Shown: one piece after another, positions 1-64,000 of the stretch
Layout of the letters: each line of letters starts with the position of its first letter
Position numbering within the stretch: the first letter of the stretch is position 1
Assembly: GCF_017495225.1 (NCBI RefSeq)
Contig: NZ_JAFEIG010000033.1
Location: 186,001-250,000 of the forward strand
From: Daejeonella sp.
Lineage (GTDB): Bacteria > Bacteroidota > Bacteroidia > Sphingobacteriales > Sphingobacteriaceae
Direction: 5' to 3'
Length of the DNA stretch: 64,000 bases
Notes under the pieces: model-generated
Databases searched by the model: none
What the model was told of the DNA's origin: nothing
The model's input: the letters and a program-made list of their open reading frames with translations, nothing else
Made by a program: the position numbers and the translations under genes

Positions 1-432
1 AAAGCTATAGAGGATCGCGATAATGAAACTACTGCGGTTTGGGTAATTATTGATAAAAAAACAAATAAAATGGCCGGTTGTACTCGCTTGGCTGAGATTT
101 CTTGGAAAGATGAGCGCGGACAGATTGGTTGGACTTGGTTAGGTCGCGATTTTCAGGGTAGCGGATTGAATAAAGAGATGAAATTTCTAATTTTGAGCTA
201 TGGTTTTGATGTTTTGAATCTCAATCGCATTGAGTTGAAGGCCGATGAACGTAACCTCCAATCGCGGAAAGCACTTTTGAGTATTGGTGCAAACCAAGAA
301 GGTATTTTGAGGCAACACATGAAAATTCATGATGGATATATTAGAAACACAGTATTTTATAGTATTTTGAACTCTGAATGGGATACTATAAAGCAACAAT
401 ATTTTAAAAATTTCATTCAAAATCATGACTAA
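1..432 (+). CDS. GNAT family N-acetyltransferase (RimJ/RimL type), 5' partial
   Basis: The reading frame is open from base 1, so the start lies upstream and about 143 C-terminal residues are visible. The segment FQGSGLNKEM is the acetyl-CoA-binding loop of the GNAT fold, and the following stretch (NRIELKADERNLQSRKAL) is the conserved helix-strand of the RimJ/RimL branch, which acetylates protein N-termini or small amines. The substrate cannot be told. The last 8 bases overlap the start of argH, so the two genes are probably co-transcribed and translationally coupled. Confidence 0.85.
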   Translation, partial: KAIEDRDNETTAVWVIIDKKTNKMAGCTRLAEISWKDERGQIGWTWLGRDFQGSGLNKEMKFLILSYGFDVLNLNRIELKADERNLQSRKALLSIGANQEGILRQHMKIHDGYIRNTVFYSILNSEWDTIKQQYFKNFIQNHD

Positions 433-1759
433 GCTCTGGCAAAAGGATACACAAACTGAACATTCAGTTGAAAAATTTACTGTAGGTAATGATCGTGAAC
501 TGGATAATCAGCTTGCTGCTTTTGATGTTCTTGGTTCATTAGCTCATACGCGAATGCTGGAAAGTATCGGACTTTTAGAAAAGGCTGATCTTGATCAAGT
601 TCAAGCAGGATTGAAAGTAATTTTTAAAGAAATTCAGGAAGGTAAATTCAGTATTGAGGCGGATGTGGAAGATGTTCACTCTCAAGTAGAATTATTATTG
701 ACCCGTAGAATTGGTGAAGCTGGCAAGAAAATTCATAGTGGCAGATCACGCAATGATCAAGTTTTAGTTGATCTTAAATTATTCTTTAGAAGTGAAATTC
801 AAGAGATTGTAAAAAATACAGAAGTCCTTTTTAATCAGCTAATTAAGCAGAGTGAAGAGCATAAAGATAAATTGCTTCCGGGCTACACTCACCTTCAAAT
901 TGCTATGCCTTCTTCTTTCGGATTATGGTTTGGAGCTTATGCTGAAAGCCTTGCCGACGATATGGAAATGATGTTGGCAGCTTGGAAGGTTTGTAATAAA
1001 AATCCTTTGGGCTCAGCAGCTGGATATGGTTCTTCTTTCCCATTGAACCGTAGCATGACTACCCAGCTTTTGGGCTTTGATTCATTAAATTTCAATGTGG
1101 TTTATGCTCAAATGGGACGTGGAAAAACAGAGCGGATTCTTGCTCAAGCCATGTCGTCTGTTGCTGCAACTCTAGCCAAATTAGCGATGGACGCCTGCCT
1201 TTTCATCAATCAGAATTTTGCATTTATTAGCTTTCCTGATGAATTGACCACGGGTTCAAGCATTATGCCTCACAAGAAAAATCCGGATGTTTTTGAATTA
1301 ATTCGTGCCAGGTGTAATAAAATTCAAGCTTTGCCGAATGAGATTGCTCTCATGACTACCAATCTTCCTTCTGGTTATCACCGCGACCTTCAATTACTAA
1401 AGGAAAACCTTTTCCCGGCCTTTAAATCATTGAACGAATGCTTAGAAATGACCGCTTTCATGCTTCAGTCTATTCGCATTAAGGATGATATTTTAAAGGA
1501 TGAGAAATATGCCTATTTATTTAGCGTAGATGCGGTTAATGAGCAAGTGTTGACTGGGATTCCTTTCCGCGAAGCCTATAAAAATATTGGTTCATCTATC
1601 GAAAAAGGCGAATTTAAAGCTCCTGCATCAGTAAAACACACGCATGAAGGTAGTATCGGCAATTTATGTAATGATCAAATTCAAAGTGCCTTTAAAGATG
1701 TTTTATCAGGATTTAATTTTGAGAAAGTAGATTCTGCAATTTCTGATTTAATTGCCTGA
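425..1759 (+). CDS. argH: argininosuccinate lyase
   Basis: Cytoplasmic enzyme of the last step of arginine synthesis, splitting argininosuccinate into arginine and fumarate. The 444-residue length is near the family norm. The fumarase/aspartase superfamily signature GSSIMPHKKNPD lies around residues 278-289 and carries the catalytic serine of the mobile loop; the N-terminal HSGRSRNDQ block is also present. The ATG at 425 overlaps the upstream acetyltransferase by 8 bases. Other arginine genes are not in the window and may lie upstream. Confidence 0.95.
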   Translation: MTKLWQKDTQTEHSVEKFTVGNDRELDNQLAAFDVLGSLAHTRMLESIGLLEKADLDQVQAGLKVIFKEIQEGKFSIEADVEDVHSQVELLLTRRIGEAGKKIHSGRSRNDQVLVDLKLFFRSEIQEIVKNTEVLFNQLIKQSEEHKDKLLPGYTHLQIAMPSSFGLWFGAYAESLADDMEMMLAAWKVCNKNPLGSAAGYGSSFPLNRSMTTQLLGFDSLNFNVVYAQMGRGKTERILAQAMSSVAATLAKLAMDACLFINQNFAFISFPDELTTGSSIMPHKKNPDVFELIRARCNKIQALPNEIALMTTNLPSGYHRDLQLLKENLFPAFKSLNECLEMTAFMLQSIRIKDDILKDEKYAYLFSVDAVNEQVLTGIPFREAYKNIGSSIEKGEFKAPASVKHTHEGSIGNLCNDQIQSAFKDVLSGFNFEKVDSAISDLIA

Positions 1760-1798
1760 TAATTAAATAATTATAACACTATAAGATCCTGTTTTAAA

Positions 1799-3055
1799 AT
1801 GAATATATCCAAATTAGCAAATAACCTTGAGGGTTCCGAAATTATTAAAATTGCTGGCGAAATTAATGAGCTGAAGCGTAAAGGGGAACAAATTGCCAAT
1901 CTAACCATTGGCGATTTTGATTCTACAATATACCCAATTCCCGATGGGTTAAAATCGGGAATTATGGATGCTTATTCCGAAAATCAGACCAATTATCCTC
2001 CTGCTGAAGGTGTTGCAGTGTTGCGTGATCAGGTTTCAGCATTTTTAAAGGAGCGTTTCGGATTAGAATATAATAGCAAGCAAATATTAGTCGCGGGTGG
2101 TTCCAGACCATTAATCTACGGCACTTTTATGGCGCTGATTGATCCAGGAGATAAGGTAGTTTATCCTACTCCATCTTGGAATAATAATCACTATTGCCGT
2201 TTTACAGGTGCAAAAGAAATTCCTGTCGTAACAACTGCTGCAAATAATTTTATGCCTACAGCAGAAGAAATTAAACCGCATCTAAAGGGAGCAACGTTGC
2301 TTGCATTGTGTTCACCTTTAAATCCTACTGGGACGATGTTCTCAAAGAAGGATCTGGAAGAGATTTGCGATTTGGTTATAGCAGAAAATAAGACGCGTTC
2401 GGCTGATGAAAAACCTCTTTACATCATGTATGATCAGATTTATTCGCTTTTAACCTTCGGCGATCAATTCCATTATGATCCGGTAAGTTTAAGGCCTGAA
2501 CTAAAAAATTATGTGATTTATATCGATGGAATCTCGAAAGGTCTTGCCGCCACAGGGGTTCGTGTGGGATGGGCTTTTGGTCCGGAGCATGTGATCGATA
2601 AAATGAAAACCATTGTGGGTCATGTGGGTGCTTGGGCGCCGAAGCCGGAGCAAGTGGCTACAGCTAAATATCTTACACAACAGAGTGAGTTAAATGATTA
2701 TCTAACAAGCTTTAAGGCTAGAATTCAGAAGAGTTTAGATGCGCTTTATCAAGGCATTATCCAAATGAAAGCGGATGGTTTTGCGGTGGATGCCATTAAC
2801 CCGATGGGTGCTATTTATCTAACAGTTCAAGTGGATTATATCGGTAAAACTACTCCTGAAGGTGAGATCCTTAAAAATAGTACCGATGTCAATTTTTACT
2901 TAATCAAAGAGGCAAAAATGGGAATTGTACCTTTTTCGGCATTCGGGACAAATAACAGTGTGAATTGGTTTAGAGCTTCGGTAGGGGCTTGTTCTTTGGA
3001 GGATATTCAAGAAATGATACCGAGAATGAGATTGGCACTGAGTAAGCTTAAGTAA
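1799..3055 (+). CDS. pyridoxal phosphate-dependent aminotransferase, class I/II
   Basis: A 418-residue fold-type I aminotransferase. The PLP Schiff-base lysine is K247 in GISKGLAATGVRVGW, with the phosphate-binding arginine a few residues on; NPTG (in LNPTGTMF) and YDQIY, which hold the cofactor ring, are present. The family includes aspartate, aromatic and branched-chain aminotransferases, and sequence alone does not fix the substrate. It follows argH after 39 bases in the same direction, so an amino-acid metabolism operon is likely. A strong hairpin terminator follows the stop. Confidence 0.88.
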   Translation: MNISKLANNLEGSEIIKIAGEINELKRKGEQIANLTIGDFDSTIYPIPDGLKSGIMDAYSENQTNYPPAEGVAVLRDQVSAFLKERFGLEYNSKQILVAGGSRPLIYGTFMALIDPGDKVVYPTPSWNNNHYCRFTGAKEIPVVTTAANNFMPTAEEIKPHLKGATLLALCSPLNPTGTMFSKKDLEEICDLVIAENKTRSADEKPLYIMYDQIYSLLTFGDQFHYDPVSLRPELKNYVIYIDGISKGLAATGVRVGWAFGPEHVIDKMKTIVGHVGAWAPKPEQVATAKYLTQQSELNDYLTSFKARIQKSLDALYQGIIQMKADGFAVDAINPMGAIYLTVQVDYIGKTTPEGEILKNSTDVNFYLIKEAKMGIVPFSAFGTNNSVNWFRASVGACSLEDIQEMIPRMRLALSKLK

Positions 3056-3060
3056 ATAAA

Positions 3061-3091
3061 AAACCGGCCCTTTATAGGAGCCGGTTTTTTT
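3061..3091. terminator. intrinsic terminator, probably bidirectional
   Basis: Perfect stem AAACCGGC (3061-3068) / GCCGGTTT (3080-3087) with an 11-base loop and a T run on the plus side and an A run on the other. It lies between two convergent genes and can serve both. Confidence 0.85.
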
Positions 3092-3108
3092 ATTTCAAAA
3101 AATTACTC

Positions 3109-4314
3109 TTACTGAACCCTTCCAGGTCTTCCTTCAGATCTACTGCTTCTTTCCGGACTAGCAGGAGCATTATTTCTGCTTGGCTCTTCTCTCTGCGATC
3201 TGCTATTTTGTGCAGGTGCAGGTCTTAATTCTTGGCCTGATGATCTTTGAACACGTTCTGGAGCTTCTACACGTTGAGGACTCTGGGCTTGTTGAACCCT
3301 CGCTGGTCTTTGCTCGCGTGTTTCTGGCCCATTACCTTGCTGTGAGCCACTATTTCCTTGCCGCGACTCATTAATGCCTCCTGAGGCAGGATTTTGCCCT
3401 CCACGAGCATTTTGAGTATCGTAGGTTCTATTTGGTCGCTGAGAGGATGCTGGAATTTGCCTATTTTCTGGCCTTACAGTCGATCTATCCTCACTAACAG
3501 CGCCACTTCGCTCATTACTTACACCTCTTCCAATTTCATTATCATTTGATCTCGTAGGTCTCGAATTATTTCCAGGATTGCTTCCACGATCCGAATTTCG
3601 AATTACCTCAGGTCTATTATTTCCACCTGAATATCCATAAGATCTATTATTCCTTACTTCATTTATCGTTACAGGTCTTCGTGTTACACGTCTTATTTCA
3701 TCTATTCGCGGTCCGGCATAATACCTATTTCTATTGATAACATAGGTATTATTGATAATCACAGTCCTGCTATAAATAGATATATTTCTACGTCTATCAT
3801 ACCTAGGGAATCGTGAATAGTAAATAGTTGACTGTGGTACAAATACCCAATAATAGTCGGGAATACGCGGACCAATATTTATGTTAATATTGATACCTGG
3901 ACCAAGAGGCGCCCATCCATAATGCCCAGCACCACTACGCCAAGTCACCCATGCTGGTCCCCATTTAGTATCAGGTATCCATAACCAACCTCTACGAGTG
4001 CTATGAATCCATCGGCCATAATGAAAGGGTGCCCATCCCCAATCATAGTCAGAAACCCAAGTATTTCCATATTTGGTCATTTCCCAATGCCCATTGCTAT
4101 AATAAGGTCTAAATTCTTCTTGATCTACATCTGGTCGCCATACATTTCCATATTGAGGATCATAAATCCAAACTCCATAGGGTGAGAGCTCTTCATAAAA
4201 TGTTTCCAATGAAACATCATCATCAAACTGAGCTTGAACGCGCGATGGCAAAACAAGACCTAATAAAATGGATAAAAAGAATAAGCATTTCGGAAAACTC
4301 ATTTTCGTTTTCAT
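3109..4314 (-). CDS. secreted Trp-rich protein with low-complexity C-terminus (DUF6600-like)
   Basis: A signal peptide ends near VQAQ (about residue 29). Residues 35-165 are extremely rich in Trp, Tyr and Gly (repeats such as GVWIYDPQYGNVWRPD, WVSDYDWGWAPFHYG and GWLWIPDTKWGPAWV), the pattern of the DUF6600 family found in many Bacteroidota and Proteobacteria. Residues about 210-401 are a disordered tail of Arg, Ser, Asn, Gln, Pro and Glu. It probably resides in the periplasm or at the cell surface; no enzymatic motif is visible and the function is unknown. It stands alone, convergent with the aminotransferase. Confidence 0.8.
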   Translation of the reverse strand: MKTKMSFPKCLFFLSILLGLVLPSRVQAQFDDDVSLETFYEELSPYGVWIYDPQYGNVWRPDVDQEEFRPYYSNGHWEMTKYGNTWVSDYDWGWAPFHYGRWIHSTRRGWLWIPDTKWGPAWVTWRSGAGHYGWAPLGPGINININIGPRIPDYYWVFVPQSTIYYSRFPRYDRRRNISIYSRTVIINNTYVINRNRYYAGPRIDEIRRVTRRPVTINEVRNNRSYGYSGGNNRPEVIRNSDRGSNPGNNSRPTRSNDNEIGRGVSNERSGAVSEDRSTVRPENRQIPASSQRPNRTYDTQNARGGQNPASGGINESRQGNSGSQQGNGPETREQRPARVQQAQSPQRVEAPERVQRSSGQELRPAPAQNSRSQREEPSRNNAPASPERSSRSEGRPGRVQ

Positions 4315-4498
4315 AACCTAAAAATTTAATTGTGTGCGGATACTTGATAGAGTATAAAATTTAGCCAAAGGTTGTATTGTAATTAATTTATTACTTAAAT
4401 ACTCAGTTTGGGTGCAAGGAAGCTAGAAAATTCATCCATTTATCATTCTTTTAATCAAATTTGTTTTGATTTTGATTATTTTGTCCGAAAAACTATAC

Positions 4499-5209
4499 AT
4501 GCAATTAGGCACTCTTTATCTTATTCCGGTTCCATTGGCAGAAAATGCATCTGCGAAATCTTTTACGCCTTACTTGGTTGATACCATTAATCATATCAAT
4601 GAATATATCGTTGAAAATAGTAAGACTGCGCGTAGATTTTTAAAAGAGGCTGGATTAAAAATCCCTCAAAGTGAGCTCATTGTGCATGATTATGGAAAAC
4701 ATAATCGCGATGCGCATGTAAATGATTTTTTTAAAGGCCTAATGTCTGGTAAGGATGTTGGTTTAATGAGTGAAGCTGGATGCCCTGGTATTGCAGATCC
4801 AGGTGCAGAAATTGTGGCCATTGCACATGCCAAGGGTATAAAAGTGGTCCCGCTTGTTGGGCCAAGTTCTATTTTACTAGCATTGATGGCTTCGGGTTTT
4901 AACGGACAAAGCTTTACGTTTCATGGTTATTTGCCTATAGATAAATTACAAAGAGCAAATAAAGTTAAAGAGCTTGAATCGGTGGCTGAACGACACAGTC
5001 AAACACAGATTTTTATTGAAACTCCATTCCGAAATGATTCACTTTTGGAAGAAATTTTGAAAAGTTCTAAGCCTGATACGAGGTTATGCATTGCATGCGA
5101 TATCACAGCCGAGGGGGAGTTTATACAGACAAAAACAATTCGGGATTGGAAGCTTAAAATCCCTCAATTACATAAAAGACCTACTATCTTTTTATTGTTT
5201 AAAAGGTAA
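4499..5209 (+). CDS. SAM-dependent methyltransferase, tetrapyrrole methylase family (RsmI-like paralogue)
   Basis: The protein starts GTLYLIPVPL and has the SEAGCPGIADPGA and PLVGPSSILLALMASG blocks that form the SAM pocket of the tetrapyrrole (corrin/porphyrin) methylase fold. RsmI (16S rRNA C1402 2'-O-methylase) is the closest well-known relative, but this 236-residue form has a divergent N-terminus and is probably the second Bacteroidota paralogue. The ATG at 4499 is preferred over an upstream in-frame codon at 4466 because the homologous region begins there. The target (RNA or small molecule) is not known. Confidence 0.8.
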   Translation: MQLGTLYLIPVPLAENASAKSFTPYLVDTINHINEYIVENSKTARRFLKEAGLKIPQSELIVHDYGKHNRDAHVNDFFKGLMSGKDVGLMSEAGCPGIADPGAEIVAIAHAKGIKVVPLVGPSSILLALMASGFNGQSFTFHGYLPIDKLQRANKVKELESVAERHSQTQIFIETPFRNDSLLEEILKSSKPDTRLCIACDITAEGEFIQTKTIRDWKLKIPQLHKRPTIFLLFKR

Positions 5210-5240
5210 TAGGTCTATTTTTAGATTTTTTTCAGAGCGT

Positions 5241-5843
5241 TTAACCGTGTATGGTTTCTGATTTGCCGTAATTTTGTATCACTTTGGCTTCGTATTCTAG
5301 AAACTCTTTCCATCGTTTTTCAACGTCAAAACCATCTGCATATTTACGTGCCAATCCGATAAACATGGTATAATGCCCTGCCTCACTGATCATTAGCTCA
5401 TGATAAAACTTTGAAAGCTCTTCATCATTAATGTGTTCAGACATCACCTTGAAGCGCTCACAACTCCTAGCCTCGATCATCGCCGAGAATAAAAGTCGGT
5501 CGATCATTTGCTCATGTCTGCTTCCACCTTTAATTACAAATTGCATGAGCTCATTCACATAATTGTCTTTTCGCTCTCTTCCCAAAACAAAACCTCTAGC
5601 TATGATTAAATCATGAACCCTTTTAAAATGATCCATTTCTTCTTGGACTAAAAGTGCCATTTCTTGAACAAGATCAGATAAATTAGGGTTTTGAACGATC
5701 AAGGTGATTGCATTGCTCGCTGCCTTTTGCTCACAAAACGCGTGATCGGTTAGGATTTCTTCAATATTACTTTCAACCACATTTTTAACCCAAAGGGGGT
5801 CGGTTGGAAGTTTAAGCTTTAACATAGTTTTTTCGTTGCTCAC
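5241..5843 (-). CDS. miaE: tRNA-(ms2io6A)-hydroxylase, MiaE-type diiron protein
   Basis: A 200-residue four-helix ferritin-like protein. The diiron ligands are recognisable as paired Glu/His motifs: CEQKAASN near residue 38, EEMDHFKRVH near 90, MIEARSCERF near 125 and SEAGHYTMF near 155. The family hydroxylates the isopentenyl group of ms2i6A37 in tRNAs reading UNN codons, needing oxygen. It ends a minus-strand series yicC-gmk-nadD-miaE with short spacers. Confidence 0.88.
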   Translation of the reverse strand: MSNEKTMLKLKLPTDPLWVKNVVESNIEEILTDHAFCEQKAASNAITLIVQNPNLSDLVQEMALLVQEEMDHFKRVHDLIIARGFVLGRERKDNYVNELMQFVIKGGSRHEQMIDRLLFSAMIEARSCERFKVMSEHINDEELSKFYHELMISEAGHYTMFIGLARKYADGFDVEKRWKEFLEYEAKVIQNYGKSETIHG

Positions 5844-5881
5844 AATGATAATTTAGCTTTTTTGTTAAAAATTATTGTTTT

Positions 5882-6454
5882 TTATCGATATAAGTTTTTG
5901 CTATCCATGAATTTGAGTGCTTTATCAGGCACAAGAAATTGTACACTTTTTCCTTCTTTCCATGCTTTTCGGATAAATGTTGCCGATAGTTCCATCAATG
6001 GAGTTTCGGTGATTGTTATGGATGGATGATCCTTAAATTCTTTTATTTCATATCCCGGTCTCGGATAAATATGAATATGATAATCGCGCAGAATGAGCTC
6101 ATAGTTCTTCCATTTCTTGATGGAAGCTAGATTATCGGCACCCATAATCAGGCTAAACTCATGCTCCGGATATTTTTCTTGTAGATAGGTTAAGGTATCA
6201 ATGGTATAGGATGGCTGCGGCAATTTTAGCTCGATATCACTCACTCGAAGATTTAGGGCATCTTCTGTGGCTAGTTTTGCCATTTCTAAGCGATCGTAAA
6301 TATTAATCAGGTCGCTTTTCTTTTTTAATGGGTTCAGTGGAGATACTACAAGCCAAACCTGCTGAAGATCAGTGTAGTTGGCCATGTAATTGGCGATAAT
6401 TAAATGGCCAATATGAATGGGATTGAAAGAGCCGAAGAATAATCCTATTTTCAT
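5882..6454 (-). CDS. nadD: nicotinate-nucleotide adenylyltransferase
   Basis: Joins nicotinate mononucleotide to AMP in NAD synthesis. The nucleotidyltransferase signature GLFFGSFNPIHIGH (residues 4-17) holds the (T/H)xGH motif and LSATFIRKAWKEG near residue 157 the second ATP-binding motif, ISSTxIR-like. The 190-residue length is typical. It is co-oriented with gmk and separated from it by a 73-base spacer full of short repeats. Confidence 0.93.
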   Translation of the reverse strand: MKIGLFFGSFNPIHIGHLIIANYMANYTDLQQVWLVVSPLNPLKKKSDLINIYDRLEMAKLATEDALNLRVSDIELKLPQPSYTIDTLTYLQEKYPEHEFSLIMGADNLASIKKWKNYELILRDYHIHIYPRPGYEIKEFKDHPSITITETPLMELSATFIRKAWKEGKSVQFLVPDKALKFMDSKNLYR

Positions 6455-6459
6455 TTAAC

Positions 6460-6526
6460 TAGATGTGAGACACTAGATGTGAGATATGAGACGTTAGATG
6501 TGAGACATGAGATTTGAGATAGACTA
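6460..6526. repeat. intergenic short tandem repeats (TAGATGTGAGA family)
   Basis: The nadD-gmk spacer contains TAGATGTGAGA three times (6460-6470, 6474-6484, 6495-6505), interleaved with variants such as ATATGAGAC, ACATGAGAT and TTTGAGAT. The result is a degenerate purine-rich array with 10-21 base periodicity. It codes for nothing obvious and would be transcribed inside the gmk-nadD message. Confidence 0.8.
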
Positions 6527-6527
6527 G

Positions 6528-7097
6528 CTATTGTTGAATAAATTCTTTAATCAATGTTTCTGCTTCTTTACACGCTGTTTCTAATTCATAATTTTTCAAT
6601 ATCACATCAAATTGGTCGGCATATTTAAGTTCTTTGTCGGCTTTTTTAATCCTTTCGGCGAGTTTTTCCGGTAAATCGGTCCCGCGACCCGTAAGCCTTT
6701 CAATCAATACTTCCAATGAAGGGGGCTGTACAAATACAGCAAGCGCACTTTCACCATATTTTTTCTTTAGGTGAAGTCCCCCAATCACATCAATATCAAA
6801 AATAACATGTTTCCCTTCGTCCCAAATACGCTCAATCTCTGATCTTAAGGTGCCGTAAAAAGTCCCGGTGTAAACCTCCTCAAATTCAACAAAATCTTTT
6901 TGGGCAATTTTGTGTAAAAAACTCTCCTGACTAATAAAATAATAGTCTTTTCCATTTACCTCATCGCCGCGCTGCTCTCTTGTTGTAGCCGAAATTGAAA
7001 AAGATAATTCAGGAAACTTCTTTAATAAATGCTGTACAATGGTGGTTTTACCTGCCCCTGATGGAGCTGAAAATATAATGAGTTTACCCTTATTCAT
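6528..7097 (-). CDS. gmk: guanylate kinase
   Basis: Phosphorylates GMP to GDP with ATP. P-loop SAPSGAGKTT at residues 9-18, followed by the GMP-binding segment SATTREQRGDEVNGKDYYF and EFEEVYTGTFYGT. The 189-residue length is normal. It follows yicC by 53 bases, the classical yicC-gmk arrangement. Confidence 0.95.
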   Translation of the reverse strand: MNKGKLIIFSAPSGAGKTTIVQHLLKKFPELSFSISATTREQRGDEVNGKDYYFISQESFLHKIAQKDFVEFEEVYTGTFYGTLRSEIERIWDEGKHVIFDIDVIGGLHLKKKYGESALAVFVQPPSLEVLIERLTGRGTDLPEKLAERIKKADKELKYADQFDVILKNYELETACKEAETLIKEFIQQ

Positions 7098-7150
7098 TCT
7101 TTTAATTCATGTGTTATAATTCTGTGTCTGATTAAAATTAGACCTAGATT

Positions 7151-8026
7151 TTAAAGTACGTTTAGTAATTGCTCCTTAATTTTTTCAAGCTCTTCTTTCA
7201 TTCCCACAACAGTCTGCTGCATTTTAGCATCATTAGCTTTGGAGCCCATAGTATTTATCTCACGTCCAATTTCTTGAGATATAAATCCAAGTTTCTTGCC
7301 ATTGGCATCTTTATCCTGCAGAGCAGTGATAAAATAATCGCAGTGACTTTTTAAGCGGGTTTTTTCTTCAGTGATATCTAATTTATCGATAAAATAAATC
7401 AATTCTTGTTCAAAGCGGTTATGGTCTATATTTTCTTTACCTACTGCATCCTCTAAAAATTGATTTAGACGGTCTTTAATAGATGGAATTCGTAAAGGCT
7501 CTTGCTCAGATACCAATTTCATTCCCTCCATAATATTATTGATGCGGAGAATCAGATCCTGTTTTAGCACATTTCCTTCGTCTTGACGGAAGTTCTGAAA
7601 ATTAAGTAATGCCTGTTCAAATGTTTTATAAACCATTTTCCACTCGTCTTCACTCACTTCATCGGCCGTGTATTGAACCACATCCGGAAAATTTAAGGCC
7701 ATTTGGAATAGGTTGCTTCCTGTGTCACCTAAAGTATCCGCCGACTCCCTTAATTGGGAATAATAGTGTTTTAGTAATGACTGATTGATTGTGGACGTTT
7801 TGAGCTTCGTTTCAGCATATTCAACTTGAATGCTGATGTTTACTTTCCCACGTTCAATTTGACGAGTACATTCATTTCTTAATAAAAATTCTTTATCAGA
7901 GAATGCCTTTGGAAGCTTTAAGGAAAGTTCCAAAAATTTGCTGTTTAATGATTTGATCTCAACCGTGTATTTTGCATGAGCATAATCACTTGTTGCCAAA
8001 CCATATCCTGTCATGGATTTAATCAT
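7151..8026 (-). CDS. yicC: YicC family endoribonuclease
   Basis: The N-terminus MIKSMTGYG and the C-terminal half (GFISQEIGREINTMGSKAND) are diagnostic of the YicC family, with the YicC-like N-domain (1-155) and DUF1732 C-domain (about 205-291). Family members are reported endoribonucleases affecting small-RNA turnover. It is the first gene of the minus-strand group yicC-gmk-nadD-miaE. Confidence 0.92.
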   Translation of the reverse strand: MIKSMTGYGLATSDYAHAKYTVEIKSLNSKFLELSLKLPKAFSDKEFLLRNECTRQIERGKVNISIQVEYAETKLKTSTINQSLLKHYYSQLRESADTLGDTGSNLFQMALNFPDVVQYTADEVSEDEWKMVYKTFEQALLNFQNFRQDEGNVLKQDLILRINNIMEGMKLVSEQEPLRIPSIKDRLNQFLEDAVGKENIDHNRFEQELIYFIDKLDITEEKTRLKSHCDYFITALQDKDANGKKLGFISQEIGREINTMGSKANDAKMQQTVVGMKEELEKIKEQLLNVL

Positions 8027-8117
8027 TTTGCAAAGATAAGATTTAATTAGATAGCCTTAATAATATCATCATTTAACATTATTTAGGATGTTTAAAGGCT
8101 ATGTTTTACTAATTTTG

Positions 8118-8897
8118 ATGCTGATGAAGAAAACTCTAGTTCTTTTCCTGATTCTTGTTCAATTGATTCTTGTGAATATGGGAATATTGTATGCGCAAGA
8201 AAGCTCAGTCCGTGGACTAGTAATGGATAAAACGGGCATGTCAAAAATCCCAAATGTGAATATTCTGAATAAGAAAACGCGAGAAATTACGGAGGGTGAT
8301 GCCTATGGTCTTTTTAGAATTGCTGCATCAAAGGGCGATACTCTTATTTTTTCGAAATCGGGATTTACTGATTTAGTTCTTGTTTTACCTAATCTTACTG
8401 ATTTAGTTTTAAGGATGCAGCCAGTAATTAAGCTTGCAGAAATAAAAGTAGTGGGTGAGACAAAGAAGCAAGAATTGGATGAAATTAAGAAGCAATATCG
8501 CAAAAATGGCTCTTATTTTGCTGGGAAGCCTCCTCTTTTAGCATTTCTTTTTCAACCTCTGACCGCAATTTATGAGCTTGTAGGTAAAACACCGGCTCAA
8601 GCTCGTCGGTTTAATGTTTATTATACAAGGGAGCTTCAAGAATCTGAAGTAGATCGTAGGTTTAATGCCACTGCCATTCAAAATATTACAGGATTGGATA
8701 GTCTTGATCTTAAAAACTTCATGGTTATGTATCGCCCCGATTACAGTTCATTATCTACTTGGGATGAATATGCATTTATTAATTATGTTAAAAGATCACT
8801 TCAAACATTTAATCAGGCTGGGAGGCCTAAGGGATTAAGAAGTTTGCCACCTTTGCCTAAAGCTAAAGATCTGACCGAGAGGAATTTGAAATATTAG
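8118..8897 (+). CDS. secreted protein with CarboxypepD_reg-like domain
   Basis: A hydrophobic signal peptide ends near LYAQ. It is followed by a beta-sandwich of the carboxypeptidase-regulatory-like type (SSVRGLVMDKTG, IPNVNILNKKT, GLFRIAASKGDTLIFSKSGF), the module that also starts TonB-dependent receptors. The rest (VGETKKQELDEIKKQY, AIYELVGKTPAQARRFN) resembles other small Bacteroidota proteins of this group and lacks a receptor barrel. Starts at 8088, 8118 or 8124 are possible; 8118/8124 give a normal signal peptide. The stop overlaps the convergent plsC stop by 4 bases (TTAG). Confidence 0.72.
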   Translation: MLMKKTLVLFLILVQLILVNMGILYAQESSVRGLVMDKTGMSKIPNVNILNKKTREITEGDAYGLFRIAASKGDTLIFSKSGFTDLVLVLPNLTDLVLRMQPVIKLAEIKVVGETKKQELDEIKKQYRKNGSYFAGKPPLLAFLFQPLTAIYELVGKTPAQARRFNVYYTRELQESEVDRRFNATAIQNITGLDSLDLKNFMVMYRPDYSSLSTWDEYAFINYVKRSLQTFNQAGRPKGLRSLPPLPKAKDLTERNLKY

Positions 8898-9631
8898 TTG
8901 CTTTCGATTAATAGTTCCATGCGCTTTCTAACCTTAGCTTTTAAATCTTCAAGATCCTCAGCTTTTAAGCCCGCAACTTGTACTGGTTCATCAAAAACAC
9001 AGGTAGTTAGCCCTGGTTTAACATGAAGAGGATGAGCTCTAGGTAATAAATTTCGGGCATTTAAAATCGCCATTGGGGCGATATCGGTTTGTGTTTCGAT
9101 GGCTAATCTAAATGCACCATCGTAGAAATCGGCTAGATTCGATTCGGTTTTATTCATGGTTCCTTCAGGGAATATTAAGATGGATTGCCCTCGCGCTAAG
9201 TCGGTTTTAAGTTCTTCTACACTTCGCGCGCGACTTTCTTTATCTTTTCGGTCGATTAAAACCACCACTCTTTTATAAATTATGCCAAAAAGAGGAGTTT
9301 TAACCATTTCTATCTTTCCTAGGGGCTTTACAGATCCAGAAATGCTCAAAACCACTGCAATTGCATCTAAATAGGAGTTATGATTGCTTACATAGATGTA
9401 TGCTTTATCAGGATTATGGAGCTTATATCCCCGACTTCTGATTGGAAAAAAACAGAAAACAGAAAATATTCCAGCCCAAATTTTAAGGAAAATGAAGATG
9501 ATATCCTGAGCTTTCTTATGTTTAAATAAGAGAGAACTAATCAAAATAAAGGGCAATACTATGAGCATAGCCAAAATAAATATGCTTAGGCTATAGCCTA
9601 TAAAAAGGACTGCGAATATTTTTTTAAGCAT
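8894..9631 (-). CDS. plsC: 1-acyl-sn-glycerol-3-phosphate acyltransferase
   Basis: Membrane enzyme that acylates lysophosphatidic acid to phosphatidic acid in phospholipid synthesis. N-terminal hydrophobic helices (residues 5-55) anchor it; the catalytic HX4D motif is in SNHNSYLDA and the substrate motif is FPEGTMNKTE. The 245-residue length is normal. The stop overlaps that of the convergent upstream gene, with no room for a terminator. Confidence 0.88.
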   Translation of the reverse strand: MLKKIFAVLFIGYSLSIFILAMLIVLPFILISSLLFKHKKAQDIIFIFLKIWAGIFSVFCFFPIRSRGYKLHNPDKAYIYVSNHNSYLDAIAVVLSISGSVKPLGKIEMVKTPLFGIIYKRVVVLIDRKDKESRARSVEELKTDLARGQSILIFPEGTMNKTESNLADFYDGAFRLAIETQTDIAPMAILNARNLLPRAHPLHVKPGLTTCVFDEPVQVAGLKAEDLEDLKAKVRKRMELLIESN

Positions 9632-9811
9632 TGTCGAGATGTTATATTTTAATTAAATATAAGCTTATTTCAATAGACACAAATATTCATCATTATTTGA
9701 TCATAGTTTGTTTGAATAAGCTTATTTCGAATCAGTTGGAGGATGTATTTGGAATACTGACTGTGATTTAATCAGTATTTTGTGGTCAATTTTGATGAAA
9801 CAGTGCTCATC

Positions 9812-10540
9812 TTAGATATTTAAAAAATTACAAGCTTTTTCTGCAGCAAGTTTTTCTGCATTTTTCTTGTTATAATCTCTTCCAATCGCACAATTTTCGC
9901 CATCTACATTTACCTGGATGGTAAATAGTTTTGAATTTTCGCCTTCTTCGTTCGGAATAATTTCAAAAGTAATGTCTTTCCCGTGGCGTTGGCACCATTC
10001 TATGAGTTTACTCTTGAAATTTGTTTCAGTTTGTTCGAGCGTATGAATATCAACGTGCGGTTTTATTATGCGGTTAAGAAGAAAATTTCTAGTGAAATTA
10101 TAGTCCTTATCCATGTAAATGGCACCAATCATAGCTTCAAAGGTATCGCCTAATAAAGATCCTTGTTTATTATTATGACCTATTGCTCTATTATCAAATT
10201 CGATATGTTCATCAAGACCAAGGCGTTTGGCAAGTTGATTTAAATTTGCCCTACTCACTATTTTGGAACGCATTTCGGTTAAAAAGCCCTCATCTTTATA
10301 GGGATACATCTTAAAAAGCAGCTCTGCAACTACTGCTCCTAAAATGGCATCTCCCAAAAATTCGAGACGTTCATTACTATTTTTGGCCCCATTTTTTATT
10401 TCAACCGCAACAGAGCGATGCCTGAAGGCCATTCGGTAAAGTCGCACATTCCCAGGAACAAAACCTAAAAGATTTTGTAAAGAACGGATGTACTTACGAT
10501 TTGGCGAAAAATAGAGCTTATAGATTTTTGAAAATGGCAT
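9812..10540 (-). CDS. rnc: ribonuclease III
   Basis: Double-strand-specific endoribonuclease for rRNA and mRNA processing. The signature NERLEFLGDAILGAVV near residues 57-72 has the metal-binding Glu and Asp, a second acidic cluster is GDTFEAMIGAIYMD, and residues about 175-242 form a double-stranded RNA-binding domain ending AEKLAAEKACNFL. The 242-residue length is usual. It follows fabF on the minus strand after 68 bases, the conserved acpP-fabF-rnc order. Confidence 0.93.
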   Translation of the reverse strand: MPFSKIYKLYFSPNRKYIRSLQNLLGFVPGNVRLYRMAFRHRSVAVEIKNGAKNSNERLEFLGDAILGAVVAELLFKMYPYKDEGFLTEMRSKIVSRANLNQLAKRLGLDEHIEFDNRAIGHNNKQGSLLGDTFEAMIGAIYMDKDYNFTRNFLLNRIIKPHVDIHTLEQTETNFKSKLIEWCQRHGKDITFEIIPNEEGENSKLFTIQVNVDGENCAIGRDYNKKNAEKLAAEKACNFLNI

Positions 10541-10608
10541 TAATGACCGTTAATTAAACTAATATACAAGTTAAATAGTTTAGTTAAATATTTAATGACT
10601 AGGTTTTT

Positions 10609-11862
10609 TTAGGCTTTGTATTTTTTGAAAATAACAGAAGCATTGTGACCACCAAAGCCAAAAGTATTACTTAAAGCAGCATTAACTGTACGTTTTTGAG
10701 CCTTGTTGAAGGTAAAATTCAATCGAGGATCAAAGCTTGGGTCATCGGTAAAGTGATTAATTGTTGGTGGAACAATATCATTTTTTACAGATAGAATTGA
10801 TGCGATAGCCTCAATAGCTCCAGCAGCACCTAGTAAATGGCCTGTCATTGATTTTGTGGAGCTAATATTTAGCTTAAATGCGTTTTCACCGAACATGGCA
10901 AGAATTGCTTTCACTTCACTAATATCTCCTAGAGGAGTAGAAGTTCCATGAACGTTGATGTAATCAATATCCGCCGGACTCATACGAGCATCTCTTAGGG
11001 CATTGGTCATTACTAATTTAGCACCTAATCCTTCTGGATGTGGAGCAGTAATATGATTTGCATCTGCACTCATACCACCACCTACCAATTCGGCATAAAT
11101 TTTAGCACCTCTTGCTAAGGCATGTTCTAACTCTTCCAGAACAATACCTCCAGCACCTTCACCTGCAACAAAACCATCACGGTCTTTGTCGAAGGGACGG
11201 GAAGCCGTTTTAGGGTCATCATTTCTAGTAGAAAGTGCATGCATTGCATTGAAACCGCCCATTCCTGCCTCGTAAATAATGGCTTCAGAACCCCCTGAAA
11301 TAATGATATTAGCCATATCCAAGCGGATATAATTAAATGCATCAATCAGTGCATTGGTTGAGGAAGCGCAAGCAGAAACGGTGGAGAAATTCGGACCACG
11401 CAAGCCATGTCTTATAGAAATATGGCCTGGTGCGATGTCCAGAATCATTTTAGGAATGAAAAAGGGATTGAATCGTGGAGATCCATCTCCGTTTGCGAAG
11501 TTGGTAACTTCATCGGTAAAGGTTTTTAATCCACCAATACCAGAACCCCAGATTACGCCAATTCGATTGGTATCGAGATTTGGGAAATCTAAACCAGCAT
11601 CTTTAATAGCCTCATCTGATGCAGCAATTGCATAATGCACAAAAGGGTCTAATTTACGAGCCTCTTTTTTCTCCAAAAAGTCTTCCGGGTTGAAGTTTTT
11701 TACTTCACAGGCGAATTTTGTACGAAATTTTTCGGTATCGTAATGAGTTATAGGACCGGCACCGCTTACCCCATTGATTAAGCCATCCCAGAATTCTGGG
11801 ACAGTATTACCAATTGGAGTAAGCGCGCCTAATCCAGTAACAACAACTCTTTTTAGCTCCAT
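10609..11862 (-). CDS. fabF: beta-ketoacyl-ACP synthase II
   Basis: Condenses malonyl-ACP with acyl-ACP in fatty-acid elongation. The nucleophile is C165 in VSACASSTNALID; the two active-site histidines are in NVHGTSTPLGD and MTGHLLGAAGA. The 417-residue length is standard. It starts 20 bases after acpP, which encodes its acyl carrier. Confidence 0.95.
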   Translation of the reverse strand: MELKRVVVTGLGALTPIGNTVPEFWDGLINGVSGAGPITHYDTEKFRTKFACEVKNFNPEDFLEKKEARKLDPFVHYAIAASDEAIKDAGLDFPNLDTNRIGVIWGSGIGGLKTFTDEVTNFANGDGSPRFNPFFIPKMILDIAPGHISIRHGLRGPNFSTVSACASSTNALIDAFNYIRLDMANIIISGGSEAIIYEAGMGGFNAMHALSTRNDDPKTASRPFDKDRDGFVAGEGAGGIVLEELEHALARGAKIYAELVGGGMSADANHITAPHPEGLGAKLVMTNALRDARMSPADIDYINVHGTSTPLGDISEVKAILAMFGENAFKLNISSTKSMTGHLLGAAGAIEAIASILSVKNDIVPPTINHFTDDPSFDPRLNFTFNKAQKRTVNAALSNTFGFGGHNASVIFKKYKA

Positions 11863-11882
11863 CTATATGAGGATATCGTAAA

Positions 11883-12119
11883 TTACTTTACGTTTTTTTC
11901 TAAATAAGCTATAGCTTGACCAACAGTACCGATAGTTTCAGCCTGATCGTCAGGGATAGCTACATTAAATTCCTTCTCAAACTCCATGATTAATTCCACG
12001 GTGTCTAGTGAATCGGCACCAAGATCATTGGTGAAAGATGCCTCTGGTGTAACTTCACTTTCGTCAACACCTAATTTTTCAACGATAATTGCTTTAACTC
12101 TTGAAGCGATATCAGACAT
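11883..12119 (-). CDS. acpP: acyl carrier protein
   Basis: 78-residue acidic four-helix carrier of fatty-acid synthesis. S37 in [10 protein letters not shown] is the 4'-phosphopantetheine attachment site. First gene of acpP-fabF-rnc; a good Bacteroidota promoter lies about 35 bases upstream of the ATG. Confidence 0.97.
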
Positions 12120-12152
12120 GGTTTTATATTTTAATTGTTAAATAATTCAGTG

Positions 12153-12183
12153 CAAAGAAAAATAAATTCTATCAATTTTCAAA
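12153..12183 (-). promoter_or_regulatory. Bacteroidota-type promoter of acpP-fabF-rnc
   Basis: Read on the minus strand: TTTG (12183-12180), a 19-base spacer, then TTTCTTTG (12160-12153), one mismatch from the TAnnTTTG -7 consensus. Transcription would begin about 28 bases before the acpP start codon. Confidence 0.5.
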
Positions 12184-12265
12184 CCTTTTTGTTTTTAGCA
12201 TTTTAATATGCCCTATAAATTAAGGTTTAAGCTTATTACATTTGTTTTTTAACGCGCAAAAAACT

Positions 12266-12685
12266 TTGAATAAAACTACATTAAAATTTGAACTTGACCT
12301 AGACTTTAAATTACTTGCTATTAGTTCGCAGCTTAAAGACTATGTTTTTTGTTTCAAAATCAATAAACAATTGAGTATTGACTTCTGCAAGATTAGTGAT
12401 TTAGAGCTTCCCTTCAATGGAGGAAATGAAAATAATTATTTTAGTAGATATTTTTATTTGATGTCAGAAGCTGATACAGAGCTGTATATTATTGCCAATA
12501 AGGGCTCTGAAGGGTTTTTGGTGCCTGAAATGAAAAAAGCAGATTTTTTTATTTTAATTAGAAATTATATCGATTTGGAAGACCTTAAGCATCTAATAAG
12601 CCGCTTAAACAAGATTCCAGAAATATTAGTTGCAATAGAAGTTGACCCTAAAAAATTGAAATCCAAAGAAAATCTCATATTTTAG
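12266..12685 (+). CDS. IPExxxVDY family protein
   Basis: Small cytoplasmic protein of a Bacteroidota-restricted family named for its C-terminal motif, here IPEILVAIEVD. Function unknown; the family sits beside acpP and pyk in many relatives, as here. No in-frame ATG precedes the conserved region. The TTG at 12266 gives the usual N-terminus (NKTTLKFELDLDFKLLAIS), and another TTG at 12242 would add eight residues. Divergent from acpP and 66 bases before pyk. Confidence 0.75.
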   Translation: MNKTTLKFELDLDFKLLAISSQLKDYVFCFKINKQLSIDFCKISDLELPFNGGNENNYFSRYFYLMSEADTELYIIANKGSEGFLVPEMKKADFFILIRNYIDLEDLKHLISRLNKIPEILVAIEVDPKKLKSKENLIF

Positions 12686-12751
12686 CACTTTATTGTATCG
12701 TGTATTTAGTACACTTTGTTAAAAAGAATAATTCAATTAAATAAATAGCTG

Positions 12752-14182
12752 ATGAAAACGGTTCATAACAGAACTAAAATTGTAGCCACATTAGGCCCTG
12801 CTTCTTCTTCAAAAGAAGTATTGTTAAACATGATAAAGGCAGGAGTTGATGTTTGCAGATTAAATTTTTCGCATGGAAGTCAAGAAGATCACCAAAAAGT
12901 GATTGATGTTATTCGTGAGATTAATGATAAATATAAAACCAATGTTGGAATATTAGCCGACTTACAGGGACCTAAAATCCGTATTGGATTGGTTAAAGAG
13001 GGAGGTGTTAATCTTGCTAGTGGTCATAAGATTGAGATTACTACTAAAGAGCTGCTTGGTGATGAAAAGCAGATTTATATCACATATCAGAGTTTTCCAA
13101 GTGATGTACGTTCTGGAGAAATTATCCTTCTTGATGATGGGAAAATTCAAATGCGCGTACTCAGCACCAATAATAAAGACACCGTCCAGTGCGAAGTAGT
13201 TTATGGCGGTGTATTAACTTCTCGTAAGGGTGTAAATTTGCCTAATACAAAGGTTTCTATACCAAGCTTAACGGAGGAAGATTTAGATAATCTGGAGTTT
13301 GCATTGAAAAATGATGTGGAATGGATTGGTTTATCGTTTGTTCGTTCTGCTGAAGATATTATTGAGCTTAAGAGAATTATTGCTAGAAGTGGAAATGCAG
13401 CTCGTGTAATTGCTAAAATTGAAAAGCCGGAAGCCATAGATAATATCGATGAGATTATTGAAGTAACTGATGGTGTAATGGTTGCTCGTGGCGATTTAGG
13501 TGTTGAGATGCCTATGGAGCAGGTGCCTTTATTGCAGAAAATGATAGCAAGAAAGTGTCGTGCGGCTTCAAAACCAGTTATTGTAGCCACTCAAATGCTT
13601 GAAAGTATGATTACCTCTCCGCGTCCAACGCGTGCAGAAGTAAATGATGTGGCTAATTCAGTTCTTGATGGTGCTGATGCGGTAATGCTTAGTGGTGAGA
13701 CATCCGTTGGTGAATATCCACTTATTGTTATCGAAACCATGCAGAAAATTGTGAGAAATGTGGAGGAGAATGATTATCCATATAGCACTGCGAAAGTTTT
13801 GAATAAAAATTCTCCAACTTATATGGGCGATGCTGTTTGCGGATCTGCTGTATTTCTTGCCGAAAGTACTAATGCAGTTGGTATTATTTCTATGACTTCA
13901 TCTGGTTATACTGCTTTTGAAATATCTAGCTACCGACCTAAAGCAGCTACATTTATTTTCACAAGTAACGTAAAACTGCTCAACACTTTGAGTTTATTGT
14001 GGGGTGTTAGGGGTTTCTTCTATGATCGTTTTGAAAGTACGGATAAAACTTTCCGCGATGTTAACCAAATTTTAAAGTCGGAGAATTTAGTAGAGCCTGG
14101 AAATGTAGTTATTAATACTGCCGCTATTCCGATTGAGAAGAAGGGTAAAACTAACATGATAAAAGTTTCTATTATCGATTAA
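12752..14182 (+). CDS. pyk: pyruvate kinase
   Basis: Final step of glycolysis, phosphoenolpyruvate plus ADP to pyruvate plus ATP. 476 residues with the barrel beginning RTKIVATLGPASSS, the active-site signature IAKIEKPEAIDNIDEII (catalytic Lys), the VARGDLGVEMP substrate loop and the nucleotide-domain segment MLSGETSVGEYP. The C-terminal regulatory domain is complete. Probably transcribed with the IPExxxVDY gene and ended by the hairpin at 14229. Confidence 0.96.
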   Translation: MKTVHNRTKIVATLGPASSSKEVLLNMIKAGVDVCRLNFSHGSQEDHQKVIDVIREINDKYKTNVGILADLQGPKIRIGLVKEGGVNLASGHKIEITTKELLGDEKQIYITYQSFPSDVRSGEIILLDDGKIQMRVLSTNNKDTVQCEVVYGGVLTSRKGVNLPNTKVSIPSLTEEDLDNLEFALKNDVEWIGLSFVRSAEDIIELKRIIARSGNAARVIAKIEKPEAIDNIDEIIEVTDGVMVARGDLGVEMPMEQVPLLQKMIARKCRAASKPVIVATQMLESMITSPRPTRAEVNDVANSVLDGADAVMLSGETSVGEYPLIVIETMQKIVRNVEENDYPYSTAKVLNKNSPTYMGDAVCGSAVFLAESTNAVGIISMTSSGYTAFEISSYRPKAATFIFTSNVKLLNTLSLLWGVRGFFYDRFESTDKTFRDVNQILKSENLVEPGNVVINTAAIPIEKKGKTNMIKVSIID

Positions 14183-14228
14183 AGTTCGATTAGTTCCATT
14201 CATTTTTTAGGCTATAAAAAGTCATATA

Positions 14229-14254
14229 AAAGTCAGATTTATCTGACTTTTTTT
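14229..14254 (+). terminator. intrinsic terminator after pyk
   Basis: Stem AAAGTCAGAT (14229-14238) / ATCTGACTTT (14241-14250) followed by TTTT. Confidence 0.8.
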
Positions 14255-14301
14255 GTTTAAATTTAAGTGTACCAACAATTAGCTAAAAAGGCACTTTTAT
14301 C

Positions 14302-14394
14302 GAGTTTTCCACATAGTTAATTGCCTGTTAAACAGTCTTTTGCTTACCATTAGACTGTTACGGTGTATATACACTTTGAATCTGTGGAAAACTC
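14302..14394. promoter_or_regulatory. nested inverted repeats with DnaA-box-like arms upstream of ribonucleotide reductase
   Basis: The 313-base gap between pyk and nrdJ has no gene. It holds a perfect 12-base inverted repeat, GAGTTTTCCACA (14302-14313) and TGTGGAAAACTC (14383-14394). Each arm contains TTTTCCACA, which fits the relaxed DnaA-box consensus TTWTNCACA. Nested inside are an 8-base inverted repeat AACAGTCT / AGACTGTT (14331-14338, 14352-14359) and the 12-base palindrome GTGTATATACAC (14363-14374). The structure could be an operator or an RNA leader; the DnaA reading is inference from the sequence match and from known DnaA control of ribonucleotide reductase genes elsewhere. Confidence 0.5.
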
Positions 14395-14495
14395 TGATTG
14401 TATATAAATGCAATCATCTAATAAATTTGATGAAAAACCCCCTAACATTTTTATTAGGGTTAACTAGTTCAATCACAATAACATTCATTTTTAAT

Positions 14496-17400
14496 ATGGC
14501 TAAATCATCTACCCAAAAAGCTACGAGTGGAACCGGTAAGGGTCTCGGATTCCAAAGATATTTCACCAAAGAGGGTGTAAATGTTTACGATCTTTTTAAA
14601 TACGAAAAGCGTTCCTCGGTAATTCGTAACCCGGCAGGTGATGCAGTATTTGAAATGAACAATGTAGAAGTACCTGATACCTGGAGTCAGGTGGCAACCG
14701 ATATTTTAGCTCAAAAATATTTCCGTAAAGCCGGTGTGCCTCAGCCAGATGGAACTACTTCATCAGAAAATAGCATTAAGCAAGTAGCACATCGTATGGC
14801 TCATTGCTGGCAATCTTGGGGTGAGCGCTACAATTATTTTTCGAGCAAAAAAGATGCTTCTATTTTTTATGATGAACTAGTTTACACTATTGTTGGTCAG
14901 TTAGCTGCACCAAACTCACCACAATGGTTCAATACAGGTTTACATAGCTCTTATGGCATCACAGGAAAGCCACAAGGACATTATTTTGTAAATCCTGATA
15001 CAGATCAATTAGAAAAGTCAACTTCTGCCTACGAGCGTCCACAGCCTCATGCATGTTTCATCCTTTCTGTAAGTGATGATTTAGTGAATGATGGTGGTAT
15101 CATGGATCTTTGGGTTAGAGAAGCAAGAATATTTAAATACGGCTCAGGAGTTGGGACTAACTTCTCATCTATTCGTGGTGAGAGCGAAAAGCTTTCAGGT
15201 GGTGGTTATTCATCTGGATTGATGTCTTTCCTTAAAATAGGTGATCGTGCTGCTGGAGCAATTAAATCGGGTGGAACAACTCGTCGTGCTGCTAAGATGG
15301 TGTGTCTAGATCTTGATCATCCTGAAATTGAAGGTTTTGTAAACTGGAAAGTTGAAGAAGAGAAAAAAGTAGCTGCTTTAATTGCTGCTGGTTACTCATC
15401 TGATTACGAAGGAGAAGCTTATCGCACAGTTTCTGGACAGAACTCAAATAATTCAGTTCGTGTACCAAACTCTTTCTTCAAGGCACTTGAAGAAGGTGGA
15501 AATTGGGATTTAATTGGCCGTACTAACGGAAAACCGGTTAAGTCTATTTCAGCTGAAAAATTATGGAATGATATTTCTTTTGCTGCTTGGGCTTGTGCAG
15601 ATCCAGGAATGCAATATGATACAACAATTAACGAATGGCATACTTGTCCAGAAGGTGGTCGTATCAATGCATCTAATCCTTGTTCAGAATACATGTTCTT
15701 GGACAATACAGCTTGTAACCTAGCTTCAATTAATCTGGCTCATTTCTTTGATCCTCAAACATTAATTTTTGATGTGAAAGGTTTTGAGCATGCTTGTCGT
15801 ATTTGGACTGTTGTTCTTGAAATTTCAGTATTAATGGCGCAATTTCCATCAAAAGAAGTTGCTCAATTATCATATGATTACCGCACACTTGGCTTAGGAT
15901 ATGCAAACTTAGGTTCTATGTTAATGGTTGCAGGTATTCCATACGACAGTGATAAAGCTCGTGCAATTGGGGGTTCAATTACTGCAATCATGACTGGTAC
16001 GGCTTATTCAACTTCGGCGGAAATGGCTAGAGAGCTTGGAACATTCAAGAAATACGAAGAGAATAAAAAACATATGCTACGTGTGATGCGTAATCATCGC
16101 TATGCAGCTTACAATAACGATTCTTATGAAGGCTTAGAAATTGCGCCTCCAGGAATCGATCCTAAGTTCTGCCCTGATTATTTATTATCTGCAGCTTGTA
16201 ATGCATGGGATAAGGCGCTTGAATTTGGTGAGAAATATGGGTACCGTAATGCTCAAACTACCGTAATTGCTCCAACTGGAACTATCGGTTTGGTTATGGA
16301 TTGCGATACAACTGGTATTGAGCCTGATTTTGCATTGGTTAAATTTAAAAAGCTTTCAGGTGGTGGTTATTTCAAAATCATTAATCAAGGTGTACCAGCA
16401 GCTCTACGTAACCAAGGTTATAAAGAACATGAAATTGAAGCAATAGTTAATTATGCTAAAGGTGCCGCTACACTTAGTGGTGCACCACATATCAATTTCG
16501 ATAGCCTTGCTGCTAAAGGGTTTACTCAAGATGAATTAGAAAAAATTGATAAGTCACTTCTTGCTGCCTTTGAAATTGGTTTCGTTTTCAATCAGTGGAG
16601 CCTTGGTGAAGAGTGTTTAAATCGTTTAGGATTTAAAGCAGAGCAATATTCTTCTCCTGATTTTAATCTTTTACGTGCAATTGGTTTTACTCGTCAGCAA
16701 ATTGCTGAAGCAAATGAGTACATCTGTGGAACAATGACAGTTGAAGGTGCTCCTTACTTAAAAGAAGAGCATTATGAGATTTTTGATTGTGCTAACAAAT
16801 GCGGTCAAAAGGGCGAGCGTTATATTCATGCACACGGCCACATTAAAATGATGGCTGCTGCACAACCTTTCCTTTCTGGTGCGATTTCAAAAACTATCAA
16901 CTTGCCAAATGAGGCTACAGTTGAAGAAATCAAAGATTGTTATGAATTATCTTGGAAGCTTGGAGTAAAAGCAAATGCTCTTTATCGTGATGGTTGTAAA
17001 TTATCTCAACCATTATCAACTAAATCATCTGATAGTAAGGAAGATAAATTAGATACTGTTGATGAAGTTTTAGGTGAAGCTGCAAATGTTAGATTGAGCG
17101 ATCTTACTGCTGACCAAGTATTAGAGGCAGCTAGAGCAATTCTAGAGCGTTCTACTGATACTAAGTTCAAGCGTCAATTATCTTCTGTTGTTGAACGTAA
17201 AAACTTGCCTAGTAAGCGTGGTGGATTTACTCAAAAAGCGGCTGTAGGCGGACAAACAGTGTTCGTGCGTACAGGACAATATGAAGATGGTACTTTGGGT
17301 GAGATCTTTGTGGATATGCACAAAGAAGGTGCAACATTCCGCTCATTAATGAACTGTTTCTCTATTGCAGTTTCTGTGGGACTTCAATACGGTGTTCCAT

Positions 17401-17813
17401 TGGAAGAGTTTGTTGATAAATTTACCTTCACTCGTTTTGAGCCATCTGGAATGGTTAACGGTCATGATAACATTAAGAGTGCAACATCTATCGTTGATTA
17501 TATCTTCAGAATGTTAGGATATGAGTACTTAAACCGTACTGATTTAGTTCATGTTCTTACCGAGCAGAAAGTTGTTCTAGGAAACCCTCAAATGGCAGAT
17601 GAAGATGTGAATACCGATACAAGCAATTCATTTGCAGAAAACCCGGTAGCTGCTTCTAAACCATTAGCAGGAGTTAAATTAAAGCCTGTATTAGATATTT
17701 CAGGTGGTGGACAATCTGATGCCCCAGCTTGTACTAATTGCGGTCATATAACCGTAAGATCTGGTACTTGTTATAAATGTTTGAATTGCGGAACACAAGG
17801 TGGATGTAGCTAA
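14496..17813 (+). CDS. nrdJ: adenosylcobalamin-dependent (class II) ribonucleotide reductase
   Basis: Reduces ribonucleotides to deoxyribonucleotides using adenosylcobalamin for radical generation, without an R2 subunit. The finger-loop [20 protein letters not shown] and the upstream cysteine in [11 protein letters not shown] are the catalytic sites; [20 protein letters not shown] is the substrate-loop block. A TSCPD-like region (about 905-1010) and a C-terminal zinc ribbon (CTNCGH..., [14 protein letters not shown]) end the 1105-residue protein. The ATG at 14496 is chosen: the frame stays open back to 14340, but that extension has no homology-like sequence and overlaps the inverted repeats. 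Confidence 0.95.
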
Positions 17814-17833
17814 AATATTAAACTAAATTGATT

Positions 17834-17875
17834 AAAGTCCTGAATTCATGCAATAGTATGAGTTCAGGACTTTTT
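17834..17875 (+). terminator. intrinsic terminator after nrdJ
   Basis: Long stem AAAGTCCTGAA (17834-17844) / TTCAGGACTTT (17863-17873) followed by T residues. Confidence 0.85.
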
Positions 17876-18043
17876 GCTTTTATTGTATTTCAAGAGAATT
17901 CAATTTATTCATAATGTTTATACGCTAAACTCCTAAATGAACGTATATATTTAAATAAATAAGTGGATTTGATTACCTCTTTTTTAAAATTAGCATCATT
18001 AAATTATATAAAATTTAAAAAAGTATTTTTATTCATTAGATTC

Positions 18044-18727
18044 ATGAACAACTACTGGCTCTTCGAAGATGTTAATCTGTTTTCTCTTATTTGCCCGCAT
18101 AAGTATAAAAAATATGCTTCAGATCATCCATTTTCCCATTTTAATAAAGGTGAATTTATTTATTTTCAGGGAGATATGTCGAGCACAATTTTCTTAGTTA
18201 ATTCGGGGAAAATAAAAATTGGCTTTATTGATGATTCCGGAGAAGAATATGTTATGGCCTATTTGAAAAAGGGTGACATTTTCGGAGAAAATATTCTATT
18301 AAACGAAACCCATCGTAAGGAGTTTGCATTAGCTGTTGAGTCTGGCACCTCCCTTTGTTCCGTAACTCTTAATCAGGCAGAAGAGCTTTTAAGAGGTAAC
18401 CAATCGTTTAGTACGAGTATTTACAAGTTTATCGGACTGAAATTAAAAAAAATTCAAAGGAGATATCAAATTATGTTGTTTCGTGATACTCGGACAAGAA
18501 TAATTGAATTTATTAAAGATTTGAAAGATGATGATCAAGATGCTTTAAACTTATTATCTGGCGAAATTGTTGTTAAAAACCCATTTTCTCAAAATGAGAT
18601 CGCAAAATTGGTTGGGACTTCTCGTTCAACATTTAATATAATTCTTAATGAATTAGAAAGGGAGGATCTTTTGCTGTATCAAAAGGGGCAGATTTTATTA
18701 AAAAATCGCTTTTTGTTAGATATCTAA
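18044..18727 (+). CDS. Crp/Fnr family transcriptional regulator
   Basis: N-terminal cyclic-nucleotide-binding-type beta barrel (about residues 20-125: KGEFIYFQGDMSSTIFLVNSGKIKI, KKGDIFGEN) and a C-terminal winged helix with FSQNEIAKLVGTSRSTFNIILNELE near residues 183-207. No Fnr-type cysteine cluster is seen, so the effector is unknown. The ATG at 18044 gives the usual 227-residue length; an open extension to 17963 looks non-coding. It precedes two lipoproteins in the same direction by 62 bases and may control them. Confidence 0.85.
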   Translation: MNNYWLFEDVNLFSLICPHKYKKYASDHPFSHFNKGEFIYFQGDMSSTIFLVNSGKIKIGFIDDSGEEYVMAYLKKGDIFGENILLNETHRKEFALAVESGTSLCSVTLNQAEELLRGNQSFSTSIYKFIGLKLKKIQRRYQIMLFRDTRTRIIEFIKDLKDDDQDALNLLSGEIVVKNPFSQNEIAKLVGTSRSTFNIILNELEREDLLLYQKGQILLKNRFLLDI

Positions 18728-18789
18728 CATTCTATAAATATTGAGGGTAATACTTTTATAAAATAATTGTTAACCTAAAATATTTAGAA

Positions 18790-19677
18790 ATGAAAAGAAT
18801 AATTTTTTGCTTTTTCGCTGTAGCTACTTTGATGTCGTGTTCAAAGAAAGATGATGTTATAGCCAATGGTAATTTTACCCTTAACTTAAAGGGTTTAGAA
18901 AACCTTGGAACTAACTATGTTTATGAAGGATGGCTAATGGTCAATGGGAGTCCGATAAGTAGTGGAAGGTTTAGTGTTAATGATAATGGTCAACAATCTA
19001 AAACTTCTTTCACTATTCCTGCGGCAAGCCTTAATGCGGCAACAGCCTTTATTCTAACCATTGAGCCTAGTGCTAACGATGTGCCAGCACCTAGTGATGT
19101 ACACGTTCTCGCTGGAAATTTTACTGGAAATAATGGCCTTGCTACAGTATCTCATAGTGCCGCATTAGGGAACGATTTTACCAAAATATCAGGAAAATAT
19201 ATTTTGGCCACCCCTACCGATGGAGGAATGATGGATAATGAAGAAAGTGGGGTTTGGTTTCTAGATAATTCTTCAGGTAATCCTGTTAAAGGTTTAGACT
19301 TACCTACTTTGCCAAATGGTTGGAAGTATGAAGGATGGGTTGTAATAAACGGTACACCTTTAAGTACAGGAACTTTCACTAATGCTAACGCAGCCGATGC
19401 TAACGCAGCAACTTCAACATTTAAAGGCAGTAATAATAATGGCCCAGCTTTCCCTGGTGAAGATTTTTTAAGAAATGCACCTGGTGGTTTAACTTTTCCT
19501 ACTAGTTTGAAAGGAAAGACCATAGTTATTAGTATAGAACCATTTCCAGATAATAGTGCAGCACCCTTCGTGTTAAAACCACTATTGAATGTTGTTCCAG
19601 CAGATGCAAAAGTACATACCGCAATTTCTATGTCATCTAATTTAACTTCATTCCCTACAGGAACTTTTTCTAGATAA
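18790..19677 (+). CDS. lipoprotein with duplicated anti-sigma-factor-like (RskA C-terminal-like) domain
   Basis: Signal peptide with lipobox LMSCS (Cys about residue 17). The mature part holds two copies of a module: VYEGWLMVNGSPISSGRF near residue 52 and KYEGWVVINGTPLSTGTF near 178, each followed by a strand ending in ISIEP/LTIEP. This resembles the extracytoplasmic domain of RskA-type anti-sigma factors, but without a transmembrane helix or cytoplasmic anti-sigma part. It therefore probably acts in the periplasm or outer membrane. Next to a DM13 lipoprotein and a Crp-type regulator. Confidence 0.68.
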   Translation: MKRIIFCFFAVATLMSCSKKDDVIANGNFTLNLKGLENLGTNYVYEGWLMVNGSPISSGRFSVNDNGQQSKTSFTIPAASLNAATAFILTIEPSANDVPAPSDVHVLAGNFTGNNGLATVSHSAALGNDFTKISGKYILATPTDGGMMDNEESGVWFLDNSSGNPVKGLDLPTLPNGWKYEGWVVINGTPLSTGTFTNANAADANAATSTFKGSNNNGPAFPGEDFLRNAPGGLTFPTSLKGKTIVISIEPFPDNSAAPFVLKPLLNVVPADAKVHTAISMSSNLTSFPTGTFSR

Positions 19678-19713
19678 ATTTAATATTAATATTTTATTAA
19701 AAACCAAAACCCC

Positions 19714-20130
19714 ATGAATATGAACTTTAAGAGTAATTTCTTTTTGATGATGATAGGACTAGTTGCCATTTTGAATGCTTGTAAAAAGGCCGATAACAGT
19801 GATGTACCAAGTCTTAATGAATATGCTTACAAGGGTACATTTCAGTCAGGTACACATCCAACTTCAGGTTTGGCCAAAATTACTATAAATAAGGCAAGTT
19901 TGGTTTTTGAGAATTTTAAATCAGACAATGGACCTGATTTGAACATCTACCTTGCTTCCGACTTAAAGAATATAAAGGCAGATCATATTGATTTGGGTGA
20001 TATTAAGGGCCTAAAAGGCAATTATACGTATGCAGTTAATCCAGCAGTTGATCTTACAAAATATAAATACGTTGTAGTTTGGTGTGTTGATTTTGATGTT
20101 AATTTCGGTTATGCCTTATTAGCCCCTTAA
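19714..20130 (+). CDS. DM13-domain lipoprotein
   Basis: Lipobox ILNACK (Cys near residue 23), then a single DM13 domain: FQSGTHPTSGLAKI, FKSDNGPDLNIYLASD, LKGNYTYAVN and a closing VVVWCVDFDVNFGYALL. The single conserved Cys in VWC is the residue proposed for redox chemistry in DM13 proteins. Starts 36 bases after the duplicated-domain lipoprotein, so the two are likely co-expressed and may act together on extracytoplasmic redox or adhesion; that role is inferred. Confidence 0.78.
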   Translation: MNMNFKSNFFLMMIGLVAILNACKKADNSDVPSLNEYAYKGTFQSGTHPTSGLAKITINKASLVFENFKSDNGPDLNIYLASDLKNIKADHIDLGDIKGLKGNYTYAVNPAVDLTKYKYVVVWCVDFDVNFGYALLAP

Positions 20131-20154
20131 ATATTGTGTGTTTTAATTTAGGGT

Positions 20155-20189
20155 GGGGGGCTTAGTCTAAGGATAGGCCCCTTTTTTTT
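20155..20189 (+). terminator. possible terminator after the DM13 gene
   Basis: Imperfect G/C stem GGGGGCTTA / TAGGCCCC followed by eight T residues. The rest of the roughly 350-base gap up to 20484 is very AT-rich and shows no gene. Confidence 0.5.
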
Positions 20190-20484
20190 AACCTTTTTCT
20201 AAAATTTGTAACTATATAACTTGGCCTTTTTTTACTATTATTTTATTTCAAACATTCTATTTATATAACCACAATTAAGCCCCTATAACCTATTTCACTA
20301 AATATTACCATAAAAATCCTGTATTACTGCACTAATTATACTTAGCAGCGATTATTATTTCGATAATATTTTAACTATAAATTATAATAATTGCTATAAA
20401 CAATGTATTTTTGCGTAAATATTAAAAGAGTTAAATATTAATATTTTCTAAGTAAAACTCCTTTTATACCATTAAAATAAAGTG

Positions 20485-20877
20485 ATGAAAGTAATTCTGA
20501 GCGTATTAATTTTTATGATTTTATTAATATCATATAAGATGAATCTAGATCCTATCAGAAATGCTTGTGAGATTCATTTGCAAGATCTACATGCCTCATA
20601 TAATCAAAATTTTTCTCCTTTTAATCTAAGTAATCGGTTGGATTTTCATACATCTAAAATGAGGAATTATAATCTTTTATCAGACTTACAAAATATAAAT
20701 GATTTTGATGCTGAACTAGAAAATTTTAATCCGTTGCTTGATGAGGTACCTGAAATTACTTTGCTCAATCAGCCAGAATTGTTTACTAAAGAAACAACAG
20801 ACAGGTTTCGTCAATATTCTTTAGGTAGAAGTTTTCATTATTTGCATATAATGAGTGATTTGTACGGATACGATTGA
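20485..20877 (+). CDS. hypothetical protein with N-terminal membrane or signal segment
   Basis: About 130 residues, not recognised. Residues 1-18 are hydrophobic (VILSVLIFMILLISY) and would be a signal anchor or uncleaved signal; the remainder is polar, Asn/Asp/Phe-rich, with no repeats or known motif. The ATG at 20485 is preferred over the adjacent GTG at 20482. It lies 32 bases before the CHAP-domain gene in the same direction, so a joint role at the cell envelope is plausible but unproven. Confidence 0.55.
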   Translation: MKVILSVLIFMILLISYKMNLDPIRNACEIHLQDLHASYNQNFSPFNLSNRLDFHTSKMRNYNLLSDLQNINDFDAELENFNPLLDEVPEITLLNQPELFTKETTDRFRQYSLGRSFHYLHIMSDLYGYD

Positions 20878-20909
20878 GGGTAAAAACTATTTATATATTT
20901 TTACAATAA

Positions 20910-21500
20910 ATGAAAATGGTTTTTTGGATTGTAATAATTGGTGTTCTGTTTGTTTTAGGTTCGGCTGGATTTTGGGCTTATAAGAAGTACAATTTTGGGG
21001 CGAGCTATGACGTGGGACAAGAAATAGATAGTTTTAATGAGATTCCTGTGTATTATAATGGTTGGTTTAGTAATATAAAAGGTCGGAATGTTACTAATGA
21101 TGGTTATAATTTAGGTCTGAAATATCAATGTGTTGAATTTGTAAAAAGGTATTATTTTGAACATTTAAATCATAAAATGCCTAATAGTTATGGTCATGCG
21201 AAAGATTTTTTTGATAATTCTTTACGTGATGGCCAGAAAAACAAGGCAAGAAATTTATTTCAATACACAAATGCTAGTCGCTCAAAACCCAAAGTTAGTG
21301 ATCTTCTAATCTACAAGGCCTCCACATTTAATAAGTTTGGCCATGTTTCTATTGTTTCAAGAGTTTCGGATGATGAAATTGAAATAATTCAACAAAATAT
21401 TGGATCGCAATCGAGAGAAACCTTTAAACTTATCTATAGCGATGGTTTATGGAAAATAAAAAGCAGTCGGATTGTAGGTTGGCTAAGAAAGGCTAATTAA
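20910..21500 (+). CDS. membrane-anchored CHAP-domain amidase/peptidase
   Basis: One N-terminal transmembrane helix (residues 4-23), then a CHAP domain. The catalytic Cys is in KYQCVEFVKRYYF (about residue 71) and the His in FGHVSIVSRV (about residue 145). The sequence around the Cys is closer to the amidase half of glutathionylspermidine synthetase/amidase than to phage lysins. CHAP enzymes cleave peptidoglycan peptides or glutathionylspermidine; the anchor favours a periplasmic, cell-wall role. Follows the 130-residue hypothetical by 32 bases. Confidence 0.75.
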   Translation: MKMVFWIVIIGVLFVLGSAGFWAYKKYNFGASYDVGQEIDSFNEIPVYYNGWFSNIKGRNVTNDGYNLGLKYQCVEFVKRYYFEHLNHKMPNSYGHAKDFFDNSLRDGQKNKARNLFQYTNASRSKPKVSDLLIYKASTFNKFGHVSIVSRVSDDEIEIIQQNIGSQSRETFKLIYSDGLWKIKSSRIVGWLRKAN

Positions 21501-21696
21501 AATGCATTATCATTTTTAAATTCTCGAAAATTGATAAGTAGTTTAAGGGCTTAGTTAAACACTTAAAAATAATAAAGGTTTATTCTTTTGGCTTCATCAA
21601 TTTAAATGCTGATTGCCTCATTGTCAGCTAATTGTTTTTTTTAATTCTTTATTGCTTAAACTTCTTGATTCGGTTTTTAAACTTTAACTTTATATC

Positions 21697-22206
21697 ATGA
21701 AAACATTACTTTTAATACTAAGCATGTTTATGAGCACTCCACCATCAATTTTTACATTCAAGGTGCATGATATTGATGGAAAGAATCTTGACCTGAGTAA
21801 ATACAAAGGCAAAAAGATTCTCATCGTAAACACAGCCTCTAAATGTGGCTATACCAAACAATATGCAGAACTTCAAACGCTTGCTGATACCTACAAAGGA
21901 AAATTGGTAGTAATTGGCTTTCCTGCAAACAATTTTGGCGGACAGGAGCCAGGAGAGAATTTAAACATTAAAGAGTTTTGTCAGAAGAACTTTGGCGTTA
22001 CCTTCCCACTTGCTGAAAAGAGCAGTGTAAAGGGAGCTGATATTTCTCCATTGTTTAAGCATTTAACAAGTGCAGAAAACCCTGATTTTACAGGTGATAT
22101 TAAATGGAATTTTGAGAAATTCTTAATTGATGAGAACGGCCAACTAATACATAGATTCCGTTCTGCAGTTACTCCTATGTCGCAAGAAATAACCAAACAT
22201 TTATAA
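21697..22206 (+). CDS. glutathione peroxidase (Cys type)
   Basis: Thioredoxin-fold peroxidase of 169 residues. Peroxidatic C50 in VNTASKCGYT replaces selenocysteine; the tetrad partners are seen as Gln in FGGQEPG, and Trp and Asn in DIKWNFEKFLID. A hydrophobic N-terminus (LLLILSMFM) suggests export. Bacterial members usually take thioredoxin rather than glutathione as reductant. Followed after 11 bases by a small secreted protein gene. Confidence 0.9.
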   Translation: MKTLLLILSMFMSTPPSIFTFKVHDIDGKNLDLSKYKGKKILIVNTASKCGYTKQYAELQTLADTYKGKLVVIGFPANNFGGQEPGENLNIKEFCQKNFGVTFPLAEKSSVKGADISPLFKHLTSAENPDFTGDIKWNFEKFLIDENGQLIHRFRSAVTPMSQEITKHL

Positions 22207-22217
22207 TTCTTATTTTC

Positions 22218-22661
22218 ATGAAAAAGTTGCTATTAATATTTTTCTTTGCTTTTACTGTTTCACATGTAAATAGCACTCCTTTGCGTCCAGTTAATGAAGA
22301 TCAACTTACTAGTTTACTTGATAGCTTTTCTGTAGCGCTGGTAAAAAAGGATAAAGTTTGGATGCAAGCTAACTTAAATGATGGCTGTAAAATGTATGAT
22401 CCAACTGGAAGCACCTTGAATAAATCAAGCATTATTATGGCTTTTACGGAGGGTATTTACTCAATTAGTAAGTCGGAAGCCCTAAATAAATCCATTAAAA
22501 TTAATGGTACTCAAGCAGATGCTTCTGCAGATTTAAAAGTTGAAGGTTTTGGAAACATTAATGGTAGCGAGATGGATATTACCGGAACTTATAGATTTAA
22601 CCTCAAGTTTGTTCTTGTAGAAAGTAATTGGCAAATCTCTGAGATTACCATTAATCAATAA
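22218..22661 (+). CDS. secreted NTF2-like (DUF4440/SnoaL-type) protein
   Basis: Signal peptide of about 19 residues, then a single NTF2-like cone fold of about 120 residues: LTSLLDSFSVALVKKDKVWMQANL, SIIMAFTEGIYSISKSEA, a ligand-facing MDITGTYRFNLKFV and a final WQISEITIN strand, the usual DUF4440 layout. Family members are small binding or dehydratase-like proteins, so no specific role can be assigned. Only 11 bases after the glutathione peroxidase and before a terminator. Confidence 0.65.
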   Translation: MKKLLLIFFFAFTVSHVNSTPLRPVNEDQLTSLLDSFSVALVKKDKVWMQANLNDGCKMYDPTGSTLNKSSIIMAFTEGIYSISKSEALNKSIKINGTQADASADLKVEGFGNINGSEMDITGTYRFNLKFVLVESNWQISEITINQ

Positions 22662-22689
22662 TTAATATCTCATATCTTCAGATATATTA

Positions 22690-22717
22690 AAAACCTCCGT
22701 AAATAGCGGAGGTTTTT
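22690..22717 (+). terminator. intrinsic terminator
   Basis: Stem AAACCTCCG / CGGAGGTTT with a seven-base loop and T run, ending the peroxidase transcript. Confidence 0.85.
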
Positions 22718-22886
22718 ATGTTTAAAAAGAGTTCCTTTTAATAATATTTTAAAATTGAATCTTAATGATAGGGAATTATTTCCTTTCTGATTTAAAATAT
22801 GAATTGAAGATGAATTCTATTCTAATCACCCTCGCTTTAAAATTTAATGTTAATTTTAGAGCATTAAATTTTTGAATTATCATCAC

Positions 22887-24602
22887 ATGAATAAAAAAAT
22901 TAAACATATTGTTTTCTTATTGGCATTTCTATGCCCATTAGCTCTTATTGCTCAAACTCCAAAATCATTTATTGAAGGCATGAATGAGCCCAATGCTTGG
23001 GTTGATTCGGTATTTAAAAAATTGAGTAAACGTGATCGAATAGCTCAAATGTTTATGGTTAGAGCCCATACCGATAAAGGAAAAGCTTTTGAAGATTCAA
23101 TTGCCAAAGTCATTAAAAAGGAACGTATTGGCGGTTTGGTTTTTTTTCAGGGCGGTCCGGTAAGGCAAGCTGTTTTAACCAATCGTTATCAATCAATTAG
23201 TAAGGTGCCTTTGATGCTTGCCATGGATGCTGAATGGGGATTGGGAATGCGTTTAGATAGTACTGTATCGTTCCCTTATCAATTAACACTTGGTGCTATT
23301 CAAGACAACAAGCTTATTTATGAAATGGGTAGACAAGTAGCCTTAGATTTTAAGCGACTTGGTATGCATGTTAATTTTGCGCCTGTTGCAGATATAAACA
23401 ATAACCCGAAAAATCCGGTTATTGGTGTTCGTTCTTTTGGAGATAATAAATTTAAGGTGGCAGAAAAGGTTACGGCCTATATGAAGGGAATGCAAGACAA
23501 TCAAGTGATAGTAAGTGTAAAGCATTTTCCAGGTCATGGCGATACAGATGTAGATTCGCATTATGATTTGCCACAATTACCCTTTAGCAAAGCACGCCTC
23601 GATTCATTGGAAATATATCCATTTAAAGAATTAATTAAAGAAGGCGCGTCGGGAATGATGGTTGCGCACATGAATATACCAGCGCTAGATAATACTCCCA
23701 ATTTGCCTTCAACACTTTCAAAGCCAATTGTTACTACTTTATTGAAAGAAGAATTAGGATTTAAGGGATTAATTTTCTCTGATGCGATGGAGATGAAGGG
23801 TGTAGCTAAATTTTACCCTAATGGAGAAGGTGATGTACTTGGAATTATCGCAGGAATGGATGTGATTGAACTTTCTGGAAATTCGAAAAGAGCAGTGAAA
23901 TTAGTAAGGCAGGCAATAAAGAAAAAGAAATTGACTTGGAATCAAGTAAATGCAAGTGTTAAAAAAATATTGTATGGCAAGTATTGGGCTGGACTGCACG
24001 CTAATAAGTACGTTCAAGCCAATAATCTGATTGCAGATCTAAATCGCCCACAGGCTGCTTTGCTTAACCAGAAGCTTGCTGATGCCGCCGTCACACTTTT
24101 AAATAGCGATGTTCAATTGAAAAATTTTGATAGAACTAAGAAAACTGCAGTTTTGAGCATAGGAACAAATGAATTAAGTGTTTTTCAAAATAGCTTCAGA
24201 CCAGTTTTATCGAATTCGATGAATTATATTTTACCTAAAAATATTACTGATCAAGAAATTGATAATGTTCGCAAAGAATTAAAAGGCTATGATCAAATCA
24301 TTGTTGGAATCCACGATATGCGTAAGCGTCCTGCACCGGTTTTAGATTATAATAAAAGCTTAAAATCTTTTGTTGCAGAGTTGGCAGGAATGAATAGTCT
24401 CTTTGCTGTTTTTGCTAATCCATATAGCCTTTCAGGATTAACAGGAATAGAAGCAGCAAAAACAATTTTATTAAACTATCAGAATGCTAAGGAGGCTCAA
24501 AATGCAAGTTTCCGAGTAATAAATGGGGGTTTAAAAGCCAGTGGAAAGTTACCGGTAACAATAAATTCTAGCTTTAAAAATGGAGATGGAGTGATCCAAT
24601 AA
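22887..24602 (+). CDS. secreted glycoside hydrolase family 3, NagZ-like beta-N-acetylhexosaminidase
   Basis: Signal peptide ending near LIAQ. The GH3 barrel includes SVKHFPGHGDTDVDSHYDLP near residue 210: the KHFPGHGDT block plus the Asp-Ser-His loop, whose His is the unusual acid/base of NagZ-type N-acetylglucosaminidases. The nucleophile is Asp in IFSDAMEMKGV. About 200 residues of a C-terminal alpha/beta domain follow, longer than E. coli NagZ and like the periplasmic Bacteroidota forms. Predicted role: removal of GlcNAc from peptidoglycan fragments. Confidence 0.88.
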   Translation: MNKKIKHIVFLLAFLCPLALIAQTPKSFIEGMNEPNAWVDSVFKKLSKRDRIAQMFMVRAHTDKGKAFEDSIAKVIKKERIGGLVFFQGGPVRQAVLTNRYQSISKVPLMLAMDAEWGLGMRLDSTVSFPYQLTLGAIQDNKLIYEMGRQVALDFKRLGMHVNFAPVADINNNPKNPVIGVRSFGDNKFKVAEKVTAYMKGMQDNQVIVSVKHFPGHGDTDVDSHYDLPQLPFSKARLDSLEIYPFKELIKEGASGMMVAHMNIPALDNTPNLPSTLSKPIVTTLLKEELGFKGLIFSDAMEMKGVAKFYPNGEGDVLGIIAGMDVIELSGNSKRAVKLVRQAIKKKKLTWNQVNASVKKILYGKYWAGLHANKYVQANNLIADLNRPQAALLNQKLADAAVTLLNSDVQLKNFDRTKKTAVLSIGTNELSVFQNSFRPVLSNSMNYILPKNITDQEIDNVRKELKGYDQIIVGIHDMRKRPAPVLDYNKSLKSFVAELAGMNSLFAVFANPYSLSGLTGIEAAKTILLNYQNAKEAQNASFRVINGGLKASGKLPVTINSSFKNGDGVIQ

Positions 24603-24627
24603 TCTTAAAAACAAATAAATTCAATAG

Positions 24628-24663
24628 AAGGGCGGCAAAGTATAAGTTTTGCCGCCCTTTTTT
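24628..24663 (+). terminator. intrinsic terminator after the GH3 gene
   Basis: Perfect 12-base stem AAGGGCGGCAAA (24628-24639) / TTTGCCGCCCTT (24648-24659) and T run. Confidence 0.9.
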
Positions 24664-24764
24664 GCCCATTTTTTTCAGACAGTTAAGATTTTATTTGCAA
24701 AATTCATTTTTTTTTGCTATATTATTATCAATTAGCCTATTTCAAAACCATTCAAAATTCTAGA

Positions 24765-27700
24765 ATGCCTCAACAAAAAGCATTAAAATTAGTCCGCGCA
24801 TCTGCAGGTTCTGGTAAAACTTTTGCCCTGACAGCTCATTATCTTACCTTGCTTTTTAGTGGGAAGGGTAAGTTTCGTGAAATTTTAGCCGTAACCTTCA
24901 CCAATAAGGCTACTGCCGAAATGAAGGAACGTATTTTAGGAGCCTTAGAGGAATTGGCAAGCCATGGTTTTGAAAAATCAAAATTCGCAGGAGTTTTAAA
25001 GGAAAGCTTCCCTAGCTTGACTGATCAGGAAGTAAAAACAAAAGCAAGCCAAATATATAGCTCCATTCTTCATGATTACAGTCGTTTTTCAGTAAGTACC
25101 ATCGATGGTTTTGTGCAGCAATTGATTCGGAGTTTCGCCTTTGAGCTGAACCTCGATAGTGGTTATAAACTGGAACTTAAAATTGATAAGGTAAAAGCAG
25201 AGCTCGTTGAGGCTTTAAACTCCCGTCTTGAGCAAGATGCCGAATTATTGCAATGGGTTAGTAATTTAGCTATTGAACGTATTAACGATAATAAAGATTG
25301 GGATTATCGAAGATCTTTAAAAGATCTTGCTAGCGAAATTTTTAAAGAACGTTACTATCCTTTCCAAGAGGCTATGGATGCCATGGGGGATGAACAGGCA
25401 AATGAGTTTAACGCTTTAAAATCGCAAATCAATCAAGGTATTCAGAGTTTTAAGGAAGAAATCATCCAAAATACTACTAGAATTAAAGAAATATTTGAAG
25501 CTTCGGGTATTGAAAAGGGGATGCTTGACCAGCAGAGTAAAAATCCTTTATTCAAGCTTGAGAAAATCATTGATGAGGATTTTGCTTTTATCTCGGCATA
25601 TGAAAAATATATCGATGATTTTAGTGCTTGGCCACATAAGTCGCTTAAAAATACTGATATTCTTGAGTCATTATTTGATGAAATTAATCCTTTACTGCGA
25701 ACCCTATTTGATACTTATCAATCGGAATTTAGGATTTATGAGACCAATTGTGCCATCGCTAAAAATTGCGATTATCTGCGATTAATGCAAGGTATGTCCG
25801 ACTTATTAAAAAACTATCGATCCGAAAACAAAGCACTATTAATTTCTGATGCACAGCAATTATTGAGGGGGATAACAGGTTCTGATGTTGACAACCCATC
25901 TTTTATTTGGGAGAAGACAGGCAATAAGTTTAAACACTTTTTATTCGATGAATTTCAAGATACAAGCTCTTTCCAATGGATGAATTTTTTGCCCCTAGTA
26001 AAAAATGCTATTTCCGAGGGCAGTACTGAAGGTCATGCCTCACATTTAGTGGTGGGTGATGTAAAGCAATCGATTTATCGTTGGCGTAATGGTGATTGGC
26101 GAATTCTTCATAGTGAGCTCAAAAATAATCTCTTAGCAGATAATGTGAACGAAGAGGAACTTGCTTTCAATCGCAGGAGCTCAGAGAATGTGATTCATTT
26201 CAACAATTTTCTTTATCAAAAGCTACCTAAATTTCTGCAAAGACAGCTAAATGATATTTTTGCTGAATCTGAACATCCTCATCTTCAAGAATATTGGGAT
26301 AATTCCAATGCTAATCTAATTGAAACAGCCTATGATGGTAGTAGTCAGTTAACTACAAGTGGAACCACTGCGGGAGGAAAAATAGAAGTTAAGTTTTTTT
26401 ATAAGGATGAAGAGCCAGACACAGATGAAGACGTTAATCCTTTAGCAGAAAGCTATACCATAGATCGCATCATTCATCTTTTAGAACAGGGTTTCGCGAT
26501 GCGTGATATCGGTATTTTAGTACGGAAAAATGAAGAAGCCGAAAGAATAATCAACTGCATTTTCGAAAAGAGCAATTATGATAATTTAACGCGTGCAGCA
26601 GGTAAAACATTTCAAGTAATTTCTGGAGAGGCCTTGAAAATTAAGAATGATCCTGCTATTAAATTGTTGTTGAGTACTTTTAAATTACTAATTGTGCGTG
26701 AGCCCGAAAGTGGAATTTTTAAGGCTGAATGTGCCCGTTTATGGCATCAAATTCATCATTCTGAACAAGAACAAATTGATATTGATAGTCAGGAATGGCT
26801 TAATTTTGTATTAAAACCTATGTCTGAATTGACAGCTGTTTTGCCTTCTGAATTATGTGCGAACTATCAATCCTATCGTCATTTACCTATTAACGAATTA
26901 ACAGAAAAATTAATTAAGATTTATAGTTTAGGCAATCCACAATCACAGAGTTATATTCCATATATTCTTGCTTTTCGTGATCAAATAGCAAAATTTTCAT
27001 CTTCAGGTGATCAGGGGATAGCTGCATTTATTGATTGGTGGGAAAACGAAGGTTCAGATAAAGCTCTTCCTTCTTCAGAAAATCAGGATGCAATACAAGT
27101 AATGACTGTTCATAAGTCAAAGGGACTTGAATTTGGCGCAGTTATTATTCCGTTTTTAAATTGGAAATTAAGTACTTCATCAACTGGTGTTAAAACAAAA
27201 TTACTTTGGGTTGATGCTGAGGCAGCGGGATTTCCTAATTTTAGATTTTTGCCAGTTGATTTTACTAAAAATTTATCATCTACAGTTTTTGCATCCGATT
27301 ACTTTGAGGAAGTTCTTCTTAATTATATGGATGAGCTAAATACACTCTATGTGGCTAGCACAAGAGCCAAAGATTATCTCTGTATCATTTGTCCTAAGAC
27401 TCCAAATCCCAAAAAAGAAAAAAAAGGGCCAATAAATGAGCTGCAACTAGTTATTTCCGATTTACTTCAGTCGGGTGATACGGCAGAACTTCAAATCGAT
27501 TTTGAGAATAATCTTTATAGTTTCGGAGAATTCCCAATTAAATCTGATAGCGAAGAAGACGATAAAAAACACGAATTATTATTGCTTAACTCCTATCCGG
27601 TAAACGAACAGTTGACCGAGCGTTTTAAGCGAAATAGCATGAATGAGGAAACTTGGTTTAATGCTAAACAAAGAATAGGTATTGTACTTCATAAAATCCT

Positions 27701-28088
27701 TGAAAATTTGAGTGCTAAGGATGATTTGGATAAGCTAATTAATGAAAAGGTGGAGGGGGGACTTATCAGAGAGTCGGAGCGAGAAGAAATTAGGTCAGCT
27801 GTTTCAGATCTTTTGATGCAGGATGAAATTAAGCATTGGTTTGATACAGCAACATCAATCATTAGTGAGAAGGATATGATTATTGAATCAGGAGTGGTAA
27901 AAAGGCCCGACAAGTTATTTGTTTTGGATGACCGTGCCATTTTACTGGATTTTAAATTTGGCGAACAGAATAAGAAATACGTAAACGATATTAGCTTGTA
28001 TCGAGATAATTTGATAAAAATGGGTGAATTTAAGCAAGTTGATGCTTATTTATGGTATGCACAAGATCGTAAACTTCAAAAGGTATAG
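24765..28088 (+). CDS. addA: AddA/RecB-like UvrD-family helicase-nuclease
   Basis: 1107-residue superfamily 1A helicase. Walker A ASAGSGKT at residues 12-19, AVTFTNKATAEMKERI, the DEFQDTSSFQ Walker B, GDVKQSIYRWRNGD, VMTVHKSKGLEFGAVI and YVASTRAKDYL are helicase motifs in order. The C-terminus has a RecB-type nuclease: GIVLHKIL, RPDKLFVLDD and LLDFKFGE (the D...DxK signature). Start at 24765 rather than the open extension to 24714. It is followed after 2 bases by the AddB-like gene, forming a two-subunit end-resection complex for double-strand-break repair. Confidence 0.85.
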   Translation: MPQQKALKLVRASAGSGKTFALTAHYLTLLFSGKGKFREILAVTFTNKATAEMKERILGALEELASHGFEKSKFAGVLKESFPSLTDQEVKTKASQIYSSILHDYSRFSVSTIDGFVQQLIRSFAFELNLDSGYKLELKIDKVKAELVEALNSRLEQDAELLQWVSNLAIERINDNKDWDYRRSLKDLASEIFKERYYPFQEAMDAMGDEQANEFNALKSQINQGIQSFKEEIIQNTTRIKEIFEASGIEKGMLDQQSKNPLFKLEKIIDEDFAFISAYEKYIDDFSAWPHKSLKNTDILESLFDEINPLLRTLFDTYQSEFRIYETNCAIAKNCDYLRLMQGMSDLLKNYRSENKALLISDAQQLLRGITGSDVDNPSFIWEKTGNKFKHFLFDEFQDTSSFQWMNFLPLVKNAISEGSTEGHASHLVVGDVKQSIYRWRNGDWRILHSELKNNLLADNVNEEELAFNRRSSENVIHFNNFLYQKLPKFLQRQLNDIFAESEHPHLQEYWDNSNANLIETAYDGSSQLTTSGTTAGGKIEVKFFYKDEEPDTDEDVNPLAESYTIDRIIHLLEQGFAMRDIGILVRKNEEAERIINCIFEKSNYDNLTRAAGKTFQVISGEALKIKNDPAIKLLLSTFKLLIVREPESGIFKAECARLWHQIHHSEQEQIDIDSQEWLNFVLKPMSELTAVLPSELCANYQSYRHLPINELTEKLIKIYSLGNPQSQSYIPYILAFRDQIAKFSSSGDQGIAAFIDWWENEGSDKALPSSENQDAIQVMTVHKSKGLEFGAVIIPFLNWKLSTSSTGVKTKLLWVDAEAAGFPNFRFLPVDFTKNLSSTVFASDYFEEVLLNYMDELNTLYVASTRAKDYLCIICPKTPNPKKEKKGPINELQLVISDLLQSGDTAELQIDFENNLYSFGEFPIKSDSEEDDKKHELLLLNSYPVNEQLTERFKRNSMNEETWFNAKQRIGIVLHKILENLSAKDDLDKLINEKVEGGLIRESEREEIRSAVSDLLMQDEIKHWFDTATSIISEKDMIIESGVVKRPDKLFVLDDRAILLDFKFGEQNKKYVNDISLYRDNLIKMGEFKQVDAYLWYAQDRKLQKV

Positions 28089-28090
28089 TC

Positions 28091-30982
28091 ATGAATAGCA
28101 AGTCAACAGATAAGTTTTTACATCGTTTAGCGCTTGATCTTTTGGATCGTTTTGGAAACGATTTGCAGCACGTAGCTATCGTTTTTAATAATAAAAGGCC
28201 TCAATTATTTTTAAAAAAATATTTGGCAGAAATCAGTGGTAAACCCATTTGGAGTCCCCATTTCTTTACAATTCAGCAATTTTTTGCAGCATCTACATCT
28301 CAGGTTGCAGCCTCTCAGCTCAAGCAATTTTTCATTCTTTTGTCGGAGTACAACCTCCTTTTGGCTCAAGAAGGTAAAGAGCAGGTAAGTGCAGATGTTT
28401 TTTATCCTCTGGCAGAGATTATTGTTTCTGATTTTTCTCAAATTGATTATTACATGGCTAATCCCGATAAGGTTTTTAGCCTGATTGGGAGTATAGCCGA
28501 GTTGGAGCAGCAGTTTCCAAATTTCGACAAGGAGCAGCTTGAGTTTATGGAAAGCTTTTGGGCTTCTTTTTCACAAGAAAAGCAAAGTCAAATTCAGGAA
28601 AAGTTTATTGAAATGTGGCATCGAATGCCTCGTCTTTACATAAATTTCCATAAGCGATTGGCAGAGCAAAATCTTGTTACTAGTGCCAAAATGTATAGAA
28701 ATCTAGCTGAAGGAAAGGATTCTGATTCCAATTTTTTAAAGAAGTTCAAACATGTTGTTTTTGCTGGATTTAATGCGCTTTCAAAGGCTGAAGAAGTGCT
28801 ATTTAAGAATTGGCATGATGAAGGTTTATGTTCTTTTTATTTTGATGCGGATGAGCATTATTTTTCTGACCCGATTCAGGAGGCTGGACATTTTATTCGT
28901 AGGAATATAGGAACTATCGGACTTGAAAATCAGTTCAAAATTGAGGAAAACCGCATCAATTCAACTGAGAAGGAATTTACTGTCATTCAGGCAATGGGTC
29001 AGGTGGCTCAGGGGAAGATATTGAAGCAAGTATTGGCAGGTCATGAAAATAATCATGAAGTTGATTCAAAAGCTATTATTCTTGCTGATGAAAGCTTGTT
29101 ACTGCCTGTACTCCAAACTGTTGACGACGATAGCCTCAATATTACCATGGGTTATCCTTTTGAGCAATCGGCAGTTTTTGGAATATGCGATTTATGGCTT
29201 AAAATCCAAGATGAAATTGCTGGTGGCGACAAAACTAGCATTAGTTATCCTCAAGTTCTTAACTTCATTCTAAATCCTTTAATCGGGGTTTCAGAAGAAA
29301 ATCGGAGCAGAATTCATAAGGAGATTATTGACGAAAAAAAGGCCCGATTTAGGCTTGAGGAGTTAAAAAAACTCGACAAAATTGCCGAAATGGCTTTTAG
29401 TCCCTATGAAAACCCTGTACAGTCAATTCGCAATCTTGGAAGTTTTCTTCTCTTAATTTCTAAGGAAATTGCTGATTTACGAAAACTTGAAAGTCTGCTT
29501 ATATCCGAAGCTGTAAAAAATTTAAATATTTTGTCGGATAGCTTTGAGGAGCTTGCTAAGAGTAACAGCAACAACGAAATTAAAGCAACATTTTTATTTA
29601 AATTAATTAGGCGTGCACTTTCCGGACTTTCAGTTCCTTTTGATGGGGAGCCTTTGGTGGGTTTGCAGGTTATGGGACTTCTAGAAAGTAGATGTCTTGA
29701 TTTTGATGAGCTTGTTGTTTTGGGAATGAATGAGGGGGTTTTACCAAAGGTTAGTATTACCCCATCCTTTATACCAGATAATGTGAGGCGAGCTTTTGGT
29801 TTGCCAGTACTTGAAAACCAGAATTCTATATTTGCCTATTTCTTTTATCGTTTGCTTCATTGTGCACAAAAAATCACCTTAGTTTATAATGGTGTTGAGG
29901 GCGATACTGCTCCAAGTGAAGTTAGTCGATTTATTAAGCAATTGGAGTTTGAAACTTCTTGTAAATTTAAATATGTATTGCAGCAAAATCAGCCAATAGA
30001 AAATACCCCTAATCAGGAAATAATCGTTGAAAAGAAGGGTTTAGTTCTCGAGAAACTTAGGAAATATCTCCAAAGAAACTCCAATCCTAAATTTGAGAAT
30101 AGAATCTCGGCATCAGGTTTTAATGATTATTTAAGCTGTTCCTTAAAATTCTTTTACGGTAAAATAGCCAAATTGAAAAAGCCGGAAGAGCTTCCAGACC
30201 ATATTGGTGCCAATACCGTAGGAAGCATGCTTCATGATGTAATGGAGCATTTTTATCGCGATTCAATTGGCATAGAGGTAAGTGCTGAATATATTGCACA
30301 GCGTAAAAAGCTTGTCTCAAGGATGTGTCAGGATGCAATGTCGAAAACTTTAAATCTTGATCCTAGCTTGGATACATTGCAGCTTAGTGCTTTGCAGCAG
30401 ATTATTTTAAGGGTAATTGAGCAGTATGCATTAAAAATTTTAGAACATGATGCAAGGATAGCCCCATTTGTTATAAAGGAGCTTGAAGAAAAAGAGAAAT
30501 ATGCTCCTTTATTCAGCTTTGATCTTAATGGGAAAGAGGAGCAGGTAAGGCTATTAGGCATCATCGACAGGGTTGATTCAATTAAAGGGAAAACCAGAAT
30601 TGTAGATTATAAAACGGGCAAGGATAGTTTAGCTTTTAAAGATTTTGAAAGTTTGTTTTCGGATGATGTTAAAAGTCAAAATAAGGCCTTAGTTCAAACG
30701 CTATTTTACACCCTTGTTTATGAAAAATTCAATCATGTTGATGGTGTTGAGCCACATTTGTACACTGTAAAAGATTTTTCTAATGGCACCATTTTCAATA
30801 GAAAATCTAAGTCGGAAGTTTTTGAGTTGACAGATGAAAATTTAACCGAGTACAAGTCGCAGTTGGAACTTAAAATGAAGGAGAAATTTAGTGAGTTATT
30901 TAATCCGGAGATACCTTTCCGACAGACAGATAATTTGGACTCATGTAAATATTGTAATTTCAGAGGAATTTGTCAGCGTTAA
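28091..30982 (+). CDS. addB: AddB-like PD-(D/E)XK nuclease with 4Fe-4S cluster
   Basis: 963-residue partner of AddA. The N-terminal two thirds is helicase-like but without a Walker A. The C-terminus has the nuclease motif GIIDRVDS...RIVDYKTGKD followed by VQTLFYTLVY. Four cysteines frame the nuclease: C683 (YLSCSLKFFY) and C952, C955, C961 in SCKYCNFRGICQ, the AddB/Cas4-type iron-sulfur arrangement. Both AddA and AddB therefore keep an apparently active nuclease, so each DNA strand could be cut. Confidence 0.83.
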   Translation: MNSKSTDKFLHRLALDLLDRFGNDLQHVAIVFNNKRPQLFLKKYLAEISGKPIWSPHFFTIQQFFAASTSQVAASQLKQFFILLSEYNLLLAQEGKEQVSADVFYPLAEIIVSDFSQIDYYMANPDKVFSLIGSIAELEQQFPNFDKEQLEFMESFWASFSQEKQSQIQEKFIEMWHRMPRLYINFHKRLAEQNLVTSAKMYRNLAEGKDSDSNFLKKFKHVVFAGFNALSKAEEVLFKNWHDEGLCSFYFDADEHYFSDPIQEAGHFIRRNIGTIGLENQFKIEENRINSTEKEFTVIQAMGQVAQGKILKQVLAGHENNHEVDSKAIILADESLLLPVLQTVDDDSLNITMGYPFEQSAVFGICDLWLKIQDEIAGGDKTSISYPQVLNFILNPLIGVSEENRSRIHKEIIDEKKARFRLEELKKLDKIAEMAFSPYENPVQSIRNLGSFLLLISKEIADLRKLESLLISEAVKNLNILSDSFEELAKSNSNNEIKATFLFKLIRRALSGLSVPFDGEPLVGLQVMGLLESRCLDFDELVVLGMNEGVLPKVSITPSFIPDNVRRAFGLPVLENQNSIFAYFFYRLLHCAQKITLVYNGVEGDTAPSEVSRFIKQLEFETSCKFKYVLQQNQPIENTPNQEIIVEKKGLVLEKLRKYLQRNSNPKFENRISASGFNDYLSCSLKFFYGKIAKLKKPEELPDHIGANTVGSMLHDVMEHFYRDSIGIEVSAEYIAQRKKLVSRMCQDAMSKTLNLDPSLDTLQLSALQQIILRVIEQYALKILEHDARIAPFVIKELEEKEKYAPLFSFDLNGKEEQVRLLGIIDRVDSIKGKTRIVDYKTGKDSLAFKDFESLFSDDVKSQNKALVQTLFYTLVYEKFNHVDGVEPHLYTVKDFSNGTIFNRKSKSEVFELTDENLTEYKSQLELKMKEKFSELFNPEIPFRQTDNLDSCKYCNFRGICQR

Positions 30983-31115
30983 GCATATCTAGCTCGGGAG
31001 GGATGCACAATTAAAAAAATTTTCTTTAATTTTCTTCGTTTATATAAAAACCTCAATTCTTGGCTTGCAGCGTTTAAGATTTATTTAAAATTCGCTTGTA
31101 TAGGCTAGATTATGG

Positions 31116-31144
31116 TTTAATTTTCAAAATTAAACTTATATTTG
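31116..31144 (+). promoter_or_regulatory. possible promoter of pdhB
   Basis: An exact -7 element TATATTTG (31137-31144) lies 24 bases before the start codon; only a weak TTTA is present at the -33 position. The preceding gap from 30983 has nothing else recognisable. Confidence 0.35.
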
Positions 31145-31167
31145 CTTTCCAAAAATTGAATTTACAC

Positions 31168-32154
31168 ATGAGAGAAATACAGTTCAGAGAGGCACTTCGT
31201 GAAGCATTAAGTGAAGAGATGCGTAAAAACGAGAAGGTCTTCTTAATGGGTGAAGAGGTTGCTGAGTATAATGGAGCCTATAAAGTGAGTCAGGGAATGC
31301 TTGATGAATTTGGTGCCAAAAGAGTAATTGATACTCCAATTGCCGAATTAGGCTTTGCTGGGATAGGTGTTGGTGCGGCAATGAACGGATTAAATCCGAT
31401 TATTGAATTCATGACTTTTAACTTTTCTCTTGTTGCGATAGATCAAGTAATTAATGCTGCTGCAAAGGTGCTTAGCATGAGTGGTGGTCAATTTTCTTGT
31501 CCGATTGTTTTTAGAGGTCCTACAGGTAATGCCGGCCAATTAGGTGCGCAGCACTCTCAAAATTTTGAGAATTGGTATGCTAACTGTCCTGGATTAAAAG
31601 TAGTAGTTCCATCTACTCCTTATGAGGCAAAGGGTTTATTAAAGCAAGCTATAATTGATCCAGATCCAGTTATTTTCATGGAATCTGAGGTAATGTATGG
31701 CGATAAAGGAGAAGTTCCTGAAGAAGAGTATTACATTCCATTAGGCAAAGCAAATATTGTAAAAGAAGGTACTGATGTTACGATTGTAACTTTTGGTAAA
31801 ATGCTTACAAGAGTAGTAATGCCTGCTGTTGAGCAATTAAGTAAAGATGGAATTAATGCTGAAGTAATTGATCTTCGTACTGTTCGTCCAATTGATTATG
31901 AAACAGTAATAAAATCAGTTAAAAAGACTAATCGTATGGTTTTTGTTGAAGAAGCATGGCCACTTGGATCAATTGCGACTGAGGTGGCTTTCAAGGTACA
32001 GAAAGATGCCTTTGATTTCTTAGATGCTCCAGTGTTACGTGTTGCATGTGCGGATGTTCCTCTACCTTATGCTCCAACTTTGATTGCGGAAGCACTTCCA
32101 AATGCAGATAAAGTAGTTAAAGCGGTAAAGAGCGTCCTATACAAGGAGGCATAA
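31168..32154 (+). CDS. pdhB: pyruvate dehydrogenase E1 component, beta subunit
   Basis: 328-residue transketolase-like subunit that with E1-alpha decarboxylates pyruvate on thiamine diphosphate. N-terminal REIQFREALREALSEEM, the thiamine-binding GEEVAEYNGAYKV and central GPTGNAGQLGAQHSQ blocks are characteristic. The ATG at 31168 is the family start; the open extension to 31096 is untranslated leader. E1-alpha and E2 are not adjacent, as is common in Bacteroidota. Confidence 0.93.
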   Translation: MREIQFREALREALSEEMRKNEKVFLMGEEVAEYNGAYKVSQGMLDEFGAKRVIDTPIAELGFAGIGVGAAMNGLNPIIEFMTFNFSLVAIDQVINAAAKVLSMSGGQFSCPIVFRGPTGNAGQLGAQHSQNFENWYANCPGLKVVVPSTPYEAKGLLKQAIIDPDPVIFMESEVMYGDKGEVPEEEYYIPLGKANIVKEGTDVTIVTFGKMLTRVVMPAVEQLSKDGINAEVIDLRTVRPIDYETVIKSVKKTNRMVFVEEAWPLGSIATEVAFKVQKDAFDFLDAPVLRVACADVPLPYAPTLIAEALPNADKVVKAVKSVLYKEA

Positions 32155-32176
32155 GAAAATATAAATATTTTAAAAG

Positions 32177-32206
32177 CACCCTAAATTATTTTAGGGTGTT
32201 TTTTTT
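32177..32206 (+). terminator. intrinsic terminator after pdhB
   Basis: Stem CACCCTAAA / TTTAGGGTG with a four-base loop and eight T residues; lies 9 bases from the stop of the convergent Lrp gene. Confidence 0.85.
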
Positions 32207-32214
32207 ATGCCTAA

Positions 32215-32685
32215 TTAAAGCGTAATCTGTCTTTTGATGCTTTCCTCAAGCGATATCAATGTTTCAGTCCGCTGAATACCCTTTACCCCTTGAATGTCTT
32301 CATTTAGTACCTGCCTCAAGTGATTAGTATCTCTACAAATGATTTTAGCAAACATACTATAAGAACCTGTGGTATAGTGAAGTTCAACTACTTCTTTTAT
32401 TTTTTTGAGACTTTCTACTGCATCTTTGTATTGAGAACCTTTTTCGAGATAAATTCCCAAGAAAGCACAAATATCATATCCAATACGTTGAGGATCAATA
32501 ATTAAGTGAGAACCCTTAATGATGCCCATGTCCTGCATTTTCTTCATCCTGACATGTATAGTTCCTCCAGATACAATCAGTTTTTTTGCAATTTCTGTAT
32601 ATGGGATGGTAGCATCTTCCATGAGTATAGATAAAATCTGAGTGTCCAGATTGTCAAGTTCGAAATTTTGGCTACGATTTTCCAT
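32215..32685 (-). CDS. Lrp/AsnC family transcriptional regulator
   Basis: 156 residues. N-terminal helix-turn-helix (DTQILSILMEDATIPYTEIAKKLIVSGGTIHVRMKKM, residues about 13-50) and C-terminal RAM/AsnC ligand domain (YKDAVESLKKIKEVVELHYTTGSYSMFAKI). Such proteins form octamers and sense amino acids; the effector is unknown. It is transcribed away from the tRNA-like gene that begins 142 bases upstream. Confidence 0.9.
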   Translation of the reverse strand: MENRSQNFELDNLDTQILSILMEDATIPYTEIAKKLIVSGGTIHVRMKKMQDMGIIKGSHLIIDPQRIGYDICAFLGIYLEKGSQYKDAVESLKKIKEVVELHYTTGSYSMFAKIICRDTNHLRQVLNEDIQGVKGIQRTETLISLEESIKRQITL

Positions 32686-32826
32686 TTTTAATTAATGAAT
32701 TATTAATAATTGTGCAATATAATTATTGTTTACGTAAAAATTAAAATAGTTTATTAAAAGATTTGTAAAAAATAAGCCATTGATTTACATTTGATTAAGC
32801 AATCAATAAAAATGATTGTTTAGACA

Positions 32827-32940
32827 CTGTAGGGTGGTGAAATTTGGCAGACACACCTCCTCGTCTCGGTGGCGAAGATTTGGGAAATATCTTAACAGAG
32901 AAAAAACCGCTTCGTGAAGGTTCGAATCCTTCCCCTACAG
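32827..32940 (+). tRNA. tRNA-like RNA gene, class II shape with abnormal anticodon arm (copy 1)
   Basis: Acceptor stem TGTAGGG (32828-32834) / CCCTACA (32933-32939), extendable to 8 pairs by C32827-G32940. D arm GTG / CAC with a loop containing G18G19-like GG. T arm GAAGG / CCTTC with loop TTCGAAT. The anticodon stem CCTCC (32856-32860) / GGTGG (32868-32872) has a central T-T mismatch. Its loop TCGTCTC has C instead of the universal T33; read formally the anticodon is GTC, which does not suit the Leu-type D arm. The variable arm is a 5-pair stem CGAAG / CTTCG closing 32 bases, giving about 113 bases in total. No CCA is encoded. It may be a non-decoding tRNA relative rather than a translation tRNA. 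Confidence 0.6.
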
Positions 32941-32978
32941 CAAACCTTATTCAACAGGTTTATAATTGGTTAGTTTAG

Positions 32979-33008
32979 ATAAGCTCCTGCCCATCAGGAG
33001 CTTATTTA
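32979..33008 (+). terminator. hairpin terminator of tRNA-like copy 1
   Basis: Stem ATAAGCTCCTG (32979-32989) / CAGGAGCTTAT (32995-33005), loop CCCAT. Between it and the tRNA-like core is another small hairpin, AAACCT / AGGTTT (32942-32947, 32956-32961). The rest of the gap up to 33106 is AT-rich with nothing recognised. Confidence 0.7.
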
Positions 33009-33106
33009 TTTGATCTAATTTTTGAATTTTAACTTAATCATAAGATAGCCCCATTAAGAGTAATTCAATTTTTGCAGCGCGTAGATTTAATTATCTAAAT
33101 TGAATA

Positions 33107-33754
33107 TTATAACGAAAAATAATATTCAAAAACCTTAGCCAAATCTAAATTATTTTTAAAATCGATTTTTTCCTTCTTTAAATAACTATCAATTTCTAAA
33201 TTTTTGTCTTCGAAAATCATCAAAAACTCCTTTTTTGAAGGTTTAAAACGTTGCATATTGCCATCTTTAAGGATAAAATACGATTTAATGTCTTCATATT
33301 TCTTTTCTATAGTAGCCGAGTTGTATTGTTTATTTTCAAGAATTGTTTTGTAGTTCTTTACTAATAGTTTCATTTTGCCATCAGCTATTAAACCATAGAA
33401 GGTTTTATCTGTGAAGTTGTCAATGGCAGGTAAGCCATTTATATATTTGAGGCCTAATAATTCGAAATTTTTTACTGGGACTACAAAACTCAATAAAGAA
33501 CCATCTTTAGGGTTCTTAAAGTATAGTTCATCTTTAAAAATACTATATTTCAAGGGTATGTTTTCGTATTTATTGCCATTATTTAAAGTAACTTTCCCAT
33601 TGATAAATTCATTATTTAAAAATGGTGAACCAATAACATCGATAGCATTCTTTTCTATAAATGGTTTACCATCCACATCTTGAAGATACATTTGTCCGCT
33701 CGAGGATGTACTAATAAGAGCCGTTAATGCCAAGGCAATAATTATACTTTTCAT
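33107..33754 (-). CDS. hypothetical secreted protein
   Basis: 215 residues with a clear signal peptide (MKSIIIALALTALISTSSSG). The mature part is Lys/Asn/Phe-rich, predicted beta-strand followed by helix: YENIPLKYSIFKDELYFKNP, FVVPVKNFELLG, FYGLIADGKMKLLVKNYKT, EKKYEDIKSYFILKDG. No known domain was recognised. It lies between the two tRNA-like copies on the opposite strand, so it may have been caught inside the duplication or inserted between the copies. Confidence 0.65.
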   Translation of the reverse strand: MKSIIIALALTALISTSSSGQMYLQDVDGKPFIEKNAIDVIGSPFLNNEFINGKVTLNNGNKYENIPLKYSIFKDELYFKNPKDGSLLSFVVPVKNFELLGLKYINGLPAIDNFTDKTFYGLIADGKMKLLVKNYKTILENKQYNSATIEKKYEDIKSYFILKDGNMQRFKPSKKEFLMIFEDKNLEIDSYLKKEKIDFKNNLDLAKVFEYYFSL

Positions 33755-34103
33755 GTTATTTTTTTTAATTGTACAATTTATTTCTCGTTATACTTTCTAA
33801 TAAAAATACTCCTTTTAGAAATACATATCCAAATTTACTTCCAGATCTGCTATTTAATTTCTTTATAAAATAAAAACACTGGTTATTTATTTGCCTGCAC
33901 CCTTATAAAAATACATTTCATTTATTCTTTACCCTTCCCCCCCAATTAGTCGCTCCCCCTTTTGTTATCAAGTTCTAAATTTCTTATTTAAAATCTGTTT
34001 GTTGATTATGATATTTTTAAGAAATTTATTTTTTAATTGAAATATTTATAAAAATTAAATTTAATGATTAAAATATTTGCAAGAAATCAGTTGTTTGCTT
34101 ACA

Positions 34104-34133
34104 TTTGTATTAAGCAATCAGAAAATAATATTG
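34104..34133 (+). promoter_or_regulatory. promoter-like sequence of tRNA-like copy 2
   Basis: TTTG (34104-34107), 18-base spacer, TAATATTG (34126-34133), one mismatch from TAnnTTTG. A start 6-9 bases on would fall almost exactly at the first base of the acceptor stem (34142). Copy 1 has the same TTTG (32790-32793) but a weaker -7 element. Confidence 0.45.
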
Positions 34134-34141
34134 CTTACACA

Positions 34142-34255
34142 CTGTAGGGTGGTGAAATTTGGCAGACACACCTCCTCGTCTCGGTGGCGAAGATTTGGGA
34201 AATACCTTAACAGGGAAATAACTGCTTCGTGAAGGTTCGAATCCTTCCCCTACAG
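34142..34255 (+). tRNA. tRNA-like RNA gene, class II shape with abnormal anticodon arm (copy 2)
   Basis: Same fold as copy 1; 110 of 114 bases are identical. All four differences lie in the enlarged variable arm (copy 1 bases 32890, 32899, 32904, 32908). T32890-to-C and A32899-to-G fall opposite each other in a three-pair mini-hairpin with loop TAAC, so the pair is kept. Acceptor, D, anticodon and T arms are unchanged. This supports an RNA product under selection. Confidence 0.6.
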
Positions 34256-34293
34256 CAAACCACATTCAATAGGTTTATAATTGGTTAGTTTAA

Positions 34294-34330
34294 ATAAGCT
34301 CCTGCCCATCAGGAGCTTATTTTATTTTTA
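34294..34330 (+). terminator. hairpin terminator of tRNA-like copy 2
   Basis: Stem ATAAGCTCCTG (34294-34304) / CAGGAGCTTAT (34310-34320), loop CCCAT, followed by a T-rich run. Stem and loop are identical to copy 1. Confidence 0.8.
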
Positions 34331-34345
34331 GCTTATTCTTATGAA

Positions 34346-35653
34346 CTATTTTAGTTCATATTTGTCAGAGTATCTTTTGTACAATTGCTTATGTAAGTTA
34401 TCCAGATTGATGCTACGGCCTAATATGAAGGCAGTTTCAACCTTATTACCAAGCATGTCGAGCGCATCCCCATCAGATATAAATAGCGTCGCATCTTTGC
34501 CTTTTTCTAAGCTCCCTGCTGTTTTATCAATACCCAATATTTTAGCCGTATTAAGGCTAATCATCGATAATGCTTGTTCTTTTGTTAATCCATAAGCCAC
34601 AGCTGTGCCTGCCTCAAATGGTAAATTGCGTTGGCGCCAGTATCCAGTACCAGTTAGTGCATATAGAACTCCACCATCTTGCAATAATTTAGGAAGTTTA
34701 TATGGTAAATAAACGTCATCTTCTGTTCTATCTGGAAGTGTTTGGGTCTCCACTAAAATAACTGGTACTTGTTGATCACGAAGGAAATCTGTAACTAAGT
34801 AGGATTCAGTCCCACCTACAATTACCGCCTTCATACCGAATTTTTTAGCCAATTGTACGGCCATGATGATATCCTTTGACCCATTTACGTGGATAAACAA
34901 TTTTTTGCTTCCGTTAAATAGTCCTTTCATTGCATCAAAGCGCGAATTAAATTCGGCCGGTTTAGCCAATTCTGAATATGCTTTTGCTTCGATAAAATAG
35001 TTCTCTAGATCACTAATTTGCTTTAATTGAGCTTCTTTAGGATCGCTCGCTGGAGCCGCTGCACCTTGACCTGAAAAACCACCGCGGCTTCTAAGAACTG
35101 GCCAATTTATGTGAATAGCAATATCTTTTTTGTATGCTGCATCTTCCCAATTCCAACCATCAAGTACTACTACTGAAGATTGTCCCGAGACTAATCCTCC
35201 TGCTGGTGTTGGTTCAGCCATCAAAATTCCGTTCGAACGTAAAGTCGGAATTACTTTTGAATCTGTATTATAAGCGATGATTGAACGGATATGTGGATTT
35301 ATTAGTCCCACATCTTCCTGATCGTCTGTACCTTTAGCTCCCATTTCCACCTCGATTAATCCGAGGGAAGTATTTGGCGCAATAAAGCCTGGATAAACAT
35401 GCTTTCCTTTTGCACTAATTATCGTAGTGCTACCTGCATTAAAATTCATCCCATCAGCTTTTCCAATTCCAGTAATTTTTCCATTCTCAAAGCTGATATA
35501 TCCATTCTCAATCACTTGGCCAGCTCCCGTATGAATACTCGCTCCAACAATTGCCACTGCCTTTGTTTGTGGCTTTGAGGGCATGATCGTTGCCTGTCCG
35601 AATGCGAATCCTGCACAAAGCATTAAACCCGCAAATCCTATATATTTTTTCAT
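34346..35653 (-). CDS. periplasmic amidohydrolase-like protein lacking the HxH metal motif
   Basis: 435 residues with signal peptide (YIGFAGLMLCAGFAFGQ). The composite-domain beta strands and the C-terminal GLTKEQALSMISLNTAKILGIDKTAGSLEKGKDATLFI are clearly those of the imidazolonepropionase-type amidohydrolases. At the expected first metal site, KHVYPGFIAPNTSLGL, the HxH pair is replaced by PNT, so ordinary metal-dependent hydrolysis is doubtful. The internal ATG at 35653 is the likely start. Lies 20 bases after the 1002-residue amidohydrolase gene; the products may form a complex. Confidence 0.8.
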   Translation of the reverse strand: MKKYIGFAGLMLCAGFAFGQATIMPSKPQTKAVAIVGASIHTGAGQVIENGYISFENGKITGIGKADGMNFNAGSTTIISAKGKHVYPGFIAPNTSLGLIEVEMGAKGTDDQEDVGLINPHIRSIIAYNTDSKVIPTLRSNGILMAEPTPAGGLVSGQSSVVVLDGWNWEDAAYKKDIAIHINWPVLRSRGGFSGQGAAAPASDPKEAQLKQISDLENYFIEAKAYSELAKPAEFNSRFDAMKGLFNGSKKLFIHVNGSKDIIMAVQLAKKFGMKAVIVGGTESYLVTDFLRDQQVPVILVETQTLPDRTEDDVYLPYKLPKLLQDGGVLYALTGTGYWRQRNLPFEAGTAVAYGLTKEQALSMISLNTAKILGIDKTAGSLEKGKDATLFISDGDALDMLGNKVETAFILGRSINLDNLHKQLYKRYSDKYELK

Positions 35654-35673
35654 GTTGATCTCCATTTTCTTAA

Positions 35674-38600
35674 TTATTGATTTTGTACTGAAAGGTCGAG
35701 GTTTTCTAATGTTTCACACTCGTATAAGCTTTGACGCTGCATGCTAGGGCGTACTGTTGATGCACCACCGCTTTTAGCATCCATCATTTTTTGAATAATT
35801 CTGCCTTGCTCTGCCTTTAATTCCTTTTGCTTTTGCGCATCTTGATCGATGTCCCAATAGGAAATACCATCTACGAAAGTTTTTTCTGCTCTTGCATAAA
35901 TAGATAATGGATTATCCGACCAAAGTACTAAATCAGCATCTTTACCAACTTTTACACTACCAACACGATTGTCGATGTGAAGCATTTTCGCCGGATTTAA
36001 TGTTACCAATTTTAAAGCATCTTCTTCACTCATTCCGCCATAAGTAATGGCCTTTGCAGCCTCCTGATTTAATCTTCTGGCCATTTCGGCATCATCCGAA
36101 TTAAATCCTGTTAAAACGCCAACTTCATGCATTAACTTACCATTGTATGGAATAGCCTCAGCAACCTCATTTTTATAAGCCCACCAATCACTGAACGTAG
36201 AAGCTGCAATTCCACGCTTCTGCATTCCATCAGCTACCTTATAACCCTCTAAAATATGTGTGAAGGTGTTGATTTTGAAGCCCATTGAATCTGCAACATG
36301 CATCAACATATTAATTTCAGATTGCACATATGAGTGACAAGTAATAAAACGCTTCTGATCAAGAATTTCAACTAAAGCATCTAACTCTAAGTCTTGTCTT
36401 ACATTATTACCTTTAATAGCTCTTGCTGCCTTGTACTCTTTAGCTCGCGTAAAGGCATCAATAAATACCTGCTCAACACCCATTCTTGATTGTGGGAAAC
36501 GTAAATTTCCTCCTGGGATTTGGAAATTACTCTGTTTCACATTTTCACCCAAAGCAAATTTGATGAAGCCATCGCTACCTTCAAACTTAAGCTCTTCCGG
36601 ACTCTTTCCCCATCTTAATTTTATTAATTGCGATTGTCCACCAATTGCATTAGCAGATCCATGGAGAATTTGTGAAGTGGTAACTCCACCAGCCAACTGT
36701 CTGTAAATATTGATATCTTCTGAGGTGATGATATCGCCAATGCGAACTTCAGAGCTTACTGATTGTGCACCCTCATTTATTCCGCCGCTACCGGCAATAT
36801 GTGAGTGCTCATCTATAATTCCTGGAGTTATATGCTTACCAGTGGCATCAATCACCTTTGCACTACTTGCTGATAGATTTTTACCGATTGATTTTATCTT
36901 TCCACCATCAATTAAAACGTCTGTATTGCTGAGTTTACCCTCTTTTTCATTGGTCCAAACTGTAGCATTTTTGAATAAAACAAGCTCCGATTTTGGCGCT
37001 TCTGCATAACCAAAGGCCATTAATGGATAAACTATAGGTCCGGTGCTAATTATTGGCTTTGGACTTTCCTTTTTTGCTTGTTCTTTGAATGCTTCTTTAA
37101 ATGAAGCACTCCATTTTTTACTAGTTCCATCTGCTAAAACTGCATCTCCTTGAAAGCTCAGTGGTGAAGTTGAGCTGATGTAAGCGTTTAAACGGATTGT
37201 ACCCTCTGGATTTTTCTTTAAGTTGAAATTCATACTTAAAAGATCGCCCGTACGATTGATATTGCCTTTAACTTTAATGCTATCAGCTCCTTTACGTTCT
37301 ACATTTAGATCGTATGAACTTGTAGTTCCGCCAATTTTTATCTCTAAGGGATTTCCATCTAAATTGACAGTGTATGTGCCTCTTAGGTCGGAAATATCCA
37401 TTTTAGCAATGTTAAAACGACTTCCCTGTACCCAATTCTCATAAATAATATTGTCTTTCTTAAAGATATTATCAGATGTGATAATGAAGTTTGCAAGTTT
37501 ACCCTTGCTTAAAGTACCTAATTGCTCAGATACTCCTAATATTTCTGCAGGAATAACTGTTAGAGATTTTAAAGCCTGACTTTCAGATAATCCATGGTCA
37601 ATCGCTGTGCGTAGGTTAGCCCAGAAATCTTTTGCCGACGACTCTAAACCGAAACTAGTGATTGCAAATTTAATCCCTGCTTTTTCAAGTGCAGATGGAT
37701 TTGTTGGAGCTAATTCCCAGTCTTTTAGTTGAGTAAAGCTGATATTTCTTGCATCTGCAGGATCCTCAATGTCAAATGGCTTTGGAAATGTTAATGGAAT
37801 AATAAAGCTTCCGCCCGTTGCTTTTGCTTCTTTTAGGCGTTGGTATTCTTTACCATCCGATTTAAAAATAAACTGTTTTCCGAACTCATCACCAATTTTA
37901 TCTGCTCTTAGCACGCTTAAAACATCATTTACCTCAAAAATTTGTGTTAAAGCCTGAGTTTTATTGAATTCGTCTAATGAAATATTATACTCATCTTTTT
38001 GATTTTTGTACCAAGCAGCATCAAGATAGGTTTGGCGCAATAATGAGATGGAACCCATAAGAGAAGATGGATAACTATTACTAGAACTCCCTTTATTAAA
38101 TGAATAATGTGCCGCAGCTTGATCTTTTAAAATAACAGTGCTTTCATCTGTATTATTCAATGTAGAAACTACAGAAGAACCACGAGCAATTCCATCACGA
38201 TTAACGGATTGAACCGCACCAAAACCAGCTTTTTTATAATCTTCAGCCTTTTTTGCGTCTATTGCAAAAATTGATTTTACCTCAGTTTCTGGTCTGATTG
38301 CCTCATTCCATGCATATGCACCTGGTTTAGTTGATGTAAATACTTGTGTACGACCAAATCCAGCCGATTGCCTCGAAGCAGAATTTATTCCGTAGCTAGT
38401 AAAGGCATCAATAAAGGAAGGATAAATGAATTTTCCCTTTAAATCAATTTGAATGTAACCTTTCGGAATGCTTAAACCTTGGCCTACTGCCTCAATTTTT
38501 TGGTTTTTAACTAGTAAAATACCATTACTTATGGTTTGATCTGCACTAACCACAATAGTTGCATTTATAAAAGCATACAAACCTGGGCGCTTATCATAAG

Positions 38601-38682
38601 AGCCATTTACAGGATAAGTTTCCTGTGCTGCAGCATCGCAAACTTGTGCGAGCATGAAAAATAAAAGAAGAAAATATCTCAT
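35674..38682 (-). CDS. secreted tandem amidohydrolase (degenerate N-domain, intact C-domain)
   Basis: 1002 residues with signal peptide ending DAAAQ. The N-terminal half (about 25-430) is a complete amidohydrolase-like unit, but its first metal site reads KFIYPSFIDAFTSYG with no His. The C-terminal half (about 560-980) keeps GIIDEHSHIAGSGG (HxH), then CHSYVQSE, FTHILEGYK and FNSDDAEM, which supply the remaining His and Asp ligands. A linker of about 130 residues separates them. Typical of Bacteroidota periplasmic amidohydrolases with peptide or cyclic-amide substrates; the actual substrate is unknown. Co-directional with the next amidohydrolase. Confidence 0.85.
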   Translation of the reverse strand: MRYFLLLFFMLAQVCDAAAQETYPVNGSYDKRPGLYAFINATIVVSADQTISNGILLVKNQKIEAVGQGLSIPKGYIQIDLKGKFIYPSFIDAFTSYGINSASRQSAGFGRTQVFTSTKPGAYAWNEAIRPETEVKSIFAIDAKKAEDYKKAGFGAVQSVNRDGIARGSSVVSTLNNTDESTVILKDQAAAHYSFNKGSSSNSYPSSLMGSISLLRQTYLDAAWYKNQKDEYNISLDEFNKTQALTQIFEVNDVLSVLRADKIGDEFGKQFIFKSDGKEYQRLKEAKATGGSFIIPLTFPKPFDIEDPADARNISFTQLKDWELAPTNPSALEKAGIKFAITSFGLESSAKDFWANLRTAIDHGLSESQALKSLTVIPAEILGVSEQLGTLSKGKLANFIITSDNIFKKDNIIYENWVQGSRFNIAKMDISDLRGTYTVNLDGNPLEIKIGGTTSSYDLNVERKGADSIKVKGNINRTGDLLSMNFNLKKNPEGTIRLNAYISSTSPLSFQGDAVLADGTSKKWSASFKEAFKEQAKKESPKPIISTGPIVYPLMAFGYAEAPKSELVLFKNATVWTNEKEGKLSNTDVLIDGGKIKSIGKNLSASSAKVIDATGKHITPGIIDEHSHIAGSGGINEGAQSVSSEVRIGDIITSEDINIYRQLAGGVTTSQILHGSANAIGGQSQLIKLRWGKSPEELKFEGSDGFIKFALGENVKQSNFQIPGGNLRFPQSRMGVEQVFIDAFTRAKEYKAARAIKGNNVRQDLELDALVEILDQKRFITCHSYVQSEINMLMHVADSMGFKINTFTHILEGYKVADGMQKRGIAASTFSDWWAYKNEVAEAIPYNGKLMHEVGVLTGFNSDDAEMARRLNQEAAKAITYGGMSEEDALKLVTLNPAKMLHIDNRVGSVKVGKDADLVLWSDNPLSIYARAEKTFVDGISYWDIDQDAQKQKELKAEQGRIIQKMMDAKSGGASTVRPSMQRQSLYECETLENLDLSVQNQ

Positions 38683-38840
38683 TATAGTTTTGGTTTTTGA
38701 AATTCGAATGTAACTGATATTCAGTTAGTCATTATTGTTAAATTATAACATTCCTGTTACATTTTATTAGGCGCTAATCAATTTATGTGTATTTTTGTAT
38801 TTACTAATCATTTTTTTGATTTTATAGGTTTCTTTTTCAC

Positions 38841-39854
38841 ATGAAAAAATTCATTTATATCTCATTTACAATTTTATTCACCTTGTTTATTCAGTACTCC
38901 TGTACTGTCGACGAGAATGAAGCAATGCCTCAAAGCTCTATCTCAAGATTATATGTATCCATCTCAACAATAGATGCTTCAGTTAATAACACGCTTATAT
39001 TTGACGCAGCAAATCCAACAACACTTTCTGAACCTTATAAATTTGATTCAAAATTACCAGATGCCAATGGCATAATTTTTAATCCCTATTCTGGAACTGT
39101 TTTTCAAGTAAGTAGAAAGAACAAAAACATTAGAACATTTAAGGTAAACACAGATGGAAGTTTAACCAATGCGAATTCTTTTGTTGACGAGGGACTTTTA
39201 AGTGCAAGAGAAATGGCTTATGATCGTAACCGAGATGTACTTTACCTTTCTAGTAATATTGATAGTGCAATTTATGTGTACACGAAGGCGAGTACCTTAA
39301 CAGGAACTGTGAGTGCCTTTAAAAAGTTAAAACTTAATGGACAGCCTTGGGGTATACATTTAGATAATAACCGACTTTTCGTAGTTATCGGTTTATCGCG
39401 AAATGAGGTTCAGTTGTTTGAAAATGTATCTGAATTGGCTGTAGGTAATATTGTTCCAAGTAAAAAAATTACGATTAATGGAGCAAATAACCTACACGGA
39501 ATAACGTACTCGGCTACTCGTGATGTTTTACTACTTACAGATATTGCTATATCAAGTGGTGGTGGATTTGATAGTGATGGAGTGATTTATAAAATAAGTA
39601 ATGTTTCAACACAATTTACGGCTAGTGGTAAGGTGGTAAATCCTAATGGGATTATTAAAGGTCTAAACACCAATTTGGGTAATCCTGTTGATATTACATG
39701 GGATGACCGAGAAGATAAAAATTTCATTTATGTCGCAGAAAAGGCAAATCGTAAGATTTTAATATTTAAATATACAGACGTTGGCGATGTTAAACCATTG
39801 ATTTTTAGTAATTTAGAAAATAGTCCAGAAGCTATTTTCCTAGATGCTCGCTAA
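38841..39854 (+). CDS. lipoprotein, predicted beta-propeller (lactonase/NHL-like)
   Basis: Signal peptide with lipobox QYSCT (Cys near residue 21). The remaining roughly 315 residues repeat a strand pattern: GIIFNPYSGTVFQVSRKNKNIRTFKV, EMAYDRNRDVLYLSSNIDSAIYVY, GIHLDNNRLFVVIG, ITYSATRDVLLLTDIA, ITWDDREDKNFIYVAEKANRKILIF. This is the blade pattern of a six- or seven-bladed propeller. No catalytic residues can be named, and it could be a binding scaffold. Start ATG 38841. Confidence 0.65.
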   Translation: MKKFIYISFTILFTLFIQYSCTVDENEAMPQSSISRLYVSISTIDASVNNTLIFDAANPTTLSEPYKFDSKLPDANGIIFNPYSGTVFQVSRKNKNIRTFKVNTDGSLTNANSFVDEGLLSAREMAYDRNRDVLYLSSNIDSAIYVYTKASTLTGTVSAFKKLKLNGQPWGIHLDNNRLFVVIGLSRNEVQLFENVSELAVGNIVPSKKITINGANNLHGITYSATRDVLLLTDIAISSGGGFDSDGVIYKISNVSTQFTASGKVVNPNGIIKGLNTNLGNPVDITWDDREDKNFIYVAEKANRKILIFKYTDVGDVKPLIFSNLENSPEAIFLDAR

Positions 39855-39915
39855 CAATATTTAACATTGTTTTTTATGATAGTTTTTTCTTTACTTTGAT
39901 TTAAAATATAAAATT

Positions 39916-40356
39916 ATGTATTCAACCTTATTTGGACTTCACTCAGGATTACGTTATATCGTACTATTATTATTAGCGGTGGCTTTATTGCTATCCTTGA
40001 TCGGCTTATTTGGTAAAAAACCTTATTCAGAAACGAATCGTAAGGTTAACTTATTTGCCATGATCTCTACACATACTCAGTTTCTTGTAGGCTTGATCTT
40101 GTATTTTTTCAGTCCGATGGTAAATTACTCTAACATGGCTGAAGCGATGAAAGATGCTACTACTCGTTACTGGACCGTTGAGCATTCTGTAATGATGTTA
40201 TTCGCCATAGTTTTGATTACAGTTGGACATTCACGTTCTAAAAAGGCTAAGGATGCAGTAAATAAACACAGAGCTGTAGCTTTATACTATGGCTTGGCAG
40301 TTTTGGTCATTCTAGTTGCAATCTATCAAAGTGGACGTCCTATCTTAGGAAGCTAA
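39916..40356 (+). CDS. four-helix integral membrane protein (cytochrome b561-like, heme binding uncertain)
   Basis: 146 residues with four hydrophobic segments (about 11-30, 47-65, 85-103, 121-139). Conserved-looking histidines are in FGLHSGLRY, MISTHTQFLVG, TVEHSVMMLF and TVGHSRSK, positions that could hold heme. Bacteroidota homologues are commonly labelled cytochrome B, but this rests on weak similarity. It immediately precedes the trp attenuator and is not obviously related to tryptophan synthesis. Confidence 0.6.
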   Translation: MYSTLFGLHSGLRYIVLLLLAVALLLSLIGLFGKKPYSETNRKVNLFAMISTHTQFLVGLILYFFSPMVNYSNMAEAMKDATTRYWTVEHSVMMLFAIVLITVGHSRSKKAKDAVNKHRAVALYYGLAVLVILVAIYQSGRPILGS

Positions 40357-40374
40357 TAAACAGTAATTTAAAAA

Positions 40375-40404
40375 TTTGCAATCTCAATTTTCTTTATATT
40401 TTTG
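40375..40404 (+). promoter_or_regulatory. promoter of the trp leader
   Basis: TTTG (40375-40378), 18-base spacer, exact TAnnTTTG match TATTTTTG (40397-40404). The predicted transcription start lies 5-8 bases on, essentially at the ATG of the leader peptide (40411). Confidence 0.65.
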
Positions 40405-40410
40405 TAAACG

Positions 40411-40482
40411 ATGAAAATGAAACAAAATACAGCTAGTTGGTGGCGCACATTAAATGTGGCGCAACAGGCACGTATTATGTAA
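40411..40482 (+). CDS. trpL: trp operon leader peptide
   Basis: A 23-codon reading frame with two adjacent Trp codons (TGG TGG, 40438-40443) at residues 10-11 and a TAA stop at 40480. It sits between a promoter and a terminator just upstream of trpE, exactly as in ribosome-mediated attenuation. RNA segment 1, GCGCACAT (40443-40450), can pair with segment 2, ATGTGGCGC (40454-40462), leaving one G bulged. Ribosome stalling at the Trp codons would free segment 2. Confidence 0.85.
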   Translation: MKMKQNTASWWRTLNVAQQARIM

Positions 40483-40517
40483 TGAGAGCACAAATAAGTA
40501 CAATCTAAACAATATAC

Positions 40518-40547
40518 AACCCGGCGCCAAAATCGTCGGGTTTTTTT
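40518..40547 (+). terminator. trp attenuator terminator (antiterminator competing)
   Basis: Nine-pair stem AACCCGGCG (40518-40526) / CGTCGGGTT (40534-40542) with seven T residues. The left arm and loop contain GCGCCA (40524-40529), the exact complement of TGGCGC in leader segment 2 (40457-40462). Antiterminator and terminator are therefore mutually exclusive. A second TGGCGC at 40441-40446 spans the Trp codons. Confidence 0.85.
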
Positions 40548-40590
40548 ATGGTCGGTATTCAACAATTCTCGATCAATTAAGAATAATAAA

Positions 40591-42000
40591 ATGAAGAACT
40601 ATAAATTATTTACTTCGCACAAAAAGTTATTGGCAGATACAACAACACCTGTTAGTATTTACTTGCGTTTAAGAGATGTTTTTCCCAATAGCGTTTTGTT
40701 GGAAAGCTCAGATTATCATAGTAGAGAAAATAGTCTCAGTTATGTATGCTGTGATCCTATTGCTGGTATTGTGCTCAATGACAATCACTTAGAGACGTAC
40801 TTTCCAGATGGAACTAAAGAACAATATCCTGTTGGAGACCTAAATCTAAAACAACACGTTTCCCAATTTAGAAAAAAGTTTGAATCTACTTCAGATAATG
40901 ATTTTAAGTTTATCTCTAATGGCTTATTTGGCTATTTTGCCTATGAAACGGTGCAACATTTTGAGGATATCAAATTCCATGCTGCCCCTGCAGAAGGTAG
41001 AGATATTCCGCTAATGCAATACCATGTTTATCGATATATCATCGTAATTGATCATTTTAAGAATGAATTATACCTATTGGAACATCGTACTGAAGAGGAT
41101 GCCCCTGATGGACTCGATAAGATTCAGTACCTCATTCAAAACAAGAATTTCCCAGAATATAAATTCAGTTTAAATGGTGCGGAGAAATCTAATTTTACTG
41201 ATGAACAATTCATAGAGCTTGTGGAAAACATGAAAAAGCATGTTTATAGAGGCGATGTATTCCAAATTGTTCCTTCACGTGCCTTTTCAACTCCCTTTTT
41301 AGGCGATGAGTTTAATGTTTATCGTGCATTGCGTTCTATAAACCCATCACCATATTTGTTTTATTTCGATTATGGGGATTTCAAACTTTTTGGTTCTTCG
41401 CCCGAAGCGCAATTAACCATTAAGAATAATGAAGCTACTATATATCCTATTGCTGGGACATTCAGAAGGACGGGTAATGACTTGTTAGACAAGGAATTAG
41501 CCGAAAATCTGAAAAAAGATGAAAAGGAAAATGCGGAGCATGTGATGCTAGTAGATCTGGCCCGAAATGATTTGAGTCGCCATTGCGATCAAGTGGAAGT
41601 CCGCTCTTTCAAAGAAATTCAGTATTATTCGCACCTCATTCACATGGTTTCGAAGGTAACTGGACATTTACAAGCATCTGTAGACCCTTTAGATGTGGTG
41701 GGAGATACCTATCCCGCAGGAACCTTAAGTGGTGCACCAAAATATATGGCCATGCAGTTAATTGATCGTTATGAAAAGCAAAAACGTGGTTTTTATAGTG
41801 GTGCAATTGGTTATATGGGTTTTGATGGCAATTTTAATCATGCCATTATGATTCGCTCCTTCATGAGTCAGAATAATGTTCTTCATTATCAAGCTGGAGC
41901 AGGTATTGTAGCCGACTCTGACCCTCAAAGTGAGTTGAATGAGGTTAATAATAAAATTATGGCCTTAAGAAAGGCCTTAGAAATGGCTGGCGACCTATAA
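40591..42000 (+). CDS. trpE: anthranilate synthase component I
   Basis: 469 residues. Converts chorismate plus ammonia (from TrpG) to anthranilate. The N-terminal LLESSDYHSRENSLSY block is the feedback-binding site for Trp (LLES motif). The C-terminal chorismate-binding region is complete (GDVFQIVPSRAF, FGSSPEAQLT, IAGTFRRTGND, HVMLVDLARNDL, GTLSGAPKYMAM). First structural gene after the attenuator, 44 bases past the terminator. Confidence 0.95.
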   Translation: MKNYKLFTSHKKLLADTTTPVSIYLRLRDVFPNSVLLESSDYHSRENSLSYVCCDPIAGIVLNDNHLETYFPDGTKEQYPVGDLNLKQHVSQFRKKFESTSDNDFKFISNGLFGYFAYETVQHFEDIKFHAAPAEGRDIPLMQYHVYRYIIVIDHFKNELYLLEHRTEEDAPDGLDKIQYLIQNKNFPEYKFSLNGAEKSNFTDEQFIELVENMKKHVYRGDVFQIVPSRAFSTPFLGDEFNVYRALRSINPSPYLFYFDYGDFKLFGSSPEAQLTIKNNEATIYPIAGTFRRTGNDLLDKELAENLKKDEKENAEHVMLVDLARNDLSRHCDQVEVRSFKEIQYYSHLIHMVSKVTGHLQASVDPLDVVGDTYPAGTLSGAPKYMAMQLIDRYEKQKRGFYSGAIGYMGFDGNFNHAIMIRSFMSQNNVLHYQAGAGIVADSDPQSELNEVNNKIMALRKALEMAGDL

Positions 42001-42032
42001 TTAAGAGATAAATTATTTAAATAAAATAATAG

Positions 42033-42596
42033 ATGAACATATTAGTAATCGATAATTACGACTCATTTACCTTTAATTTGGTGCATCTGCTGAATGAAAC
42101 AGGGCATGAAGCTACCGTTTGGAGGAATGATAAATTTGAATTGAGCGATGTAAATGCTTTCGATAAAATATTACTGTCTCCCGGACCAGGTATCCCATCT
42201 GAATCTGGATTATTGCTAGATGTAATTCGTAACTATTCAGAAACTAAGAGTATTCTCGGCATTTGTTTAGGAATGCAAGCTATTGCTGAAGTTTTTGGTG
42301 GCGAATTATATAATTTGAGTCGGCCAGTACACGGTAGAGCAACCGAAATAACTATCCTAGATGACCAAGAGAAGCTTTTTTTCAGTTGTCCAACTCATTT
42401 TAATGTTGGTCGTTATCACTCCTGGGCTGTGAAAAATGATCAGGTGCCAGAAACACTCAAAGTAACTGCAACTGACAAGGAGGGAGTAATTATGGCTTTA
42501 AGACATCAAAAATTAGATGTACGTGGGGTTCAGTTTCATCCCGAATCGGTATTAACTGAACACGGTAAAGTAATGATTTCTAACTGGTTAAGCTAA
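42033..42596 (+). CDS. trpG: anthranilate synthase component II (glutamine amidotransferase)
   Basis: 187-residue class I amidotransferase supplying ammonia to TrpE. Nucleophile C78 in GICLGMQAIAEVFGG; His-Glu of the triad in VQFHPESVLTEHG; oxyanion motif SPGPGIPSE. Starts 33 bases after trpE. Confidence 0.94.
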   Translation: MNILVIDNYDSFTFNLVHLLNETGHEATVWRNDKFELSDVNAFDKILLSPGPGIPSESGLLLDVIRNYSETKSILGICLGMQAIAEVFGGELYNLSRPVHGRATEITILDDQEKLFFSCPTHFNVGRYHSWAVKNDQVPETLKVTATDKEGVIMALRHQKLDVRGVQFHPESVLTEHGKVMISNWLS

Positions 42597-42614
42597 TTTT
42601 ATAAATTTTTAAAT

Positions 42615-43421
42615 ATGAAATCTTCAATGGGTGCTCAAGGGAATATATTAGATAAAATTGTAATCAAAAAAAGAGAAGAAATAGCAATTGCTAAACTTAA
42701 AACTTCTATTTCTGAGCTTGAGCAATCTGCATTTTTTTCTAGACCGTGTTTCTCCTTGAGTGATTCACTTTTAAATCCTAGTCTTTCTGGAATTATCGCT
42801 GAGTTTAAACGCCAATCGCCTTCAAAAGGAATTATAAATGATCGGTCGACTGTTGAAGAGGTAACTCAAGGTTATGCTTCTGCAGGTGCTTCAGCACTGT
42901 CCGTTTTAACAGATGAGCATTTTTTTGGAGGTCATAATCGCGATTTAATTGCTGCTAGAAATGTAAATCAGATTCCTATTTTGAGGAAAGATTTTATGCT
43001 CGATGAGTTTCAAATTCTTGAAGCTAAATCACTAGGTGCGGATATCATTCTTCTTATCGCTTCAATTTTAAGTCCAGAAGAAATTAAAAACTTAGCAAAG
43101 CTCTCTAAGTCCTTAGGAATGAGTGTTTTACTTGAAGTACATAATTTAGACGAGTTAAAAAGAAGTCTTTGTGATGAGCTAGATGCGGTAGGTGTAAATA
43201 ATCGAAATTTAGGTACTTTCACAGTTTCCATTCAACATTCATACGATTTGGTAGAACATATTCCATCTAATTTTTTAAAGATCTCGGAGAGTGGAATTAG
43301 TGATCCTCAAAAAATTGCCGGACTTAAATCCGCTGGTTTTAATGGTTTCTTAATAGGTGAAAATTTCATGAAAGAGCTTAATCCCGGCAAGGCAATGCAA
43401 GATTTTGTGTCTCAAATCTAA
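42615..43421 (+). CDS. trpC: indole-3-glycerol phosphate synthase
   Basis: 268-residue TIM barrel that closes the indole ring. Recognised by IIAEFKRQSPSKG (catalytic Lys and phosphate site), LRKDFMLDEFQI, VGVNNRNLGTF and ISESGISDPQKI. Monofunctional, with no phosphoribosylanthranilate isomerase fused. It starts 19 bases after trpG; trpD, trpF, trpB and trpA do not follow. Confidence 0.93.
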   Translation: MKSSMGAQGNILDKIVIKKREEIAIAKLKTSISELEQSAFFSRPCFSLSDSLLNPSLSGIIAEFKRQSPSKGIINDRSTVEEVTQGYASAGASALSVLTDEHFFGGHNRDLIAARNVNQIPILRKDFMLDEFQILEAKSLGADIILLIASILSPEEIKNLAKLSKSLGMSVLLEVHNLDELKRSLCDELDAVGVNNRNLGTFTVSIQHSYDLVEHIPSNFLKISESGISDPQKIAGLKSAGFNGFLIGENFMKELNPGKAMQDFVSQI

Positions 43422-43509
43422 ATTTGGCATAATTTTAAACATATTCTGACATGAAATTGTCCTAATTGACCGTTTCAAAAATTATCTTTGTAATTGTTAA
43501 TTTGAATAG

Positions 43510-44706
43510 ATGCCTAGACTAAAATTTTATGATACCACAGTAAAGCCAGAGAGAGCTGTTCTTGTTGGGATAATTAAGCCCGGCGAAACGGAAGAGCAAA
43601 CTCGGGAATATCTTGATGAGTTAAAGTTTTTGGTAGAGACTGCTGGTGGCGATACTCAAAAATCATTTACACAACGAATGCAACGCCCAGATCGGGCAAC
43701 TTTTGTTGGTACAGGTAAGCTCGAAGAAATAAATGCCTATGTGAAGTCAGAGGAGATTGACATGGTTATTTTTGATGATGAACTTTCTCCATCCCAGCTT
43801 AGAAATATAGAAAATGAACTCCGTGTAAAAATTCTAGATCGAAGTAATTTAATCCTAGATATCTTTGCTAGAAGAGCTCAAACATCCCAAGCAAAGACTC
43901 AGGTAGAACTAGCTCAATTACAATATTTATTGCCGAGATTAACTCGTTTGTGGACTCACTTAGAGCGACAAAAGGGTGGTATCGGTATGCGTGGTCCAGG
44001 TGAAAGTCAGATTGAAACCGACCGTCGTTTAATTCTCAATAAAATTTCATTGCTCAAAGAGCGTTTAAAAGAAATTGATAAGCAGAATGAAACGCAACGT
44101 AAAAATAGAAATCAATTAGTCCGCGTTTCCTTAGTTGGTTATACCAATGTGGGGAAATCAACGATCATGAATATGATCTCCAAATCTGAAGTTTTTGCTG
44201 AAAATAAACTTTTTGCAACCCTAGACACTACAGTGAGGAAAGTCGTCATTGAAAATTTACCTTTTTTATTGTCAGATACAGTAGGGTTTATTCGTAAACT
44301 TCCACATCATCTGATTGAATGTTTCAAATCTACCTTAGATGAAGTCCGGGAAGCGGATGTACTAATCCATGTGGTAGATATTTCCCATCCTAATTTCGAG
44401 GATCAGATTAATACCGTGAATGAAACGCTGAAGGAAATGGGTGCAATCGACAAAGAAATTATCACTGTTTTCAATAAAATTGATGCCTATCAGCCGGCTG
44501 AATATGATCCACAGGATGAGCTGCCACCTATGACTTTAGCTGATTTTAAAAATAGTTGGATGAGTAAGGATAGAAATCCGGCAATATTTATTTCTGCTCT
44601 AAATAAAGAAAATGTAGAAGAGTTTAGGTCGAAATTGTATGAAAAGGTTAAGGCCATTCATACCAAACGCTATCCATACGACAAGCTCTTATACGAAGAT
44701 TATTAA
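43510..44706 (+). CDS. hflX: ribosome-associated GTPase HflX
   Basis: 398 residues. N-terminal HflX domain (residues about 20-195) with the signature GPGESQIETDRR, then a GTPase domain: P-loop GYTNVGKST near residues 209-217, switch DTVGFIRKLPHHL, and VFNKIDA (NKxD). HflX splits stalled ribosomes under stress. Stands between trpC and rbfA on the same strand. Confidence 0.94.
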   Translation: MPRLKFYDTTVKPERAVLVGIIKPGETEEQTREYLDELKFLVETAGGDTQKSFTQRMQRPDRATFVGTGKLEEINAYVKSEEIDMVIFDDELSPSQLRNIENELRVKILDRSNLILDIFARRAQTSQAKTQVELAQLQYLLPRLTRLWTHLERQKGGIGMRGPGESQIETDRRLILNKISLLKERLKEIDKQNETQRKNRNQLVRVSLVGYTNVGKSTIMNMISKSEVFAENKLFATLDTTVRKVVIENLPFLLSDTVGFIRKLPHHLIECFKSTLDEVREADVLIHVVDISHPNFEDQINTVNETLKEMGAIDKEIITVFNKIDAYQPAEYDPQDELPPMTLADFKNSWMSKDRNPAIFISALNKENVEEFRSKLYEKVKAIHTKRYPYDKLLYEDY

Positions 44707-44739
44707 ATTTGTAAATTACATCCCTTTATCCACCATTTT

Positions 44740-45123
44740 ATGGAATCAAAACGTCAACAAAAGTTTGCAGGAGTTATTCAAAAAGACCTTGCTGAGATAT
44801 TTCAGCGTGAAGGCATGAATTTTCTGCCTAATATTATGGTGACCATTACCAAGGTAAGGGTGTCGCCAGATTTAGCCATAGCTCGTGTATATTTAAGCTT
44901 TTTCAATAGTTCTAACAATGCATTAGCCATTAGTACCATTAAATCTCATGCGAGTGAAATTAGGTATAAATTGGGCAATCGTATCAAAGATCAAGTCCGC
45001 ATTGTACCTCATCTAGAATTTTTCTTAGATGATACAAGTGCTTATGTTGAACACATGGATAAAATATTTGATCAAATTAGCAAGGAGCCACGTCAAGCAG
45101 ATGATTCAGAAAGCGAGGATTAA
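44740..45123 (+). CDS. rbfA: 30S ribosome-binding factor A
   Basis: 127-residue KH-like protein required for late 16S rRNA/30S maturation. Start SKRQQKFAGVIQKDLAEIFQ, then ITKVRVSPDLAIARVYLSFF and RIKDQVRIVPHLEFFLDDT, the standard family blocks, followed by an acidic tail. The TAA shares its last base with the ATG of the next gene (TAATG), implying coupling. Confidence 0.92.
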   Translation: MESKRQQKFAGVIQKDLAEIFQREGMNFLPNIMVTITKVRVSPDLAIARVYLSFFNSSNNALAISTIKSHASEIRYKLGNRIKDQVRIVPHLEFFLDDTSAYVEHMDKIFDQISKEPRQADDSESED

Positions 45124-45758
45124 TGGCTAAGCGGACAATCAGGGAGCCTATAAATTTTTATACCCATTTATTTCCTGCAATTTTTGCTATTCCTGGTACA
45201 TTTTTATTGCTAAATAGGGCCAATGTTGAGGTAGAATACACTGCGGCATGGGTTTATGGTATTTGCACTTTCGTTTTATTCGGAATAAGTTCAACTTATC
45301 ATAGTTATCCCAATACAGAAAAAGAAATTCGCTTTTGGCAGAAGTTTGACCATTGCTGCATTTATCTGATGATTGCAGGATCTTACACGCCTACCGCCCT
45401 TTTAGTGTTTGATGGTTGGATTCGCTGGACTTTATTTGGGATGATTTGGACCATCGCTTTTGCGGGCTGTTTATTGAAGATTTTTAACCGATTAAAGCAT
45501 ACTGGTTTATCACTTGCTATCTATATTTCTATGGGAGCTTTGATTGTGCCCTTGATGGAAGAAATGTCCCAAAAATTACCTGTGGCAGCTATTGCTTGGA
45601 TGGTTTTAGGAGGCATTTTTTATATCGTTGGAACCCTCTTCTATTATAAAGATAAACCCATGGGCAAGACTTTTCATAGTCATGAAATTTGGCATCTATT
45701 TGTGGTGGCAGGTGCATTATCCCACTATGTTTATAATTATCTTTATCTGTTTGCTTAA
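45123..45758 (+). CDS. hemolysin III family protein (PAQR/YqfA type)
   Basis: 211-residue seven-helix membrane protein. The PAQR zinc-site motifs are visible: NFYTHL near the N-terminus, GISSTYHSYPN, FDHCCIYLMIAGSYTP and a C-terminal HEIWHLFVVAGALSHY. Despite the family name, hemolytic activity is not established; related proteins are candidate hydrolases of the CREST superfamily. Overlaps rbfA by one base. Confidence 0.88.
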   Translation: MAKRTIREPINFYTHLFPAIFAIPGTFLLLNRANVEVEYTAAWVYGICTFVLFGISSTYHSYPNTEKEIRFWQKFDHCCIYLMIAGSYTPTALLVFDGWIRWTLFGMIWTIAFAGCLLKIFNRLKHTGLSLAIYISMGALIVPLMEEMSQKLPVAAIAWMVLGGIFYIVGTLFYYKDKPMGKTFHSHEIWHLFVVAGALSHYVYNYLYLFA

Positions 45759-45791
45759 GATAAATCTGCTATTTTTTTCGTAAATTAGAAT

Positions 45792-46451
45792 ATGAACCTA
45801 TTAATCGCCTTATTTTTTCTCGTTTCATCACTTTTCGTGGATGAGCAACCTGTTTTTAAAGGCGGACAAAATAAACTCACTGTTTTTATCTATAATAATC
45901 TGATTTATCCCGAATATTCTCGTGATAATTGTATTCAGGGCACTATTCAAGTTAGTTTTAAATTAAATCAGGAGGGTAAAATCTATCATTCTGAAGTTAC
46001 AAAGGGCTTTGGAATCGATTTAGATCAAGAAGCCTTGCGCATTGTGCGTTTAACAAGTGGAAAGTGGACAATGCCAGCAAATCATGATACTAGTATTTCA
46101 ATGGTTTTACCCGTTAATTTTTCCTTAAAAGATTATAAATGCGAAGAGCGATCAAAAGATGAAATCAAAGCTGCAATAAGTGCTTATAATGGTCGTGAGG
46201 GACTAAAAAAGGTGGTTTTTAACTATTATGATTTAAAAATAAAAGGCAAAAATAATCCTGCAGATGAGGCTCGTATTGAAGCCATTAAAATGCAGTTAGG
46301 CTTTAACACTAAATACGTAGATCGTTTGCTAAAGCAAGCACAATACAAAATTAAACAAGGAGATAGGCAGGGTGCTTGTGAAGATTTTCAAACCATCAGA
46401 CTGATAGGAAGTGATAAATCAGATCAGTTTCTGAAACAATACTGCCAATAA
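45792..46451 (+). CDS. secreted protein with TonB C-terminal-like domain
   Basis: Signal-like hydrophobic start (LIALFFLVSSLF), then a TonB-C-type module: VFKGGQNKLTVFIYNNLIYPEYSRDN, GTIQVSFKLNQEGKIYHSEVTKGFG, DQEALRIVRL. There is no transmembrane-Pro-rich TonB arm, so it is an isolated periplasmic domain rather than an energy transducer. The C-terminal 50 residues (LLKQAQYKIKQGDRQGACEDF) look like one TPR/SEL-type hairpin with two cysteines. Function unknown. Confidence 0.68.
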   Translation: MNLLIALFFLVSSLFVDEQPVFKGGQNKLTVFIYNNLIYPEYSRDNCIQGTIQVSFKLNQEGKIYHSEVTKGFGIDLDQEALRIVRLTSGKWTMPANHDTSISMVLPVNFSLKDYKCEERSKDEIKAAISAYNGREGLKKVVFNYYDLKIKGKNNPADEARIEAIKMQLGFNTKYVDRLLKQAQYKIKQGDRQGACEDFQTIRLIGSDKSDQFLKQYCQ

Positions 46452-46505
46452 TTATTTGCCTTTAGCTAAGAGCTAATATTTCTATTTTAATAAAGATCAA
46501 TTTGC

Positions 46506-47153
46506 ATGATTTTTCAATTATCGGAAGATACCATTTGGTTTCCAAAACCTGAATTAGCCGATGAAGATGGACTTTTAGCTCTAGGTGGAGATCTTTCCCC
46601 TGAAAGACTTATTCTGGCTTATCAAAATGGTATTTTTCCATGGTTTTCTGAAGATACGCCCATCATGTGGTATGCCCCCCATGAGCGTTTTGTACTATTC
46701 CCAGAAAAGCTGAAGGTTTCTAAAAGCATGGGCAAGCTTTTAAAATCAGATCAATTTCAAGTTACATTCGACACTGCATTTCCAGAGGTTATTCGGGCAT
46801 GTGCCACGATAATACGTGAGGATCAATTTGGTACTTGGATAACGAATGATATGCAAAATGCATATATCAAACTCTTTGAATTGGGATTTGCTCACTCAGT
46901 TGAAATTTGGCAAAATGAAGAGCTAGTTGGAGGCTTATATGGGATTGGAATTAATTCAGTTTTTTGCGGGGAAAGTATGTTTAGTAAGGTTAGCAATGCC
47001 TCCAAACTCGCATTAATTAAGCTTTGTCAGGGTAAAAATTATGAATTAATTGATTGTCAGATACACTCAGAACATTTAGAGAGCTTGGGTGCTGAATTTA
47101 TGGAAGCGAAACAATTTCTCAATTTTCTTCAGGAAAAGACTAAAACACATTAA
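46506..47153 (+). CDS. aat: leucyl/phenylalanyl-tRNA--protein transferase
   Basis: Adds Leu or Phe from tRNA to the N-terminus of proteins with N-terminal Arg or Lys, marking them for the N-degron pathway. Signature blocks LLALGGDLSPERLILAYQNG, FPWFSEDTPIMWYAPHERFV, GTWITNDMQNAYIKL, GGLYGIGINSVFCGESMFS. 215 residues, normal for the family. Confidence 0.94.
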   Translation: MIFQLSEDTIWFPKPELADEDGLLALGGDLSPERLILAYQNGIFPWFSEDTPIMWYAPHERFVLFPEKLKVSKSMGKLLKSDQFQVTFDTAFPEVIRACATIIREDQFGTWITNDMQNAYIKLFELGFAHSVEIWQNEELVGGLYGIGINSVFCGESMFSKVSNASKLALIKLCQGKNYELIDCQIHSEHLESLGAEFMEAKQFLNFLQEKTKTH

Positions 47154-47191
47154 ATAATATACTAAATTAGACTCATATTTCCAAATTCAAG

Positions 47192-47800
47192 ATGCAATTA
47201 CCTTATTATATTGATTTATTGGGCACTTTGGTATTTGCTATTTCAGGAGCTTTAGCAGCTTCTGATAAAAATGTTTATAAAGACATTTTTGGGGTTACTT
47301 TTACTGGCTTTGTGACTGCCGTAGGTGGAGGAACACTTCGAGATATGATTTTGGGAACTCGCCCTGCATGGGTTACTGATGGTAATTATCTCTTAGCAAT
47401 GACTATTGGGGTTTTAGTGGCTATTTTCTTCAAATATTATATTCTTAAATATAGACGCACTTTTTTCTTATTTGACACCTTCGGAATTGCACTTTACACG
47501 GTTGTAGGAGTACAAAAATCGCTCGAATTCGGCGTTTCTCCTTTAGCTGCAATTATAATGGGAATGTTTTCGGCAGTGATGGGTGGTGTAATTCGGGATA
47601 CCTTAATCAATGAAATACCTTTGATTTTCAGAAAAGAAATCTACGCTACAGCCTGTCTTTCAGGTGCCGCAGTATTTGTCTTGCTGAAATATATGGAAGT
47701 TGATGATAATATCAACTCATTTGTTAGTGTACTTCTGATTATATTAATTCGGACCATTGCCGTAAAATATAAACTAGCACTTCCCAAAGTTAATTCTTAA
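47192..47800 (+). CDS. trimeric intracellular cation channel (TRIC/UPF0126) family protein
   Basis: 202 residues, about seven transmembrane helices built from two repeats: DLLGTLVFAISGALAA with GGGTLRDMILG, and DTFGIALYTVVGVQKSLE with GGVIRDTLI. The paired GG(G/V)xxRD motifs mark the TRIC/YadS group, a prokaryotic potassium channel-like family. Its stop is 3 bases from that of the convergent SNF2 gene. Confidence 0.9.
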   Translation: MQLPYYIDLLGTLVFAISGALAASDKNVYKDIFGVTFTGFVTAVGGGTLRDMILGTRPAWVTDGNYLLAMTIGVLVAIFFKYYILKYRRTFFLFDTFGIALYTVVGVQKSLEFGVSPLAAIIMGMFSAVMGGVIRDTLINEIPLIFRKEIYATACLSGAAVFVLLKYMEVDDNINSFVSVLLIILIRTIAVKYKLALPKVNS

Positions 47801-47803
47801 TCA

Positions 47804-50698
47804 TTAGCTTAAAATTTCCTCAATATCTTTAGCGCTCAACGATTTAACGAAGCTATCTTCTGTAGTTATCAATGATTCGGCAACTTTACGCTTCCTATTT
47901 TGAAGTGCTAAGATTTTTTCCTCAACCGAATCTTTGGTGATAAATTTGTAAATAAATACGTTTTTCGTTTGCCCGATGCGGTGAGTACGGTCAATAGCCT
48001 GTTGCTCTACAGCAGGATTCCACCAAGGGTCGAGAATAAAAACGTAATCGGCCTCTGTTAGGTTTAGTCCTACGCCACCAGCCTTAATTGAAATGAGAAA
48101 AAGTTTTATCTCCGAATTGGTTTGAAACTCATTAACTACCTCGCCACGTTGCGTAGTTGACCCATCTAAATAGGCATAAGGTGTATTTTCGGCATCAAAA
48201 TATTTTCTATAAATATCCAGATGTTTCACAAATTGTGAAAAAACAAGGACTTTATGGCCCCTAGAAAGCACATTTTCAAGGGTATGTATCACATTTTCGA
48301 ATTTTCCTGAATCGCCCTCGTAATCTTTATTCAGCATACCCGGATGGTTTGCAATTTGGCGTAATTTGGTTAATCCTTGTAAAACCTGAATCTGAGATTT
48401 CTTAAATGAGCCATCCTCTAAATTTAAAAGCAGTTCATTTCGGTACTCAGATTTAATCTCTTCATAATACTCTTTTTGCACCTCACTCATTTGGCAGTAG
48501 AATAAATTCTCTGTCTTAGGTGGTAGTTCTGTAGCAACTTGAGTTTTTGTCCTTCTTAAAACAAATGGTTTTATTAATGCCTGAAGCTTGTTTGCCTTCT
48601 CTTCATCTTTTTTCTTTTCAATTGGGATTACAAACTCAGAGTAAAATAATGATTGACTACCTAATAAACCTGGATTGATGAACGACATCTGAGTCCAGAG
48701 GTCATTTACCGTGTTTTCAACGGGTGTACCACTTAAAATCAACTTGAATTTTGATTTAAGTGCTTTTACGGCTTTAAAAGATTTTGACGCTGGATTCTTG
48801 ATATTCTGACTTTCATCCAGAATGATGTATTCATAGAAAAGTGTCTTTAAAAGCTCAATATCCACTCTGCTGATGCCATAGGTAGTAATAACCACATCAT
48901 ACTTGCTAAATATCTCAACATCTTTATTGCGAAAAGTTCCTGTATGAGCGTGTATTTTCAGCTTAGGGGCAAACTTTTTGGCCTCATTTAACCAATTGTA
49001 AACCAAGGAAGTAGGCATGATTAACAGTGAGGTGGTATGCACGCCAACTTCATGATTTTCCTCTTTGATTTTTTGCAATAGGGCTAGGGTTTGAACGGTT
49101 TTACCTAACCCCATGTCGTCGGCTAAACAACCCCCGAAATTATACTTTCTGAGGAAATGAAACCAGTTATAACCTGCTTTTTGATAAGGTCTTAGGATTC
49201 CTGAAAATTCCTTTGGGACATCGATATCTTCAATTTCTTCAAAATCAGCTAATCTTTGGAGTTTTCTATCCATCGTAATCGTGGCCAATTCGCTATTGCT
49301 GAAATCGTTCACAATGCCTATGTGATGCTTTTTTAATTTAAGCTCTTTACTGCCTTCAGTAAATTGAAGCAGGTTACTATATTGAGCAAACCACTGTTCT
49401 GGGATAATTGCTATTTCACCAGAAGGAAGTTTAAACTCCCGAATTTTATTCAGGATATGATTTTTTAAATCAATAAATGGAATTTGATAGGGGCCAAAGT
49501 ACACAATGGCATGGATATCAAACCAGTCGTTATTTTCTTTAATTTCTAGGTCAATTTTGCTCCTACCAATTACATATTGCTTATTTCCTTCGGTTTGTTC
49601 AAAGCTAAAGCCTAATGCCTCAAGCTCGTCGTGTCGTTCATTTAGCCAATTTATGACCCCGAATTCTGAAATTTCAGAATCTTGCTGAATTGGTTTATAA
49701 ACATGTGAAAAAATGGTCCCTTCAGAACTTATCCCAAGCTGATTTAATGTACTTATTTTTTCTTTTTCCCATGAAAGAGAGCGTTTAATTCTATGGAAAA
49801 TATAGTCGTTGCCTTGTTTTTCCATCCGAACAGTAACTTTTCGATCACTTCCCGATGGGAAAACATAATTACCGTATTTAAAATATAATTGAAGTTGAGG
49901 GCCTTCACTATTCGAATGAATCAATTTTAAAATTGGAATAGCATCGTATTTTTCTGTTTTAATTTCAAATCCTTCAGCATAAACTGCATGCTTTTCTATG
50001 AGGGGTGCGACAAATTTTTCGAAATATGTTTTTTCAGAAGATTGTGGAATGGAAATAAAGCGTTTATTAAGGAAGGGTTGAAGTTTTTTACCTTCTACAT
50101 CTTCTTCAAAATAGTAGAGAACATCCTCCAAGAGTAGCCAAGCAGGTTGGTTGCAAATAACTTGGGCCTCCTTAAACATAAATTCAATTCTTTGTCCTTG
50201 ATATTTTATGGTTGGAAAATATCGTGTTTCTGTAGGATTTCGCCTGAAATGAAATAAAACAGAAGCTGCTTCGCTCGCAATACCTAGTTTTCGTTCAACT
50301 GGCCACCCTTCTTTACTCATGAGGTAAAGATCTTTATTACCAATAAGTCCTAAAGCTTCAATAATTTTCTTTTCAATCTTTGGTCTTATTGCTTCATAAA
50401 TTTTATCGTCAAAAATTGTCCTGAAATACTCTACAGGACGAATAGCTTTCTTATAAAATTTCTTAATAATATGGCCTTGTTCAATTTCTTCTAGAAGCTT
50501 GATTAGTTTAAAATCTTGTTCATCTAAAATGGATGAAAATTCTTTAGCAGTGGTGCTAAAAAGTCGTTGGTAGGTAAGCGAGAAATCCCCATCTGTGTTT
50601 AATTGTACAATATGAGGTTCTATTAAAAAGCCTAAATAATCATGTTTACAAACAGAATATACAATCTTACAGGGCTTCTCGCTATTGACTCTTAACAT
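47804..50698 (-). CDS. SNF2/Swi2-type DNA helicase-like ATPase
   Basis: 964 residues. The N-terminal half (about 1-480) is a bacterial SNF2-associated region without a recognised SWIM zinc finger. The ATPase core holds GCLADDMGLGKTVQTLAL (motif I), YIILDESQNIKNP (motif II, DESQ), LILSGTPVENTVNDLW (III), then VLVFSQFVKHLDI, KAGGVGLNLTEADYVF and QQAIDRTHRIGQT (V-VI). Such proteins translocate on double-stranded DNA and may remodel nucleoprotein or RNA polymerase, as RapA does; the target is unknown. Confidence 0.88.
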   Translation of the reverse strand: MLRVNSEKPCKIVYSVCKHDYLGFLIEPHIVQLNTDGDFSLTYQRLFSTTAKEFSSILDEQDFKLIKLLEEIEQGHIIKKFYKKAIRPVEYFRTIFDDKIYEAIRPKIEKKIIEALGLIGNKDLYLMSKEGWPVERKLGIASEAASVLFHFRRNPTETRYFPTIKYQGQRIEFMFKEAQVICNQPAWLLLEDVLYYFEEDVEGKKLQPFLNKRFISIPQSSEKTYFEKFVAPLIEKHAVYAEGFEIKTEKYDAIPILKLIHSNSEGPQLQLYFKYGNYVFPSGSDRKVTVRMEKQGNDYIFHRIKRSLSWEKEKISTLNQLGISSEGTIFSHVYKPIQQDSEISEFGVINWLNERHDELEALGFSFEQTEGNKQYVIGRSKIDLEIKENNDWFDIHAIVYFGPYQIPFIDLKNHILNKIREFKLPSGEIAIIPEQWFAQYSNLLQFTEGSKELKLKKHHIGIVNDFSNSELATITMDRKLQRLADFEEIEDIDVPKEFSGILRPYQKAGYNWFHFLRKYNFGGCLADDMGLGKTVQTLALLQKIKEENHEVGVHTTSLLIMPTSLVYNWLNEAKKFAPKLKIHAHTGTFRNKDVEIFSKYDVVITTYGISRVDIELLKTLFYEYIILDESQNIKNPASKSFKAVKALKSKFKLILSGTPVENTVNDLWTQMSFINPGLLGSQSLFYSEFVIPIEKKKDEEKANKLQALIKPFVLRRTKTQVATELPPKTENLFYCQMSEVQKEYYEEIKSEYRNELLLNLEDGSFKKSQIQVLQGLTKLRQIANHPGMLNKDYEGDSGKFENVIHTLENVLSRGHKVLVFSQFVKHLDIYRKYFDAENTPYAYLDGSTTQRGEVVNEFQTNSEIKLFLISIKAGGVGLNLTEADYVFILDPWWNPAVEQQAIDRTHRIGQTKNVFIYKFITKDSVEEKILALQNRKRKVAESLITTEDSFVKSLSAKDIEEILS

Positions 50699-50897
50699 AG
50701 GTATCTCGTAAACTTATCGGCAATTACACCAATAAAAAACCCTAAAATTAGCGAGAATTTTCCTGTTTTAAGAGTAAATTGAAAAAATAGTATATTTTGA
50801 TTGAAAGGGCAGTTACGTTAACAATTTATCAATTTAAATGGCCTGAATCAAATCTTTTTAGCGAATTTAAAATGGAGGGCAAATCTTTTAAAAATCT

Positions 50898-51686
50898 CTA
50901 AATTTCAATGGAGCCTTCAAATACAAAGGTTGCTGGACCTTCTAAAAATACATCTTGGAATCTTGATCCATCATAATTGAAACTGACTGAAAGGTCGCCA
51001 CCTGGGACTTTAATAGCGTTTTTTATTCCACCTTTGAGATTTTTTTTCTTGGCCATAGCCATACTTACCGCTGTTACTCCCGTTCCGCAGGCAAATGTTT
51101 CATCTTCAACACCACGTTCAAAAGTTCTAACGAAATAATGATCGCCAAAATCTTCAACAAAGTTCACATTTATACCTTCCTTAGAATAGGTTGAATTATT
51201 GCGAATATTTTTTCCGTCTAGAAACACATCTTTTGAAGCGAGGTTTTTTACTTCCAAAACGTAATGAGGTGATCCAGTATTTAGAATGAATGCTTCTCCA
51301 TCTCTGTTAATCTCTTGAACATCAATCATCTGTAAACTCACCCAATTGCCATTTTCTGAAATTCTGGCATAATGCGGACCGTCAACTGCCAAAAAGTTAG
51401 TTTCTTTCTGTATGAGATTTAGGTGCTTAGCAAAGGCTACAATACATCTTCCTCCATTACCACACATACTTCCTTCTCTACCGTCGGCATTGAAATAACG
51501 CATTTCAAAATCGAAATCTTTAATTAACTCTAAAACCATTAATCCATCGGCACCAATTCCAAAATGTCGGTCACAAAGTTTCTTGATGCTTGCAGTGCTT
51601 AGATTATCAGAAAAAGCCTTATCTCTATTATCTATCAAGATAAAGTCATTTCCCGCACCTTCGTATTTTAAAAAATTCAATTTCAT
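50898..51686 (-). CDS. dapF: diaminopimelate epimerase
   Basis: Converts LL- to meso-diaminopimelate for lysine and peptidoglycan synthesis. The catalytic cysteine pair is in GSMCGNGGRCIVAFAK and TFACGTGVTAVSMA. 262 residues, usual length. The 199-base gap to the SNF2 gene shows nothing else. Confidence 0.94.
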   Translation of the reverse strand: MKLNFLKYEGAGNDFILIDNRDKAFSDNLSTASIKKLCDRHFGIGADGLMVLELIKDFDFEMRYFNADGREGSMCGNGGRCIVAFAKHLNLIQKETNFLAVDGPHYARISENGNWVSLQMIDVQEINRDGEAFILNTGSPHYVLEVKNLASKDVFLDGKNIRNNSTYSKEGINVNFVEDFGDHYFVRTFERGVEDETFACGTGVTAVSMAMAKKKNLKGGIKNAIKVPGGDLSVSFNYDGSRFQDVFLEGPATFVFEGSIEI

Positions 51687-51839
51687 ATTCAGAATAATTC
51701 ATGTCTCAGCTCAAGCTTTGCCAAAACATTTGTTAAATTTCGGTATTAAATTTCAATTAGCCTTCATGAAGATTGACATTGCTAGTTTTCCTGAAAAGAT
51801 ATTTAACATTTTTTAACACAAAAAAGGAGATTGAAATTA

Positions 51840-51869
51840 TTTGGAATGCGTTTCTTGGTATTAATTTTG
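51840..51869 (+). promoter_or_regulatory. promoter of the htrA-type protease gene
   Basis: TTTG (51840-51843), 18-base spacer, exact TAnnTTTG match TAATTTTG (51862-51869); predicted leader of about 35 bases before the ATG at 51910. Confidence 0.6.
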
Positions 51870-51909
51870 AAATAGCATTGAAAATAATTAAAATAGAAAA
51901 ATCGAAAAT

Positions 51910-53415
51910 ATGAATAAGATTGGTTTAACTTTTTTAACAGCCTGCCTTGGTGGGGCGGTTGCTATCGGCTCTTATAAATTAATTGAAACACACTTTCAAG
52001 ATGGGGGAACTTTTGAGGATAAGCAAAAGGTTTATTTTACTAATAATCCTTCGCCATCAATCAATTCCTCTACTGGTGAGCTCGATTTTACACAGGCTGC
52101 TGCTACGGTAACGCCTGCTGTGGTGCACATTAAAACTACCTATAGTAATTCTTCTCAAGGCTATTCTGGTCGTGATCAAATGCAGGATCTTTTTGAAGAT
52201 TTTTTTGGAGGTAGAAGACGTCCTCAAGGGCCTGCACAAGGCTCAGGTTCAGGTGTAATTATATCTGATGATGGATACATTGTAACCAATAATCACGTTG
52301 TTGATGATGCAGATAAAATTGATGTGATTCTTCCAGATAAACGCTCTTTTGAAGCTAAAATCATTGGTAGGGATGCGAATACTGACCTTGCATTAATAAA
52401 AATTGAAGGATCTGGCTTCCCAATAGTAAAATTAGGTAATTCTGACAATGTTCGTGTTGGCGAGTGGGTATTGGCAGTTGGATATCCTTTTGCTTTGAAT
52501 ACTACCGTTACCGCTGGAATTGTTAGTGCAAAGGGAAGGCAAATTGGTATTTTGGATCAAGGTAATAACCGGGATTTTAATGGCGAACCGCAGACAAGAA
52601 CTGCAATTGAATCATTTATTCAAACCGATGCGGCAATTAATCGTGGAAATAGTGGTGGCGCTTTGGTAAATACTAAAGGTGAATTAATAGGTGTAAATGC
52701 TGCAATTGCCTCTCAAAGTGGTAGTTACGAGGGATATGGCTTTGCTATTCCTATTAATTTAGCCAAAAAAGTATTGAATGATTTCAAGGAATTTGGATCC
52801 GTTCGTAGAGGTTATATCGGAATTAATTTTACTGGTTTGGATGCCGAGCAGGCTAAGAGATTGGGTGTTTCTGAAATCAACGGACTGTATGTGAATGAAG
52901 TTATTCCGGGAAGTGGCGCAGAAAAGGGAGGTATTAAAGAAGGTGATATCATCACCAAGGTTGACGGTACACAGATACTTTCTCCATCTGATTTACAAGA
53001 ACGTATCGGCCGACTTGGCCCTGGTGATAAAGTCCAATTAACTTATTTAAGGGATGCTAAGACTTTAGTTACTACTGTAACTTTAAAAGGTGAAGAATCT
53101 GTTAAAACAGCTAATAATAGTTCAAATGGGGCTGCTGTTAAAAATCTCGGAGCTAACTTCGCACCAATAAGTGATGTTCTTAAAAAGAAATATAAAATTA
53201 ATGCAGGTGTTGTTGTAAGTAGTGTTAAACCTGGTGGTTTCTTCGACCAACTAGATGTTGCGCAAGGAACTGTTATCACTTCTATCAATGGTCAACAAAT
53301 TGCTAAAGTTGAAGATATTGAAACTGCAATTTCTTCCGGTAGGAATAATATGGCTACTATCAATGCAATAAGTCCCGATGGCATGCAAATAAGATATCAA
53401 TTCCAAGTTAAGTAA
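51910..53415 (+). CDS. Do/DegP-family periplasmic serine protease
   Basis: 501 residues: N-terminal signal/anchor, trypsin-like domain with His in VTNNHVVDDADK, Asp in DANTDLALIKI and Ser in NRGNSGGALVNT (about residue 248), then two PDZ domains (about 300-390 and 410-495). Acts as protease/chaperone on unfolded envelope proteins. Has its own good promoter and a strong terminator, so it is probably a single-gene unit. Confidence 0.92.
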   Translation: MNKIGLTFLTACLGGAVAIGSYKLIETHFQDGGTFEDKQKVYFTNNPSPSINSSTGELDFTQAAATVTPAVVHIKTTYSNSSQGYSGRDQMQDLFEDFFGGRRRPQGPAQGSGSGVIISDDGYIVTNNHVVDDADKIDVILPDKRSFEAKIIGRDANTDLALIKIEGSGFPIVKLGNSDNVRVGEWVLAVGYPFALNTTVTAGIVSAKGRQIGILDQGNNRDFNGEPQTRTAIESFIQTDAAINRGNSGGALVNTKGELIGVNAAIASQSGSYEGYGFAIPINLAKKVLNDFKEFGSVRRGYIGINFTGLDAEQAKRLGVSEINGLYVNEVIPGSGAEKGGIKEGDIITKVDGTQILSPSDLQERIGRLGPGDKVQLTYLRDAKTLVTTVTLKGEESVKTANNSSNGAAVKNLGANFAPISDVLKKKYKINAGVVVSSVKPGGFFDQLDVAQGTVITSINGQQIAKVEDIETAISSGRNNMATINAISPDGMQIRYQFQVK

Positions 53416-53433
53416 ACCCAAATTTGGTTTTAT

Positions 53434-53468
53434 AAATGCCTCTCTAATAATCAAGAGAGGCATTTTTT
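53434..53468 (+). terminator. intrinsic terminator after the HtrA gene
   Basis: Perfect 12-base stem AAATGCCTCTCT / AGAGAGGCATTT with an eight-base loop and T run. Confidence 0.9.
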
Positions 53469-53663
53469 ATTTTAAGCAATTCAAAATCTTGAGTTAACTA
53501 GAATATTGGACTATAAAATCTAAAGAATTATAAGTTTAATATTTGCTATTTAAATTAGAATGTTTCTAAATTGATAAATTCTTGATAAGCAAGCTATATA
53601 ACTGCACGATTTTTCTCATATAATGATAAATTTGCTTCCTGAATAATAAAATAATAAAAGGTA

Positions 53664-54446
53664 ATGAGCAATTTCACAAAAACGTTCTCATCTTCTTTAG
53701 GAAAAAAACTCGTAATGGCCCTTACAGGCATTTTCCTATGTACATTTCTTGTGGTACATTTAGTAGGAAACTTACAGTTGTTTAAGGATGATGGTGGGCA
53801 GGCATTTAACGCCTATGCCTATTTCATGACGAATTTCGGTCCGATAAAGATCGTTTCCTATTTGTTGTATGCTTCAATAATTATTCATGCTGTTTATGCT
53901 TTATTGCTAACTGCGGGGAATAAAAAAGCAAGGCCAGTGGCATACGCGGTACAAAAGGGTAGCCAAAATAGTCCGTGGACATCCAGAAATATGGGTATTC
54001 TTGGAACTATTTTACTAGTTTTCATCGTGGTTCACATGGGTGATTTCTGGTGGAAATACCATAATGCTGAGCTTCCTTATGCTAAATATGAAATTAGTCT
54101 TGAAGATCCATCAATTATTAATGTTTCTGAAGTAGCTTATAGCGATAAACTATTAGTTCACTCAGAAGTTGTTGATGTTCAGGCAGGAAAAAGAATTGTA
54201 GTATCAAAAGATTTATACAAAGTGGTGAATAATGCTTTCCAAACATGGTGGTATGTTCTTTTGTATGTAGTTGCTATGGCTGCTTTATCCTTTCACTTGA
54301 TACATGGTTTCAAGAGTGCATTTCAAACTATTGGTTGGGATAACAGTAAATTAGTTCCAATTATTCGCTTTTTAGGTGTTTGGGTTTTTGGAGTGTTAAT
54401 TCCATTGGCTTTTGCCGCAATGCCTATTTACTTTTTCTTTAAATAA
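53664..54446 (+). CDS. sdhC: succinate dehydrogenase cytochrome b subunit
   Basis: 260-residue membrane anchor with five helices. Histidines for two hemes are plausible in VVHLVGNLQLF, IIHAVYALLL, VVHMGDFWWKY and SFHLIHGFKS. This is the single-protein B-type anchor of Bacteroidota succinate:quinone reductase. A -7-like TAAATTTG lies at 53627-53634, 30 bases before the start. Followed by sdhA after 45 bases that contain a small hairpin (ACCCG / CGGGT, 54458-54473). Confidence 0.93.
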   Translation: MSNFTKTFSSSLGKKLVMALTGIFLCTFLVVHLVGNLQLFKDDGGQAFNAYAYFMTNFGPIKIVSYLLYASIIIHAVYALLLTAGNKKARPVAYAVQKGSQNSPWTSRNMGILGTILLVFIVVHMGDFWWKYHNAELPYAKYEISLEDPSIINVSEVAYSDKLLVHSEVVDVQAGKRIVVSKDLYKVVNNAFQTWWYVLLYVVAMAALSFHLIHGFKSAFQTIGWDNSKLVPIIRFLGVWVFGVLIPLAFAAMPIYFFFK

Positions 54447-54491
54447 GATTACACAATACCCGGTAACTCGGGTTTAAAATAAATTTCTGAG

Positions 54492-56426
54492 ATGAAATTA
54501 GATGCTAAAATTCCACAAGGCCCTTTAGCCGAGAAATGGTCCAAACACAAATTTAACCTTAAGCTGGTTAACCCTGCAAATAAGCGTAAATACACGGTTA
54601 TTGTAGTGGGTACAGGTTTGGCTGGAGCTTCTGCAGCAGCTTCTCTGGCAGAATTAGGTTATAATGTAAAAGCTTTCTGCTTTCAAGATAGCCCCAGACG
54701 AGCACATTCCATTGCTGCTCAGGGCGGTATAAATGGTGCTAAGAACTATCAAAATGATGGGGATAGTATTTACCGTTTATTTTATGATACAATTAAGGGT
54801 GGAGATTACCGCGCACGTGAGGCTAACGTTTACCGCTTAGCTGAAGTTTCGGTAAATATTATCGACCAATGTGTTGCTCAGGGTGTTCCATTTGCTCGCG
54901 AATATGGTGGCTTATTGGATAACCGTTCATTCGGTGGTTCACAAGTTTCCCGTACCTTTTATGCTCGTGGTCAAACAGGACAGCAATTACTTTTAGGTGC
55001 TTATTCTGCTCTTAACCGTCAAATCAATCTAGGTAAGGTTACCATGTACACTCGTCATGAAATGATGGATGTGGTTACTGTTGATGGTGAAGCAAAAGGT
55101 ATCGTTACTCGTGATCTTATCAATGGCGCGATTGAAACTCATGCAGCACATGCCGTACTTTTATGTACTGGTGGTTATGGTAACGTGTTTTACCTTTCTA
55201 CAAATGCAATGGGATGTAATGTTACTGCAGCTTGGAAGGCGCATAAGCGTGGTGCTTATTTCGCTAACCCATGTTTCACTCAGATACACCCAACTTGTAT
55301 CCCAGTAACCGGCGATCATCAATCTAAATTGACATTGATGTCTGAATCATTGAGAAATGACGGACGTGTATGGGCTCCTAAAACTAAAGAATTAGCAGAA
55401 AAACTGCGTAAAGGTGAAATAAAAGTGACTGATCTTAAGGAAGATGATCGCGATTATTTCCTTGAAAGAAAATATCCAGCATTCGGAAACCTTGTACCTC
55501 GTGATGTGGCTTCACGTAATGCAAAAGAAATCGTTGATGAAGGTCGCGGTGTAGGTACTTCTGGTATCGCTGTTTACCTTGATTTTGCGGAGTCAATTGC
55601 CCGCCTAGGTGAAGATGCTGTACGTGCTAAATATGGTAATCTCTTTGATATGTACCAACAAATCACAGATGAAAATCCATACAAACAACCAATGCGTATT
55701 TACCCAGCAGTACACTATACTATGGGTGGTTTATGGGTTGATTATAACTTGCAAACTACCGTAAAAGGACTTTATGCTCTTGGTGAAGCTAATTTCTCTG
55801 ATCATGGAGCTAATCGTTTAGGAGCTTCTGCTTTGATGCAGGGACTAGCAGATGGTTATTTTGTAATTCCTTATACTGTTGGAGATTATCTAGCTACTGT
55901 TGCTCCAAAGCCTGTAGATACAAGTCACCCGGCATTTGAAGAGACTAAAAAAGTGGTTGTTGAGAGAATCAACAAACTTTTAAGTTTGAAAGGTAACAAA
56001 ACAGTAAGTGAATACCACCGCGAATTAGGCCATATCATGTGGGAATATTGTGGAATGGCAAGAACTGAAGAAGGTTTAAAAAAGGCAAAGGGTTTAATTC
56101 AGGAGCTGAAATCAGACTTTTGGAAGAATGCAATTGTTACAGGCGTAAATGAAGAATTCAATCAGAATCTTGAAAATGCAGGCCGTGTTGCTGATTTCCT
56201 TGAACTTGGTGAATTAATGATTGATGATGCACTAGATAGAAAAGAATCTTGTGGTGGTCACTTCCGTTTAGAAAGCCAAACTCCTGAAGGTGAGGCATTA
56301 CGTGATGATGAAAACTATGCTTATACCGCTGCTTGGGAATTCAAGGGTGAAAATCAGCCAGAAGGCCTTCACAAAGAAGAATTAGTTTTTGAAAATGTTA
56401 AATTAACACAAAGAAGTTATAAATAG
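54492..56426 (+). CDS. sdhA: succinate dehydrogenase flavoprotein subunit
   Basis: 644 residues. FAD-binding [17 protein letters not shown] near residues 37-53, the covalent-FAD region [18 protein letters not shown] (His), the active-site Arg block [17 protein letters not shown], and the C-terminal [19 protein letters not shown]. Oxidises succinate to fumarate in the TCA cycle and respiratory chain. Followed by a 94-base repeat-rich spacer before sdhB. Confidence 0.95.
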
Positions 56427-56431
56427 TACAA

Positions 56432-56517
56432 AGTACATAGTAATTAGTATTAAGAAAACTAATTACTTCGAATGGGTTTTGATTCTATGTACTAAATACT
56501 AAATACTAAATACTAAT
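56432..56517 (+). repeat. inverted and tandem repeats between sdhA and sdhB
   Basis: Nested inverted repeat: outer AGTACATAG (56432-56440) / CTATGTACT (56485-56493) and inner TAATTAGT (56441-56448) / ACTAATTA (56458-56465). It merges into a tandem array TACTAAA x3 plus TACTAAT (56490-56517) that stops 3 bases before the sdhB ATG. It would be transcribed within the sdh message. Confidence 0.85.
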
Positions 56518-56520
56518 ACA

Positions 56521-57285
56521 ATGAGCAACAATATGAATTTGACATTAAAGGTTTGGCGTCAAAAAAACGCTGAAGCAAAAGGTGAATTAGTTTCATATCA
56601 GGCTGACCATGTTTCTCCGGATATGTCATTTCTGGAAATGCTTGATGTTGTAAACGAAGGGCTTATTAAAAAGGGTGATGATCCAATTCATTTTGATCAT
56701 GACTGCCGTGAAGGTATTTGCGGTTCTTGTTCTTTGCACATTAATGGTAGGCCTCACGGACCAAAGCAAGGTATCACTACCTGCCAATTACACATGCGTA
56801 GCTTTAATGATAAGGATACCATCGTAATTGAACCTTGGCGTGCAGAAGGATTCCCTGTGATTAAAGATCTTGCAACTGATCGTTCATCGTTTGATCGCAT
56901 TCAAAGAGCAGGTGGTTTTATTTCTGTGAATACTGGTGGCGCTCCTGATGCAAACGTAATTCCAATTCCAAAGGTTATTGCAGATGAAGCATTTAACTCG
57001 GCAACATGTATTGGATGCGGTGCTTGTGTTGCGGCATGTAAAAATGCTTCAGCTATGCTTTTCGTATCAGCAAAGGTTTCTCAGCTAGCTTTATTACCTC
57101 AAGGTCAACCAGAGCGCTCTCGTCGTGTGCAGGCTATGGTTGCGCAAATGGATGCAGAAGGCTTTGGTAGCTGTACTAATACAGGTGCTTGTGAAGCTGA
57201 ATGCCCTAAGGAAATCTCAATCACAAATATCGCTAGAATGAACAGAGATTACTTTTCAGCTAAATTATTTAAGTCTGAAGAATAA
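56521..57285 (+). CDS. sdhB: succinate dehydrogenase iron-sulfur subunit
   Basis: 254 residues. The [2Fe-2S] ligands are in [15 protein letters not shown] plus [10 protein letters not shown]; the other clusters are bound by [15 protein letters not shown] and [16 protein letters not shown]. Electron relay between SdhA and the membrane anchor. The start at 56521 follows directly on the TACTAAA repeats, with no purine-rich ribosome site in view. Terminator at 57307. Confidence 0.95.
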
Positions 57286-57306
57286 TTATTTCTCTTAAAT
57301 ATATAA

Positions 57307-57341
57307 AAACCCAGATATTGTAAAAATGTCTGGGTTTTTTT
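57307..57341 (+). terminator. intrinsic terminator after sdhB
   Basis: Stem AAACCCAGA (57307-57315) / TCTGGGTTT (57329-57337) and T run. Confidence 0.85.
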
Positions 57342-57405
57342 GTATATTATCTTTTGATATTTTTTTCAATTAATCTGGAGGAGGCCCTAAATAAGGGGAT
57401 TTGAT

Positions 57406-58809
57406 ATGCGTATAAGTTTTCATGGTGCTGCAAAAAACGTTACAGGAAGTAAACATTTAATTAGGCTCGATAATGGTACCAAAATCTTATTGGATTGTGG
57501 CATGTTTCAGGGTATGGGTGAGGAAACGGATGCACTTAATGAACACTTCGGTTTTAACCCAATAGATGTTGATTATTTAGTATTAAGTCATGCGCACATC
57601 GACCATAGCGGATTAATTCCACGTTTGGTAGCTCAAGGTTTTAAAGGCGAAATTTATTGTACTGCCGCAACCATGGATCTGGTTCGTATCCTACTCATGG
57701 ATTCAGCAAAAATTCAGGAACAAGATTCGGAGTATAGTAATAAGCATAGGGCTCGCAAGGGACTTCCTTTGCTCAAACCATTATATAGTGAAGACGATGC
57801 AATGGCTTGTTTACGTCAATTTCGAATTATTAAATACAATGAAGAAATACAAATTTCGGATGATATTAAGCTCGAACTCAGTGATGTTGGGCATATTATT
57901 GGAAGTGCAGCGGTACATTTAACTCTTTTTGAAAATGGTAAAACAAGCCGTATAACATTTAGTGGAGATGTGGGTCGTTATGGTGATTTAATCTTAAAAT
58001 CGCCGCAAAGTTTTGAGCAATCTGATTATATCATTCTGGAATCTACTTATGGAGATAGCTTACATGAAAAGGTTGAACCTGCTGAAGAATTAATTAGAGA
58101 GATTATTTATCAAACATGTATTCTCCGAAGAGGAAAAGTCATTATTCCTGCATTTAGTGTAGGGCGTACACAGGAACTACTTTATTCCTTAAACCATTTG
58201 GAAGAAAGAGGAATTCTTCCAGATGTAAATTATTATGTAGATAGTCCCCTTTCAATAAAAGCAACCAACATTGTTAAAAGTCACCCTGAAAATTTTAATA
58301 AACATGTGCAGGATGTGATGTTACATGATGATGATCCATTCAATTTTAATAAACTTACTTTTATTCAAGATACCGCAGAATCAAAGGCATTAAATTCAAA
58401 CCATGAGCCATGTGTGATTATTTCTGCTTCAGGCATGGCAGAGGCAGGCCGGGTTAAACATCATATTAAAAACAATATCTCTAATGAAAATAATACCATT
58501 TTAATGGTAGGATATTGTGAACCTAATTCTTTGGGTGGCCGTTTAATGGCAGGTTATAATACAGTTTCAATCTTCGGGGAGGATTTTGATGTAAAGGCAG
58601 AAGTAAGATCTATTCGTTCGATGAGTGCACATGGTGATTATGAAGATTTATTGAAATTTATTTCCTGCCAAGATCCGCAAAAAGTTAAAAAGCTTTTTTT
58701 AGTCCACGGTGAAGAAAAAGTACAACAAGCCTTTAAGCTAAAAATTGAGCAAAAAGGTTTTGCAAATGTTGAAATTCCAGATAGGCATCAAGAATTTATG
58801 CTTGATTAA
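57406..58809 (+). CDS. beta-CASP metallo-beta-lactamase-fold RNA hydrolase
   Basis: 467 residues. Zinc site SHAHIDHSGLIPRL (HxHxDH, about residues 59-67), further ligands in GHIIGSAAVHL and SGDVGRYGD. The beta-CASP insert carries ESTYGDSLHE, GRTQELLYSLN and SASGMAEAGRVKHH, and the end has the RMMBL-like MSAHGDYEDLLKF and LVHGEE. Relatives are CPSF73/RNase J-type nucleases; this short form lacks KH domains. The exact RNA target is unknown. Confidence 0.88.
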   Translation: MRISFHGAAKNVTGSKHLIRLDNGTKILLDCGMFQGMGEETDALNEHFGFNPIDVDYLVLSHAHIDHSGLIPRLVAQGFKGEIYCTAATMDLVRILLMDSAKIQEQDSEYSNKHRARKGLPLLKPLYSEDDAMACLRQFRIIKYNEEIQISDDIKLELSDVGHIIGSAAVHLTLFENGKTSRITFSGDVGRYGDLILKSPQSFEQSDYIILESTYGDSLHEKVEPAEELIREIIYQTCILRRGKVIIPAFSVGRTQELLYSLNHLEERGILPDVNYYVDSPLSIKATNIVKSHPENFNKHVQDVMLHDDDPFNFNKLTFIQDTAESKALNSNHEPCVIISASGMAEAGRVKHHIKNNISNENNTILMVGYCEPNSLGGRLMAGYNTVSIFGEDFDVKAEVRSIRSMSAHGDYEDLLKFISCQDPQKVKKLFLVHGEEKVQQAFKLKIEQKGFANVEIPDRHQEFMLD

Positions 58810-58861
58810 AATTTTTTAATCCCATCTTTTCTATATTTATATAAAATATAACAAATACATT

Positions 58862-60211
58862 ATGAGATACATCTTTTCTATTATTCTAATTGCCTCAGGA
58901 TTTATTAGTTGGGCACAAACTGCAATTGTGAAGCAAGATCAGCAAATAAAAACTATGGTTGATGAGGTTTCTTCTCAAAACATAGAGGCAGTTGTTAGAA
59001 AACTAGTGAGTTTTGAAACTCGTCATAGTATGAGCGATACAACAAGCAAGACTACGGGTATTGGTGCAGCTCGTAATTGGATAAAAGCGGAATTGGAACG
59101 TTATTCTAAGGCATCTGGCGGAAGATTAAAAGTCGAGTTTGATACTTTTACGCAGGCTGCTGATGGTAGAAGAGTAGCTACTCCAACTGTTATGAAGAAT
59201 GTGTTGGCAATACTTCCTGGGACAGATCCATTGGATGATAGAGTATTTATTGTCTCAGGTCATTATGATTCAAGGGCTTCTGATGTGAATGATGCTAAAA
59301 TTTTTGCTCCTGGTGCTAATGATGATGCATCTGGGACTGCTGCTGCGATGGAATTAGCAAGAGTAATGAGTAAATATAAGTTTAACTGTACCCTAATTTT
59401 TGTGGCTATGGTTGCCGAGGAGCAGGGCTTATACGGTGCCGCTAATTTAGCAAAACGCGCCAAAGCTGAAGGTTGGAATCTTGCAGGAATGATTACTAAC
59501 GACATTGTTGGTAATACTTATGGAATGGAAACAGGGATTAAAGACAATAGAAGTGTTCGGATTTTTAGTGAAGGAGTATCTGTTGTTGAAACACCTGAAG
59601 AAGCTACTCGTAGAGCTAGCACTGGGACAGAAAATGATGGATCTGCTCGTCAGTTTGCACGATATTTAAAAGAGGTAGGTGAGCGATATGTTGATCAATT
59701 AGATGTAAAACTCATTTATCGTCGTGATAGATATTTACGAGGGGGCGATCATACTCCATTTTCTCAATTGGGATATGCTGGTATCCGCGTAACTGAAATG
59801 AATGAGAATTTTGAGCGCCAACATCAAACGGTGCGTAAAGAAAATGGCGTTGATTATGGAGATTTGCCTGATTTTGTAGATTATGAATATACTCGCAAAG
59901 TTACCCAAATGAATTTGGCATCTTTAGCCAATGTAGCACTCGCTCCAAGAGAGCCTCAAAAAGTAGGTATTGTTACTAGTGGATTAACCAATAAAACTGA
60001 ATTGAAATGGGAAAGCCCTGTAGGTGAAAAACCTATTGGTTATTATGTTGTGATCAGAGAAACTACAAGCCCTATTTGGGAGAAAAAATTCTTTGTAACT
60101 GATACAAAAGCCTTGCTTAATTATTCAAAAGATAACTATTATTTCGGAGTTCAATCTGTTGACAGTGAGGGACATGAAAGTTTGGTAGTGATTCCTAGAT
60201 CTGTGAGATAG
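58862..60211 (+). CDS. secreted M28 family metallopeptidase
   Basis: 449 residues with signal peptide ending ISWAQ. Di-zinc peptidase core: SGHYDSRASDVND, APGANDDASGTAAAMEL (bridging Asp), VAEEQGLYGAANLA (Glu-Glu), MITNDIVG and the final GGDHTPFSQLGYAGIRV (His). C-terminal about 85 residues look like a fibronectin-III-type domain (TELKWESPVGEKPIGYYVVIRET). Probably a periplasmic or secreted aminopeptidase. Its TAG abuts the convergent permease stop with zero bases between. Confidence 0.88.
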   Translation: MRYIFSIILIASGFISWAQTAIVKQDQQIKTMVDEVSSQNIEAVVRKLVSFETRHSMSDTTSKTTGIGAARNWIKAELERYSKASGGRLKVEFDTFTQAADGRRVATPTVMKNVLAILPGTDPLDDRVFIVSGHYDSRASDVNDAKIFAPGANDDASGTAAAMELARVMSKYKFNCTLIFVAMVAEEQGLYGAANLAKRAKAEGWNLAGMITNDIVGNTYGMETGIKDNRSVRIFSEGVSVVETPEEATRRASTGTENDGSARQFARYLKEVGERYVDQLDVKLIYRRDRYLRGGDHTPFSQLGYAGIRVTEMNENFERQHQTVRKENGVDYGDLPDFVDYEYTRKVTQMNLASLANVALAPREPQKVGIVTSGLTNKTELKWESPVGEKPIGYYVVIRETTSPIWEKKFFVTDTKALLNYSKDNYYFGVQSVDSEGHESLVVIPRSVR

Positions 60212-61012
60212 TTATTTAACGCTTCTGTTTCGAATTACAAAATAGCCAATAATATAGGTTGAGCCTGCAACAGCAAGGCTAAACCAAATTTCTTTGCTCA
60301 TCAAATCAACGGCGGATAAATTAACTCCTAAGTATGAAGTATTAGAACTAAAATCATTAAGGGTTATCATAGGATGGCTATATGGTATTATGAAGGCATA
60401 CTCCCAACTTAAATTCGCTGCAATTACTCCGAAAACAGTTAATAATAGTCCGATACCCATTGGTTTTAAAAAATCTGACCAAACTAAACTGAGTAAAAAT
60501 TGAATTGATAAAATGCTTGTTGAGACTAGGAAAAGCTTCAAATGTAGTTTGAAAAGTATTGCCGAAAAATTGAATTCGTTAAATTTATATTCTGGTTTTA
60601 GTAAATCTAGTATTGTTGCAGAGATTATTATGAAAATGGCCAATAAAGAAAGGTATAATCCGTTTAGGAGAAGCAAATAAAAGAATTTAGCCGAATAAGT
60701 ACTCCATCTAGGTATTGGTAATGAAAAAAGACTTTTCCACATATCATCACGATGTTCAATATTGTTGATAGAAAAGCATTGAAAAATAATTACTAGTGGC
60801 AAAAGAAAGATACAGTTAACTCCCAAAATTACGCTGCTATACTTTAGCCAATGACCTAACGGACTATTATAATCATCCATTCTAGTTGGATTAAAAAATA
60901 ATATGAAAAAAAAGGTACAAAGTATAAGAGGTATCAAAATTGCGGAAAAGAAGGCAAGCGTTTTCCTTGTTTTATAAAATTCAGATGATAATGAAAGTAA
61001 GAAGCTATGCAT
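60212..61012 (-). CDS. ABC transporter permease (ABC-2 type)
   Basis: 266 residues, six predicted transmembrane segments (TLAFFSAILIPLILCTFFFI, CIFLLPLVIIFQCFSI, LLLLNGLYLSLLAIFIII, LFLVSTSILSIQFLLSLV, GIGLLLTVFGVIAANL and a final helix). The layout resembles the MutG/BcrB-type permeases of lantibiotic/bacitracin self-protection transporters. It follows the ATPase gene by 6 bases. Confidence 0.8.
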   Translation of the reverse strand: MHSFLLSLSSEFYKTRKTLAFFSAILIPLILCTFFFILFFNPTRMDDYNSPLGHWLKYSSVILGVNCIFLLPLVIIFQCFSINNIEHRDDMWKSLFSLPIPRWSTYSAKFFYLLLLNGLYLSLLAIFIIISATILDLLKPEYKFNEFNFSAILFKLHLKLFLVSTSILSIQFLLSLVWSDFLKPMGIGLLLTVFGVIAANLSWEYAFIIPYSHPMITLNDFSSNTSYLGVNLSAVDLMSKEIWFSLAVAGSTYIIGYFVIRNRSVK

Positions 61013-61018
61013 AATTAT

Positions 61019-61918
61019 CTATTGTGTGATAGTAAGATATAAATTTTCTAGGTTTTCCTGGCTTTGGCTTAGACTATAGACACTGTGATTGTTCGATAAA
61101 AGAAGCTGATTAATCTTGGCAACTTGCTCATTGGTTTGGAAAGGTAAAAAAATAGTTTCGTCCACTAATTCTGCAATATAGCCCATCTTAGATAAAAGCT
61201 CCTTAGCATCAATGGGCCTACTTGCTTTAATGACTATTTGTTTTTTACTAATTTGATGTAATTCTTCTAAACTTCCTTGAAATACTAGTTTACCCTGATT
61301 TATTATTCCTAAGTGGCTAACCATTTTTTCTACTTCAGATAGCATATGACTAGAAATAAAAACAGTTTTTCCCATTTCATAAACCAGTTTACGAAGTAGA
61401 TTTCTTATTTCAATAATTCCGTTAGGATCTAAGCCATTGGTGGGTTCATCCAAAATTAATAATTCGGGATCCGGTAATAGTGCAAGCCCAATACCCAAAC
61501 GTTGTTTCATTCCTAAAGAATATTTACCAGCTTTCTTATCGGCATGTTCGCTTAGGTCAACAAGAGTTAATATGTCATTTATTCTGCTAGTCGGAATTTC
61601 AAGAAGTTGGGCCCTGTTTTTTAAATTTTCTCTTCCTGTTAAATGGTGATATAAGGCAGGTTGCTCTATGAGAGAGCCTATCCTAGATAGGATGTTTGTC
61701 CGGTTATTTTTGAATTCTTTACCGAACAGAAAAACTTGGTTATTGTCTGTTTGTAATAAATTAAGTAAGATTTTAATACATGTAGTTTTACCAGCACCAT
61801 TCGGTCCTATAAAACCATAAATACTCCCTGCCTCAACGCGTAAAGATACCTGATCTAAGACCTTACTTACACCAAAGTGATAAGATAGGTTTCTGGTTTC
61901 AATAATTTTATTAGTCAC
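61019..61918 (-). CDS. ABC transporter ATP-binding protein (bacitracin/lantibiotic-export type)
   Basis: 299 residues. Walker A GFIGPNGAGKTT near residues 35-46, Q loop (IGSLIEQPALYHHLTG), signature YSLGMKQRLGIGLAL, Walker B LLILDEPTNGLDPNGI, H loop ISSHMLSEVEKM. The Asn-Gly after the Walker B Asp-Glu-Pro and the 70-residue C-terminal extension are typical of BcrA/MutF-like ATPases. Operon: small membrane protein, this ATPase, permease; faces a LytS/LytTR pair across the divergent gap. Confidence 0.9.
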   Translation of the reverse strand: MTNKIIETRNLSYHFGVSKVLDQVSLRVEAGSIYGFIGPNGAGKTTCIKILLNLLQTDNNQVFLFGKEFKNNRTNILSRIGSLIEQPALYHHLTGRENLKNRAQLLEIPTSRINDILTLVDLSEHADKKAGKYSLGMKQRLGIGLALLPDPELLILDEPTNGLDPNGIIEIRNLLRKLVYEMGKTVFISSHMLSEVEKMVSHLGIINQGKLVFQGSLEELHQISKKQIVIKASRPIDAKELLSKMGYIAELVDETIFLPFQTNEQVAKINQLLLSNNHSVYSLSQSQENLENLYLTITQ

Positions 61919-61924
61919 TGTTTA

Positions 61925-62101
61925 TTATTCAATTACCGATTTAACAATCATTTTTAGGCTTGGGACTTGTAATTTTAAAATGGCATGATGCTTTTCAATG
62001 GAGACTTCGTTCTTATAATTAAAAGCAAATAAACCAATTAACAAAAATACCGGAATAAGTAGCGTAATAAATGGAGAAGTACAATTTCTAAACTTTTTCA
62101 T
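61925..62101 (-). CDS. small membrane protein, 58 residues
   Basis: An uninterrupted frame from ATG (62101-62099) to TAA (61925-61927). Starts MKKFRNCTSPF, then one hydrophobic helix (ITLLIPVFLLIGLFAF, residues about 12-27) and a Lys/Glu/His-bearing tail. It ends 6 bases before the ABC ATPase start on the same strand, so it is very likely the first gene of that operon. No family recognised; it might be a regulator, a transporter accessory or an exported peptide. Confidence 0.55.
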   Translation of the reverse strand: MKKFRNCTSPFITLLIPVFLLIGLFAFNYKNEVSIEKHHAILKLQVPSLKMIVKSVIE

Positions 62102-62300
62102 ATCATCTTAAATTTGATAATCTAAGTAAATACTATTTTATCTCATCAAGAAATGTATTAGACCAAGCTGCTTTTTTACAAGACCAACAGTACTTTTCTT
62201 ATGCTTAAATTTAATAGTGTAAATTGGGCTGTTTGCAGATAGATTTTGCCTTTTGGTCGAATCTGATATACTCTAGAAAGAGGAAATAATACTTTTATTT

Positions 62301-63311
62301 ATGAATAAGTTGAAGCAGTTAATTCTACATGCATGTATTTGGGCAGCAATATTGCTCTTTTTCATGTATTTGGCCAGCGATGGGAAGATTGTTCACTCTA
62401 CTATTGTGCTTTTTGTTTATTTCGGCATCATAAATATTTCTGTTTTTTACATCAATTATCTTTTCATTCTTCCCAGTTTCTTAAATCAGAAGAAATATTT
62501 TTGGTGTGCATTTGCAATGATCCTTCTCATTATTGCATCAGCATTTATTAAATGCGGGCTTGCCTATTATTTTTATGATATTGTCATTAAAAGATATGGT
62601 GCTAAACAAATTATTGATTTTTGGGATTATTATTCTGGGGCAGCTTTTGTAAGTGCAGTCTTTATTACATTAGGAACGGTTTTGAAATTCATTTCAGACT
62701 GGTTTTTAAATGAGAAAGTGAAGAGTCGTTTGGAAAATGAAAAACTTATTGCTGAGTTAGCATTTTTGAAATCTCAAATTAACCCCCATTTTCTATTTAA
62801 TTCACTCAATAATATTTATTCATTGGCTTATCAAAAAGCAGAAAAAACTCCTGAAGCTATCCTTAAACTCTCTGAAATTATGAGATATATGTTGTATGAA
62901 AGCAACGTAGATAAAGTAAGCTTATCGGATGAAATTAGATATCTTGAAAATTATATTGAACTCCAAAAACTAAGGTTTAAAGATAATATACACATTAAAT
63001 TTGAAATTATTGGGAATCCTTCGGGACATAAAATTACACCACTTATTTTAATCTCTTTTGTGGAAAATGCCTTTAAGCATGGTATTGCCACCGATATGGA
63101 TGTGCCAATTAGTATTACATTAAACCTCTCGCAAGACAAACTTTTCTTTCAAGTAGTTAATAAAAAGAGTGAATTGAATAAGGATATTACTGGCGGAATA
63201 GGATTACCTAATGTAAAAAGACGCCTTGATCTTCTATATAAGAATCGATATAGCTTAAATATTGATGATAAGAACGATATTTATTCTTGTGAATTAAATC
63301 TAAATTTATAA
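62301..63311 (+). CDS. LytS/YehU-type sensor histidine kinase
   Basis: 336 residues: four N-terminal helices (to about residue 140), then the His_kinase domain with phosphoacceptor H163 in SQINPHFLFNSLNNIYSLAY, and a HATPase domain (LISFVENAFKHGI, GGIGLPNVKRRLDLLY). No periplasmic sensor domain, so it probably senses within the membrane. A GAGGAAAT sequence precedes the ATG. One base separates it from the response regulator gene. Confidence 0.92.
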   Translation: MNKLKQLILHACIWAAILLFFMYLASDGKIVHSTIVLFVYFGIINISVFYINYLFILPSFLNQKKYFWCAFAMILLIIASAFIKCGLAYYFYDIVIKRYGAKQIIDFWDYYSGAAFVSAVFITLGTVLKFISDWFLNEKVKSRLENEKLIAELAFLKSQINPHFLFNSLNNIYSLAYQKAEKTPEAILKLSEIMRYMLYESNVDKVSLSDEIRYLENYIELQKLRFKDNIHIKFEIIGNPSGHKITPLILISFVENAFKHGIATDMDVPISITLNLSQDKLFFQVVNKKSELNKDITGGIGLPNVKRRLDLLYKNRYSLNIDDKNDIYSCELNLNL

Positions 63312-63312
63312 A

Positions 63313-64000
63313 ATGATACGCTGTTTGGTTGTTGACGATGAGCCATTAGCTCTGGATATTTTGGAAGATTATATTAGTAAGGTTCCATTTTTAACGCTTG
63401 TTAAAACCACTACAAGTGCTATTGAGGGACTCTCGCTTGTTCAAAGTGATGCTATCGACCTGGTTTTTTTAGATGTTCAAATGCCTGAACTTACAGGAAT
63501 TCAATTTCTCAAAATTATCAATGGGAAATGCGATGTAATCCTTACTACTGCATATTCTCAGTACGCTCTTGATGGATATGAGCTGGATGTAGTAGATTAT
63601 TTGCTTAAACCCATTGCATTTGACCGTTTTTATAAGGCTGCACAGAAAGTACTTCCCAATTCAAATCATTCTAATTCAGTGAGCTCTGATGCCCCCGTCG
63701 CGCAGAAAACACATGATTTTATCTTTGTTAAAACGGAGCATAAAATTCAAAAGATCTATCTAGATGATATACTTTATATTGAGGGACTCAAAGACTATAT
63801 TTCAATTTTTACGAAAACAGAGCGCATAATAACCTTGCAAAATATGAAGAGAATGGAAGAGTCTCTTCCATCGAAATCATTTGTGAGAGTACATAAATCC
63901 TATATAATTGCTTTAGCTAAGATTGAAAGTATAGAACGTAGCCGTATTCAAATTGGCGATAAGATTATTCCAATTGGCGATACCTATCGTGATTATTTTT
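63313..64000 (+). CDS. LytTR-family response regulator, 3' partial
   Basis: At least 229 residues; the gene continues past the window. Receiver domain with D8-D9 acidic pocket (VVDDEPLAL), phosphoacceptor D54 in FLDVQMPELTG, Thr in ILTTAYSQYAL and Lys in DYLLKPIAF. Then a LytTR DNA-binding domain: HDFIFVKTEHKIQKIYLDDILYIEG, FVRVHKSYIIAL. Partner of the histidine kinase ending one base upstream. Together they probably regulate a membrane or stress response, perhaps the divergent ABC operon. Confidence 0.92.
   Translation, partial: MIRCLVVDDEPLALDILEDYISKVPFLTLVKTTTSAIEGLSLVQSDAIDLVFLDVQMPELTGIQFLKIINGKCDVILTTAYSQYALDGYELDVVDYLLKPIAFDRFYKAAQKVLPNSNHSNSVSSDAPVAQKTHDFIFVKTEHKIQKIYLDDILYIEGLKDYISIFTKTERIITLQNMKRMEESLPSKSFVRVHKSYIIALAKIESIERSRIQIGDKIIPIGDTYRDYF

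Follow-up and report, generated by a model that had tools for sequence, protein, structure and literature searches.

The 64,000-nucleotide stretch of Daejeonella sp. DNA analysed here (contig NZ_JAFEIG010000033.1, positions 186,001 to 250,000; the window) contains two near-identical genes for an RNA that has the shape of a tRNA and an anticodon loop that looks unfit for decoding, and the question is what such an RNA might do. We propose, with a probability of about 70%, that it is a carrier tRNA which does not decode but serves asparagine synthesis alone, acted upon by AspRS and then by GatCAB, and controlled by an AsnC-type regulator.

Two tRNA-like genes and their surroundings

A preliminary description of the window had reported two 114-nt cores, 110/114 identical and offset by 1315 nt, and both were recovered on the forward strand (Table 1). 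The arms of a complete cloverleaf are present as described, with acceptor TGTAGGG/CCCTACA, D arm GTG/CAC, T arm GAAGG-TTCGAAT-CCTTC and an anticodon arm, CCTCC-TCGTCTC-GGTGG, that contains a T-T mismatch; neither copy encodes CCA. The acceptor stem, earlier given as seven or eight pairs, has seven, the additional 5′ C being position −1 and the G being position 73. The C noted at position 33 holds for the window copies but not for the family described below, in which C33 is mostly limited to the window's genus and about three-quarters of the members have U33. The minimum free energy of a single core was unremarkable when compared with shuffled sequences (z −0.8 to −1.0), and the structure was therefore tested by comparison of homologues.

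Although the RNA has the canonical tRNA shape (a 7-bp acceptor, D, anticodon and T arms and a conserved elbow), ARAGORN called none of 157 family cores as a tRNA, and searches of the window copies against Rfam, at the gathering threshold and at E 10, gave chance hits only, with no match to the tRNA model RF00005 or to the tmRNA and tRNA-Sec models. The window copies are missed by both programs.

The terminator placed at the end of each copy proved to be a strong stem in both cases, and the region contains four terminator-like sites, compared with a mean of 0.7 in shuffled sequences. A promoter of the form TTTG-N18-TAATATTG had been proposed for both copies; it is found at copy 2, but copy 1 has only a loose match. 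TTTG occurs upstream of many homologues, and a search for a conserved operator upstream of the RNA homologues found no family-wide motif. The tail GGTTTATAATTGGTTAG and the terminator (32960-33008 and 34275-34322 in the window) are conserved in the Sphingobacteriaceae and remain upstream of asnC after loss of the core at loci L263, L266, L267, L268, L270 and L271; as they are retained there, they may have a function of their own.

Between the two copies lies a gene for a 215-aa secreted-looking protein (33107-33754, reverse strand), which has no Pfam or NCBIfam match and is absent from the other loci compared. A mobile element was considered as the source of the duplication and rejected, given that there is no conserved mobility gene and no plasmid match and that the copies form tandem arrays.

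Table 1. Positions of the features of the tRNA-like genes and the neighbouring regulator in the window.
Feature	Position	Strand	Details	Basis
AsnC/Lrp-family regulator	32215..32685	-	divergent from copy 1	best NCBIfam hit AsnC, below cut-off
Probable promoter, copy 1	32790..32815	+	TTTG at 32790, weak -7 element	sequence only
tRNA-like RNA, copy 1	32827..32940	+	U1 at 32828, G73 at 32940; 32827 is position -1	covariance model, 119.5 bits
Anticodon loop TCGTCTC, copy 1	32861..32867	+	anticodon GTC 32863-32865, C38 at 32867, C33, T37	sequence, family comparison
Long variable arm, copy 1	32873..32915	+	hairpin form, outer stem CGAAG/CTTCG	
Intrinsic terminator, copy 1	32976..33008	+	stem of 14 pairs; preceded by conserved tail GGTTTATAATTGGTTAG	
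Bacteroidota-type promoter, copy 2	34104..34133	+	TTTG-N18-TAATATTG	sequence alone
Inverted repeat over copy 2 promoter	34111..34137	.	TAAGCAAT-N11-ATTGCTTA; possible AsnC operator, speculative	
tRNA-like RNA, copy 2	34142..34255	+	U1 at 34143, G73 at 34255	covariance model, 120 bits
Anticodon loop TCGTCTC, copy 2	34176..34182	+		sequence, family comparison
Long variable arm, copy 2	34188..34230	+		
Intrinsic terminator, copy 2	34292..34322	+	stem of 13 pairs; preceded by tail GGTTTATAATTGGTTAG	

An RNA family with aspartate and amidation determinants

What had appeared to be a two-copy oddity turned out to be a widespread multicopy family. Of 200 related genomes searched at the DNA level, 87 contain homologues, with one to seven copies in each, often in tandem, some of the weakest matches spanning just part of the query. 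Matches to a covariance model, the search that the preliminary description had recommended, extend to many families of the class and to another class of the phylum. The family ranges over the Sphingobacteriales, Chitinophagales and Cytophagales, named records placing it in the Sphingobacteriaceae, Chitinophagaceae, Saprospiraceae, Cyclobacteriaceae, Spirosomaceae and relatives. Our literature search, which was thin on subscription papers and preprints, found no report of it.

RNAalifold, applied to 36 diverse members, returned a full cloverleaf together with a variable-arm stem. Over 126 distinct homologues, pairing holds in 99.6% of the cells and double changes were seen at 14 pairs, a result matched by none of 500 shuffles. 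Fitting of the alignment to the model biases this test in its favour, but slid controls gave only 55-65%. Acceptor pairs 1-3 are nearly fixed, and pairs 4-7 covary. The RNA varies in length from 108 to 211 nt, almost all of this variation being accounted for by the variable arm, which is either a simple hairpin, the form found in both window copies, or a larger structure with a conserved GGGUUGACCAC. The larger form has a conserved AUA-n-GGGUUGACCAC-n-UUGU core, seen in 66 of 187 hits (L123, L140, L156, L169, L289 and others), which is perhaps a protein-binding site.

Of the covariance-model hits only long ones were counted, short ones (76-87 nt, in hundreds of genomes) being left out. When 11 of the short hits were checked as candidate members, 10 were ordinary tRNA-Leu(GAG) and one (L244, in genome G177) was a relative of class I size, which has U1-A72, G73 and the anticodon AUC and which ARAGORN classes as tRNA-Asp(atc). 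A congener of that genome (G303) has the loop CTCTCTC and also encodes AsnA.

Five strong aspartate determinants have been described (G34, U35, C36, C38 and G73), and U1-A72 is a determinant for the amidation of Asp-tRNA by GatCAB, for which G1-C72 and U20a are antideterminants (PMC9976931). All five aspartate determinants and U1-A72 are present in 126 of 130 homologues; as loci fetched by a pattern containing GTCNC are biased for the loop, 26 rows fetched without the pattern serve as a control, and these have U1, A72, G73 and C38 in 26/26 and GTC in 24/26. The consensus of the anticodon loop is NUGUCUC. In 129 of 130 homologues no U follows G18G19, and the RNA has U1-A72 where the ordinary tRNA-Asp of the host has G1-C72, so that the amidation determinant is present and both antideterminants are absent. 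The anticodon GTC, at first judged not to belong with a D arm of the Leu type, is rather the key to the RNA, G34-U35-C36-C38 and G73 together being the aspartate identity set. Identity as a tRNA-Leu or tRNA-Ser does not fit, as G73 is found in 130/130 homologues, compared with A73 in tRNA-Leu, and the loop suits AspRS; the host encodes Leu and Ser tRNAs separately. Charging of the tRNA-Gln type was also considered and rejected: U1-A72, G2-C71 and G73 are shared with glutamine identity, whereas G34 and C36 conflict with it.

Position 37 of decoding tRNAs is nearly always a purine. Among the 130 homologues it is a pyrimidine in 123 and a purine in seven, and position 33 is U in 101 and C or G in 29; the combination of U33 and purine 37 is thus not that of the family, and the window copies have C33. 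As U33 occurs in around three-quarters of the homologues, the case for exclusion from decoding depends chiefly on position 37 and the variable arm. The family thus retains the elements that AspRS and GatCAB are predicted to recognise, but not those that a ribosome would use. The RNA might instead be an unusual minor tRNA-Asp isoacceptor decoding GAC and GAU, as the GTC anticodon, G73, the frequency of U33 and the ARAGORN call on the class-I-sized relative would allow. We consider this very improbable: the host already has an ordinary tRNA-Asp(GTC), U1-A72 would let GatCAB yield Asn-tRNA for aspartate codons, purine 37 is found in only 7/130 homologues, C or G33 in 29/130, the variable region measures ~40-140 nt, and the association with GatB described below would be left unexplained.

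Co-occurrence with GatB and the supply of asparagine

Alperstein et al. listed 67 genera, Bacteroidetes included, that have AsnRS, GlnRS and GatCAB; not all of these were explained, and the retention of GatCAB beside GlnRS and AsnRS was left open as 'maybe vestigial' (PMC4206432). If the RNA is such a carrier, genomes that have it should need GatCAB. We compared 73 genomes chosen from earlier scans, 42 with the RNA and 31 without it, scoring the presence of GatCAB by the GatB subunit alone. AsnRS is encoded in 73/73 of these genomes and GatB in 42/42 of those with the RNA. Where GlnRS and AsnRS are both encoded, GatCAB has no decoding duty; in such genomes GatB is found in 35/35 with the RNA vs 1/18 without it (Fisher 6e-13, a p-value that ignores kinship, the genomes being non-independent samples), and within the Sphingobacteriaceae alone in 19/19 vs 0/9. 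The genomes that lack both the RNA and GlnRS have GatB in 13/13 cases, as expected for Gln-tRNA, and in seven genomes with the RNA but without GlnRS, GatCAB is needed regardless.

In a tree of the AsnC proteins of the Sphingobacteriaceae, absence of the RNA is best explained by three losses, each in a lineage without GatB. The loss lineages keep a syntenic, orthologous AsnC (75-87% identity); in several the core is gone but the 3′ tail and the terminator persist, and one has a decayed core. In the sole genome with GlnRS, AsnRS and GatB but no RNA (G131), a single frame of 1120 aa (L331, G131:C19:17600-21300) spans both GatB and a second AspRS, an apparent natural amidotransferase-synthetase fusion.

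Each genome with the RNA encodes one bacterial AspRS. The host enzyme has the motif RDLGG, as does that of Thermus thermophilus (1efw); the Pseudomonas aeruginosa enzyme (4wj3), annotated Asp/Asn, has RDHGG, the fused AspRS of G131 has RDHGD, and the other genomes with the RNA have Leu, Lys or Phe at the His/Leu position. This residue, we assume, separates Asp/Asn enzymes from discriminating ones, and the motif suggests that the host AspRS is discriminating and unable to load tRNA-Asn. With an AspRS probably so restricted, a separate acceptor with a GUC anticodon would help. The motif also bears on the suggestion that, as in Bdellovibrio, a relaxed AspRS loads ordinary tRNA-Asn, on which GatCAB then makes asparagine, the role of the RNA being unrelated and merely correlated with asparagine metabolism. 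Other bacteria do use such a route (PMC4206432), and the host tRNA-Asn does have U1-A72, but the Leu in the host AspRS is that of discriminating enzymes, and neither the exact set of aspartate and amidation determinants in the RNA nor the absence of GatB where the RNA is lost would be accounted for; we give this reading very little credence.

The distribution of asparagine synthetases was compared in the same genomes. E. coli-type AsnB (frames of ~550-580 aa) occurs, among the matches listed, only in genomes without the RNA, and AsnA is found in 2/42 genomes with the RNA and in four without it. Six genomes with the RNA have neither AsnA nor AsnB above the cut-off, and many have AsnB-like proteins of 590-680 aa, which could make asparagine.

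At most Sphingobacteriaceae loci, and in other families, the AsnC-type gene and the RNA are transcribed divergently, and this gene stays while the other neighbours change between families; it is missing beside some loci, for example in the Cyclobacteriaceae. No AsnC gene adjoining asnB was found in genomes without the RNA. Copies without AsnC are carried by 36 IMG/VR contigs (L287-L322), many of them inside arrays of as many as 24 tRNAs, ordinary tRNA-Asp and tRNA-Asn among them. U1-A72, G2-C71 and G73 are retained even in phage copies whose acceptor stems otherwise differ considerably. A BLAST search also found the RNA, at 81 bits, beside other tRNAs in a 636-kb uncultured phage record (LR756504.1, L339).

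These loci bear on whether the RNA is instead a regulatory RNA or decoy, an AsnC-controlled tRNA mimic that reports on or titrates AspRS/GatCAB or amino-acid status and is no biosynthetic carrier. The divergent AsnC gene, the RNA's own promoter and terminator and the 3′ tail that outlasts the core would all suit such a role, which we nevertheless think quite unlikely, as the acceptor end, the elbow and all aspartate and amidation determinants are conserved in a very divergent family, GatB is retained only alongside the RNA where decoding does not need it, and the phages have the RNA without AsnC. Of the uses first suggested for the RNA (aminoacyl donor, decoy or sRNA), the donor type, as a carrier, is therefore favoured over the other two. 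Its conservation, the loss of decoding features and the co-occurrence with GatCAB give good support to the view that it is tRNA-derived and acts outside decoding, probably as an aminoacyl carrier.

In the mechanism that we propose, CCA would be added to the RNA post-transcriptionally, and the host AspRS would load aspartate on it by reading G34, U35, C36, C38 and G73. GatCAB would amidate the bound aspartate to asparagine because the acceptor stem opens with U1-A72 instead of G1-C72, and the altered anticodon-loop positions and large variable arm would bar Asn-RNA from aspartate codons. Asparagine would then be freed for AsnRS and other uses, and the divergent AsnC-type regulator, with an effector assumed from its E. 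coli relative, would match production of the RNA to the supply of asparagine. We infer the addition of CCA, the loading and amidation of aspartate, the release of asparagine, the failure of the RNA to enter the ribosome and the control by AsnC; of these steps release is the weakest. The multicopy arrays would suit a demand for abundant RNA, without proving it.

Asn-RNA made in the same way by AspRS and GatCAB might instead donate its asparagine, through a transferase, to a precursor of a lipid, a peptide or the cell wall, with no free asparagine released. The identity elements and the GatB evidence fit this equally well, and non-ribosomal aminoacyl transfer has precedent in tRNAs such as staphylococcal tRNA-Gly. 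We judge it unlikely, however, as no transferase gene is conserved next to the RNA in the neighbourhoods compared, and the AsnC-type linkage and the exclusion of E. coli-type AsnB point to asparagine supply. With somewhat less assurance than for the carrier itself, we think it probable that this is a metabolic tRNA which holds the amino acid during the conversion of aspartate to asparagine and then releases it, is regulated by an asparagine sensor, replaces asparagine synthetase in much of the Bacteroidota and is borne by phages as an auxiliary metabolic RNA gene.

Relation to known systems

If correct, the carrier proposal answers why many bacteria with GlnRS and AsnRS retain GatCAB, separates amino-acid biosynthesis on tRNA from decoding and supplies metabolic models of the Bacteroidota with a missing asparagine pathway; the phage-borne copies may support host metabolism. 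The RNA gene family is widespread and was overlooked by the gene finders tried. On this proposal the RNA would be the only tRNA known to us whose purpose is to make an amino acid instead of using it.

The closest parallel is tRNA-dependent asparagine synthesis in Deinococcus, Thermus and Bdellovibrio, by a non-discriminating AspRS and GatCAB on tRNA-Asn: the same enzymes and chemistry are proposed here, the carrier has U1-A72, and AsnRS and GlnRS are also encoded. In those bacteria, however, the carrier is the decoding tRNA-Asn (GUU) and a relaxed AspRS is needed, whereas in Daejeonella a separate RNA, the proposed carrier, has the aspartate anticodon, for which a discriminating AspRS would be enough, and its loop and variable arm look unfit to decode.

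Allo-tRNAs, another possibility raised at first, are unusual bacterial tRNA-like genes with a long variable arm, some of them with GUC anticodons, and have an 8/4 or 9/3 acceptor/T-stem split (PMC7609411). The RNA differs from these in its 7/5 split, as counted from the helices, its conserved aspartate and amidation determinants and its chromosomal linkage to an AsnC-type gene, and the allo-tRNA assignment is not supported. Staphylococcal tRNA-Gly and the tRNA-Other of Bacillus cereus are tRNA paralogues specialised outside decoding; the former serves cell-wall bridges, whereas the present RNA would carry its amino acid while that is being made. The D arm and class II layout match those of the host tRNA-Leu, and the anticodon determinants and G73 match those of tRNA-Asp, but the RNA differs from both in being a blend of the two, with the U1-A72 of tRNA-Asn and tRNA-Gln and with variable arms of up to ~140 nt.
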